Shown in pieces: positions 1-39,508 of a stretch of 39,508 nt of DNA; the stretch's first letter is position 1; each line of letters begins with the position of its first letter. The DNA is from an uncultured Clostridia bacterium (GTDB taxonomy: Bacteria; Bacillota; Clostridia; Peptostreptococcales; Anaerovoracaceae). The DNA is taken from assembly GCA_934277495.1 (NCBI GenBank), contig CAKQUI010000003.1:1-39508 (forward strand), written 5' to 3'. Both the position numbers and the translations under genes were made by a program. The notes under the pieces were generated by a model. It was not told the origin of the DNA, searched no databases, and saw nothing but the letters and a program-made list of their open reading frames with translations.

Positions 1-16
1 GTTCTATCTGTTTCAT
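1..16 (-). CDS. 5' end of a gene running off the left edge
   Basis: On the minus strand an ATG at 16-14 is preceded by AGGAGG (21-26) with a 4-base gap and opens a frame reading M-K-Q-I-E before the window ends. Only five codons are visible, so no function can be given. It lies just downstream of the terminator at 41-66, leaving almost no space for a separate promoter. It could be chance, but the ribosome binding site is consensus. Confidence 0.5.
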
Positions 17-40
17 GATACCTCCTGTGCTGTGTCATAG

Positions 41-66
41 AAAAAGGCGGGCGCATCGGCCCGCCT
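41..66 (-). terminator. Rho-independent terminator of the tadA / Ig-domain gene unit
   Basis: A perfect 7-bp GC stem, ggcgggc (46-52) and gcccgcc (59-65), has a 6-base loop. On the minus strand it is followed by five U (the aaaaa at 41-45). It lies about 30 bases past the stop of the 98-991 gene. Confidence 0.85.
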
Positions 67-97
67 GTATTATCTTTTCAGCTGATGTATCCCGGAA

Positions 98-991
98 CTA
101 TTTCTTTTTCTTGCCCGAATTTTTCTTTTTACCGTTCTTCGGGTGTGTAGTACCTTTATTGGAATACTGCGTTTTCTTTACTTTGACTTTGTATGTGCTG
201 CCGGCTGCGCTGATCGGTCTCGGTTTTGAAACTCTTGAATTCGATGAGGCTGCAGCTTCTTTTTCGAGGAGCTCTTCCTCAAGCTTCTCATCGGCTCTGC
301 GCTGTTTTTCTCTCTTTTCAGCTTCTTTTGCTTTTCTTGCTTCATCCTTGCGGACGATCTCTTCAACGGATTTGCCTGTTTTCTTAGCTTCTTTGTAAGG
401 GTTCACCGTTTCGCTTTTTTTAGTTTCATGTTTCTGCTTTTCGGCTTCTTTCTTGGCACTGCGGCTTGTGAAGAATATCATGCCGACGATCATCACTGCC
501 ATCATTATCATGTAGACTGTCGACGACTTTGATTTGTCCAGTGTCTTGAATGAGATAGTCTCAGTCTTGCCGAACTTCGTGCCGTCTGTCGCCTGCAGGC
601 CGCTGCCTATAGTGAGCTTGTAGTTTGTATTGCCCTTTATCTCCACATCGTTGTCCACATTGTCCGATACGACCATCATAAGACCTTCTTCCTTATGGCT
701 GTAGTAGACTTTGATCGGGAGCTTCTTGCCTTTGCTGTCTGTGAGTGAGAACTGCTTCAGGTTGGATTTTCTGACGCTGTCTGATTTCGGAAGCATTGCT
801 GTGTCGAAGTATATCTTGACACTGAGATTTTCTACTGATACGCCTTTTGCACCGTCGTCAGGTGTAGATGATTCGATCTTGAAATTTGAAGTTCCTGATG
901 CGGCATTGTCTGTGTTCGCTGCAAAACATGCAGGAGCCAACATGGATACTGCCATGATTATAAGGCAAACTATTACGCCTGTTCTTTTCAT
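98..991 (-). CDS. Membrane-anchored protein with a bacterial Ig-like (Big_5/SbsA type) domain
   Basis: The 297-aa product starts with a signal peptide (residues 1-24, ending in A-C-F-A). Residues about 37-150 look like an SbsA/Big_5 Ig-like fold: the text S-S-T-P-D-D-G-A near its start and Y-F-D-T-A-M-L matches the usual 'P.dga..v.....i.i.Fs..m' pattern. A transmembrane helix follows at about 157-176, then a very basic, Lys/Glu-rich cytoplasmic tail ending in repeated K/G/N. The topology is therefore one exported Ig domain held by a C-terminal helix with a long charged tail. The start codon overlaps the tadA stop by one base (TAATG), so translation is probably coupled. The function is unknown; an envelope-structural or binding role is inference. 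Confidence 0.75.
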   Translation of the reverse strand: MKRTGVIVCLIIMAVSMLAPACFAANTDNAASGTSNFKIESSTPDDGAKGVSVENLSVKIYFDTAMLPKSDSVRKSNLKQFSLTDSKGKKLPIKVYYSHKEEGLMMVVSDNVDNDVEIKGNTNYKLTIGSGLQATDGTKFGKTETISFKTLDKSKSSTVYMIMMAVMIVGMIFFTSRSAKKEAEKQKHETKKSETVNPYKEAKKTGKSVEEIVRKDEARKAKEAEKREKQRRADEKLEEELLEKEAAASSNSRVSKPRPISAAGSTYKVKVKKTQYSNKGTTHPKNGKKKNSGKKKK

Positions 992-1455
992 TACTGTTTT
1001 TCCTCCAGCTTCCTTTTTCTTAGTTTTTTAAAAAAATCCTTCATGAGACTGCTGCATTCTTCCTGCATGAGTCCTGTTTCTATTTCAACGAAGTGATTGA
1101 GTCTGCTCTCCTGGGGTATGTTGAAGACCGAGCCGCAGGCACCTGACTTGGGGTCCATGGTGCCGATGAAAAGCTTTCTGATCCTCGACCATACGATGGC
1201 GCCTGCGCACATGCTGCATGGTTCTGTAGTGACGAACATGGTGCATCCTGTGAGCCTCCAGCCGCCGAGATTCCTGGCTGCCTGTCTTATGGCTATCATC
1301 TCAGCATGTGCGGTGGGATCCTTGGCGGTCTCTGTTTCGTTGTGACCTCTGCCTACTATCTCGCCGTCTTTCACTATTACTGCACCGATGGGTACTTCGC
1401 CCATTGCAGCAGCCTTTTTCGCCTCTTCGAGAGCTGCTTTCATATATCTTTCCAT
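991..1455 (-). CDS. tadA: tRNA-specific adenosine deaminase
   Basis: This 154-aa protein is a full-length TadA. It deaminates A34 to inosine in the tRNA-Arg(ACG) anticodon, which allows CGN decoding. The zinc site is complete: H50-A-E52 (E52 is the proton shuttle) and P-C80-S-M-C83. The flanking text G-E-V-P-I-G-A-V and the T-E-P-C-S-M-C-A-G-A core are standard for the family. The start at 1455 has a weak AAGG three bases upstream; Met5 at 1443 is an alternative. It is the first gene of a two-gene unit with the Ig-domain membrane protein, and its promoter overlaps the end of the preceding minus-strand gene. Confidence 0.95.
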   Translation of the reverse strand: MERYMKAALEEAKKAAAMGEVPIGAVIVKDGEIVGRGHNETETAKDPTAHAEMIAIRQAARNLGGWRLTGCTMFVTTEPCSMCAGAIVWSRIRKLFIGTMDPKSGACGSVFNIPQESRLNHFVEIETGLMQEECSSLMKDFFKKLRKRKLEEKQ

Positions 1456-1465
1456 ATACCTTACA

Positions 1466-1494
1466 ATGTTATCATATTTTCAGTTTTCTATCAA
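1466..1494 (-). promoter_or_regulatory. Probable vegetative promoter of tadA
   Basis: On the minus strand, TTGATA (1489-1494) is separated by 17 bases from TAACAT (1466-1471), just upstream of the tadA start. It overlaps the stop codon region of the 1480-2403 gene. The -35 matches five of six consensus bases and the -10 four of six. Confidence 0.5.
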
Positions 1495-2403
1495 GGACAT
1501 TTCTTCGATATGACCGGTGGATCTGCTGATGGCGGCAAGCCAGTAGCCGTAGATATCTTTCCTGCGTTCCTCCAGGGGGATAGTGGCGTCGCGGGATTCC
1601 TCAGGCATGCCGGCGATAGGCTGCCAGTAGATGAAGCCGGTCTTCCCTGCGTCCGGCTGCTCGTCAGGCAGGAATCTGCCGGGGACGCCGACGAGGTAAT
1701 GAGAGCTGCAGCAGCCGAACAGGAAATGTCCGTATTCTGTCACGGGGCCGGCGCTGCCGGGGGATGCAAGCGGGAAAAGACTGGGATCTGTGATCTTTTT
1801 CCATGATGCTCCTGCGATATCACGGTCGAAGGGGATCACCTCCGGGAAAGGACTGCTTTCTTCGACGATGATGCGGCACTTTTCGAGCACGCCGTCGTCT
1901 TTGGGGAAACTGCTGCTGTCCCTTCCGGAGCCGTGGGAATACATGCCGGCAGGAGAGACAGCTGGAGCAGTGGCAGGTGACAGCTGCCTTCGCAGCGGTT
2001 CGAGGCTGCCTCTGAGGACTGTGTGTAGCGGCTCTTTCTGATTCACGGTGGAAGCTGCAGCTATGACAGCAGCGTTAAAATCCGTGAGCTTGATGCCGCT
2101 GCCGTCCAGATCTTTCGGATTTATGCTGAAACTGCCTTCGGCGCATCCGTCTGCGGTCAGAGAAATATTGCCTATCATGTGGTACTGACATTTTTCACTG
2201 GCGGTGCCTGCCAGCAGCAGCTTGTATACATATTCACCTCTGGGGAAAAACCGGATATTGTCCGCAGCTACAGCGATTATGCTGCTGCGGCTGCCGGAAC
2301 CTGTTTTCAGACAGCCGCACATCCTGCAGTCTGCCCGCATGGCGAACCTGCGGTTTTCCTCGCCCAGGACCACGGTATCATTGTTATGTTTTATATGATC
2401 CAT
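1480..2403 (-). CDS. Uncharacterised 307-aa protein with Cys-containing N-terminal and aromatic C-terminal blocks
   Basis: There is no signal peptide or membrane segment. Residues about 15-130 form one block (C-x-x-C-x-C near 26-31, then text on a per-molecule 'Y-x-Y-K-L-L-L-A-G-T' and 'G-N-I-S-L' pattern). A low-complexity Ser/Pro-rich stretch follows to about 190. The C-terminal block has Y-G-H-F-L-F-G-C and G-F-I-Y-W-Q-P-I-A-G. This two-block shape, with a short N-terminal recognition-like domain and a C-terminal Trp/Gly-rich segment, recalls clostridial hypothetical proteins of unknown role, but I cannot name a family with confidence. A consensus AGGAGG lies six bases before the ATG at 2403. 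The gene is divergent from the cvpA-like gene. Confidence 0.75.
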   Translation of the reverse strand: MDHIKHNNDTVVLGEENRRFAMRADCRMCGCLKTGSGSRSSIIAVAADNIRFFPRGEYVYKLLLAGTASEKCQYHMIGNISLTADGCAEGSFSINPKDLDGSGIKLTDFNAAVIAAASTVNQKEPLHTVLRGSLEPLRRQLSPATAPAVSPAGMYSHGSGRDSSSFPKDDGVLEKCRIIVEESSPFPEVIPFDRDIAGASWKKITDPSLFPLASPGSAGPVTEYGHFLFGCCSSHYLVGVPGRFLPDEQPDAGKTGFIYWQPIAGMPEESRDATIPLEERRKDIYGYWLAAISRSTGHIEEMSLIEN

Positions 2404-2491
2404 ACAAAGCCTCCTTGTTTATTACACTTTTTTTTAGTAATATATGAGAAAAAGATTACAGCTATTCATATGATCAGGGGGTATAAAGAAC

Positions 2492-3130
2492 ATGATATTC
2501 GATTCAGTTATAGTTATATTGATACTGCTGTCGGCCTTGAGAGGGTTCCGTAAAGGGCTCCTTTATATGTCGGTGCGTATACTGGCGTGGGTGGGCTCCA
2601 TCGCAGCGGCCATGTTTCTGACAAAGCCGGTGGCGGAGTTCTTCAGGAACGGTTCTGTAGGGAATATGGTCTCGGAGTCTGTTAGCGGCAGACTGTCAGA
2701 GTCTGTCCAGAGTGCCGGGGACGCCTGCAGCAGTCTGCCTGATATAATATCGGGAGGGATAAGCACAGCGGGCAACGGAGTTTCCAGTGTGATGTCGGGG
2801 ATGTTCACCAGCATGATAACTTCGGTGCTGGCGTTTGCGGCTGTGATGCTGGGAGTATGGCTTGCGATAAAGCTGATAATGCTGCCGGTATCGGCGCTGA
2901 GACGTGTAAAGGCGATAGGTTTCATGGACAGGCTTTTCGGCACTGCAGCCGGAGTGCTGAAAGGGCTCATAGTCGTGTTCGTGCTGCTGGCGCTGCTGGT
3001 GCCTGTGGTGAACCTCGCAGGAGCAGATACTTCGTCATTCATCACATCCCAGCTGGCAGACTCCCACTATGCAAAAGACCTCTACAACAACAACCTCCTG
3101 CTGCTCATAGCAGACGGCATCTTTTCGTGA
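2492..3130 (+). CDS. CvpA family membrane protein
   Basis: The 212-aa protein has about four hydrophobic helices. The N-terminal signature is S-A-L-R-G-F-R-K-G-L-L after the first helix, typical of CvpA/colicin V production proteins. The central exported-looking loop (about residues 45-105) is Ser/Gly-rich, and two helices follow at about 110-135 and 150-175. The family is linked to envelope stress, secretion and, in some bacteria, purine metabolism, but its biochemical activity is not established. An AGGGGG ribosome binding site lies upstream. The gene is convergent with the ATPase gene at 3193; I see no convincing terminator in the 62-base gap. Confidence 0.8.
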   Translation: MIFDSVIVILILLSALRGFRKGLLYMSVRILAWVGSIAAAMFLTKPVAEFFRNGSVGNMVSESVSGRLSESVQSAGDACSSLPDIISGGISTAGNGVSSVMSGMFTSMITSVLAFAAVMLGVWLAIKLIMLPVSALRRVKAIGFMDRLFGTAAGVLKGLIVVFVLLALLVPVVNLAGADTSSFITSQLADSHYAKDLYNNNLLLLIADGIFS

Positions 3131-3192
3131 TGAGTGCAGGAGGGCCGTAGTGTTTTCCGGAAAGCGGGGCAGAGCATAGACTCAGGTCCGGA

Positions 3193-5112
3193 TCATATCG
3201 TTGATGTCGTGTCTGTGACGGCTTGATCCTGATACTGTCTGAAAGCGGATCTGAGCTTTACTTTCTTTCCGGAAAAGGCGATCCCGAGTTTCAGTATATT
3301 CTGAGCGCCTTCTTTCCGGAGCTCCGTGTCATATTTTTTGTTCTCTATCTGCTGCAAAGCAGTTTCAGCCAGGTCGTCAAGCGATTCCTGACTCAGACCG
3401 GCTTTCCATTTCAACTCGATTATTATTCCCGGATATTTCTTCTTTCTTGGAAACATACTGATATCATATCTTCCGTTTCCTGATTCCCGGTTGGACTTTA
3501 TTTTATACTGATTGTCCATCATAGAGATCAGTCCCAGTACAAGCCCGTGATAAAAACCTTCGGCGCCTGCATCATAAAAACTGATGGTCCTTTCCATATA
3601 CTCGCATATCGCTTTCTGAAGTCTTGCAAGATCGCCTGTATAAAGGCTTTCGGATATATTGTCTGCAGTTGTTCTTGTGACGGCGCCTGTTTCCAGCAGA
3701 TGTGTCAGTATCTCAGACTTATAGACCGCTGATATCTCTCTGTTCGGTATCATGACTTCGCAAAGGTACGAGCCGTCTGCCTGGATCTCTTTTGTTGGTG
3801 TTTTCAGATACCCTGCCATGAGCAGCAGGCTGTATATGTTGGCGGGGTCCTCGGCAAGGGAACGGTATACGACGTTCTGATCTATCCTTGCGATGACACG
3901 TTCTCCCTGCAGGAGTGCGTAAAGTTTCCTTGTCACTTCATCTGTAGCAGTCCTCAGAACATCTTCCAGTATCTCGTTCTTTCCTGTGTTCACCCAGTAT
4001 GCCTGCGGGATGCAGCCCTTTGAAATGTAGTTTATGACTGACCATGGATTGTATATCTCCCTGTTTCCGAAAATGTAGCCGTCATACCATTCTTTCAGTT
4101 CCTCGGCTTTGTTCCGGACGCCGTAGTATTCCAGCATTTCATCCACTTCATGGCACGTAAACCCGAAAAATTCATCATATCCGTCATCCATTACAGAGTC
4201 CACGACAAGATTGTTGAGCCCACTGAAAATACTTTCCTGTGCTATCCTCAGTATACCGGTGAGGAATCCATAGGAAATGTTCCGGTTGTCTTTGAATGCA
4301 CCTGAAAAAAATATCCTCATGAAACTTATTATCTCATCGTAGAAATCCCGGGAGTACCCTTCCTGCACAGGTGTATCGTATTCATCTATTATGATGACCG
4401 GAGCTACGCCATAATGTTCGTTCAGCATTTTTGAAAGATTTTCAAGTGCAGACGTCAGTTCGACTTCCGTTGCAGTACCCTCGGTCATTCTCGTAAAATA
4501 AGCTTTTTCGTAATCTGCGATACGATCGCTGTCGTAAAGCTCACGGTGTCTGTCATACTCCGCCTGCAGAAGACTCCGTATTTTATCAAGGGTATCGTTC
4601 CAGGTGCTGAATTTAACGTCTTTGAACGACAGGAATATCACCGGATATCTGCCCTGATGGGAACGGTATTCGCTGCCGCATTCCCATATGGCTTTGTCAT
4701 AGAAAAAACGGCCTGTATCATCATCGGATATTTCAAAAAAAACTCTGAGCATATCCATGTTCAGTGTCTTGCCGAACCTGCGTGGCCTTGTAAACAGAGA
4801 AACCATCGGCTTATGATCAAGGAATTCCTTTATCATAAGCGTTTTGTCGACATAATAATATCCGGATTGTGCACGTATATAATCTGAGATGCCTACAGGA
4901 AGCGCTTTCTTTTCAGCCCTCGCATGTTCACGGGCATAACTTCCTGATGAACGGCGGAGGTCATCAGGGCGCTCTGCATCGTCAGGTATCCGCCATCTCC
5001 CTTTCTCTTTGAAAGCTCCTTTGATCTTCCCCTTTTTGCACATATCATTGACTGTACGTCCTGAGAGTCCCCATTCTGCAGCCTTTTCCTTGCATGTTTT
5101 CATATCTGTCAT
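3193..5112 (-). CDS. AAA-ATPase-like / PD-(D/E)XK nuclease-like protein with N-terminal helix-turn-helix
   Basis: The 639-aa protein has three parts. Residues 5-47 read as an excisionase/MerR-type helix-turn-helix (L-S-G-R-T-V-N-D, then G-K-I, then G-R-W-R-I-P). Residues about 70-350 are the AAA-ATPase-like domain (PF09820 type), with a Walker A-like R-P-R-R-F-G-K-T (109-116) and Walker B I-I-D243-E-Y-D246. The C-terminal quarter carries a PD-(D/E)XK-like core (Y-D-I-S-M-F ... I-I-I-E-L-K-W-K). Relatives of the ATPase-nuclease pair are common in gut anaerobes and Bacteroidetes, often in many copies and of unproven function. The added DNA-binding domain is less usual. Two starts are possible: Met1 (5112) with AGGAA upstream, or Met4 (5103) with GGAG nine bases upstream. 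The promoter is overlapped by repeated sequences, suggesting autoregulation (inference). Confidence 0.9.
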   Translation of the reverse strand: MTDMKTCKEKAAEWGLSGRTVNDMCKKGKIKGAFKEKGRWRIPDDAERPDDLRRSSGSYAREHARAEKKALPVGISDYIRAQSGYYYVDKTLMIKEFLDHKPMVSLFTRPRRFGKTLNMDMLRVFFEISDDDTGRFFYDKAIWECGSEYRSHQGRYPVIFLSFKDVKFSTWNDTLDKIRSLLQAEYDRHRELYDSDRIADYEKAYFTRMTEGTATEVELTSALENLSKMLNEHYGVAPVIIIDEYDTPVQEGYSRDFYDEIISFMRIFFSGAFKDNRNISYGFLTGILRIAQESIFSGLNNLVVDSVMDDGYDEFFGFTCHEVDEMLEYYGVRNKAEELKEWYDGYIFGNREIYNPWSVINYISKGCIPQAYWVNTGKNEILEDVLRTATDEVTRKLYALLQGERVIARIDQNVVYRSLAEDPANIYSLLLMAGYLKTPTKEIQADGSYLCEVMIPNREISAVYKSEILTHLLETGAVTRTTADNISESLYTGDLARLQKAICEYMERTISFYDAGAEGFYHGLVLGLISMMDNQYKIKSNRESGNGRYDISMFPRKKKYPGIIIELKWKAGLSQESLDDLAETALQQIENKKYDTELRKEGAQNILKLGIAFSGKKVKLRSAFRQYQDQAVTDTTSTI

Positions 5113-5149
5113 CTCCGTTCCTGTTTTTGCAGATCAGCTTATATCATGG

Positions 5150-5178
5150 ATTATACACCGCAGTTCGCAATATATCAA
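5150..5178 (-). promoter_or_regulatory. Sigma-A-type promoter of the ATPase-nuclease gene
   Basis: On the minus strand TTGATA (5173-5178) and a perfect TATAAT (5150-5155) are separated by exactly 17 bases. They lie 38 bases upstream of the ATG at 5112. The spacer and -35 are covered by the first copy of a 13-bp repeat. Confidence 0.8.
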
Positions 5179-5225
5179 CTCTGCGTTCGCAATATATACC
5201 GCAAAATGCCGGGTATATTGCAAAC
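5163..5225. promoter_or_regulatory. Operator-like repeats: two direct and one inverted copy
   Basis: The 13-mer gttcgcaatatat occurs exactly at 5163-5175 and 5185-5197 (starts 22 bp apart, about two helical turns). A third copy in inverse orientation with two mismatches is at 5213-5225. Copy 1 overlaps the -35 and spacer of the minus-strand promoter and copy 2 sits directly upstream. This is the arrangement expected for a repressor site; the N-terminal helix-turn-helix of the adjacent gene is the obvious candidate binder (inference). Confidence 0.65.
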
Positions 5226-5285
5226 ATGACTGCGCAGGGCAGGGGCGTGCCGGAGGTGTGTATTCATGGTCGTGACTGACGATGT

Positions 5286-5780
5286 ATGTTCCGTGGATCG
5301 CCTGTAAGGAAAGCGATACAGGTGCTCTGCAGCTGGCTGAGCCGTTGTGGGGAATACGAGGATATTCCATTGGATTTTGAAGTCGGTTTTATGAAAAACA
5401 AGGAGGAAGCTGTTCGCAGTATAAATTCTATTGCATGGGAAAATATATGTCTTGATGCAGCAGGAGATTTAGACGTTTTCCTTGTTAAAAACCGTTTGGA
5501 CAGAAAATATGACTGGAATACGGTTTGTGACGAAATTGAGGAAAAATATATCAAACCAATTTCAGAAAAAATAAAAGAATCCGTTGAGCATAATCTGTTA
5601 CCGGAACGTGTTATGATAGATGTCAGGTTCAATCTATGGAAGATTTTTAAATATCAGTGGTATTCTGGGACAGGATTCGTATCAGATTTTCACACTAAAA
5701 TGACGAGCATATATCTTGCAGGATATCTTCCATGTGGATACAAGATAGCTGAAGAAAAAGGAATTTTTATGATTTATTGA
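5286..5780 (+). CDS. Immunity-protein-like small protein, possibly 5'-truncated or frameshifted
   Basis: The open frame gives 164 residues, predicted cytoplasmic and acidic. From about residue 8 onward (R-K-A-I-Q-V-L-C-S-W-L) it reads as a continuous alpha-rich protein. The C-terminal part, with Y-L-A-G-Y-L-P-C-G-Y-K followed by a short hydrophobic end, resembles the 'iy..GhiPCGw......g.livY' ending of small cytoplasmic immunity proteins of polymorphic-toxin loci. That resemblance is from memory and not searched. The ATG at 5286 has no good ribosome binding site. A well-placed GGAGGTG (5252-5258) instead serves an ATG at 5266 in another frame, which stops after 13 codons. The first seven residues also fall in GC-richer DNA than the rest. 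A lost or frameshifted N-terminus is therefore likely. Confidence 0.6.
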   Translation: MFRGSPVRKAIQVLCSWLSRCGEYEDIPLDFEVGFMKNKEEAVRSINSIAWENICLDAAGDLDVFLVKNRLDRKYDWNTVCDEIEEKYIKPISEKIKESVEHNLLPERVMIDVRFNLWKIFKYQWYSGTGFVSDFHTKMTSIYLAGYLPCGYKIAEEKGIFMIY

Positions 5781-5799
5781 TTAAAAAGGCAGGAAAAGT

Positions 5800-6108
5800 A
5801 TGAGAAGCGTATCGGATACACAGAAAGACAGACTGGGATCGATCCTGAAAGAGCTTTTGAATGTCATCGAAGAAATAAGAGAAGAAGATGACTTCTATCT
5901 TATAGAGCAGAATAAAATTGATGTAATGTCATGGTTATCTGCTGTAGCGACAGTGGATACTATGGATTCTCTGGAATTGATTGCGGAAAGTATAAAAGAA
6001 AAAATATATAACTTTTATTACGATGATCTGAGTAGTCATTATCTGGACTCGAAGCGAAAAGAACTCATGATGGAGTTTCTTGATGAAATATTTGGTGTTT
6101 TAAATTAA
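5800..6108 (+). CDS. Small acidic hypothetical protein
   Basis: The 102-aa product has no signal peptide or membrane helix and is predicted helical, with many Glu/Asp (E-E-I-R-E-E-D-D). It starts 19 bases after the previous stop with AGGA upstream, so it is probably in the same transcript. I do not recognise a family. Its size, acidity and position between two immunity-like genes fit an accessory or immunity role, but that is inference. Confidence 0.65.
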   Translation: MRSVSDTQKDRLGSILKELLNVIEEIREEDDFYLIEQNKIDVMSWLSAVATVDTMDSLELIAESIKEKIYNFYYDDLSSHYLDSKRKELMMEFLDEIFGVLN

Positions 6109-6170
6109 TGCACGTTTATGGCGATAGTTGCTGATTCAATATGTTTAAAGTTATGTGATAGGAGAAAATA

Positions 6171-6605
6171 ATGTTATTCAAAAAGAGCAAAGTAGGTTTT
6201 TCAAGCGATATAATAAAGATGGCTGATGAGATCGTTGAGTCATACTGCAGAGCAAACAGTACTGGTTTTGAAGAGATTTCAGAGTTAGAACGTCAGGTCC
6301 TTGCAGTGTACTGCTTTGGCGTATCGGAGGGAGTTCGTCAGGGCAAATATGAAAACATATCTAATAATGATGTTGAACGAGGGATAATCGATTTGTTTGA
6401 ACAGGTTTTTAAATATTCGAGAAAGCAGTCTCAGGATTTTTTTGAACTGATCGTTGACAGCCTGCAATCTGACAATGGTGAAAATACTTATTCGATAATA
6501 ATACACAGAGGGCTGGATGGATATTTTCTGTGTATGGAAAATAAGCAGAGCAAAGCAGTCGATGCTGTCTGCGACATGATCAGTATTTTGCAAAGACAAA
6601 ATTAG
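6171..6605 (+). CDS. Hypothetical protein, immunity-like; in-frame UAG may shorten it
   Basis: The 144-aa cytoplasmic protein starts after taggag (about eight bases upstream). The body reads as a helical domain (F-S-S-D-I-I-K-M-A-D-E-I-V-E near 11-24; V-Y-C-F-G-V-S-E-G-V near 46-55), a shape I associate with uncharacterised proteins found beside toxin/immunity genes. The frame stops at a TAG (6603-6605). Reading through it continues in frame for 19 more codons of coiled-coil character (Q-Q-L-E-K-D-I-A-A-L-K-A-E-L-K) to a TAA at 6663-6665, only 13 bases before the next gene. This looks like a recent nonsense change in a longer protein, though UAG readthrough is another option. Confidence 0.65.
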   Translation: MLFKKSKVGFSSDIIKMADEIVESYCRANSTGFEEISELERQVLAVYCFGVSEGVRQGKYENISNNDVERGIIDLFEQVFKYSRKQSQDFFELIVDSLQSDNGENTYSIIIHRGLDGYFLCMENKQSKAVDAVCDMISILQRQN

Positions 6606-6678
6606 CAGCAGCTTGAAAAAGATATCGCAGCATTGAAAGCAGAATTGAAGACTATCGTAAAATAACAGGAGAATATAT

Positions 6679-7449
6679 ATGAGTTTATTTAGCAGACGCA
6701 AGAAGAATAATGACACTGTGAATAAGGAGACAGCTGCAGCAGGACGTTTCAGTCGCTCGGTTTTTGACATCAGACACGATATCGACAGGAGCAGCTGGTG
6801 GCAGGTTTATTCTGCCTGCCTTGGCAAAGTCGCAGCTATGCAGGATGCCTGCAGCGTCCATGTTGTAAAAGACCAGGACTGGTATCTCGATTTGAAAAAC
6901 GGAACGATATCTTTCGGCAAGGATTCTTATCCGATACAGTTCATTGGATCAGAATCTCAGCTCAGCGATACCTGGCAATGGGGATATAAGAATGTGAACG
7001 GTCTTGATGAACGCTTTCTTAGTCTGGCATATGATATGTATGAGAAAGGCAGCGAATGGGGACTTGAGCCTCTTACGATCGAACAGTTCCCGCTGGATGA
7101 TGTTTTCAATGGACATAATATAGCGACTGTGGCATGCGGGATATCCGAAAAGCCATATTGCTATTACAGGGCTTCCGGAAAAGATCATTCTATATTCGTT
7201 GCATTTTCAGGGGTGCCTGAAATAATATCAGAGCCTCTTGGTATTTCGGAGTTTGCCAATACTGCGGCAGACTGCCTTGAAAATTTCAATGTAGATCACA
7301 ATATATTCCTGGAAAGCTTTTTGTCATGGAATGGTACTTCATATGATTATGATGGAAAGGATCTGATCGCACACTTTTCTTCCGACCTTGAGTTTTCGTT
7401 TGAAAAGGCAGATGAGTTCTGGAGAGTGGCAGGCATAAGATCTCTGTAG
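6679..7449 (+). CDS. DUF6882-like hypothetical protein
   Basis: The 256-aa soluble protein starts with a short basic head and has AGGAG seven bases upstream. Residues about 45-215 contain W-Y-L-D-L-K-N-G-T-I-S-F-G followed by P-I-Q-F-I-G-S-E-S and W-Q-W-G-Y-K-N. This is the typical text of the DUF6882 family ('w.ldl..g.l.f....f..q.lGt.s....W.W.w.n'). Function is unknown; such genes are often found in immunity-like clusters next to secreted toxins, here with three other small genes. The family assignment is from memory. The gene ends before a bidirectional terminator shared with htrA. Confidence 0.7.
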   Translation: MSLFSRRKKNNDTVNKETAAAGRFSRSVFDIRHDIDRSSWWQVYSACLGKVAAMQDACSVHVVKDQDWYLDLKNGTISFGKDSYPIQFIGSESQLSDTWQWGYKNVNGLDERFLSLAYDMYEKGSEWGLEPLTIEQFPLDDVFNGHNIATVACGISEKPYCYYRASGKDHSIFVAFSGVPEIISEPLGISEFANTAADCLENFNVDHNIFLESFLSWNGTSYDYDGKDLIAHFSSDLEFSFEKADEFWRVAGIRSL

Positions 7450-7528
7450 CTGGTCTCATTATCACATGACAGCACCGTTTATTCCGCACCTGAACATATC
7501 GGTGATTCGGGTGCAGCTTCACACGACA

Positions 7529-7578
7529 AAAACAGCACCGTTTCAGATCACAGAAGTGATAAGACCCGGTGCTGTTTT
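7529..7578. terminator. Bidirectional terminator between convergent genes
   Basis: A perfect 12-bp stem pairs aaaacagcaccg (7529-7540) with cggtgctgtttt (7567-7578). An inner hairpin pairs atcac (7547-7551) with gtgat (7556-7560). The A-run on one side and T-run on the other make it usable on both strands. A 12-base duplicate of one arm (acagcaccgttt) lies at 7469-7480. Confidence 0.85.
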
Positions 7579-7667
7579 CAAATGTGCTTTGCAGATCATT
7601 GTTTTATGTCATCCGGCTGCTTATGCCGGTTGTTTTCGCAGGCGTTTTCACGCCTGCTGTGTGCTGT

Positions 7668-9209
7668 TTATTTACTGGACGCTTTCTTTTCTTGAAGCGT
7701 CAGCTTTATCTCTTTTGTCTGTCCGTTGCGGACGATGGTATATGTCACCTTGTCGCCGACTTTGTGGGATGTTATTATCGATGACAGATCATCGAAAGAT
7801 GTTATCTGCTTGCCGTCCACTGCGAATACCATGTCTCCTGCCTTGAATCCTGCCAGTTTGGCCTTTGAACTGTCTACCGAAGCGATATACACGTTCTTGG
7901 AAGAGGAGGAGTTGCCGTTGCTGAAGAAGGAGTCATAGTCGCTCTGCTGCGAGCCTTCTGTATAGGACATACCTGTGTATGGCTGTCCCTTGACATAGCC
8001 GCTGTCCATCAGCTGCTGAGCCACGTCTGCAGCTTTGTTGATCGGTATAGCGAATCCGAGACCCTCGACATCGGAACCTGATGATTTGGCTACCACGATA
8101 CCTATGAGCTGACCGTCGCCGTTGAACAGTCCGCCGCCGGAGTTGCCGGGGTTGATGGAGCTGTCTGTCTGGAGCAGCGTCATAGTCTTGCCGTCTATTG
8201 AAAGCTCTCGGTCAAGAGCGCTGATGATACCTGCTGTTACCGTGCCGCCCAGCTCTCCGAGAGGGTTTCCGATAGCTACAGCCATATCACCGACTTTGAG
8301 CTGGTCACTGTTGCCGTATGTGGCAGGAGTGAGGCTGCTTGCCTTTATCTTTATAACGGCCACGTCTGAGTTGGAGTCTGTGCCCACCAGCTTGGCTTCG
8401 TATTCCTTCTCGTCAGCTGTCGTTACCGTTATTTTGCTGGCGCCGTCTATGACGTGGTTGTTCGTCACGATATATCCGTCCTTGGATATGATGACGCCGC
8501 TTCCGGCACCCTCTGTGACATACTGCTGCATCCATGAATCTGACGATACGCTTTCTGTTTTTATCTCGACAACGCTGCTTTTGGCTTTGGCAGTTATCTC
8601 CTGTACAGTCAGTTTGCTGCCTGTAGCATCTTCAAGATTGTAGCCTGTAGTCTTGACGCTGCCTGAACTGCTGCTGCCTGAGCCGGATGAACCGCCTCCG
8701 AAGAGCGTGCTGCCAAGAGCTGCCCCTCCGACGCCGAACACACCTGATACGACTACACAGAGGATCACCAGCAGTGCCAGCGATCTGCGTGTGATGGTGA
8801 CAGGCTTCGATGGTTTCCTGTGACGCTCCTTCCTGGTGCGCTTCACTCTGCCAAGACCATCAGCATTGTTCCAGGAACAGGAATCGCCTTTCCTGAAATT
8901 CACTCTCGGATCTCTGAACGCTCCCGTCTGTTCCTGAGATGCACTGTCCTGATATGATCCCTGCTGTCCGGCAGTGCCGTATATCGGCTCGCCGAAATCG
9001 CTGTCCGTATCCTGACTGCTGAAGTCGCCGTATGGACCTGCCTGTTCATATGCTCCTGAGCCGGCTGCATCAGAGGCGGTGGTATCGAATGTGTCTGCAG
9101 GCTCCGATGAGTTGTCTGCGGGGTCGTCCCCGACAGCGTCTTTCAGTATGAAATTGGGTTCGTATCCGGAAGTATTGCTGTTTTCGTTGTTTTTCCTGTA
9201 ATCATCCAT
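7668..9209 (-). CDS. htrA: HtrA/DegP-type membrane-anchored serine protease
   Basis: With the start at 9209 (GAGGT nine bases upstream) the protein has 513 residues; an in-frame ATG at 9242 lacks a good site. Residues 1-140 are a polar, low-complexity cytoplasmic segment ending in a basic patch (R-T-R-K-E-R-H-R-K). One transmembrane helix spans about 143-165 and a Gly/Ser linker follows. The trypsin-like domain has the full triad: H252 (N-N-H-V-I), D282 (S-D-V-A-V-I-K) and S357 (G-N-S-G-G-G). A single PDZ domain occupies about 420-510. It degrades or refolds damaged extracytoplasmic proteins. It is divergent from hslO, another stress chaperone, which suggests shared stress control (inference). 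Confidence 0.95.
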   Translation of the reverse strand: MDDYRKNNENSNTSGYEPNFILKDAVGDDPADNSSEPADTFDTTASDAAGSGAYEQAGPYGDFSSQDTDSDFGEPIYGTAGQQGSYQDSASQEQTGAFRDPRVNFRKGDSCSWNNADGLGRVKRTRKERHRKPSKPVTITRRSLALLVILCVVVSGVFGVGGAALGSTLFGGGSSGSGSSSSGSVKTTGYNLEDATGSKLTVQEITAKAKSSVVEIKTESVSSDSWMQQYVTEGAGSGVIISKDGYIVTNNHVIDGASKITVTTADEKEYEAKLVGTDSNSDVAVIKIKASSLTPATYGNSDQLKVGDMAVAIGNPLGELGGTVTAGIISALDRELSIDGKTMTLLQTDSSINPGNSGGGLFNGDGQLIGIVVAKSSGSDVEGLGFAIPINKAADVAQQLMDSGYVKGQPYTGMSYTEGSQQSDYDSFFSNGNSSSSKNVYIASVDSSKAKLAGFKAGDMVFAVDGKQITSFDDLSSIITSHKVGDKVTYTIVRNGQTKEIKLTLQEKKASSK

Positions 9210-9379
9210 GTTATCATTACCTCGTTTCTGATAGATAATCAATAATCAACTCCGGGGATATCAGCCCTCGTATCCGGCGCCTTCGCCGCCGGTCGATATT
9301 GAAGTGTTTTGCTTGAGTTTAATATACTAAGGCTTTTTGTCGTTTGCGTGTTGAAAATATGTGTTTATATTATAAAAAA

Positions 9380-9408
9380 TTGAACATTTTCACCATAAAT
9401 GTGATAAA
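9380..9408 (+). promoter_or_regulatory. Probable promoter of the hslO unit
   Basis: TTGAAC (9380-9385) is followed after 17 bases by GATAAA (9403-9408), preceded by TGT as an extended -10; TAAAAT at 9405-9410 is an alternative with a 19-base spacer. It lies about 55 bases upstream of the hslO start in an AT-rich stretch. I found no convincing minus-strand promoter for htrA in the same gap. Confidence 0.45.
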
Positions 9409-9462
9409 ATCGGATATGTATGTAAAATACAAGGTAAGAGTTCAGAAAGGAAAACACGACTG

Positions 9463-10377
9463 ATGAGCAAAGCGATAATTGCTATAGATAAAAGCAGGTC
9501 ATTCAGAGTATACTGTACAGTGACTACAGACCTGGTGCAGCAGGCAGCAGATATCCACGGCACTACGCCGCTGGCATCGGCAGGCCTGGGAAGAGTCCTG
9601 ACAGCAGCAGGCCTTATGGGTATCATGCTGAAAGGACCGGAAGAAAAACTCACGCTGGTCTTCAAAGGCGACGGACCGGCGAAACAGATCCTGGCAACGG
9701 CGTACGGCACAGGGAACGTCAAGGGGTACATCGCAAATCCTGGCGTCGATCTTCCGCTGACAGAAAAGGGCAAGCTGGATGTAGGCGGCTCCCTGGGCGT
9801 CGGCGAGCTGACAGTCATTAAGGATCTCGGTCTCAAAGAGCCTTATGTCGGCACCATAGCACTGGCATCAGGCGAGATAGCAGACGACCTGACAGCGTAC
9901 TTTTTCATATCGGAGCAGCAGAATTCGTCCGTGGCGCTGGGCGTGAAAGTGGAGCGTGACCTTTCCATAGGTGCAGCGGGAGGCATGATAATACAGATGC
10001 TGCCGGACGCAGAAGAAGGAGCTGTGGATGCGCTGGAAAAAATGATAGGCAGCATGGATCCTATGACGACTATCATAAGCAGAGTGAATGCAAGGTCAGG
10101 CGGCAAAACTGACAGCGGCATAGTTTCAGACGTGCTTCAGGAGCTCTTCAGAGACATACCGGATGAGTACGCTCCGCAGATCCTCGAAGAAAGAGACATA
10201 AACTGGGAGTGCGACTGCAGCAGGGAGCGTCTGGAGCAGGTGCTGATCACGATAGGACGCAGAGATCTTGAGGAAATAATAGAAACTGACGGCAAAGCTG
10301 AGCTTCAGTGCCAGTTCTGCCTGAAAAAATATAATTTTGATAAGGAAGAACTGCAGGATATCCTGGACAGGATGTAG
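9463..10377 (+). CDS. hslO: Redox-regulated chaperone Hsp33
   Basis: The 304-aa protein matches Hsp33 in length and layout: an N-terminal substrate-binding domain (about 1-230) and a C-terminal zinc redox switch with all four cysteines (C250-D-C252 and C283-Q-F-C286). Oxidation releases zinc and turns the protein into an ATP-independent holdase in the cytoplasm. AGAAAGG precedes the ATG. The gene is first in a run with a DUF1934 protein, a 30-aa membrane protein and DUF1846, with short gaps, so they are probably cotranscribed. In an anaerobe it would act during oxygen or disinfectant stress. Confidence 0.97.
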   Translation: MSKAIIAIDKSRSFRVYCTVTTDLVQQAADIHGTTPLASAGLGRVLTAAGLMGIMLKGPEEKLTLVFKGDGPAKQILATAYGTGNVKGYIANPGVDLPLTEKGKLDVGGSLGVGELTVIKDLGLKEPYVGTIALASGEIADDLTAYFFISEQQNSSVALGVKVERDLSIGAAGGMIIQMLPDAEEGAVDALEKMIGSMDPMTTIISRVNARSGGKTDSGIVSDVLQELFRDIPDEYAPQILEERDINWECDCSRERLEQVLITIGRRDLEEIIETDGKAELQCQFCLKKYNFDKEELQDILDRM

Positions 10378-10383
10378 GCAGTA

Positions 10384-10818
10384 GTGACGGCCATGAAAGA
10401 AGTAATGATAAAGATAACAGGTCAGCAGATAAGCCGGGACGCAGGTGAGGACACGATGGAGTTCGTCACCGAAGCCAAGCTTTACAGCCGGGGCGGATCG
10501 CTCTATCTGCTGTACGATGAGAGCGAGCTGTCCGGGATACCGGGCTGCCGTACCAGACTGAGATTCAAAGACGGCACAGTGCAGCTCAAGCGTTACGGCG
10601 AAGGCGCAGGTCTTGGCAGCGAGATAAGTTTCGAGAAAGGCAAGAGATACACAGGGCTGTATGATACGCCGGTAGGCCCTCTCGAAATAGAAGTTCTCAC
10701 CAATGAACTTGAAAACACTCTGTCAGAAGAAGGCAAGGGACAGCTGGACATAGACTACAGCGTGAGCCTCAAGGGGCTGACAGAAGGCAGGAACAGACTT
10801 AATATCACGATGATGTAG
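10384..10818 (+). CDS. DUF1934 (YwiB-like) protein
   Basis: The 144-aa protein is beta-rich, with text such as Y-L-L-Y-D-E-S-E-L-S-G and T-R-L-R-F-K-D-G. It ends in L-N-I-T-M-M, consistent with the DUF1934/YwiB calycin-like family. Function is unknown. The GTG at 10384 has AGGATG nine bases upstream; an ATG at 10393 is the alternative, giving a 141-residue product beginning M-K-E-V. It follows hslO by six bases. Confidence 0.85.
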   Translation: MTAMKEVMIKITGQQISRDAGEDTMEFVTEAKLYSRGGSLYLLYDESELSGIPGCRTRLRFKDGTVQLKRYGEGAGLGSEISFEKGKRYTGLYDTPVGPLEIEVLTNELENTLSEEGKGQLDIDYSVSLKGLTEGRNRLNITMM

Positions 10819-10840
10819 TGATGAAGGAGGTTGATCGAGG

Positions 10841-10933
10841 ATGATGAGCAGAAAAGCAGTAAAAATCGTAGTATACCTGATAATAGGTGTGATGCTGGCG
10901 ACAACAGTAACATGCGCCATAGCATATCTGTAA
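10841..10933 (+). CDS. 30-residue single-pass membrane protein (Prli42/DUF4044-like)
   Basis: This short frame encodes M-M-S-R-K-A-V-K followed by a hydrophobic stretch of about 22 residues ending in A-I-A-Y-L. A perfect AAGGAGG (10824-10830) sits ten bases before the ATG, which strongly supports translation. A basic head, one helix and about 30 residues total are the layout of Prli42, the stressosome-anchoring miniprotein of Listeria, and of DUF4044 proteins. Both are often annotated in Firmicutes. The match is by size and pattern only. It lies between the DUF1934 and DUF1846 genes in the hslO run, a stress-related context. Confidence 0.75.
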   Translation: MMSRKAVKIVVYLIIGVMLATTVTCAIAYL

Positions 10934-10963
10934 TAAATAAAAGTAGCAAAGTCGGAGGTAAAA

Positions 10964-12481
10964 ATGTCAGAAACAGGTTTCAGTGCAGAGAAATATATCG
11001 AGGAACAGTCGAAATATATCCTTGAAAGGATCCAGTCGGGGAACAGCGAGCGCCTTTATCTGGAGTTCGGAGGCAAACTGGTCCAGGACAAGCACGCCAT
11101 GAGAGTGCTGCCGGGATTCGATGAGAACGCAAAGATAAAGCTCCTTCAGAAGATGAAGGATCAGGCGGAGATCATAATATGTATATATTCAGGAGATATA
11201 ACGACTAACAAGACGAGGCAGGATTTCGGTATCACATACGATCTCGAAGTGCTCAGACTCATAGATGTATTCAGACGCTATGACCTGTCTATCAACAGCG
11301 TGGTAGTCACAAGATACGAAGACGACTCCCCGGCAGTGGACAAGTTCATAAACAGGCTGGAACGCAGAGGTATAAAGACATACAGACACAGATTCACCAA
11401 AGGATATCCTACTGATGTGGACACCATAGTAAGCGACGAAGGATACGGCGCCAATCCGTACATAGAGGTAACAAAGCCTCTGGCAGTCGTCACAGGTCCG
11501 GGAGGCGGCAGCGGCAAGCTGGCTACATGTCTTTCGCAGCTGTACCACGAATACAAGCTGGGCAGGAAAGTCAGATACGCCAAGTTCGAGACTTTCCCTA
11601 TCTGGAACATACCACTCAAGCATCCGGTGAACGTGGCGTATGAAGCGGCGACAGCAGACCTCAGAGACGTCAACATGATAGACTCGTTCCATCTGGAGGC
11701 CTACGGCGAAACAGCAGTGAACTACAACAGAGATCTGGAGGTCTTCCCTGTTGTGAAACGAATAATCGAAAAGATAACAGGTGAGGAGTCTGAATACAAA
11801 TCGCCGACAGACATGGGAGTCAACAGAGCAGGTTTCGGCATCATCAATGACGATATCGTGAAGGAAGCAGCCTGCCAGGAGATCATAAGAAGATACATCA
11901 TCGCTCTTTGCGACTACAAGAAAGGCAAGATAGAAAGCGGCACCGTTGAGCGTGTGAAGCTGCTGATGGATGATCTTTCCCTGAGCGTGGAGGACAGACA
12001 TGTGGTGATACCGGCAAGAGCCTATGCCGAGAGGAAACGTGACAGCAACAGCAGATACGTCAACGTGGTAGTCATGGCCATAGAGATGGAAGACGGCAAG
12101 ATGATAACCGGCAGGAGTTCAAGACGCATGGTAGCGGCAGCAGCAGCCATACTCAACTCCATCAAGTACCTTTCAGGCATATCCGACGACCTGCATCTCA
12201 TATCGCCGGACATTCTGACGAGGATACAGGAACTCAAGACAGAGGTGCTGCGTTCAGACAAGACCAGCCTCAACTGTGAGGAGATACTGATGGCGCTGAC
12301 GATCTCGGCAGCCACAAACCCTTCCGCAGAAATGGCGCTGAGCAAGCTGGAGGAGCTGAGAGGATGCAGAGCGCACTGCACAGCCATACTCAGCGACAAG
12401 GACGAGACTACGCTGAAAGCGTTGGATATAGACGTGACATGCGATCCGGAATATGTCACGAACAACCTTTACTACAGCTAA
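10964..12481 (+). CDS. DUF1846 domain protein
   Basis: The 505-aa protein is a full-length member of the DUF1846 family (PF08903). The opening [11 protein letters not shown], the [14 protein letters not shown] loop near residue 180 and the text [12 protein letters not shown] are characteristic. The glycine-rich loop resembles a nucleotide-binding loop. Its substrate is not known to me. A GGAGG site lies before the ATG, 30 bases after the small membrane protein gene. Confidence 0.9.
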
Positions 12482-12520
12482 AGACTGCTGCCTCCGGGGC
12501 AGTATGAAGATAAAAAGTTT

Positions 12521-12565
12521 CACAGGGTTTACAGCCTGCCTGCAGGTATGTAAACCTTTTCTGTG
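12521..12565 (+). terminator. Long hairpin after DUF1846, probable terminator
   Basis: Perfect 8-bp arms ggtttaca (12526-12533) and tgtaaacc (12549-12556) are followed by TTTT. An outer cacag/ctgtg pair (12521-12525, 12561-12565) could extend it. The U-run is short, so an RNA processing or regulatory element ahead of the transporter gene is an alternative. The remaining 80 bases to the next gene show only weak small hairpins. Confidence 0.5.
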
Positions 12566-12645
12566 AGGTCATGCAGAGAAGCCTGAACTGCAGCGGAGCC
12601 GGGGCTGCTGCAAAGCCTGTTTCACAAGAGAGGATGTAAGAGAAC

Positions 12646-13590
12646 ATGTACGGCAAATATTTCGTTCTGTTTGCGATACTTTTCACAGGATGGTTCCTGA
12701 GGAAAATAAATTTCATAGATGACAACATGAACCACAGCATGAACAAGCTGATCGTGTATTTCGCATATCCATGCCTGATAGTCTACAACATAGGCAGTCT
12801 GGATCTGGGCGGCAGGACTGTGGTGGAGTTCATGACGGCCTTTGTGCTGAGCCTTGTATGCTTTTATGTATACGGGTTCGTATGCACAGGGTATGCAAAG
12901 ATAAGAAAATTCCCCATGGAAAGCTCCAACGTGGCTGAATTCGCCATGGCAGCGCCCAACGACGGGTTCATGGGGTTCCCTGTCACGCTGATATTCTTCG
13001 GGGAGACCGGCCTGCTGTTCATGCTGGCTCACAATGCAGCGATGAACATATTCACATTCACCTACGGCATGAAGGTGCTGCGCCGCAACGATGAACAGCG
13101 CAGGCGGGCCACAGTGTCCAGCCTTGCCAAAGCGCTGCTGAAACTGCTGGTGAACCCCAACATACTGGCGCTCATCATCGGATTCATCATAAGCTTCGCA
13201 GGTGGAAAGATACCTGTGCCGGTGAGCGACTACCTGCTCTATATAGGCAACGTGTCCACGCCGATGGCGATGATATTCATCGGATCGTCACTGGCAAAAT
13301 ACAGATTCACAGACATCATCAGAGACAGGCTCGTCATCGAATCCGGTGTTATGAAGCTGGTGATCCTGCCGGTACTGACACTGCTTATCGTATATTTCCT
13401 GCCGGTGAGCGATCTTATAAAGGCAGTAGTGGTGCTGGGAGCGTGTTTCCCGACAGCTGCCACCGTATCCATGCTGGCGGAGCAGGAAGGTCAGGACCTT
13501 GGCGTCGCCAGCCGTGCTCTGTTTTTCAGCACAGTGATGTCGCTGTTCACAGTCATAGGATCGCTGAAACTGCTGACGCTGATATTCTGA
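12646..13590 (+). CDS. AEC family transporter (auxin efflux carrier / malate permease type)
   Basis: The 314-aa protein has about ten hydrophobic helices in two five-helix halves, with conserved features such as Y-F-A-Y-P-C-L-I and A-A-P-N-D-G-F-M-G-F-P in helix 4 and a conserved A-C-F-P-T-A-A-T near the end. Family members (PF03547) move small organic acids across the membrane; the substrate cannot be told from sequence. The ribosome binding site is AGAGGA. Convergent to the shikimate-kinase-like gene, with only 31 bases between the stops. Confidence 0.9.
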   Translation: MYGKYFVLFAILFTGWFLRKINFIDDNMNHSMNKLIVYFAYPCLIVYNIGSLDLGGRTVVEFMTAFVLSLVCFYVYGFVCTGYAKIRKFPMESSNVAEFAMAAPNDGFMGFPVTLIFFGETGLLFMLAHNAAMNIFTFTYGMKVLRRNDEQRRRATVSSLAKALLKLLVNPNILALIIGFIISFAGGKIPVPVSDYLLYIGNVSTPMAMIFIGSSLAKYRFTDIIRDRLVIESGVMKLVILPVLTLLIVYFLPVSDLIKAVVVLGACFPTAATVSMLAEQEGQDLGVASRALFFSTVMSLFTVIGSLKLLTLIF

Positions 13591-13621
13591 GCCTGATCTG
13601 CAGGACTGCAGCATCGTGAGA

Positions 13622-14101
13622 TCAGTGAGTGCTGAACAGCAGCTTCTGTCTTTCGTAAAGCTCGTCAAAAGCTTTGCGGCGTGCATTTTCATCCGGCAGC
13701 GTCATGAACGCATGGTATGATGCAGTAATGCTGCACGCACAGGTCCAAAGCTCGTCGCAGCTCATATCACGACCGACTATCACCAGGTCGTGATTTTTTA
13801 TTATATCCGCAGACATCTCGTCATGGAGGACCCCATCGCTGCACAGGACTACCACCGTATTGCTGTCAGTGGAAAGCCCTTCGCCGCTGGTGATCTTCTG
13901 CAGCATCTCGAATTCCTTGTTTCGGTACTCATGCTCTCCCATCAGCATGCAGATCCTCAGCACAGACCTGCCGTCTTCTTTTTCTATTTCTTCATCCAGG
14001 GAAACAAGCAGCGCATCTGTATCCGCCGCCAGTCTTTCCGCTGCCTCACGGACAGGCGCTCCGAAGAAACCTGTCACGAATGTAAATTTTATGTTTTTCA
14101 T
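13622..14101 (-). CDS. Shikimate-kinase-like protein lacking the P-loop (probable pseudoenzyme)
   Basis: From the ATG at 14101 (GGAG seven bases upstream) the protein has 159 residues. It follows the shikimate kinase scaffold. It opens F-T-F-V-T-G-F-F-G-A-P-V where an active kinase has G-F-M-G-x-G-K-S/T. It then has L-D-E-E-I-E-K, G-R-S-V-L, and a G-E-H-E-Y-R-N-K-E-F-E-M-L segment, matching 'D.D..IE...G.sI' and 'GE..FR..E...L'. The P-loop Gly-Lys-Ser/Thr and the GGG motif are both absent (V-V-V-L-C-S-D-G-V instead). ATP binding is therefore unlikely, though the frame is intact, which argues for a retained non-kinase role. Homology is inferred by eye. Longer in-frame starts up to 14167 lack a site. 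Confidence 0.75.
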   Translation of the reverse strand: MKNIKFTFVTGFFGAPVREAAERLAADTDALLVSLDEEIEKEDGRSVLRICMLMGEHEYRNKEFEMLQKITSGEGLSTDSNTVVVLCSDGVLHDEMSADIIKNHDLVIVGRDMSCDELWTCACSITASYHAFMTLPDENARRKAFDELYERQKLLFSTH

Positions 14102-14298
14102 ATAAAGACTCCATTCCGCCGCCAGCCATGCGGCATCAAGCATTTTCGTATGATAAGATTGTATCACGTCATCTTGCAGACATACAACTATGATATATCA
14201 GAGTATCGCAAAAATCCCGGATATGTGTTACAATGTTAAAACAGCTGCAGATACGGCAGCTGACAGAACAAGAACAGAACAATGTAAGGGGAAGTAAA

Positions 14299-15228
14299 AT
14301 GACAGTAAAAGAAAAACCAGTACTCGTGATAATGGCTGCAGGAATGGGTTCCAGATACGGCGGACTCAAGCAGGTGGATAAAATGACAGAAGCAGGAGAG
14401 ATAATCCTCGATTTCTCTCTTTACGACGCTATGATGGCAGGCTTTACGAAGGCAGTTTTCATCATAAGAGAAGAACATCGTGATATTTTCCGTGAACTCG
14501 TCGACGAGAGAGCCGGCAGATTCATGGAGATAGAATATGCATACCAGGCGCTGGACGATATCCCTGAAGGTGTGAAGATCCCTGAAGGCAGGGAAAAACC
14601 ATGGGGTACATCCCATGCTGTGCTGGCTGCAAGGAACATCATAAACGGACCTTTTGCAGTCATCAACGCCGACGACTACTACGGACCCGGCGGATTCACA
14701 CAGATGTATGACTATCTCTGCAGCGCGGCAGACGGTGACGTGTACGACTGCGCTATGATAGGATACAAGCTTGAAAACACCGTGACAGAAAACGGACACG
14801 TTGCCAGGGGCGTATGCCAGATAAGCGATGAAGGATATCTGGAGCAGGTGACGGAGCGCAAGCAGATCATGATGCGCCCTGAAGGTATATGCTATACAGA
14901 AGACGACGGAAAGACATGGGTGAAGCTGCCGGACGATACGGTGGTATCCATGAATTTCTGGGGATACCCGGCAGGACTGATGAAAGAGCTGGAAGACGGA
15001 CTGCCTGAGTTTTTCAGGACAGTGATCCCGGAAAATCCGCTGAAAGGCGAATACCTGCTGCCGGAAGTGACAGACCGCCTCATCAAAGAAGGCAGAGCCA
15101 CAGTGAAAGTCCTCCCTACACACGACAAATGGTGCGGAGTGACATACCAGGCAGACAAGGAAGACGTGAAGAACATACTCCAGTCAAAGAAAGACAAAGG
15201 TGAATATCCGGATAAACTCTGGAAATAG
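14299..15228 (+). CDS. Sugar nucleotidyltransferase-family protein
   Basis: With the ATG at 14299 (AAGGGGAAG upstream) the protein has 309 residues. The NTP-transferase signature A-A-G-M-G-S-R-Y-G-G-L-K-Q (about residues 12-24) binds the nucleotide, and I-N-A-D-D-Y-Y-G near 120 carries the metal-binding Asp. Members transfer an NMP to a sugar phosphate or related substrate; the exact substrate is unclear. An in-frame ATG at 14233 lacks a site. Its last 23 codons and the next bases are duplicated at 16585-16665, so the 3' end is an insertion junction. Confidence 0.88.
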   Translation: MTVKEKPVLVIMAAGMGSRYGGLKQVDKMTEAGEIILDFSLYDAMMAGFTKAVFIIREEHRDIFRELVDERAGRFMEIEYAYQALDDIPEGVKIPEGREKPWGTSHAVLAARNIINGPFAVINADDYYGPGGFTQMYDYLCSAADGDVYDCAMIGYKLENTVTENGHVARGVCQISDEGYLEQVTERKQIMMRPEGICYTEDDGKTWVKLPDDTVVSMNFWGYPAGLMKELEDGLPEFFRTVIPENPLKGEYLLPEVTDRLIKEGRATVKVLPTHDKWCGVTYQADKEDVKNILQSKKDKGEYPDKLWK

Positions 15229-15237
15229 CACTGATAA
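15157..15237 (+). repeat. Direct repeat copy A (3' end of nucleotidyltransferase gene)
   Basis: These 81 bases match 16585-16665 except at 15177 (a/c) and 15201 (t/c). Both differences are silent in the coding frame. Similarity ends sharply on both sides. The two copies bound an AT-rich segment of about 1.35 kb. Confidence 0.95.
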
Positions 15238-15240
15238 TTA

Positions 15241-15290
15241 AAAGGGCTTTTCATTAACAAATGATATGTTGATGAAAAGTCCTTTTTTAT
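15241..15290 (+). terminator. Strong terminator after the nucleotidyltransferase
   Basis: An A/T-rich stem pairs aaagggcttttcatta (15241-15256) with the complementary stretch ending in aaagtccttt (up to about 15285), followed by a T-run. It lies outside the repeat and differs from the terminator that follows repeat copy B. Confidence 0.85.
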
Positions 15291-15461
15291 TGGTTTTGCT
15301 TGAACGATAGTTGGTAGAGTGAAGATATGATTTTGAAGATGTATTTTGCAAATTTAAGTGTGTTCTAAAATATTAATAGTTTTGTTAAAAAAGACTTGAC
15401 AGTTTTGATGAGGGGTGGGGGGTAGACTATATGTAAATAATTATAGATTTGGAGGAGAAAA

Positions 15462-16097
15462 ATGAAGGGTTATAGAAAATGTTTGATCTTTGCGATGATA
15501 ATGATGTTAGTTTTTAGTCCGTTATCAGTTTCGGCGGCATCGAAATATGGATCATATGGGGGTAAAACATATTATTATACGATATCAAAAGCAAAGAATG
15601 TGAGAATAGAAAAGCGAGGGAAAAAAGTAGGGGACCATTTGAAGTATTGGATGAATGGTACTGTGAAACTAATTGTAGATTATGCAGCAGGGAACCTTAT
15701 GATTCCTTTTAGCATAGTAGAGACTATGGTAGATGACGACAGCGTGAAATATAGTGAAAAGTCGTACTCTTCATATGTGTATCAGGCAAAATATACAACA
15801 AGAAATATTTTTTACTATACTAATAAATCAAAGAAGCATAAAAAAATCGTACTTACAGATGAAAAAGGAAAGGCAGATGTATTTTATGAATTCCATCCAG
15901 TGGGCATAGGCTTTAAAAAGTCTACATATTCAAAGAAACTTAAAAGTAATAAAAGCATGAAAACAAGATATTATGACAATAAAAGCAGGAATTTAAAGCG
16001 CTGTGGAATTAATGCAAAACATAAATCAAGGGAAATATGGTCACTGTCAACTGAATTGTTAACGGAAAAGTGGAAAAAAATTAATTATGTGATATAA
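15462..16097 (+). CDS. Secreted, basic, Tyr/Lys-rich hypothetical protein
   Basis: The 211-aa product has a clear signal peptide (about residues 1-26, cleavage after V-S-A). The mature part is very basic, with many Lys and Tyr, two short hydrophobic patches near 68-83, and no Cys pattern except one. I recognise no family. GGAGGAG lies six bases before the ATG. The DNA is much more AT-rich than the flanks, with AAA/ATA/TAT codons dominating, which supports recent acquisition together with the next gene. A TTGACA (15396-15401) lies upstream, but the nearest plausible -10 (TAGACT, 15423-15428) is 21 bases away, so the promoter is uncertain. Confidence 0.75.
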   Translation: MKGYRKCLIFAMIMMLVFSPLSVSAASKYGSYGGKTYYYTISKAKNVRIEKRGKKVGDHLKYWMNGTVKLIVDYAAGNLMIPFSIVETMVDDDSVKYSEKSYSSYVYQAKYTTRNIFYYTNKSKKHKKIVLTDEKGKADVFYEFHPVGIGFKKSTYSKKLKSNKSMKTRYYDNKSRNLKRCGINAKHKSREIWSLSTELLTEKWKKINYVI

Positions 16098-16128
16098 TTT
16101 AATGAAAATAGAGCCGTAGGAGAATAGA

Positions 16129-16572
16129 ATGAAGAAAAAAATTATTTGCATAATAGCTATAATTCTTTTGGGTGCAGTAGTGGCTTTTTTTGCGACAGGC
16201 AGAACAAGTTTGATAAAACAAATCGATAAGAATCTTGGTTCTTCAGATAACTGGAAAATTCAATCCATCGAAAAAATGGAAAAAGATAAAGATCCTGTAG
16301 TTCATGATATCACTGAAGAGGCGGATGGATACGATGAACTTGTAAAAGAGATAGAAAAGTCGGATTTGAAACGTGCAAAATATGAACCGGGAATGGAAAT
16401 AATTTCACCCTTGTATACAATGACCGTATCAGATGGACAGGAATATGTTACGTTTACGGTGAATGATAAAAAAGAAATTCATGTAAATCAAAAGGATGTA
16501 ACTTATAAAATAACTGACGAAAAATCAGGATTATACAACTCGCTTGAGCAGGTATATGATAGTGCAAAATAA
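16129..16572 (+). CDS. N-terminally membrane-anchored hypothetical protein
   Basis: The 147-aa product starts M-K-K-K followed by one hydrophobic helix (about 5-24). A polar, probably beta-rich extracellular domain follows (Y-T-M-T-V-S-D-G-Q-E-Y-V-T-F-T-V near 98-113). There is no lipobox Cys. The site taggag lies seven bases before the ATG. It starts 31 bases after the secreted protein gene and shares its AT-rich composition, so the two probably form one unit. A partner or protective role for the secreted protein is inference only. Confidence 0.7.
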   Translation: MKKKIICIIAIILLGAVVAFFATGRTSLIKQIDKNLGSSDNWKIQSIEKMEKDKDPVVHDITEEADGYDELVKEIEKSDLKRAKYEPGMEIISPLYTMTVSDGQEYVTFTVNDKKEIHVNQKDVTYKITDEKSGLYNSLEQVYDSAK

Positions 16573-16584
16573 GTAACGGCCTGA

Positions 16585-16665
16585 AAGGAAGACGTGAAGA
16601 ACATCCTCCAGTCAAAGAAAGACAAAGGCGAATATCCGGATAAACTCTGGAAATAGCACTGATAA
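16585..16665 (+). pseudogene. Direct repeat copy B: orphan 3' fragment of a nucleotidyltransferase gene
   Basis: This fragment encodes the same last residues (K-E-D-V-K-N-I-L ... D-K-L-W-K, stop) as the gene ending at 15228, but with no upstream coding region. The two base differences are synonymous (Ile ATA/ATC and Gly GGT/GGC). It is therefore a gene remnant once under protein-level selection, not a random duplication. Confidence 0.9.
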
Positions 16666-16687
16666 CGAAAATACGATATACTTATAT

Positions 16688-16734
16688 AAAAAGACCACTG
16701 ACAATGTGCATGAAACACAGTCAGTGGTCTTTTC
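16688..16734. terminator. Bidirectional terminator following repeat copy B
   Basis: A perfect stem pairs gaccactgac (16693-16702) with gtcagtggtc (16720-16729), with flanking A-run and T-run. It can end transcripts from both the plus-strand island and the minus-strand glucosaminidase gene. It was probably the original terminator of the nucleotidyltransferase gene. Confidence 0.85.
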
Positions 16735-16762
16735 ACAGTATCCGGGAGGGGCACATCACATA

Positions 16763-17491
16763 TCATTTCAGCCTGTCCAGGGCCTGATTGTGATGTGTGC
16801 TTATCACTGAATAGTAGTTCGTCATATTTCTCGCCACCTTGTCGTCCCATGTGGAGCTGGCGGCGTATCTTTTGTTGACGTCGGAAATGGTCTTGCCGCT
16901 GTAGAGGCTGCCGCCGGGGCTGAGATAATTCTGAGCCAGCGCCTTCGACACGACGTCTATACACTCAGCCTTCGATGAGAAACCGCTGTTTCCGAAGCCG
17001 AACATGTTGTTTGGTCTGAAACACATGGTGCCGTTGGCGCTTTCCAGCGACGCTATCGCCATGACGAAGAGGCAGTTGACACCGTAGTCCTTCTCTGCTT
17101 TGAGGAACGCATCTTCGAGCCCCACAAGGTTGTCCCTGGTGACCAGCTTCAGGTCCGACACCGTGACGCCGCTTGGTTTGCTGACGTCCATGCTGCGTAT
17201 CTGCTCGTTGCTGTATGCAGGTATCGCCTCCGCATCGTAGACTTTGTTCACTGTGGATTTTCTCAGGGACGTGGAAAGATCCACCTCCTCGGCTGAATCC
17301 AGACTTTTCTGCAGCAGTCTGCTGCTGGCCTTTGCAGCGGAGCTGTTTATCATATCGGTCTCGACCTGTATGCCGTATGCGAACCCTGCAGCAGATCCCG
17401 CCAGAACCAGCACAGTCAGCAGTATCACCTGCCATGAGATGAACCTCGGTTTGCCATTGAATGAATAAGTTCTAGTATTTCTGTTTTTCAT
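16763..17491 (-). CDS. Membrane-anchored glucosaminidase-domain protein (GH73-like)
   Basis: The 242-aa protein has a short cytoplasmic head, one transmembrane helix (about 20-42), a linker, and a glucosaminidase domain from about 120 to 240 (PF01832 type). The likely catalytic Glu lies in I-A-S-L-E-S-A-N-G (about 146-154), and N-N-M-F-G-F-G is the family-typical following motif. The conserved Y-A-A-S-S-T-W-D-D comes near the end. It should cut the glycan chains of peptidoglycan at the outer face of the membrane. It has its own promoter at 17546-17574. Confidence 0.85.
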   Translation of the reverse strand: MKNRNTRTYSFNGKPRFISWQVILLTVLVLAGSAAGFAYGIQVETDMINSSAAKASSRLLQKSLDSAEEVDLSTSLRKSTVNKVYDAEAIPAYSNEQIRSMDVSKPSGVTVSDLKLVTRDNLVGLEDAFLKAEKDYGVNCLFVMAIASLESANGTMCFRPNNMFGFGNSGFSSKAECIDVVSKALAQNYLSPGGSLYSGKTISDVNKRYAASSTWDDKVARNMTNYYSVISTHHNQALDRLK

Positions 17492-17512
17492 GGTATTTTA
17501 TTCCTGTATATA

Positions 17513-17541
17513 TTGAAAAATGTTCCGGTTTTATATATCAT
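17513..17541 (+). promoter_or_regulatory. Promoter of the 17605 gene
   Basis: TTGAAA (17513-17518) and TATCAT (17536-17541) are separated by exactly 17 bases, about 60 bases upstream of the ATG at 17605. Each hexamer matches five of six consensus bases. Confidence 0.6.
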
Positions 17542-17545
17542 TGAT

Positions 17546-17574
17546 ATTATAAAAAATATAGCCGGAAATTACAA
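17546..17574 (-). promoter_or_regulatory. Promoter of the glucosaminidase gene
   Basis: On the minus strand TTGTAA (17569-17574) and a perfect TATAAT (17546-17551) are separated by 17 bases. The start codon lies 54 bases downstream. The plus-strand promoter at 17513-17541 lies just beyond it, so the two transcripts would run toward and across each other's promoters. Confidence 0.6.
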
Positions 17575-17604
17575 GTCCCGGAGAGAAAGGCAGGGTCGCA
17601 GGCA

Positions 17605-18186
17605 ATGGGATGGATAATAAAAACGGTCCTGGGGATCATAATACCGCTGGTCATGCAGCTCAGCGTCGTCAGCATGGTGGAAACCACGCCTGATTCAGCG
17701 GTGAAGGATTTCTTTGACGGTCTCAGCACAGGAGACAGCAAAGTCACCGAACGATACATGGACAACTCATATATAAACACGCTGATAAACGTCAAAGGCA
17801 AAGAAAAGACAGTAGACCGCATGTACAGGTCGCTGTTCCGGAATTTCAGCTACAGCATAGACGATATCGCAGAAAAAGACGACCTGGCAGTGGCGAAGGT
17901 GACCATTACCTGCAACGATTTCACCAGAGTCAGGAAAAATTACGACAAAGCGTCCTACAAGTATCTGACAGACAACCTTTACAAGGACAAAGTTGCAGAC
18001 AAGGCGTGGCTCAGCGAGAAATGCTTCAGTCTGTACGTTGACCAGATAGAGAAAGCCGCAGAAAAAGAACCATCTGAAAAAGTGATATACGTGCCCCTGG
18101 AGGACAACGGCAGCTACGGCTGGAACATCATCATAGACGATGAAATGATGAAGACAGTCCTGGGCGGACTGAAATTCCCTGAATGA
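17605..18186 (+). CDS. Exported hypothetical protein
   Basis: The 193-aa product has an N-terminal hydrophobic segment (about 1-25, G-W-I-I-K-T-V-L-G-I-I-I), then a domain starting D-S-A-V-K-D-F-F-D-G-L-S-T-G-D. That opening is like the small extracellular NTF2-like domains of lipoproteins ('p...v..f...l...d'). No lipobox Cys is visible, so it is probably held by the uncleaved helix. The ribosome binding site is weak. It lies upstream of rpsF with its own promoter; the functional link is unclear. Confidence 0.7.
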   Translation: MGWIIKTVLGIIIPLVMQLSVVSMVETTPDSAVKDFFDGLSTGDSKVTERYMDNSYINTLINVKGKEKTVDRMYRSLFRNFSYSIDDIAEKDDLAVAKVTITCNDFTRVRKNYDKASYKYLTDNLYKDKVADKAWLSEKCFSLYVDQIEKAAEKEPSEKVIYVPLEDNGSYGWNIIIDDEMMKTVLGGLKFPE

Positions 18187-18220
18187 TAAAATAAAACAGC
18201 CGGAGATATCACGAAAACAC

Positions 18221-18248
18221 TTGAAAAAAATAAAAAATATTGTATAAT
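18221..18248 (+). promoter_or_regulatory. Promoter of the rpsF-ssb-rpsR operon
   Basis: TTGAAA (18221-18226) and a perfect TATAAT (18243-18248) are 16 bases apart in an A-rich stretch. Transcription should start near 18255, giving a leader of about 70 bases before rpsF. Confidence 0.8.
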
Positions 18249-18254
18249 ATAAAG

Positions 18255-18326
18255 GCATGTGATTTTGCATGCAGTCCTTGCGATAGCTCAGGCTATCGCC
18301 ACTAAAGTCCACAGGGAGGTGAAAAC
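18255..18326 (+). promoter_or_regulatory. Structured rpsF leader, candidate S6:S18 autoregulatory site
   Basis: The leader contains a small hairpin (gcatg 18255-18259 with catgc 18268-18272) and a strong one (gcgatagc 18280-18287 with gctatcgc 18292-18299, loop tcag). The lower agt/act pair (18273-18275, 18301-18303) could extend it around an asymmetric internal loop. In many bacteria the S6:S18 complex binds a structured rpsF leader. Whether this one matches that motif needs a covariance search. Confidence 0.45.
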
Positions 18327-18614
18327 ATGATTAATTATGAAGTAATGCTCATCCTTGATCCTGCATTGGAAGAAGACAAGAAAGATGCTACAGTAGAAAC
18401 TGTAAAGGGCATCATCGCAGCAGAAGGCGAAGTCGGCAATGTAGACGTATGGGGAATGAGAAAGCTCGCATATCCTATCCAGAAAAAAGCTGAAGGATAC
18501 TACGTTGTCATCGAGTTCAAGGCTCAGCCTACATTACCTAAGGAACTCGACAGAAGACTCAAGATCTCTGACAATGTTATGAGACACATGATCGTAAACA
18601 AAGATGAGAAATAA
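18327..18614 (+). CDS. rpsF: 30S ribosomal protein S6
   Basis: The 95-aa protein is full-length S6: Y-E-V-M-L-I-L-D-P at the start, L-A-Y-P-I-Q-K-K-A-E-G-Y-Y in the middle, and L-K-I-S-D-N-V-M-R-H at the end. It binds S18 on the platform of the 30S subunit. GGGAGGTG gives a strong site. It heads the conserved rpsF-ssb-rpsR operon. Confidence 0.98.
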   Translation: MINYEVMLILDPALEEDKKDATVETVKGIIAAEGEVGNVDVWGMRKLAYPIQKKAEGYYVVIEFKAQPTLPKELDRRLKISDNVMRHMIVNKDEK

Positions 18615-18628
18615 GAGCGGGGTGTGTT

Positions 18629-19093
18629 ATGAATAACGTTGTATTGATCGGGAGACTGACAAGAGACCCTGAAATGAGATACACCACCGGAGCCAACCAG
18701 ATGGCTGTGACTACGTTCACGCTGGCTATCGACAGACCGGCAAGAGCCGGCCAGGAGAGACAGACTGATTTTATCAGAGTCACTGTGTTCGGCAGACAGG
18801 CGGAAAACTGCGACCGCTATCTTGCCAAGGGCAGACAGGCGGCAGTTCAGGGAAGGATACAGACAGGCAGCTACGTCAACAAAGACGGACAGACTGTATA
18901 TACTACAGATGTTGTTGCCAATAACGTCGAATTTCTTGGAGGCGGTCAGGGCAGAAACGAAAGCCAGGGCGGCGGATCCTACCAGAACAGCTATCAGCAG
19001 GCTCCACCACAGGACCGTGGAGGATTCGGAGGCGGCGATGACGAGATACCTGAAGGATTTCAGGCTATCCAGGATGATGATATACCATTCTAA
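18629..19093 (+). CDS. ssb: Single-stranded DNA-binding protein
   Basis: The 154-aa protein has the OB-fold (residues 1-105: N-N-V-V-L-I-G-R-L-T-R-D-P at the start, then D-F-I-R-V-T-V-F-G), a Gly/Gln-rich linker, and the acidic tip D-D-D-I-P-F. The tip recruits replication and repair partners. It coats single-stranded DNA at forks. It starts 14 bases after rpsF with GGGGTG. Confidence 0.98.
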   Translation: MNNVVLIGRLTRDPEMRYTTGANQMAVTTFTLAIDRPARAGQERQTDFIRVTVFGRQAENCDRYLAKGRQAAVQGRIQTGSYVNKDGQTVYTTDVVANNVEFLGGGQGRNESQGGGSYQNSYQQAPPQDRGGFGGGDDEIPEGFQAIQDDDIPF

Positions 19094-19129
19094 AGAAATT
19101 CGCATAATCCTGAAGAAAGGAGAGGAATC

Positions 19130-19366
19130 ATGGAAAATAACAGAAGACGCGGCGGCATGAGAAGAAAAAAAGTATGCCAGTTCTGCGCAGACAAGACAGA
19201 AACTATAGATTACAAGGACGTTGACAAGCTCAAGAAGTACGTTACTGAGAGAGGCAAGATCCTGCCTAAGAGAATAACAGGAACATGTGCCATCCATCAG
19301 AGAGAGGTAACAAGAGCTATCAAGAGAGCAAGGATCGTAGCTCTCCTGCCTTACACAGCAGAATAG
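19130..19366 (+). CDS. rpsR: 30S ribosomal protein S18, zinc-ribbon (C+) form
   Basis: The 78-aa protein is S18 (K-R-I-T-G-T and R-A-I-K-R-A-R near the end). It carries C16-Q-F-C19 and C53-A-I-H56, a possible zinc site, so it is the C+ type found in a subset of bacteria. It pairs with S6 on the 30S platform. AAAGGAGAGG precedes the ATG, and a terminator follows. Confidence 0.97.
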
Positions 19367-19392
19367 TCCTGTATATTTATCAGAACATCACG

Positions 19393-19418
19393 ACCGCACT
19401 GGCATCAGTGCGGTTTTT
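19393..19418 (+). terminator. Terminator of the rpsF operon
   Basis: A perfect 9-bp stem accgcactg (19393-19401) / cagtgcggt (19406-19414) has loop gcat and is followed by a T-run. Confidence 0.9.
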
Positions 19419-19498
19419 GTGTACAGACAAGATAAAACGATCCACGGAGAAGATGTATATACGGGGAGCAGCATCACAACGAAAAGAGAGGTAACAGC

Positions 19499-21292
19499 AT
19501 GATTTCCAGCAGAAAAACAGGCATATACAGACTGGCGGCAGCTTTGCTCATCATGATATGCACAGCTGTAATCGCAGGTCTTGATACGACTCAGACAGCA
19601 GCCGCAGAAACCGATGTGTCGGCTCCAGATGAGTATACATATACTGTGGATAAAAACGGAGAAGCCGTCATAACAGGATACACGGGCAGCAGCACTCAGC
19701 TGCAGATACCTGGACAGCTGGGTGGATATAAAGTTACAGGTATAAGCGATGAGGCTTTTTACAGTATGAAAAAGATCGAAAAGGCAGTAGTGCCGGAAGG
19801 CGTGAAGACCATAGGCAAAAGTGTTTTCATGAACTGCCTTAAACTCAGGGAAGTGAAGCTGCCTCAGTCGCTGACGGCTATAGGTGCGTCCGCCTTTGAG
19901 AACTGCCGCACTCTGGAGAAGATAGCTCTCCCCGGCAAAGTGACAGCTGTAGAAGCGGACACTTTCAAAACCTGCAGGAGCCTTGTGAGCTTCAGGGCGT
20001 ATGGACCTCTTGAGCGCATCGGCATTAATGCTTTTAACGGATGCGGCAGCCTTTCGGAAGTACTGCCCGGCGATTCGCTTGAGTATATAGGAGCTCATGC
20101 ATTCTATGACTGTACATCGCTGGAAGGCATAAACCTGCCTGAAGGGCTTGCGACGCTGGAATGGGATGCATTCTGCAGGTGCAGCAGTCTGACTGAGATA
20201 ACACTTCCGGACAGTGCTGTGAATATAAAGGATAGTGTTTTTTCCGGCTGCAAGTCGCTGCGGTCAGCAAAGCTTTCCAGCAGGATCGAAAGGATACCAG
20301 CGTATCTTTTCAGTGGTTGTACGAGCCTTGAAGAGATCACGATACCGGAAACCGTGAAAACCATAGGTTCATATGCGTTCGATGAATGCAGCAGTCTCGA
20401 TGAAGTAACGCTGCCGGAGGGTCTGACTAAACTGGGGTTCGGCTGCTTTGAAAACTGCACAGGTCTCAGTGAGGTAAAGGTGCCTGATAACGTAGAAACG
20501 ATGGAAAACTACGTGTTCAGTAAATGCAGATCGCTGAAGTCTGTTACCCTGCCGGATGGCCTGGTAAGTATAGGGAGAGGCGTTTTCGAAAACTGCTCAC
20601 CGGATCTTGTGGTCTGCTGCACCTGCGGCTCAGAGGGGGAAGCCTACGCCAGAGCAAACGGCATATCTGTCGGAGGCGATGATTATAAGATGACGACAGA
20701 GAAAGCGTCGCTGACAAGAGCAGGCAGGAAGACCCAGGTATGCGAGGTCTGCAGTGAAGTGATATACGAGAAGGAGATACCGGAGATCTCAGGAGCGGAA
20801 CTTTCAGAAACGACGTACATCTGCGACGGTAAAGCAAAGACTCCGTCTGTGACAGTCTGCGACAGCAGCGGCAGACGACTTGGGAAAGACAGCGACTATA
20901 CTGTAAAATATCCTGCAGGCAGGAAAAACTGCGGTACATACACTGTGAAAGTCAGCTTCAGGGGAAACTATACAGGTGAGAAATCCCTGAAATTCACCAT
21001 AAAGGCGAAGCTGAAAAAGCCTTCTGCAAAGGCTGCAAAAGCAGGGAAAAGAAGCGTCAGGATAAGCTGGTCTAAAGTCAGCGGAGCTACCGGATACAGG
21101 GTGTATGTCCGTGAACCCGGCAGCAGCAGATACAAAATGAGGATCACAAGAAAAGCGAACGTCAAGGCAGTAGTCCACAAAGGCCTGAAAAAAGGCAGGA
21201 AGTACAGCTACAAAGTCCGTGCATACAGGACCGCAGGCGGTAAAACTGTATACAGCCCGTATTCAAAAGTCAGGACAGTGAAGGTGAGATAG
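19499..21292 (+). CDS. BspA-type leucine-rich-repeat surface protein with fibronectin III end
   Basis: The 597-aa protein has a signal peptide (about 1-36). From about residue 75 to 375 come 13 units of about 23 residues (LRR_5 type), each with the pattern I-G-x-x-A-F-x-x-C-x-S-L-x-x-v-x-L-P. A Cys-containing linker follows to about 435, then a beta domain with D-Y-T-V-K-Y and N-Y-T-G-E, and a fibronectin type III domain at the end (about 505-597, S-W-S-K-V-S-G-A-T-G-Y). Such proteins bind host or bacterial surfaces. There is no LPXTG sorting signal, so the means of retention is unclear. AGAGAGG precedes the ATG. Confidence 0.92.
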   Translation: MISSRKTGIYRLAAALLIMICTAVIAGLDTTQTAAAETDVSAPDEYTYTVDKNGEAVITGYTGSSTQLQIPGQLGGYKVTGISDEAFYSMKKIEKAVVPEGVKTIGKSVFMNCLKLREVKLPQSLTAIGASAFENCRTLEKIALPGKVTAVEADTFKTCRSLVSFRAYGPLERIGINAFNGCGSLSEVLPGDSLEYIGAHAFYDCTSLEGINLPEGLATLEWDAFCRCSSLTEITLPDSAVNIKDSVFSGCKSLRSAKLSSRIERIPAYLFSGCTSLEEITIPETVKTIGSYAFDECSSLDEVTLPEGLTKLGFGCFENCTGLSEVKVPDNVETMENYVFSKCRSLKSVTLPDGLVSIGRGVFENCSPDLVVCCTCGSEGEAYARANGISVGGDDYKMTTEKASLTRAGRKTQVCEVCSEVIYEKEIPEISGAELSETTYICDGKAKTPSVTVCDSSGRRLGKDSDYTVKYPAGRKNCGTYTVKVSFRGNYTGEKSLKFTIKAKLKKPSAKAAKAGKRSVRISWSKVSGATGYRVYVREPGSSRYKMRITRKANVKAVVHKGLKKGRKYSYKVRAYRTAGGKTVYSPYSKVRTVKVR

Positions 21293-21384
21293 TCAGCAGA
21301 TTTACAGGACAGTGAGCGGAAAGAAAGCCTGCGGACCATACACGTCCTTAGTCAAAGTCAAAGCAAAACAGCATATGTGATCAG

Positions 21385-21426
21385 ACTCAGGGCTGAGCGG
21401 ACAAGACAGCATCAGCCTTGAGTTTT
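21385..21426 (+). terminator. Probable terminator after the LRR protein
   Basis: actcagggctga (21385-21396) pairs with tcagccttgagt (21412-21423) with one G-U pair, followed by a T-run and a second T-run at 21432. The rest of the 264-base gap holds the promoter below and nothing else I can support. Confidence 0.7.
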
Positions 21427-21511
21427 GCACGTTTTTGAAGGGCTGGCGGCCGGCAGCGGAGTGTTCTCTTCTTCCGTGGTTTCAAAAAAACTGTTATATT
21501 ACTGCGAATTA

Positions 21512-21520
21512 TGTTATAAT
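21512..21520 (+). promoter_or_regulatory. Extended -10 promoter of the DUF2232/gdpP/rplI/dnaB run
   Basis: TGT followed by a perfect TATAAT (21515-21520) is an extended -10. No good -35 is present at the right distance, which is acceptable for this class. It lies 36 bases upstream of the first gene. Confidence 0.6.
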
Positions 21521-21556
21521 GAACGTTACGAATGAAGGGAGGCACAAGGCAGACTG

Positions 21557-22312
21557 ATGTACCTTTTAGTGATATTTATAATAACGCTCATAATACCGCT
21601 GATAGTCATGCCAAGAGGCATGAGAAACGGCTTGATGTCACCTATGCGCAATGTTTTTTCAGCAGCGCTCAGTGTATCTGTAGCAGCAGCGGTTGTGCTG
21701 ATGGTGTATTTCCTGGCAGGAAACGGCATGTTCGCACATATACAGGAGATAATAAAGGTTGTGGCGAAAGAAGTCGCCGTCAATCCTGTTTGGGACAGTT
21801 TTCCGGGACTGGACAAGATGAATACCGGCGACAGGACGGCCCTGCTGAGCCAGGTCTACGAAGGACTTGCGCTGAGGATGCCGGCATATGTGATGACAGC
21901 TGCAGCTGTCGTGGCATACATTGAATATATCATCATAAGCAATATGCCGTGGAATCGTGGCAAGGTGGCTAAAATGCCGGGATTCAGGGAGTTTTCCCTG
22001 CCGCCGGCAGCTTTTTCAGGTATATTCCTGATGTATTTCGCAGCATGGGGCATATCCCTGACCGACAGCCTCTTCGGCACGGCGGTGTATGCCAACGTGA
22101 ACTATCTGTTCAATTTCGCATTCATACTGCAGGGGATCTCTGTAATTTTCATGTTTGCGCACATCAAACGGATACCGAAGGCGGTGGCTGTGATAGTGGT
22201 GATACTTGCTTTCAGCAATAATATATGTATGATGCTTCTTGTTCTCATCGGTATGTTCGACCTTATCATAGGTCTCAAAAAAAGAATATCCGCAAGAGCA
22301 GTGAAGAAATGA
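21557..22312 (+). CDS. DUF2232 (YybS-like) membrane protein
   Basis: The 251-aa protein has about seven hydrophobic helices, the last ones at about 165-180 (F-S-G-I-F-L-M-Y-F) and 218-240. The length is shorter than B. subtilis YybS (about 309). Its position immediately before a GdpP-like gene, then rplI and the replicative helicase, is the B. subtilis yybS-yybT-rplI-dnaC order, which supports the call. Function is unknown. Confidence 0.8.
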   Translation: MYLLVIFIITLIIPLIVMPRGMRNGLMSPMRNVFSAALSVSVAAAVVLMVYFLAGNGMFAHIQEIIKVVAKEVAVNPVWDSFPGLDKMNTGDRTALLSQVYEGLALRMPAYVMTAAAVVAYIEYIIISNMPWNRGKVAKMPGFREFSLPPAAFSGIFLMYFAAWGISLTDSLFGTAVYANVNYLFNFAFILQGISVIFMFAHIKRIPKAVAVIVVILAFSNNICMMLLVLIGMFDLIIGLKKRISARAVKK

Positions 22313-22333
22313 TATGTTTACGGAGATATTTTT

Positions 22334-24103
22334 ATGTACGTTGGAAGAGTAGAAAAACTCCTGGCGCACTATTCGCCGATGCCTATGTGTATAATCAACG
22401 CTCAGGGCAAGGTGACACGTGCCAGCGGCAGGATAGACGAAGTCTTCAAGTATGACGGTATAGTCGGAGCGGACATATTCGCACTGACAGGGATAAAACT
22501 GCCGGAGATAATGACTGCGTCAGAGGAACATACAGTGCTTTATCTGAAGCGCAACGACAGGAATTTCAAAGTCGTCACGGGGCATATAGGTGAAGGCGAC
22601 ACCGAAGCCGTGCTGCTTTATTTCGTCGATGTGACTTCATATGAGACGCTGAAGGATCTTTACAATGATGAAAAAGTATGTGCAGCTGTGATAAACGTGG
22701 ATAATTTCGACGAGCTCACTTCCAGTGCCGGAGAGGACAGGGAGATGATGATATCCACAGAGATAGACAAACTCATCAGAAGCTGGGGCAGCAGACTCGG
22801 CGCAGTGGTCACAAGAAGCAAGGATCACCTCTACGAGATGGTCATGACTCAGAAAAGTTTCCAGCAGCTTGTCAAAAGCAGGTTTTCGATACTTGACGAA
22901 GCCCGTGAGATAGAAACGGAGGCGGATTTTCCGGTGACTCTGAGTATAGGTATAGGGCTCGGAGGCAAGAACCCTGCGGAAAGCGACCTTTATGCTCAGG
23001 ATGCGCTGGATCTGGCGCTGGGCCGGGGCGGAGACCAGGCTGTTGTAAAGAACGTGAGGAATTTCGAATATTACGGCGGCAGGACCCAGGGCGTGGAGCG
23101 CGGCTATAAAGGCAAATCAAGAGTAATCGCCCACGGACTGAAGACTCTCATGAGCCAGTCCTCAAAAGTTTTCATAATGGGTCACAAGAACCCCGATATG
23201 GACTGTTTCGGTGCGGCGCTGGGCATACACAGAGTAGCAGCCAGCATGGGCAAGGAGTCGTATATAGTGCTGGACTCATACAACGAAGCCCTGACAAGTA
23301 TCGCAGAAGACGCCAGAGCCACAGGGGACTATGAATTCGTGTCCAGCGAGAAGGCTCTCGGTCTTGCAGATGAGACGTCGCTTGTTGTGGTTGTAGATAC
23401 ACACAGACCGGGACTTGTGGCGTGCCTTGATCTCATAAAAAAAGTAAACAGGACAGCGGTGATAGACCATCACAGACGGGCGGAAGACGCTCTGCCGGAT
23501 CAGCTGCTGTCATATATGCAGTCCTATGCGTCGTCGGCGTCGGAGCTTGTGACGGAGATCGTCCAGTACGCCTGCGACAAGAAGGTGCTGACCAAGATGG
23601 AGGCGGACGCACTGCTGGCAGGCATCATGGTGGATACCAACAGATTTGCAGTCAAGGCAGGCGTCAGGACTTTCGAAGCTGCGTCCTGGCTCAGACGTGC
23701 CGGGGCCGACCTGGAAAAGGTCCGCAGCTATTTCCAGTCCGATGCAGACAGTTTCAGGACAAGAGCTTTCTGTGTAGCCAATGCGCAGATATTTTCAGAC
23801 GGCATAGCCATGTCCATATGTCCGGGACACGACCCCAATGCACAGATCGTAAACTCACAGGTGGCAGATGAGCTGTTGTCAGTCAAAGGCGTCAAGGCCA
23901 GCTTTGTGGCAGGCCAGGACGAAAACGGCAGGACCGTGGTGAGCGCCCGCTCGCTGGGCGACATCAACGTGCAGCTTGTGATGGAGCAGTTCGGAGGCGG
24001 CGGACATTTCAATACTGCCGGAGCGCAGGTAAAAGAAAAACCTGAAGAGATACTTCGCAGCATCAAGGAGATGCTGGACAAAAGTATGAACAGGTCATCA
24101 TAA
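22334..24103 (+). CDS. gdpP: GdpP/YybT-like cyclic-di-AMP phosphodiesterase without membrane helices
   Basis: The 589-aa protein has a PAS-like region (about 10-100), a degenerate GGDEF region (about 110-245, no GGDEF motif), and a DHH/DHHA1 phosphodiesterase. The catalytic parts are intact: H284-K-N-P-D-M-D290, D355-T-H, D378-H-H380, and G-G-G-G-H-F-N-T-A-G-A (554-564). It should cleave c-di-AMP to pApA. B. subtilis GdpP has two N-terminal transmembrane helices; here the ATG at 22334 (ACGGAG eight bases upstream) begins directly at the PAS-like part. No helix is encoded upstream in frame. Confidence 0.93.
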   Translation: MYVGRVEKLLAHYSPMPMCIINAQGKVTRASGRIDEVFKYDGIVGADIFALTGIKLPEIMTASEEHTVLYLKRNDRNFKVVTGHIGEGDTEAVLLYFVDVTSYETLKDLYNDEKVCAAVINVDNFDELTSSAGEDREMMISTEIDKLIRSWGSRLGAVVTRSKDHLYEMVMTQKSFQQLVKSRFSILDEAREIETEADFPVTLSIGIGLGGKNPAESDLYAQDALDLALGRGGDQAVVKNVRNFEYYGGRTQGVERGYKGKSRVIAHGLKTLMSQSSKVFIMGHKNPDMDCFGAALGIHRVAASMGKESYIVLDSYNEALTSIAEDARATGDYEFVSSEKALGLADETSLVVVVDTHRPGLVACLDLIKKVNRTAVIDHHRRAEDALPDQLLSYMQSYASSASELVTEIVQYACDKKVLTKMEADALLAGIMVDTNRFAVKAGVRTFEAASWLRRAGADLEKVRSYFQSDADSFRTRAFCVANAQIFSDGIAMSICPGHDPNAQIVNSQVADELLSVKGVKASFVAGQDENGRTVVSARSLGDINVQLVMEQFGGGGHFNTAGAQVKEKPEEILRSIKEMLDKSMNRSS

Positions 24104-24146
24104 ATCGTATATATTCTCAGGAACTTCACAATAGGAGGGTAAAATA

Positions 24147-24590
24147 ATGATAGTGATACTGACTAAAGATGTAAAGGGTACCGGCAAGGCCGGAGAGGTA
24201 GTCAAGGTAAGCGACGGCTATGCGAGGAACATGCTGCTGCCGAAGGGTCTGGCTAAAGAGGCTACAGACGGCAACATCAGGAGCCTTGAGAGCCAGAAAG
24301 CAATAGAAGCACAGCGCAGAGCCGAGCAGAAGGCTCAGGCTGAGAAAGTCGCAGAGCAGCTCGAAAAGACGACGCTGGTGATAAAGTCAAAGGGCGGAGA
24401 ATCAGGCAAGCTTTTCGGTTCCATCACATCAAAGGATATCGCAGATGCGCTTTTCGATCAGGAAAAGATAAAGATAGACAAGAAGAAGATAGACATGTCA
24501 TCGCCGATAAAGCAGGCGGGAGAGTCGACTGTTACAGTGAAGCTTTTCACAGGAGTTTCAGCTGAACTGAAAGTAAACGTTACGATATAG
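24147..24590 (+). CDS. rplI: 50S ribosomal protein L9
   Basis: The 147-aa protein matches L9: [13 protein letters not shown] at the start and [13 protein letters not shown] in the N-domain, a long connecting helix (about 45-75), and a C-domain. It binds 23S rRNA near the L1 stalk base. AGGAGG lies before the ATG. It sits in the conserved run gdpP-rplI-dnaB. Confidence 0.98.
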
Positions 24591-24611
24591 TTTGGCATGA
24601 GGGGTGAAGGA

Positions 24612-25943
24612 ATGAGTACAGAAGAAAGGATACCTCCCCACAGCGTGGAGGCTGAGGAGTCGGTGCTGGGAGCGTCGCTGCTCTCAAAGGATGCACTTTT
24701 TGATGTCATAGAGGTGGTCAAACCTGAAGATTTCTATGACAAGAACCACAGAGAGATATTCGAGGCAATGCTGGATCTCAACAGGAGGAACGTGCCTGTC
24801 GACGCACTGACAGTGGCGGAGGAGCTCAAGAAGAGAAACAGCCTCAACATGGTGGGAGGCAGAGCGTATATCGCATCGCTTTCATCAGGCACGCCTACGA
24901 CGTCCAACGCCCAGGATTACGCCAGGATAGTCGCAGAAAAGGCGTCGGTCCGCAGGCTCATAGAGGCGGCGGACGATATCGTGGTGAAGGGTTATGACGG
25001 AGGCATGGATGCTTCCCAGATGCTTGAGTACGCAGAAAGCAGTGTATTCGAGATATCGCAGCAGCGACAGAAGGGTCAGTATACGCATATCAGAGACGTG
25101 CTTATCAGCAACATAGAGATAATAGACAAGGCGTCGCAGATGGAAGGCGGGCTCACAGGTCTCACCACAGGTTTCAGATATCTGGATACCATGACATCGG
25201 GACTGCAGAAGTCGGATCTCATCATACTGGCGGCAAGGCCTGCCATGGGAAAGACGTCCTTTGCACTTTCGCTGGCATTGAACGCTGCAGTCAAAGGCAA
25301 GGCGTCGGTGATGGTGTTCAGCCTTGAGATGTCTAAGGAGCAGCTGGGGCAGAAGCTCCTTTCCATGGAGTCCAAGGTGGACATGCAGAGCCTCAAGACC
25401 GGCAGGCTGGAAAGGCGTGACTGGGACGACATCAACATCGCTATGGATGTGCTTTCCAATGCGAAGATAAATATAGACGATACAGCAGGCATCACGATAA
25501 TGGAGATGAAGAGCAAATGCAGGAGGCTCAAGGCGGAAGAAGGCCTTGATCTTGTAGTTGTGGACTATCTCCAGCTGATGACGCCGGAAGGCAGGTCGGA
25601 CTCCAGGACTCAGGAGGTATCGGTGATCTCCAGGAACCTCAAGCTCCTGGCAAGAGAGCTGGACTGCCCGGTCATAGTGCTTTCGCAGCTTTCCAGAGCG
25701 CCGGAGACAAGAACAGATCACAGGCCTATGCTGTCTGACCTGAGAGAGTCGGGATCCATCGAACAGGACGCCGACATAGTCATATTCCTTTACAGGGATG
25801 AATATTACAACGAAGATACTGAATCCCCGGGGGAATGCGAAGTCATAGTGGCCAAGCACAGGAGTGGTCCGACAGGGACTGTCAAGCTGGCATGGCTCAA
25901 GAAACTGACCAGATTCGTTGACAGCACCGGCGACAGTATGTGA
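24612..25943 (+). CDS. dnaB: Replicative DNA helicase
   Basis: With the ATG at 24612 (GAGGGGTGAAGGA upstream) the product has 443 residues. It is a DnaB-type (called DnaC in B. subtilis) RecA-fold helicase. It has the N-terminal domain (1-105), linker, Walker A A-R-P-A-M-G-K-T (208-215), Walker B V-V-V-D-Y-L-Q-L-M (near 315), and R-E-S-G-S-I-E-Q-D-A-D. It unwinds DNA at the fork as a hexamer. An in-frame ATG at 24597 is less well placed. The next gene starts 12 bases after its stop. Confidence 0.97.
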   Translation: MSTEERIPPHSVEAEESVLGASLLSKDALFDVIEVVKPEDFYDKNHREIFEAMLDLNRRNVPVDALTVAEELKKRNSLNMVGGRAYIASLSSGTPTTSNAQDYARIVAEKASVRRLIEAADDIVVKGYDGGMDASQMLEYAESSVFEISQQRQKGQYTHIRDVLISNIEIIDKASQMEGGLTGLTTGFRYLDTMTSGLQKSDLIILAARPAMGKTSFALSLALNAAVKGKASVMVFSLEMSKEQLGQKLLSMESKVDMQSLKTGRLERRDWDDINIAMDVLSNAKINIDDTAGITIMEMKSKCRRLKAEEGLDLVVVDYLQLMTPEGRSDSRTQEVSVISRNLKLLARELDCPVIVLSQLSRAPETRTDHRPMLSDLRESGSIEQDADIVIFLYRDEYYNEDTESPGECEVIVAKHRSGPTGTVKLAWLKKLTRFVDSTGDSM

Positions 25944-25954
25944 CCGGAGGACTA

Positions 25955-27226
25955 ATGGGTTTTAGCAAAGAAAAGACAAGAGATTATTTCCTGCTCGATA
26001 CGGGCGTGGAGAATATTTTCATAAATGAATACATGGCAGGCGCACCGGGAGACTTCGTCAAAGTGTATCTTTTCGCACTGATGTATGCGGAGCTTGGTGT
26101 GGACCTGACCAACGAGGATATAGCAAGGAACCTGTCGATGGAGCATGAGGACGTGCTGAAGGCGTGGAACCACTGGGAGAAGATGGGCGCCATCAGGAAG
26201 GTGCGCCGTGATCCTGACGACAAGTTCAGCTACGATGTGGAGTTCAAGGTTCTGAGAGAGCAGCTTTACGGGGAGAAAGAGCCCCGGAGGCAGGCGGTAT
26301 CCGATCAGAACGTGCAGTCGTATATGGCGGACAAGGATATCCAGAACATGTTCAGCGAGATAGAGAAGATCGCAGGCCGTGTCATCAGCGGCACGGAGAT
26401 GATGGAGATCCTGTCATGGATAAACGACTACAACGCCACACCGGAGATAATAGTTTACGGATACGAATACTGCATACGCAGGAAAAAGAAAAACATCAAA
26501 TACATAGGCGCCGTGGTGAACAACTGGGCGGCTGAAGGTATGCGTGATGTGGAGACTGTGGAGAAGTATCTCAGCGGTCTCGAAAAAAAGCAGCACCTTT
26601 ACAGCAGAGTGTTCCAGGCACTGGGATTTTCCAGACACGCCACAGAGGAGGAGCGCCGCATCATGGATTCATGGTTCGACTCGATGGGATTCTCCCTTGA
26701 GAAAGTCCTGTCGGCATGCAGCAAGACGTCGGGCATATCGAATCCGAACATAAACTACGTCAACAAAGTCCTCATAAACTGGTATGAGGAGCAGCAGAGC
26801 GGCAAGGTCGGCCGCCGAAAGGAACTGACCACCGGGGACATAATGAACTACTACGCTTTCCTGAGGCAGACAGAGACCCAGGAAGCGGAGCAGCGCAGAG
26901 AAGAAGTATATGACAGAGTCCCCCGCATAAGAGAAATAGACAAAGAAATCAACGGATACAGTGCAGAGCTTTCCAAGATCATCATTTCCAACAGGGTGGA
27001 CAGGAAGCAGGCTACTGATACGATAAAACAGAAGGTCGAATCCCTCAGCACAGAAAAGGCATTCCTTATGACAGACAACGGATTCGAGCTGGACTATATG
27101 GATGTTAGATACACATGTCCTGAATGTAAGGACACTGGTATTCTTGAAACAGGAGAAAGATGTCAATGCTTTGGAGAAGTAACAAAAGAAAAAATTCAGC
27201 TGGCATACGACCGGAAGACGACATAA
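25955..27226 (+). CDS. DnaD-domain protein fused to a helicase-loader-like N-terminal zinc domain
   Basis: With the ATG at 25955 (GGAGG upstream) the protein has 423 residues. The N-terminal part has a winged-helix DnaD fold (about 1-90) and two DnaD C-terminal-type repeats (about 115-290, with I-L-S-W-I-N-D-Y and I-N-Y-V-N-K-V-L-I-N-W). From about 320 on, the text changes to that of the N-terminal domain of DnaC/DnaI helicase loaders: P-R-I-R-E-I-D-K-E-I, then Y-T-C-P-E-C-K-D-T-G and G-E-R-C-Q-C-F, a CxxC/CxC zinc site. It ends 20 residues later with no AAA+ domain. In related Clostridia a separate DnaC-like loader gene normally follows dnaD. This looks like a dnaD/loader fusion with loss of the ATPase part. 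Confidence 0.85.
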   Translation: MGFSKEKTRDYFLLDTGVENIFINEYMAGAPGDFVKVYLFALMYAELGVDLTNEDIARNLSMEHEDVLKAWNHWEKMGAIRKVRRDPDDKFSYDVEFKVLREQLYGEKEPRRQAVSDQNVQSYMADKDIQNMFSEIEKIAGRVISGTEMMEILSWINDYNATPEIIVYGYEYCIRRKKKNIKYIGAVVNNWAAEGMRDVETVEKYLSGLEKKQHLYSRVFQALGFSRHATEEERRIMDSWFDSMGFSLEKVLSACSKTSGISNPNINYVNKVLINWYEEQQSGKVGRRKELTTGDIMNYYAFLRQTETQEAEQRREEVYDRVPRIREIDKEINGYSAELSKIIISNRVDRKQATDTIKQKVESLSTEKAFLMTDNGFELDYMDVRYTCPECKDTGILETGERCQCFGEVTKEKIQLAYDRKTT

Positions 27227-29904
27227 AACCGGAAGTCGGGACACCGGCTGAAGATAATGACAAAACGCCGGCCGGTGCGGCGGGATCTGCAGCGGATGTA
27301 CAGCCGGCTGATACTGCGGCGGCTGCACCTTCTGACAGCACTGAAAGCGTTGTCAGCGATGCAGAGCGCATACAGGGCATAGTGCGTGATCAGAAAGAGG
27401 TCTTCATGCAGAGCGACGACGCCCGCAGGATGTTCGGAGAGATCAGAGAGCTCAGAGAAAGTGTGAACTCCCTGAAGAACGCCGAGGAGCGCATCACCGG
27501 TGCCGGAGACAGGTCTGCAGCAGGTCTTCAGGAGTCAGAGGAGCTTCGTGCAGCCCACAAGGCTATCGTCGAACAGGCAAGGAAAGACGCCAGAGAGGAG
27601 CGCAGGAAGCGTGAACAGGCTCTTGAGCGTGAACTGCAGCTCAGGCAGCAGGAACAGAAGGTCCTGGAGGCACAGCGTCGTGCAGCCCTCATCGAAAAAG
27701 AAGCCGAACGCAAGAGAAAAGAAGCTCTCGAGGCGGAGAAGCGTGCCAGAGATGTGGTGATGAAGCAGACGATCGACGCCATGGGCACCGAATTCAAAGA
27801 AAAGCAGGAAGAACGGGACAACTATCTGCGTGATGCAGAGACTGCCCGTGATATAAAGCGCAAAATGGACGCTGTCAGGAATTCCGGAGAAAGACAGGAC
27901 GCCGGCAGCACTGCGCAGCAGGCCCAGGCTCCAGGCAGCAGACCGGCAGCGCCGGATGATGCAGCGATACAGGCTGAGCTGGATGAAGTGGGCGAGATCC
28001 TTCAGGCGCAGAAACGCAAGATCGCAGCCCTCAAAAGTTCAGTAGGAGAAAAAGAACTGCTCAAAAAAGAGCGTGAGATAGTGAAACGTGAGCGTAAACT
28101 GGCAGCAGAAGCCAGGCACCTTGCAGAAAAAGAGCGTGCCCGTGCAGCAAGAGAGCGCAAGAACGCCGAAAAAGCGGCCGTAAAAAAGGCTGAAAAAGAA
28201 CGCAGGGAAAAAAAACATGCAGAGAAAGCGGCATTAAAGGAGCGCAAGGCGGCCTTAAAAAAAAAGCATGAAGCCGATGCAGAGCTGGGAGGCGGGATCG
28301 TAAAGGTCAAAGGCGTCGAGATACAGACGAAGCTCAACAAACTCCCGAAAGTGTCGCTCAAGGATTTTCTGGGTCTCAGGGCCAGAGAGGAGAGAAAGGC
28401 ACAGACTCCTGAGGAGCAGGCAGCTTTGCAGCAGGAGCGTGAAGAACGTCGTGAAAAGGCAAGAGAAGCTGCAGCAAGGCTTTCCCATATCAGGAAGATA
28501 CGCTACGAAAAAAGTCCACTGGGCAAAAGGATGCGCAGGTTCAAGGACTTCTGCGACGAACACAAGAAAATGCTGCTGGTGTCATTTTCCGTGCTGCTGA
28601 CTATAGCAGTAGGTATAGCCGGAGTGCTGAACTACTGTACAGCGTACGAGTATTCATACAACGGCAGACATCTTGGTTATGTCAAAGAAAAGGATACAGT
28701 GCTCCAGATAACGGATCTGGTGCAGAGTGCCCTGACAGAGGACAAGAATCTCGATGTCGTCATAAACGCCAAAGACGATATAACTTTCAAGCGTGTGCCG
28801 GTGATAGGCAAGAGCATAACTCCGGATTCCTCGGATGAAGTGCTCAAGCGACTGACATACATGGGAGACGTCAATGTCAAGGCATACGGCATATACATCA
28901 ACGGCAGGAAGATGGGAGCTGTAGAGAGCAAAGAAAAGGCTGCGGCAGTCCTGCAGGATATAAAGGACAGATACACAAGCGACTACAAGATCTCAGAGAT
29001 CGAAGAAGCCGTTTTCATAGAGAAGGTGGACATCAGGAAGAGCAATACACCGCTGCAGGATGTCATCTCCGAGGAATCCATGGTGGAAAGACTCTGCACC
29101 AGCGGAGAGAAAGACTCTGTACATAAGGTAGTCGTGGGCGAGACCCTTGCAGATATAGCCAAGCTCTACTCAATGACAGAAGAGGAGCTGCTGAAGGACA
29201 ACGAGGGCGTGGATCCGAAAAAGCTGGAAGTCGGCAGCACGCTGACAATAAAACAGAATGCACCGGTGCTGACGGTGAAGATCACCGAGCTGGTCACATA
29301 TGACAAAGTGATCCAGCACGAAGTCGAGAAAAAGAAAACCAATGAGATATACAAAGGCGACAAGGAGACGAAGCAGAAGGGCAAGGACGGTCTCAATGAG
29401 ATCACTGCCAGGATAACTACTGTGAACGGCGAAGTCATAGAGCGCGACAAGCTCGTTACCACTGTCAAGAAAGACCCTGTCAAGGAGATAATCCTTGTGG
29501 GAACGAAGAAACGTCCGTCGACTGTGGGTTCAGGTAAATTCGCATGGCCTGCCAAGAGCGGATATACGCTGACTTCGAACTTCGGTTCCAGATGGGGCAG
29601 ATCCCATGAAGGTATAGATCTGGGATGTCCTACAGGTACAGATGTACTGGCGTCCGACGGAGGTACCGTGACTGTTGCAGGATATTCCGGAGCATACGGA
29701 TATCTCGTTGAGATAGATCATCAGAACGGTATGGTCACAAGATACGGACACAACAGCAGCGTACTGGTCAAGGTAGGCGACAAAGTCTACAAGGGACAGC
29801 ATATAGCTGAATCCGGCAGTACAGGGCGAAGCACAGGACCTCATATCCACTTTGAGATCAGGATAAACGGCGTAGCGCACAATCCGCTGGATTATCTGCC
29901 ATAG
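27160..29904 (+). CDS. Membrane-anchored M23 peptidase with giant cytoplasmic coiled coil, LysM and G5
   Basis: The 914-aa protein has four regions. Residues 1-465 are cytoplasmic: a Pro/Ala-rich head, then Ala/Glu/Lys/Arg-rich coiled coil (about 65-240 and 275-445). A transmembrane helix spans 470-492. Outside follow a LysM domain (about 654-698), a G5 domain (about 700-782) and a lysostaphin-type M23 domain (about 800-914) with H816-x-x-x-D820 and H895-I-H897. It should cleave peptidoglycan cross-links, while the internal coil could bind a division or replication partner (inference). The start ATG (27160, or 27166) lies inside the dnaD-like gene, with AGGAG at 27151-27155; the 67-base overlap suggests coupling. 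Confidence 0.92.
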   Translation: MSMLWRSNKRKNSAGIRPEDDIKPEVGTPAEDNDKTPAGAAGSAADVQPADTAAAAPSDSTESVVSDAERIQGIVRDQKEVFMQSDDARRMFGEIRELRESVNSLKNAEERITGAGDRSAAGLQESEELRAAHKAIVEQARKDAREERRKREQALERELQLRQQEQKVLEAQRRAALIEKEAERKRKEALEAEKRARDVVMKQTIDAMGTEFKEKQEERDNYLRDAETARDIKRKMDAVRNSGERQDAGSTAQQAQAPGSRPAAPDDAAIQAELDEVGEILQAQKRKIAALKSSVGEKELLKKEREIVKRERKLAAEARHLAEKERARAARERKNAEKAAVKKAEKERREKKHAEKAALKERKAALKKKHEADAELGGGIVKVKGVEIQTKLNKLPKVSLKDFLGLRAREERKAQTPEEQAALQQEREERREKAREAAARLSHIRKIRYEKSPLGKRMRRFKDFCDEHKKMLLVSFSVLLTIAVGIAGVLNYCTAYEYSYNGRHLGYVKEKDTVLQITDLVQSALTEDKNLDVVINAKDDITFKRVPVIGKSITPDSSDEVLKRLTYMGDVNVKAYGIYINGRKMGAVESKEKAAAVLQDIKDRYTSDYKISEIEEAVFIEKVDIRKSNTPLQDVISEESMVERLCTSGEKDSVHKVVVGETLADIAKLYSMTEEELLKDNEGVDPKKLEVGSTLTIKQNAPVLTVKITELVTYDKVIQHEVEKKKTNEIYKGDKETKQKGKDGLNEITARITTVNGEVIERDKLVTTVKKDPVKEIILVGTKKRPSTVGSGKFAWPAKSGYTLTSNFGSRWGRSHEGIDLGCPTGTDVLASDGGTVTVAGYSGAYGYLVEIDHQNGMVTRYGHNSSVLVKVGDKVYKGQHIAESGSTGRSTGPHIHFEIRINGVAHNPLDYLP

Positions 29905-29923
29905 AAAAATAATATTCCTATGG

Positions 29924-29973
29924 ACCGGTCACCAGGCGTCAGGATATCATCAGGACGCCGGCGGCCGGTTTTT
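29924..29973 (+). terminator. Terminator of the M23 peptidase gene
   Basis: A two-part stem, accgg (29924-29928)/ccggt (29965-29969) outside and ggcgtc (29935-29940)/gacgcc (29954-29959) inside, is followed by five T. It separates the replication/M23 run from yabP. Confidence 0.8.
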
Positions 29974-30013
29974 GTGTGTCATAACCTTCGGGCTTTATTC
30001 GTATGATATACCG

Positions 30014-30048
30014 AAGGAGGATGCCGGATTTTTACCGGCAAGGGTCTT
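30014..30048 (+). promoter_or_regulatory. Unusual ribosome binding region of yabP with hairpin between SD and start
   Basis: A perfect AAGGAGG (30014-30020) lies 28 bases before the yabP ATG. Between them tgccgg (30022-30027) and ccggca (30035-30040) form a 6-bp hairpin. If folded, it would shorten the effective gap to nine bases, the optimum. A weaker AAGGG (30040-30044) only four bases before the ATG is the alternative site. Confidence 0.5.
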
Positions 30049-30363
30049 ATGGAAAAAAACAGGAACATATCGCAGACAGCGCAGCACAGCAGCACAGGCG
30101 TTCCGGACAGCCACAGAGTCACGATAGAAGGCAGGCAGAAACTGAGTATGACAGATATCGCAGACATCGACAGTTTCGATGAAAACGAGATACACGCCAG
30201 GCTGAAAAACGGCATGATGATCATCAGAGGCAGCAGACTGCACATACATATGCTGGATCTGCGCAGCGGCGAAGCAGAGATAACCGGCGTCATCGACTCT
30301 CTGATGTATGTCAGGGTCAGAGAAAAAGGTGAAAAGAGCCTGCTGGCCAGGATAATGAAATAG
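30049..30363 (+). CDS. yabP: Sporulation protein YabP
   Basis: The 104-aa protein contains the YabP/YqfC-type core: H-R-V-T-I-E-G-R-Q-K-L-S-M-T, then V/I-x-S-F-D-E, and G-x-L-H-I-H-M-L-D-L-R-S-G-E-A. YabP acts in the mother cell during spore cortex formation. The gene is followed by yabQ and divIC, the order of B. subtilis. It follows a terminator, so it needs its own promoter; a weak sigma-E-like arrangement (TCATAAC 29979-29985, CGTATGAT 30000-30007) is the only candidate I see. Confidence 0.9.
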   Translation: MEKNRNISQTAQHSSTGVPDSHRVTIEGRQKLSMTDIADIDSFDENEIHARLKNGMMIIRGSRLHIHMLDLRSGEAEITGVIDSLMYVRVREKGEKSLLARIMK

Positions 30364-30365
30364 CT

Positions 30366-30920
30366 ATGGAAGTGGCACAGATAATAACGGAGCAGGCACG
30401 GGACATAACGGTTATGGCAGCGGCAGGAGTCATGACTGAGAGCGCATGGCAGCTCAAGAACCTGCTGCAGACATATATCAGCCGCAGAGTAGGCAGCAGT
30501 GTCAGAGCGGGCAGAAAAGCTCCGGAAGACATGCCCGGCAGAGGCATCATCAGGCGGCTTACAGTCCTGATATCCATAGAAATACTGTTCTGGATATGCG
30601 CCTTCACAATACTGTCACTGTTTCTTTATTACAGCTCCTTTGGAAGCATAACTTTTCATGGAATCGCAGCGTTTTTGGCGGGGCTGTTATTGTGGAAAAA
30701 AATCTGCTGTGGTATAATTGCAGCATGGGTAGAAACAGACGCAGTACAGAATTCCGTAACAGCAGCCGTGTCATCGACATGGAAGAAGCGAGGAAAAAAA
30801 GACAGGAAAAACGTCAGGCGGAGCGAGCCAGAGAAGCGAAAAAGGCAAAACGCAGCGCCGGAACCAAAGCAGGGGGCAAGACAGTTACCAGAAAAAGGCG
30901 GAACAAAAACCGCACCATAG
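30366..30920 (+). CDS. yabQ: YabQ-like spore cortex protein
   Basis: The 184-aa frame starts two bases after yabP. YabQ-like text lies in the middle: E-I-L-F-W-I-C-A-F (helix about 73-90) and G-S-I-T-F-H-G-I-A-A-F-L-A-G-L-L-L-W (about 93-110). The N-terminal part is predicted soluble. YabQ is a membrane protein needed for cortex assembly. After about residue 120 the frame overlaps divIC for 196 bases and is a Lys/Arg-rich tail with no recognisable domain; the true conserved protein may be shorter in function. No stop occurs earlier in frame, so the overlap is real in sequence. Confidence 0.8.
   Translation: MEVAQIITEQARDITVMAAAGVMTESAWQLKNLLQTYISRRVGSSVRAGRKAPEDMPGRGIIRRLTVLISIEILFWICAFTILSLFLYYSSFGSITFHGIAAFLAGLLLWKKICCGIIAAWVETDAVQNSVTAAVSSTWKKRGKKDRKNVRRSEPEKRKRQNAAPEPKQGARQLPEKGGTKTAP
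30690..30718 (+). promoter_or_regulatory. Candidate internal promoter for divIC, start point at the ATG
   Basis: TTGTGG (30690-30695) and a perfect TATAAT (30713-30718) are separated by 17 bases inside yabQ. The divIC ATG (30725) begins seven bases after the -10, so a transcript from here would be leaderless. Confidence 0.5.
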
Positions 30921-31219
30921 TGGTAGCTGTTGTTAGTGTAGTTTTTGTAGTGCTGACTGCACATTTCATATACAATGTGGTCAGTCTGAACATCGAAAAA
31001 AGAGAAGCAGCACAGAAGCAGACTGAACTCAAGGCACAGAAAAAAGAACTCGAACAGCAGCTCAAGGAAATAAAAGACAAATCGAACCTGGAAGAACAGG
31101 CCAGGAGCCAGCTGAGGCTTGTCAAGCCGGGAGAGTCGATATACCTTTTCGATGACTACCTGACAAAGGACTCAGGAGGCGCAGGCAGCAAAGACAGCAA
31201 GCAGAAAGAAAGCGACTGA
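30725..31219 (+). CDS. divIC: Septum formation initiator DivIC/FtsB family
   Basis: From the ATG at 30725 the protein has 164 residues: a basic cytoplasmic head (1-61, many R/K), one transmembrane helix (about 64-85), and a coiled coil (about 90-120, E-L-E-Q-Q-L-K-E-I-K-D-K) followed by A-R-S-Q-L-R-L-V-K-P-G-E, the FtsB/DivIC signature. It works with FtsL and DivIB at the division septum. No ribosome binding site precedes the ATG; the second Met (30779) lacks one too. It overlaps the end of yabQ in a different frame. Confidence 0.88.
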   Translation: MGRNRRSTEFRNSSRVIDMEEARKKRQEKRQAERAREAKKAKRSAGTKAGGKTVTRKRRNKNRTIVVAVVSVVFVVLTAHFIYNVVSLNIEKREAAQKQTELKAQKKELEQQLKEIKDKSNLEEQARSQLRLVKPGESIYLFDDYLTKDSGGAGSKDSKQKESD

Positions 31220-31241
31220 TACAGGGACAGCATAACAAAAA

Positions 31242-31775
31242 ATGAAGATAAAAGAAATAATAGTAGTAGAAGGCAGAGACGACACGACAGCGATAAACCG
31301 CAGCGTCGACGCCGTCACCATAGAGACACATGGATACGGCATCACAGCTCAGACCTGGAACCTTATAGACAAAGCCTACCACGAGAAAGGCATCATAATA
31401 TTCACAGATCCGGATCATGCCGGAGAGCAGATACGGCGCAGGATACTTAAGAAATATCCTGACGCAGGCCAGGCGTTCCTGGACAGGGATCTTGCCGAGA
31501 AGTCAGGCGACATAGGCATCGAGAACGCATCGCCGGAGGCCATCAGAGAGGCCCTTGGCAAAGCGCACTGCTCCGCTGAAGAAAGCAGCAGCGGGTTCAC
31601 CATGGAGGATATGATGGCGACGGGACTGACGGGACAGCAGGATTCTGCCGCAAGACGCAAGAAAGCAGGCAGGCTCCTGGGCATCGGATACGCCAACACA
31701 GGGACTTTCCTCAAAAGACTCAACAAATTCAACATTACAGAGGAGGAGCTTGCAAAGGCTCTCCGGGAGATATAG
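31242..31775 (+). CDS. rnmV: Ribonuclease M5
   Basis: The 177-aa protein has an N-terminal Toprim domain with the catalytic residues E10 (V-V-E-G-R-D-D) and D56-P-D58 (F-T-D-P-D-H-A-G), and the typical short helical C-terminal region. It matures 5S rRNA. It abuts rsmA (stop and start adjacent), the common rnmV-ksgA pair. Confidence 0.95.
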   Translation: MKIKEIIVVEGRDDTTAINRSVDAVTIETHGYGITAQTWNLIDKAYHEKGIIIFTDPDHAGEQIRRRILKKYPDAGQAFLDRDLAEKSGDIGIENASPEAIREALGKAHCSAEESSSGFTMEDMMATGLTGQQDSAARRKKAGRLLGIGYANTGTFLKRLNKFNITEEELAKALREI

Positions 31776-32645
31776 ATGAAACTTCATTCACCGGCGACCA
31801 TCGCCGACATAAAAGAAAGATACAACTTCAGACTTTCCAAAAGTCTGGGACAGAACTTCATAACAGACAGATCAGTCATAGAGCGTATCGTTGACGGATC
31901 GGGAGCAGGTCCTGAAGATCTGGTCATAGAGATAGGACCAGGGATAGGTGTGCTGACAGATGAAGCGGCAGACAGAGCAGGACATGTCACTGCCATAGAG
32001 ATAGACAGCAAGCTGATACCCATACTGGGCGAGACGCTGGCAGGACATAATAATGTAGACATAGTCAATCAGGACATCCTGAAGACAGACCTCAATGCAC
32101 TGATAGAAGAACGGCGCAGCGAAGGGCTGTTCACAGGAGACGTCATGATAATAGGCAATCTGCCTTACTACATCACGACGCCGATAATCATGAAGATCCT
32201 CGAAAGCGGCGTCAGAGCCAGCAGCATCACCATAATGATGCAGAAGGAAGTGGCGGACAGGATAAAGGCTTCGCCGGGAAACAAAACATACGGAGCGCTT
32301 TCGGTGGCGGTGCAGTACTACTGCACTGTCCAGCAGGTTGCAAAGGTGCCCAAGGAGGTCTTTGTACCGAGGCCGAAGGTGGATTCTTCTGTCCTGAAGC
32401 TCACGCTTAGAAAAGAAAAACCAGTCGAACTTACAGACGAAAAAATATTTTTTGCATGTATAAAAGCCGGATTCGGACAGCGCAGAAAAACACTTCTCAA
32501 CTCCCTCACAGGAGTCAGAGGCCTTTCGAAGGATGCGGTAAGAGACGTCCTGGAGAGCGCAGGGATAGATCCAGTAAGACGTGCAGAAACTTTAGATATA
32601 AAGGAGTTTGCAGCCATTGCGAACGAAGTGACTGCCAGACTCTGA
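31776..32645 (+). CDS. rsmA: 16S rRNA dimethyladenosine transferase (KsgA)
   Basis: The 289-aa protein is full length. S-adenosylmethionine binding is shown by I-E-I-G-P-G-I-G-V-L-T (51-61); the target-adenine pocket has G-N-L-P-Y-Y (about 128). The S-L-G-Q-N-F start motif lies at 23-28. It dimethylates two adjacent adenines of the helix 45 loop of 16S rRNA. It is translated directly after rnmV. Confidence 0.97.
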   Translation: MKLHSPATIADIKERYNFRLSKSLGQNFITDRSVIERIVDGSGAGPEDLVIEIGPGIGVLTDEAADRAGHVTAIEIDSKLIPILGETLAGHNNVDIVNQDILKTDLNALIEERRSEGLFTGDVMIIGNLPYYITTPIIMKILESGVRASSITIMMQKEVADRIKASPGNKTYGALSVAVQYYCTVQQVAKVPKEVFVPRPKVDSSVLKLTLRKEKPVELTDEKIFFACIKAGFGQRRKTLLNSLTGVRGLSKDAVRDVLESAGIDPVRRAETLDIKEFAAIANEVTARL

Positions 32646-32663
32646 TCCGGGAGATTCATAGTT

Positions 32664-34649
32664 ATGGAAAAACTCAAGAATTTTTATACAAAATATATAA
32701 GACACTATATAACGATACTTTTTTTACTGGCTATAGTAATAAATTTCGTCATCGAACTGCTGGCGAGACATTCTCTGGTGCTTACAGTGAAATTCCTTTT
32801 CGGACATCCTGTAGTTTATTTCTGCAATGTGTTCATCATCTTTGCAGTGATATCGCTGGCGATGTTCTTCCGGCGGCGGATATTTGCAACGTGCATGTTT
32901 TCGATGCTGTGGCTCCTGCTGGGAGTGATAAACGGCGTGATACTGTTGAACCGGATGACGCCCTTCACCGTAAAGGACATCAGCAACCTTGGGGACGGAC
33001 TTTCACTGGTCAGCAACTATTTTTCAGTCAAGACCATGATAATAGCTGTTGTGGTGGCTGCTGCCGTCATCTTCGGCATCATCATGCTTTTCAGGAAACT
33101 GCCTAAGATGATGGAGAAGGTCAGATACAGGAGAGCCATCGCTGTGGTCATGATACTGTGGGTAGGCACTTTCAGTCTGATATACGGAGCTATGAAAGTC
33201 GGCACACTGGACACTTTCTTCGGTAATCTGGCGTACGCCTACAGGGACAACGGAGTTCCGTACAGCTTCCTTGTCACATGGGTAAGAACAGGCATCATCA
33301 AGCCAAAGGACTACTCTGCAGAGAAAGTCGAGAACATATTCAGCAAGGGAGAGCTCGGCAAGGATAAGGTATACACTCCTGAAAAAGACGATGATACAGA
33401 CGTAAAGAAAAAACCGAACATAATATATCTTCAGCTGGAATCTTTCATAGACCCTACAGAAGTCAAGAACGTGAAGTTTTCAAAAGACCCTGTACCGAAC
33501 TACAGGAAACTGATGAAAGAATATTCCTCCGGATATCTGACGGTACCGGCTGTCGGTGCAGGTACTGCCAACGTCGAGTTCGAAGTTATGACGGGCATGA
33601 GCGTCAAGTTCTTCGGTCCGGGAGAGTATCCGTACAAGAGCGTGCTGAAGAATACGGTCTGCGAAGCTGCGCCGTACGACATGAAGACTATGGGATATTC
33701 GACCCACGCCATACACAATCACAGAGGTGCATTCTACTACAGAAACAAAGTATTCGCCAACATCGGTTTCGATACGTTCACATGTCTGGAATACATGAAC
33801 AATGTCGTGAAGACTCCGAAAAACTGGGCAAAGGACGGCATACTTACGGAGCAGATACTGGATGCGCTGAACAGCACCAAAGGCTCGGACTACATCTACA
33901 CGATATCTGTGCAGGGACACGGCAAGTATCCTACGGAGCAGGTGCTGGAGCATCCGGCTGTAGAGGTGACGAAGGCCGAAAACGAAACGCAGAAATGGCA
34001 GTATGAATACTACGCCAACCAGGTATATGAGATGGATCTTTTCGTCAAGGAGCTGACAGACACATTGTCCAGCTACGATGAAGATGTTGTGCTTGTGATG
34101 TACGGAGACCATCTGCCTGCACTGGATATGACGGAAGACGACATGAAGAACGGTTCTCTGTACCAGACGGAGTACATCATCTGGAACAATTTCGGTATGG
34201 AGAAAGAGGATATGAACATATCCACATACCAGCTCAACGCTGAGGTGCTGAAGCGTCTTGGCATGTCGCCTGGCGTTATGCCTAAATACCATCAGAACTA
34301 CAGCGGCAGCGCAAATTATCTCGAAAATCTCGAAGTACTTTCCTATGACATGCTCTATGGAAAGAACTATATATACGGCGGTAAAAAGCCTTTCAAAAAG
34401 ACAGACCTGCAGATGGGCGTGAAGCCTATCAAGATAAATGAAGTCGTGCAGATAGGCGAAGACTACTATATCAAAGGCGAGAACTTTACAGAATACAGCA
34501 AGATATCTCTTGACGGCAAGGCGCTCAAGACCGTTTACCTGGGCCCTAATATACTGGCGCTCAACGAAAAGGTGGATCCTGAAGACGCCAGCAGGATGAA
34601 GGTCAGCCAGGTGGAGAAGAACAAAGAGGTACTGAGCACCACAGAATAA
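32664..34649 (+). CDS. LtaS-type sulfatase-family transferase with C-terminal beta domain
   Basis: The 661-aa protein has an N-terminal membrane part with about five helices (about 15-35, 50-68, 75-95, 122-143, 160-176) and an extracellular alkaline-phosphatase-like domain (about 250-570). The metal and catalytic residues are present: E259 (L-Q-L-E-S-F), T301 in G-A-G-T-A-N-V-E, and the Y-G-D-H-L-P motif. These make it an LTA-synthase-family enzyme moving a glycerol-phosphate-type group. An extra C-terminal domain (about 585-661: Y-Y-I-K-G-E-N-F, S-L-D-G-K-A-L) looks like a small IPT/TIG-like beta domain. Substrate is unknown. It starts 18 bases after rsmA. Confidence 0.9.
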   Translation: MEKLKNFYTKYIRHYITILFLLAIVINFVIELLARHSLVLTVKFLFGHPVVYFCNVFIIFAVISLAMFFRRRIFATCMFSMLWLLLGVINGVILLNRMTPFTVKDISNLGDGLSLVSNYFSVKTMIIAVVVAAAVIFGIIMLFRKLPKMMEKVRYRRAIAVVMILWVGTFSLIYGAMKVGTLDTFFGNLAYAYRDNGVPYSFLVTWVRTGIIKPKDYSAEKVENIFSKGELGKDKVYTPEKDDDTDVKKKPNIIYLQLESFIDPTEVKNVKFSKDPVPNYRKLMKEYSSGYLTVPAVGAGTANVEFEVMTGMSVKFFGPGEYPYKSVLKNTVCEAAPYDMKTMGYSTHAIHNHRGAFYYRNKVFANIGFDTFTCLEYMNNVVKTPKNWAKDGILTEQILDALNSTKGSDYIYTISVQGHGKYPTEQVLEHPAVEVTKAENETQKWQYEYYANQVYEMDLFVKELTDTLSSYDEDVVLVMYGDHLPALDMTEDDMKNGSLYQTEYIIWNNFGMEKEDMNISTYQLNAEVLKRLGMSPGVMPKYHQNYSGSANYLENLEVLSYDMLYGKNYIYGGKKPFKKTDLQMGVKPIKINEVVQIGEDYYIKGENFTEYSKISLDGKALKTVYLGPNILALNEKVDPEDASRMKVSQVEKNKEVLSTTE

Positions 34650-34720
34650 AAGCAGTATACATCATGCAGATGATACGATAAATGATAAGGCAAAACTCAT
34701 AAGAGGGAGAAGTAATTATT

Positions 34721-36484
34721 ATGGCGAAAAAAATAATGCTGGGCAACGAAGCGTTTGCAAGAGGTGCCTGGGAAGCAGGAGTGAAAGTGATTTCGTCGTA
34801 TCCGGGGACACCGAGTACGGAGGTCACTGAGACGGCTGCCCGTTTCGATGAGATACACGTCGAATGGGCGCCTAACGAAAAAGTCGGTGTAGAGGTGGCT
34901 ATGGGAGCATCCATAGGAGGAGTGCGTTCCCTTTCATGTATGAAGCATGTAGGTCTGAATGTCGCAGCAGACCCGTTCTTTACAGCAGCTTACACTGGCG
35001 TGACAGGTGGAGCTGTAGTGCTGGTGGCAGATGACAACGGATGCCACTCCAGCCAGAACGAGCAGGATTCCAGATACTACGGCAGGAGCGCAGGAGTGCC
35101 TGTGCTGGAACCGTCCACATCACAGGAATGTAAAGATTACATGAAACTGGCTTACGAGATAAGCGAGAAGTACGACACAGTCGTGCTGATGCGTTCAAAT
35201 ACGAGAGTTTCCCACTCAAGAGGCATAGTCGAGATGGGCGAAAGGATCGAGCGTGAAAGGATCCCGTACAAGAAGAACGTCCAGAAATATGTAGCTATGC
35301 CTGCAATGGCAAGAAAGCTCCATATCGCTCAGGAAAAGAGACTGGCGCAGCTGGAAGCTGATTCTGCAACATCACCGCTGAATACAGTAGAGATGGCCGA
35401 CACATCCATCGGTATCATCACCAGCGGCATATGCTACCAGTATGTCAGAGAGGCGCTGCCTGATGTAAGCGTGCTCAAGATGGGAATGATCAATCCGATG
35501 CCGAAAGGCCTCATAAAAGACTTTGCATCAAAAGTCGACAAGCTCTATGTCATCGAGGAGGGAGATCCGTTCTTCGAAGAGCAGATAAGAGCTATGGGTA
35601 TCCAGGTCGCAGGCGGCAAGGATATGTTCACTATCCAGGGCGAATACACAGCAAATATGATAAAAGAAGCTTTCGGCAGACCTGTCTGCGATGATGAAGT
35701 CTGTCCTGCAGACCAGGCGCTCGAAGCAGAAGCAGCGTCGGCTCCCGGCAGACCGCCGCTCCTTTGTGCAGGATGTCCGCACAGAGGTCTTTTCCACGTG
35801 CTCCACAAGCTCAAGAAGACTGTACTGGGCGATATCGGATGCTACACACTGTCAGCGCTGCCGCCGATGTCCACTATAGATGCATGTCTCTGCATGGGAG
35901 CTTCCATAACCATGGCTCATGGTTTCGAAAAAGCCACAGGCAGCAGCAAGGACGTCGTAGCGGTATTAGGCGATTCGACATTCTTCCATTCAGGTATCAC
36001 AGGTCTTGTGAACATGAACTACAACGGAGCGAAGGGCACTGTCATAATCCTCGACAACAGGATCACAGGCATGACAGGACACCAGAACAATCCGTCCACA
36101 GGAAAGAATGCCAAGGGACAGGAAGCGCCTGCCATCGACATCGCTACACTTTGCAAAGCGTGCGGAGTGAAGCATGTAGTCGAGATAGACCCGTTCGAAG
36201 TTAAGGATCTGGAAAAGATCGTAAAAGAAGAAACAGAGAGAGATGAACTTTCCGTTATCATAACAAAGAGACCGTGCGCACTTATCGTGAAACAGCCGAA
36301 CATACCGTATGCTGTCAGCGACAAATGTAAAAACTGCAGGCTCTGCATGGATATAGGATGTCCTGCTATAGAGCTGAAGGACGGCAAACCGTATATCGTA
36401 AGAGAACGATGCGTAGGATGCGGTCTCTGCGAGAAGATATGTCATTTCGGATGTATCAGCATCACCGGGAAGGAGGACAGATAA
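34721..36484 (+). CDS. iorA: Indolepyruvate:ferredoxin oxidoreductase, alpha subunit
   Basis: The 587-aa protein has the IorA layout: the pyrimidine-binding half at the start (Y-P-G-T-P-S-T-E-V-T-E near 28-38), a middle domain, the TPP-binding half with C-A-G-C-P-H-R-G and G-D-S-T-F-F-H-S-G, and two [4Fe-4S] ferredoxin motifs at the end (C-K-N-C-R-L-C, C-V-G-C-G-L-C-E-K-I-C). With IorB it oxidises indolepyruvate, phenylpyruvate or hydroxyphenylpyruvate to the aryl-acetyl-CoA, reducing ferredoxin. It heads the ior-paaK-ACT cluster and overlaps none of its neighbours. Confidence 0.97.
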   Translation: MAKKIMLGNEAFARGAWEAGVKVISSYPGTPSTEVTETAARFDEIHVEWAPNEKVGVEVAMGASIGGVRSLSCMKHVGLNVAADPFFTAAYTGVTGGAVVLVADDNGCHSSQNEQDSRYYGRSAGVPVLEPSTSQECKDYMKLAYEISEKYDTVVLMRSNTRVSHSRGIVEMGERIERERIPYKKNVQKYVAMPAMARKLHIAQEKRLAQLEADSATSPLNTVEMADTSIGIITSGICYQYVREALPDVSVLKMGMINPMPKGLIKDFASKVDKLYVIEEGDPFFEEQIRAMGIQVAGGKDMFTIQGEYTANMIKEAFGRPVCDDEVCPADQALEAEAASAPGRPPLLCAGCPHRGLFHVLHKLKKTVLGDIGCYTLSALPPMSTIDACLCMGASITMAHGFEKATGSSKDVVAVLGDSTFFHSGITGLVNMNYNGAKGTVIILDNRITGMTGHQNNPSTGKNAKGQEAPAIDIATLCKACGVKHVVEIDPFEVKDLEKIVKEETERDELSVIITKRPCALIVKQPNIPYAVSDKCKNCRLCMDIGCPAIELKDGKPYIVRERCVGCGLCEKICHFGCISITGKEDR

Positions 36485-37060
36485 ATGAAATCGACTAATA
36501 TACTCATCGTAGGAGTAGGTGGTCAGGGAACCCTCCTTGCAAGCGTGCTGCTGGGCAATCTGGCACTGGAAAAGGGTTACGACGTGAAGCTTTCTGAGGT
36601 CCACGGCATGGCTCAGAGAGGCGGCAGCGTAGTGACTCATGTGAAGATCAGCGAAGGTACAGTAAGTTCGCCTATCATCGAAAAGGGCGATGCTGACGTC
36701 ATCATAGCTTTCGAAGAGCTGGAAGCATTCAGATGGCTCCCTTATCTGAAAAAAGGCGGCAGTATGTATGTCAATACACAGCAGATACTCCCGATGCCTG
36801 TCATCATGGGAGATGCAGAGTATCCTGAAGACATCATCAGTAAACTCAGCGAAAAGGCCGGTTCAGTCAAAGCCTTCGACGCTCTTTCCATAGCAGAGGA
36901 GTGCGGCAGCAGCAAGGCAGTGAACGTGGTGCTCCTGGGAGCAGCGTCAAACGACCTGCCTTTCGATGAGGCTTCATGGATAGACGTGATCGAAAAGAAC
37001 GTCAAGCCTAAATTCATAGATCTGAACAAGGACGCATTTGCGAAAGGCCGCAAAGCGTAA
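36485..37060 (+). CDS. iorB: Indolepyruvate:ferredoxin oxidoreductase, beta subunit
   Basis: The 191-aa protein starts on the base after the iorA stop. It carries G-V-G-G-Q-G-T-L-L-A-S near the start and the M-A-Q-R-G-G-S-V-V-T-H motif of the gamma-domain family. It pairs with IorA to form the enzyme. GGAAGGAGG just before the iorA stop gives the site. Confidence 0.97.
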   Translation: MKSTNILIVGVGGQGTLLASVLLGNLALEKGYDVKLSEVHGMAQRGGSVVTHVKISEGTVSSPIIEKGDADVIIAFEELEAFRWLPYLKKGGSMYVNTQQILPMPVIMGDAEYPEDIISKLSEKAGSVKAFDALSIAEECGSSKAVNVVLLGAASNDLPFDEASWIDVIEKNVKPKFIDLNKDAFAKGRKA

Positions 37061-37125
37061 CTTTTGAAAGATATAACAGGGGCGATTGAGAAAGAATCGA
37101 TACGATAAAAGAAGAAAGGAATCCG

Positions 37126-38433
37126 TTGCAGAAAATGATTTGGAACAAAGAAATGGAATGTGCGGACCGCAGCACCATGCGGGTCCTGCAGCTCAAGAAA
37201 CTCAAGGCAACAGTAAAACATGCTTACGACAATGTAGAACACTACCGTAAAAAGATGGACGAAGCAGGCGTGATGCCTGAAGATATCCAGTCACTGGACG
37301 ACATAACAAAACTGCCGTTCGTGACAAAAGAGGATATCGCTGCGAATTACCCTACAGGACTCTTTGCAATGCCTATGAAAGACATCGTGAGAGTACACGC
37401 ATCATCAGGGACCACAGGCAAGCCTAAGATCGTAGGATATACGAGGAATGATCTGGATATGTGGGGCGAATGTGTTGCGAGAGGCCTCAGCATGGCAGGA
37501 GCTGACAAGGACTCAGTCGTTCACGTTTCGTACGGATACGGACTTTTCACAGGCGGACTGGGAGCTCATATCGGTGCAGAGACCATCGGTGCTACAGTTA
37601 TCCCGATGAGTTCAGGCAACACTCAGAAACAGGTCACTTTCATGCACGATATGAAGAGTACTATCCTCTGCTGTACACCGTCATATGCACTGACTCTGGC
37701 AGAAGGCGTGAAGAAGTTCGGATATACGAAGGATGATCTTCACCTCAAGGCTGGCGTGTTCGGTGCAGAACCGTGGACACAGGCTATGAGAGACGAGATC
37801 GAAAAGTCCCTGGGCATCAAGGCTCACGACATCTACGGTCTTTCAGAGATCATGGGACCTGGAGTGTCCATGAGCTGCGACGAGAACGCAGGTATGCACG
37901 TTCAGGAAGACTATTTCTATGTAGAGGTCATAGATCCTGATACACTGCAGCCTGTACCTGACGGCGAAAAGGGCGAGCTGGTCATCACTACCCTCGGCAA
38001 GGAAGGTATGCCGATGATCCGTTACAGGACAAGAGACATCTGCTACCTGATGAGAGAAAAGTGCGGATGCGGCAGAACGACTGTAAGGATGAGCCGTGTA
38101 TTCGGACGTACAGACGATATGCTCATCATCAGAGGCGTCAATGTATTCCCTTCACAGATAGAGACTGTAATTGCAGAGTTCAGTGAACTTACGATGAACT
38201 ACAAGCTCTATGTAGGCAGAGAAAACAACACAGACACATTCGAACTGGCAGTAGAACTGGCAGAAAATCTGGAAATAGACGATATCGCTTTCGTAGAAGG
38301 TCTGAGAGGCAGACTCGACCACGCCCTCAGAGATATGCTGGGTATCGGATGCAAAGTGAGATTCCTCAGTGCAGGAACACTGCCGAGAAGCGAAGGCAAG
38401 GCTGTAAGAGTCGAAGATACGAGAAATCTGTAG
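37126..38433 (+). CDS. paaK: Phenylacetate-CoA ligase (PaaK-like)
   Basis: The 435-aa protein matches the PaaK family: H-A-S-S-G-T-T-G-K-P-K (ATP-binding loop, about 88-98), Y-G-L-S-E-I-M-G-P-G, and R-Y-R-T-R-D-I and T-D-D-M-L-I-I-R-G-V-N-V-F-P in the C-domain. It forms aryl-acetyl-CoA from the acid with ATP, or may run in reverse after IorAB. Two starts are possible: TTG at 37126 (AAAGGA five bases upstream) and ATG at 37135 (14 bases). The TTG has the better spacing. Confidence 0.95.
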   Translation: MQKMIWNKEMECADRSTMRVLQLKKLKATVKHAYDNVEHYRKKMDEAGVMPEDIQSLDDITKLPFVTKEDIAANYPTGLFAMPMKDIVRVHASSGTTGKPKIVGYTRNDLDMWGECVARGLSMAGADKDSVVHVSYGYGLFTGGLGAHIGAETIGATVIPMSSGNTQKQVTFMHDMKSTILCCTPSYALTLAEGVKKFGYTKDDLHLKAGVFGAEPWTQAMRDEIEKSLGIKAHDIYGLSEIMGPGVSMSCDENAGMHVQEDYFYVEVIDPDTLQPVPDGEKGELVITTLGKEGMPMIRYRTRDICYLMREKCGCGRTTVRMSRVFGRTDDMLIIRGVNVFPSQIETVIAEFSELTMNYKLYVGRENNTDTFELAVELAENLEIDDIAFVEGLRGRLDHALRDMLGIGCKVRFLSAGTLPRSEGKAVRVEDTRNL

Positions 38434-38451
38434 GCGAGGAGGTACGTAGAT

Positions 38452-38886
38452 ATGTTATTGAAACAGGTATCGGTATATGTAGAAAACACTACCGGAAGAT
38501 TAGCAGAACTGACACACATACTGGCTGAGAAGGGAATAGACTTCAGAGCCTGCAACATAGCTGAAACAGTTGATTTCGGCATACTTAGATTCATCGTGCC
38601 TGACCCTGAGGAGGCTACAGGCGTGCTGAAACAGCACGGATTCATCGCCAGCGTCACAGAAGTCATCGCAGTGGAGATCGAAGACAAGCCGGGCGGACTG
38701 GACCATGTGCTGGGCTTCCTCTCAGACGCAGGCATAGCTGTGAAATATCTTTACTCGACTATAACTTCTGATTCTGCAGACGAAGAAAAAGCCATCATCG
38801 TAATGAAAGTAGACGATATAAATGGTGCCATAGGTGTTCTCAGCAGGAACGGAGTGAAACTCTACGGTACGGCAGACCTGGCATAA
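38452..38886 (+). CDS. ACT-domain protein of the ior/paaK cluster
   Basis: The 144-aa protein consists of two ACT domains (about 1-68 and 70-142: V-S-V-Y-V-E-N-T-T-G-R-L and V-E-I-E-D-K-P-G-G-L). Such small double-ACT proteins are typical next to paaK/ior genes and probably sense an amino acid or aryl acid. It begins 18 bases after paaK with GAGGAGG. Confidence 0.9.
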   Translation: MLLKQVSVYVENTTGRLAELTHILAEKGIDFRACNIAETVDFGILRFIVPDPEEATGVLKQHGFIASVTEVIAVEIEDKPGGLDHVLGFLSDAGIAVKYLYSTITSDSADEEKAIIVMKVDDINGAIGVLSRNGVKLYGTADLA

Positions 38887-38919
38887 CTCTGCCGGCCGTT
38901 ATGATGGGAAAGAGGTATT

Positions 38920-39508
38920 ATGTCAAAAAAAAGAAAGCCGAAGAGACAGCCAATGGGGCTTGGCAGGAAGATACTGCTGATGATATGCCTCATCGTGTTC
39001 GTCGGTTCAGCCGGCGTCATACTGGATTATGTCCTGAAGGGCCTCAGAGAGCAGAATGCTCTGGATAAGGTAGGCGAGCTGAGATCCGATACGAGGGAGG
39101 ATCTTGTGACGGACAAAGGTACTGTCATAGGCAAGTACGCCGACCTTTATCTGAAAAACAAGGATCTCATCGGATGGGTGACTGTCGACGGCACCAGGAT
39201 AGATTATCCGGTGATGCAGACTCAGGACGATCCGGAGTTTTACCTGCACAGGAACTTCGACAAGGAATATACGGCATCGGGCACGCCTTTTATGGATGCT
39301 CTCAGCGATATATTCGTGCCGACGTCCAATTTCCTTGTATACGGACACCATATGAAGAACGGTACGATGTTCAAAGACCTGCTGAAGTACGATGACAAGG
39401 AGTTCTACCAGAAACACAGGACCTTCAGGTTCGATACGATATACAAGGGCGGACAGGGGACTTATCAGGTGATAGCAGCAGGATATTCGAAGATATATCC
39501 GGAAAGCT
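38920..39508 (+). CDS. Class B sortase, 3' end outside the window
   Basis: The visible 196 residues start with a basic head and one transmembrane helix (about 18-38). The sortase fold follows (L-I-G-W-V-T-V-D-G-T, then D-Y-P-V-M-Q-T). The catalytic His is in V-Y-G-H-H-M-K-N-G-T-M-F (about 145-156). The catalytic Cys and Arg lie beyond the right edge. Class B sortases fix surface proteins, often iron-uptake or pilus-type, to the wall; no substrate with a sorting signal is in the window. AGAGG lies before the ATG. Confidence 0.9.
   Translation, partial: MSKKRKPKRQPMGLGRKILLMICLIVFVGSAGVILDYVLKGLREQNALDKVGELRSDTREDLVTDKGTVIGKYADLYLKNKDLIGWVTVDGTRIDYPVMQTQDDPEFYLHRNFDKEYTASGTPFMDALSDIFVPTSNFLVYGHHMKNGTMFKDLLKYDDKEFYQKHRTFRFDTIYKGGQGTYQVIAAGYSKIYPES

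Follow-up and report, generated by a model that had tools for sequence, protein, structure and literature searches.

A two-gene insert of foreign composition between direct repeats of a nucleotidyltransferase gene end in an uncultured Clostridia bacterium

In a minimal mobile element, a set of genes is swapped by homologous recombination in the flanking core genes. CIMEs (cis-mobilizable elements) are decayed ICEs or IMEs that keep attL and attR. IMEs integrate at the 3' ends of housekeeping genes, leave the gene whole, and are flanked by direct repeats generally of 8-60 bp (PMC5704250). A homologous anchor combined with an illegitimate join has been proposed for effector-immunity modules of Vibrio, in which an old 3' end is moved downstream (PMC5361080). 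In a study of conjugation in Escherichia coli, 56 of 60 recombinants gave a PCR product of a partial duplication of the target gene, and the duplications (109-950 bp in the 14 that were sequenced) were explained as single crossovers (PMC3240628).

We analysed a stretch of 39,508 nucleotides (hereafter the window) from an uncultured Clostridia bacterium of the Anaerovoracaceae (contig CAKQUI010000003.1 of assembly GCA_934277495.1). It encodes a sugar nucleotidyltransferase, the 3' end of whose gene is found a second time beyond an insert of two genes, which we call insA and insB. The features of the locus, in window coordinates, are as follows:

14299..15228, + strand: sugar nucleotidyltransferase gene (NTP_transferase, 309 aa), intact; Pfam PF00483, 32 bits, cut-off 21.2
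15157..15237, + strand: copy 1 of the direct repeat, made of the last 72 nt of the intact nucleotidyltransferase gene and 9 nt past its stop
15240..15286, + strand: terminator-like hairpin of 20 pairs with a T-run; the stem begins at the third base past copy 1
15462..16097, + strand: insA, 211 aa; by inspection of its sequence, it has an apparent Sec signal peptide
16129..16572, + strand: insB, 147 aa, with a hydrophobic N-terminal helix
16585..16665, + strand: copy 2 of the direct repeat, starting 12 nt past the insB stop
16689..16733, no strand assigned: stable hairpin that separates copy 2 from the convergent glucosaminidase gene and is probably the native terminator shared with that gene
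16763..17491, - strand: convergent glucosaminidase-domain gene, the native downstream neighbour; PF01832, 30.5 bits, just over the cut-off of 30.2

The two copies of the repeat are identical at 79 of 81 bases. Their edges are sharp, and no homology extends past either of them. The mismatches, at 15177 (A/C) and 15201 (T/C), leave exact runs of 20, 23 and 36 bp. The window contains 22 directly repeated 20-mers, all inside this repeat, and the longest repeat expected by chance in the window is about 15 nt. In silico crossovers between the copies, placed at four points, left the nucleotidyltransferase protein unchanged: both mismatches are silent. The chance of this is 0.07 if the nine non-coding bases are taken as silent, and 0.02 for two silent changes within the coding part. 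The silence of the mismatches is thus evidence of little force. These observations bear out what an earlier note on this DNA had said of the repeat and of its mismatches. The same note derived copy 2 from another, once-functional homologous gene, and here we differ. A better reading of copy 2 is that of the displaced original end of the host gene, and copy 1 is probably the incoming end: since copy 2 is followed by what is probably the native terminator and then by the convergent glucosaminidase gene, it is probably the resident one. As a test of which copy is foreign we also examined codon use in 15 host genes; it favoured neither copy, since ATA is the commoner codon for Ile and GGT is rarer than GGC.

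The DNA between the copies is compositionally foreign. Its GC content (15238-16584) is 31.9%, against 48.3% for the whole window, which agrees with the AT-richness noted before. At third codon positions the two insert genes have 31% and 27% GC, against 56% in the nucleotidyltransferase gene. Most of the insert is filled by the two open reading frames, 31 nt apart, which conform to the earlier description of two exported or anchored proteins. The terminator also described there corresponds to the hairpin placed 2 nt after copy 1 (-24.3 kcal/mol), whose stability was equalled by 0 of 200 shuffles. At the other end, the 12 nt from the insB stop to copy 2 leave scant space for remnants of mobility genes, except in the region before insA. 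The presence of target copies on both sides of the insert would suit an event akin to transposition in which the target duplication is unusually long. We found no transposase and saw no inverted repeats between the insert ends, and 81 bp is far above the 8-bp duplication that PMC5704250 gives for DDE elements; we consider such an event quite unlikely.

We compared the locus with 49 genomes of one genus, including the metagenome-assembled genome of Candidatus Allocopromorpha excrementigallinarum (G004). The nucleotidyltransferase was matched in 45 of the 49, nearly at full length in 43, with a best identity of 74-75%. By this similarity, the window probably belongs in or near that genus. The comparison of gene surroundings covered 46 distinct loci with a nucleotidyltransferase homologue, in this genus and in other genera of the family. 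They came from a scan of species genomes (8 loci) and from whole-genome searches, were taken from among the matches listed, and include part of the genus loci. At each locus we inspected up to 1.5 kb past the gene, and a second gene end was sought with blastn at an E-value of 1e-5.

The gene end was single at all 46 loci: none had a second copy, and neither insA (0/46) nor insB (0/46) was found behind the gene. insA was equally missing from the 49 genus genomes, a set without a positive control. The earlier note had named an arrangement shared by all relatives as the outcome that would refute its reading; this outcome is not what we saw. The first recognised neighbour was the convergent glucosaminidase gene at 15 loci, a DUF5105 gene at 15, the glucosaminidase gene in the opposite orientation at one, the gene for ribosomal protein S6 at one, and none of these at the remaining 14. 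When one repeat unit was removed in silico, the nucleotidyltransferase gene stayed intact and 106 bp were left to the glucosaminidase gene. Of the 15 relatives with a convergent glucosaminidase gene, 11 agree with this predicted gap, in that the tblastn match starts 4-118 bp past the stop (the others have 464, 598, 854 and 855 bp), and this again points to copy 2 as the likely resident end. Behind the nucleotidyltransferase gene, some relatives carry other genes or a wider gap (8 loci inspected, none from the same species). In some congeners the nucleotidyltransferase gene is followed by tandemly duplicated glucosaminidase genes (L003 6940-8302, L027 and L077).

The foreign composition and the single gene ends thus support, at the level of the genus, an insertion at the nucleotidyltransferase 3' end. 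It should be noted that identity in the nucleotidyltransferase reaches only about 75% in the closest relatives; the empty site is therefore documented across species and not across strains. The idea of a site-specific cassette, which the earlier note had attached to the insertion, fared less well. It had envisaged a hotspot with different cargo between the copies; none of the 46 loci carries other cargo between two copies of the gene end, no integrase lies within 40 kb of the gene on its contig among the matches listed for 49 congeners, and the 81-bp repeat had no match in collections of phages, plasmids and viral contigs. Neither the hotspot nor the site-specific cassette is therefore supported.

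The relatives also bear on two other explanations. The 79/81 identity of the copies would fit a local duplication followed by deletion, in which a longer tandem copy was mostly lost and only its 3' end stayed behind the insert. We judge this unlikely, as copy 2 joins the native flank directly and the insert, whose composition is foreign, is missing in all 46 relatives examined. An assembly artefact that fused two genomes appears highly improbable: both flanks of the insert are syntenic with relatives, three contigs were counted for the insB of the window, and a 99% identical insA occurs on a contig of 844 nt, although all of these contigs may derive from the same source as the window.

We favour, with a probability of roughly 0.45, the addition of a foreign two-gene unit via short homology at the gene end, by general recombination. 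A compact unit comprising the terminator, insA and insB would have been joined behind the nucleotidyltransferase gene by the general recombination machinery of the cell. The incoming DNA would have borne the 3' end of the same gene, probably from a relative that already had the unit behind it, and this end would have paired with the resident gene in an additive insertion. There are two possible routes: a circular molecule may have entered by a single crossover, or one side may have joined by homology and the other illegitimately. Single-crossover entry of a circle that bears a short part of the target gene would leave exactly such a scar; the E. coli recombinants (PMC3240628) are a precedent for it, and the Vibrio proposal (PMC5361080) is a related model. 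The nucleotidyltransferase gene remains whole, since it is completed by copy 1 and then followed by the new terminator, whereas transcription of insB could read through to the native terminator. The scar is indeed additive, with the gene end doubled and nothing native visibly lost, and the partial duplication of the anchoring gene that additive insertion predicts is present beside the insert. Some points count against homology-driven recombination. The expected donor arrangement, a nucleotidyltransferase gene followed by insA and insB, was not found in the genomes searched, the empty site is seen between species only, and a repeat that starts within a gene and continues beyond its stop suits an integrase site equally well.

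The latter point leads to the known systems. The locus resembles a CIME, in structure only, by having cargo between repeats that include a gene 3' end, with the gene kept whole, and by an insert devoid of integration or transfer genes. It could accordingly be a decayed or trans-mobilised element, whose repeats are the attachment sites of a tyrosine recombinase, with the integrase lost or acting in trans. We regard this, the main rival of the reading that we favour, as possible but doubtful. In its favour, the repeat spans from the gene interior past the stop codon, and PF00589 recombinases occur in 49 of the 49 congeners (these will include housekeeping Xer proteins). Moreover, one genome (G195) has a nucleotidyltransferase paralogue of 45% identity (C27:16206-17096) with a PF00589 match (C27:22250-22768) some 5 kb away; this match could be that of a housekeeping Xer gene or part of a mobile element. 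On the other side, the insert consists of insA and insB only, without visible remnants of an integrase and with spacers of just 2 nt and 12 nt at its ends. Neither protein has a Pfam match over the cut-off, hence no integrase is visible in the insert, as the earlier note had also remarked. Nor was one seen elsewhere in the window, among 16 open reading frames scanned with Pfam and the remaining translations, which were read by eye. No relative with an integrase at the site was found among the 46 loci and the matches listed in congeners. Among the matches listed for the 49 congeners, whose contigs are often short, none lies less than 40 kb from the nucleotidyltransferase gene on the same contig; three share a contig with the orthologous gene (in G273, G248 and G215), all at least 40 kb away. 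The repeat is unmatched in viral contigs, phages and plasmids, and its 81 bp exceed the 8-60 bp given for IMEs in PMC5704250.

Like a minimal mobile element, the insert lacks mobility genes and is set among conserved chromosomal genes. Unlike in such an element, whose exchange should leave no doubled gene end, the end is doubled here, and no alternative cargo lies between repeats at this site in the 46 loci. The Vibrio modules (PMC5361080) share with our locus a two-gene unit at an anchor and an old gene end moved downstream; here, however, the duplicated gene encodes an enzyme of metabolic type and not an effector, and is intact. We rejected an integron gene cassette because the repeat lies in a coding gene end and folds weakly, without a strongly paired attC-like hairpin (z of -1.59 for the 81 nt, a stability that 13 of 200 shuffles equalled or exceeded). 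A prophage, plasmid or satellite was also rejected, given that insA had no tblastn match in phages or plasmids and that neither insA nor insB had a confirmed match in viral contigs.

The locus looks like an ordinary but clear horizontal acquisition. It offers a clean, apparently recent join of foreign DNA to a conserved gene, free of visible mobility genes, and its scar reveals how the nucleotidyltransferase gene survived the insertion. Strain genomes could tell which of two means, general recombination or borrowed integrases, moves small modules of this kind.

The pairing of insA and insB is conserved, though rare in whole genomes. We found 11 database relatives of insA, one of which is the 99% identical protein on the 844-nt contig. 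insB used alone as a query found only itself, and a query with both insB sequences (from the window and from the genome G113) gave 14 proteins, the insB of the window included. The longest contigs of the insA and insB relatives have equal sizes (1573, 1317 and 1515 nt), and judging by these sizes the two genes probably share one contig in three further database cases. insB was matched in one of 349 genomes of the family, where the pair occurs together at a different locus, and in one of 391 genomes of the class, by a weak match (E 1e-5, partial, with an internal stop). insA-like proteins occur in 4 of 296 genomes, of which only G113 has an insB match.

In G113, the insA relative (60% identical) adjoins the insB relative (50%), and no nucleotidyltransferase match (E 1e-60) lies in a 19-kb stretch around the pair. 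The pair is flanked by direct repeats of 73 nt, 93% identical and unrelated to the repeat of the window. A third copy precedes a gene pair that resembles, by eye, a toxin-antitoxin module, and the repeat has 10 matches in the genome, some of them partial. The element (L014, L047-L056) has the core AAGTGTGTACTGAAGGGGAATTTT followed by a CATAAT-like box, and stands mostly before gene starts. A box of this kind ahead of a gene start is typical of a promoter. Given that both features occur at most of the sites listed, we read the repeat as a dispersed, shared promoter-like element with the look of a regulon signature. Its flanking of the pair may therefore be a coincidence. Since this repeat is promoter-like and differs from that of the window, we rejected a repeat-bounded cassette array of the G113 type. 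The motif AAGTGTGT, common to the regions upstream of insA in the window and in G113, was rejected as a regulatory site because 190 of 2000 shuffles scored equally high.

Both known contexts of the pair have long direct repeats, which is suggestive, with two cases only. On this basis insA-insB might be a minimal surface module that enters repeatedly at short homologies, a non-autonomous cassette lacking its own recombinase; we hold this to be improbable, and the same goes for the attendant idea that such a module would settle between long direct repeats made from the local gene end or promoter. A repeat with 10 genomic matches also fits recombination at any short homology present, as in the general recombination that we favour.

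We flag insA-insB as an unnamed conserved pair of an exported and an anchored protein. Neither protein of the window had a match over the cut-off in Pfam or NCBIfam, and the relatives of insA gave only stray Pfam matches, with E-values of 0.01 or worse. The predicted structure of insA is beta-rich and of low confidence (pLDDT 61), and had no structural match at an E-value of 0.001. The insB model is of moderate confidence (pLDDT 79, pTM 0.72). Its best match is 4r7r, a putative lipoprotein of Clostridium perfringens, with a probability of 0.99 and an E-value of 0.027 that is short of a firm threshold; the TM-score is 0.47 when normalised to the length of the query and 0.54 when normalised to that of the target. 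A search of insB against PDB sequences up to an E-value of 1 gave only two nuclease S1 sequences (0.59). The two proteins probably act jointly at the cell surface. Perhaps insA is an antagonist and insB its membrane-bound protector, a guess from their anatomy only.

Two longer exported-looking proteins of another genome, G048, resemble insA (322 and 291 aa; L016 142-1110 and L019 1073-1948). Their C-terminal parts match residues 20-205 and 23-204 of insA at 28-29% identity. As these matches cover most of insA, it may belong to a wider unnamed family. Two database proteins, P0009 and P0011, have an N-terminal part as in the insA relative P0002, followed by divergent sequence; they could be recombinants, frameshifts or misassemblies.

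The window has a second AT-rich island, at 5200-7450, where the GC content goes down to 35%. No direct repeat of at least 28 nt flanks it. The island carries an Imm48 immunity gene (6171-6605) and a DUF6882 gene (6679-7449), and adjoins an AAA-ATPase/PD-(D/E)XK gene (3193-5112).
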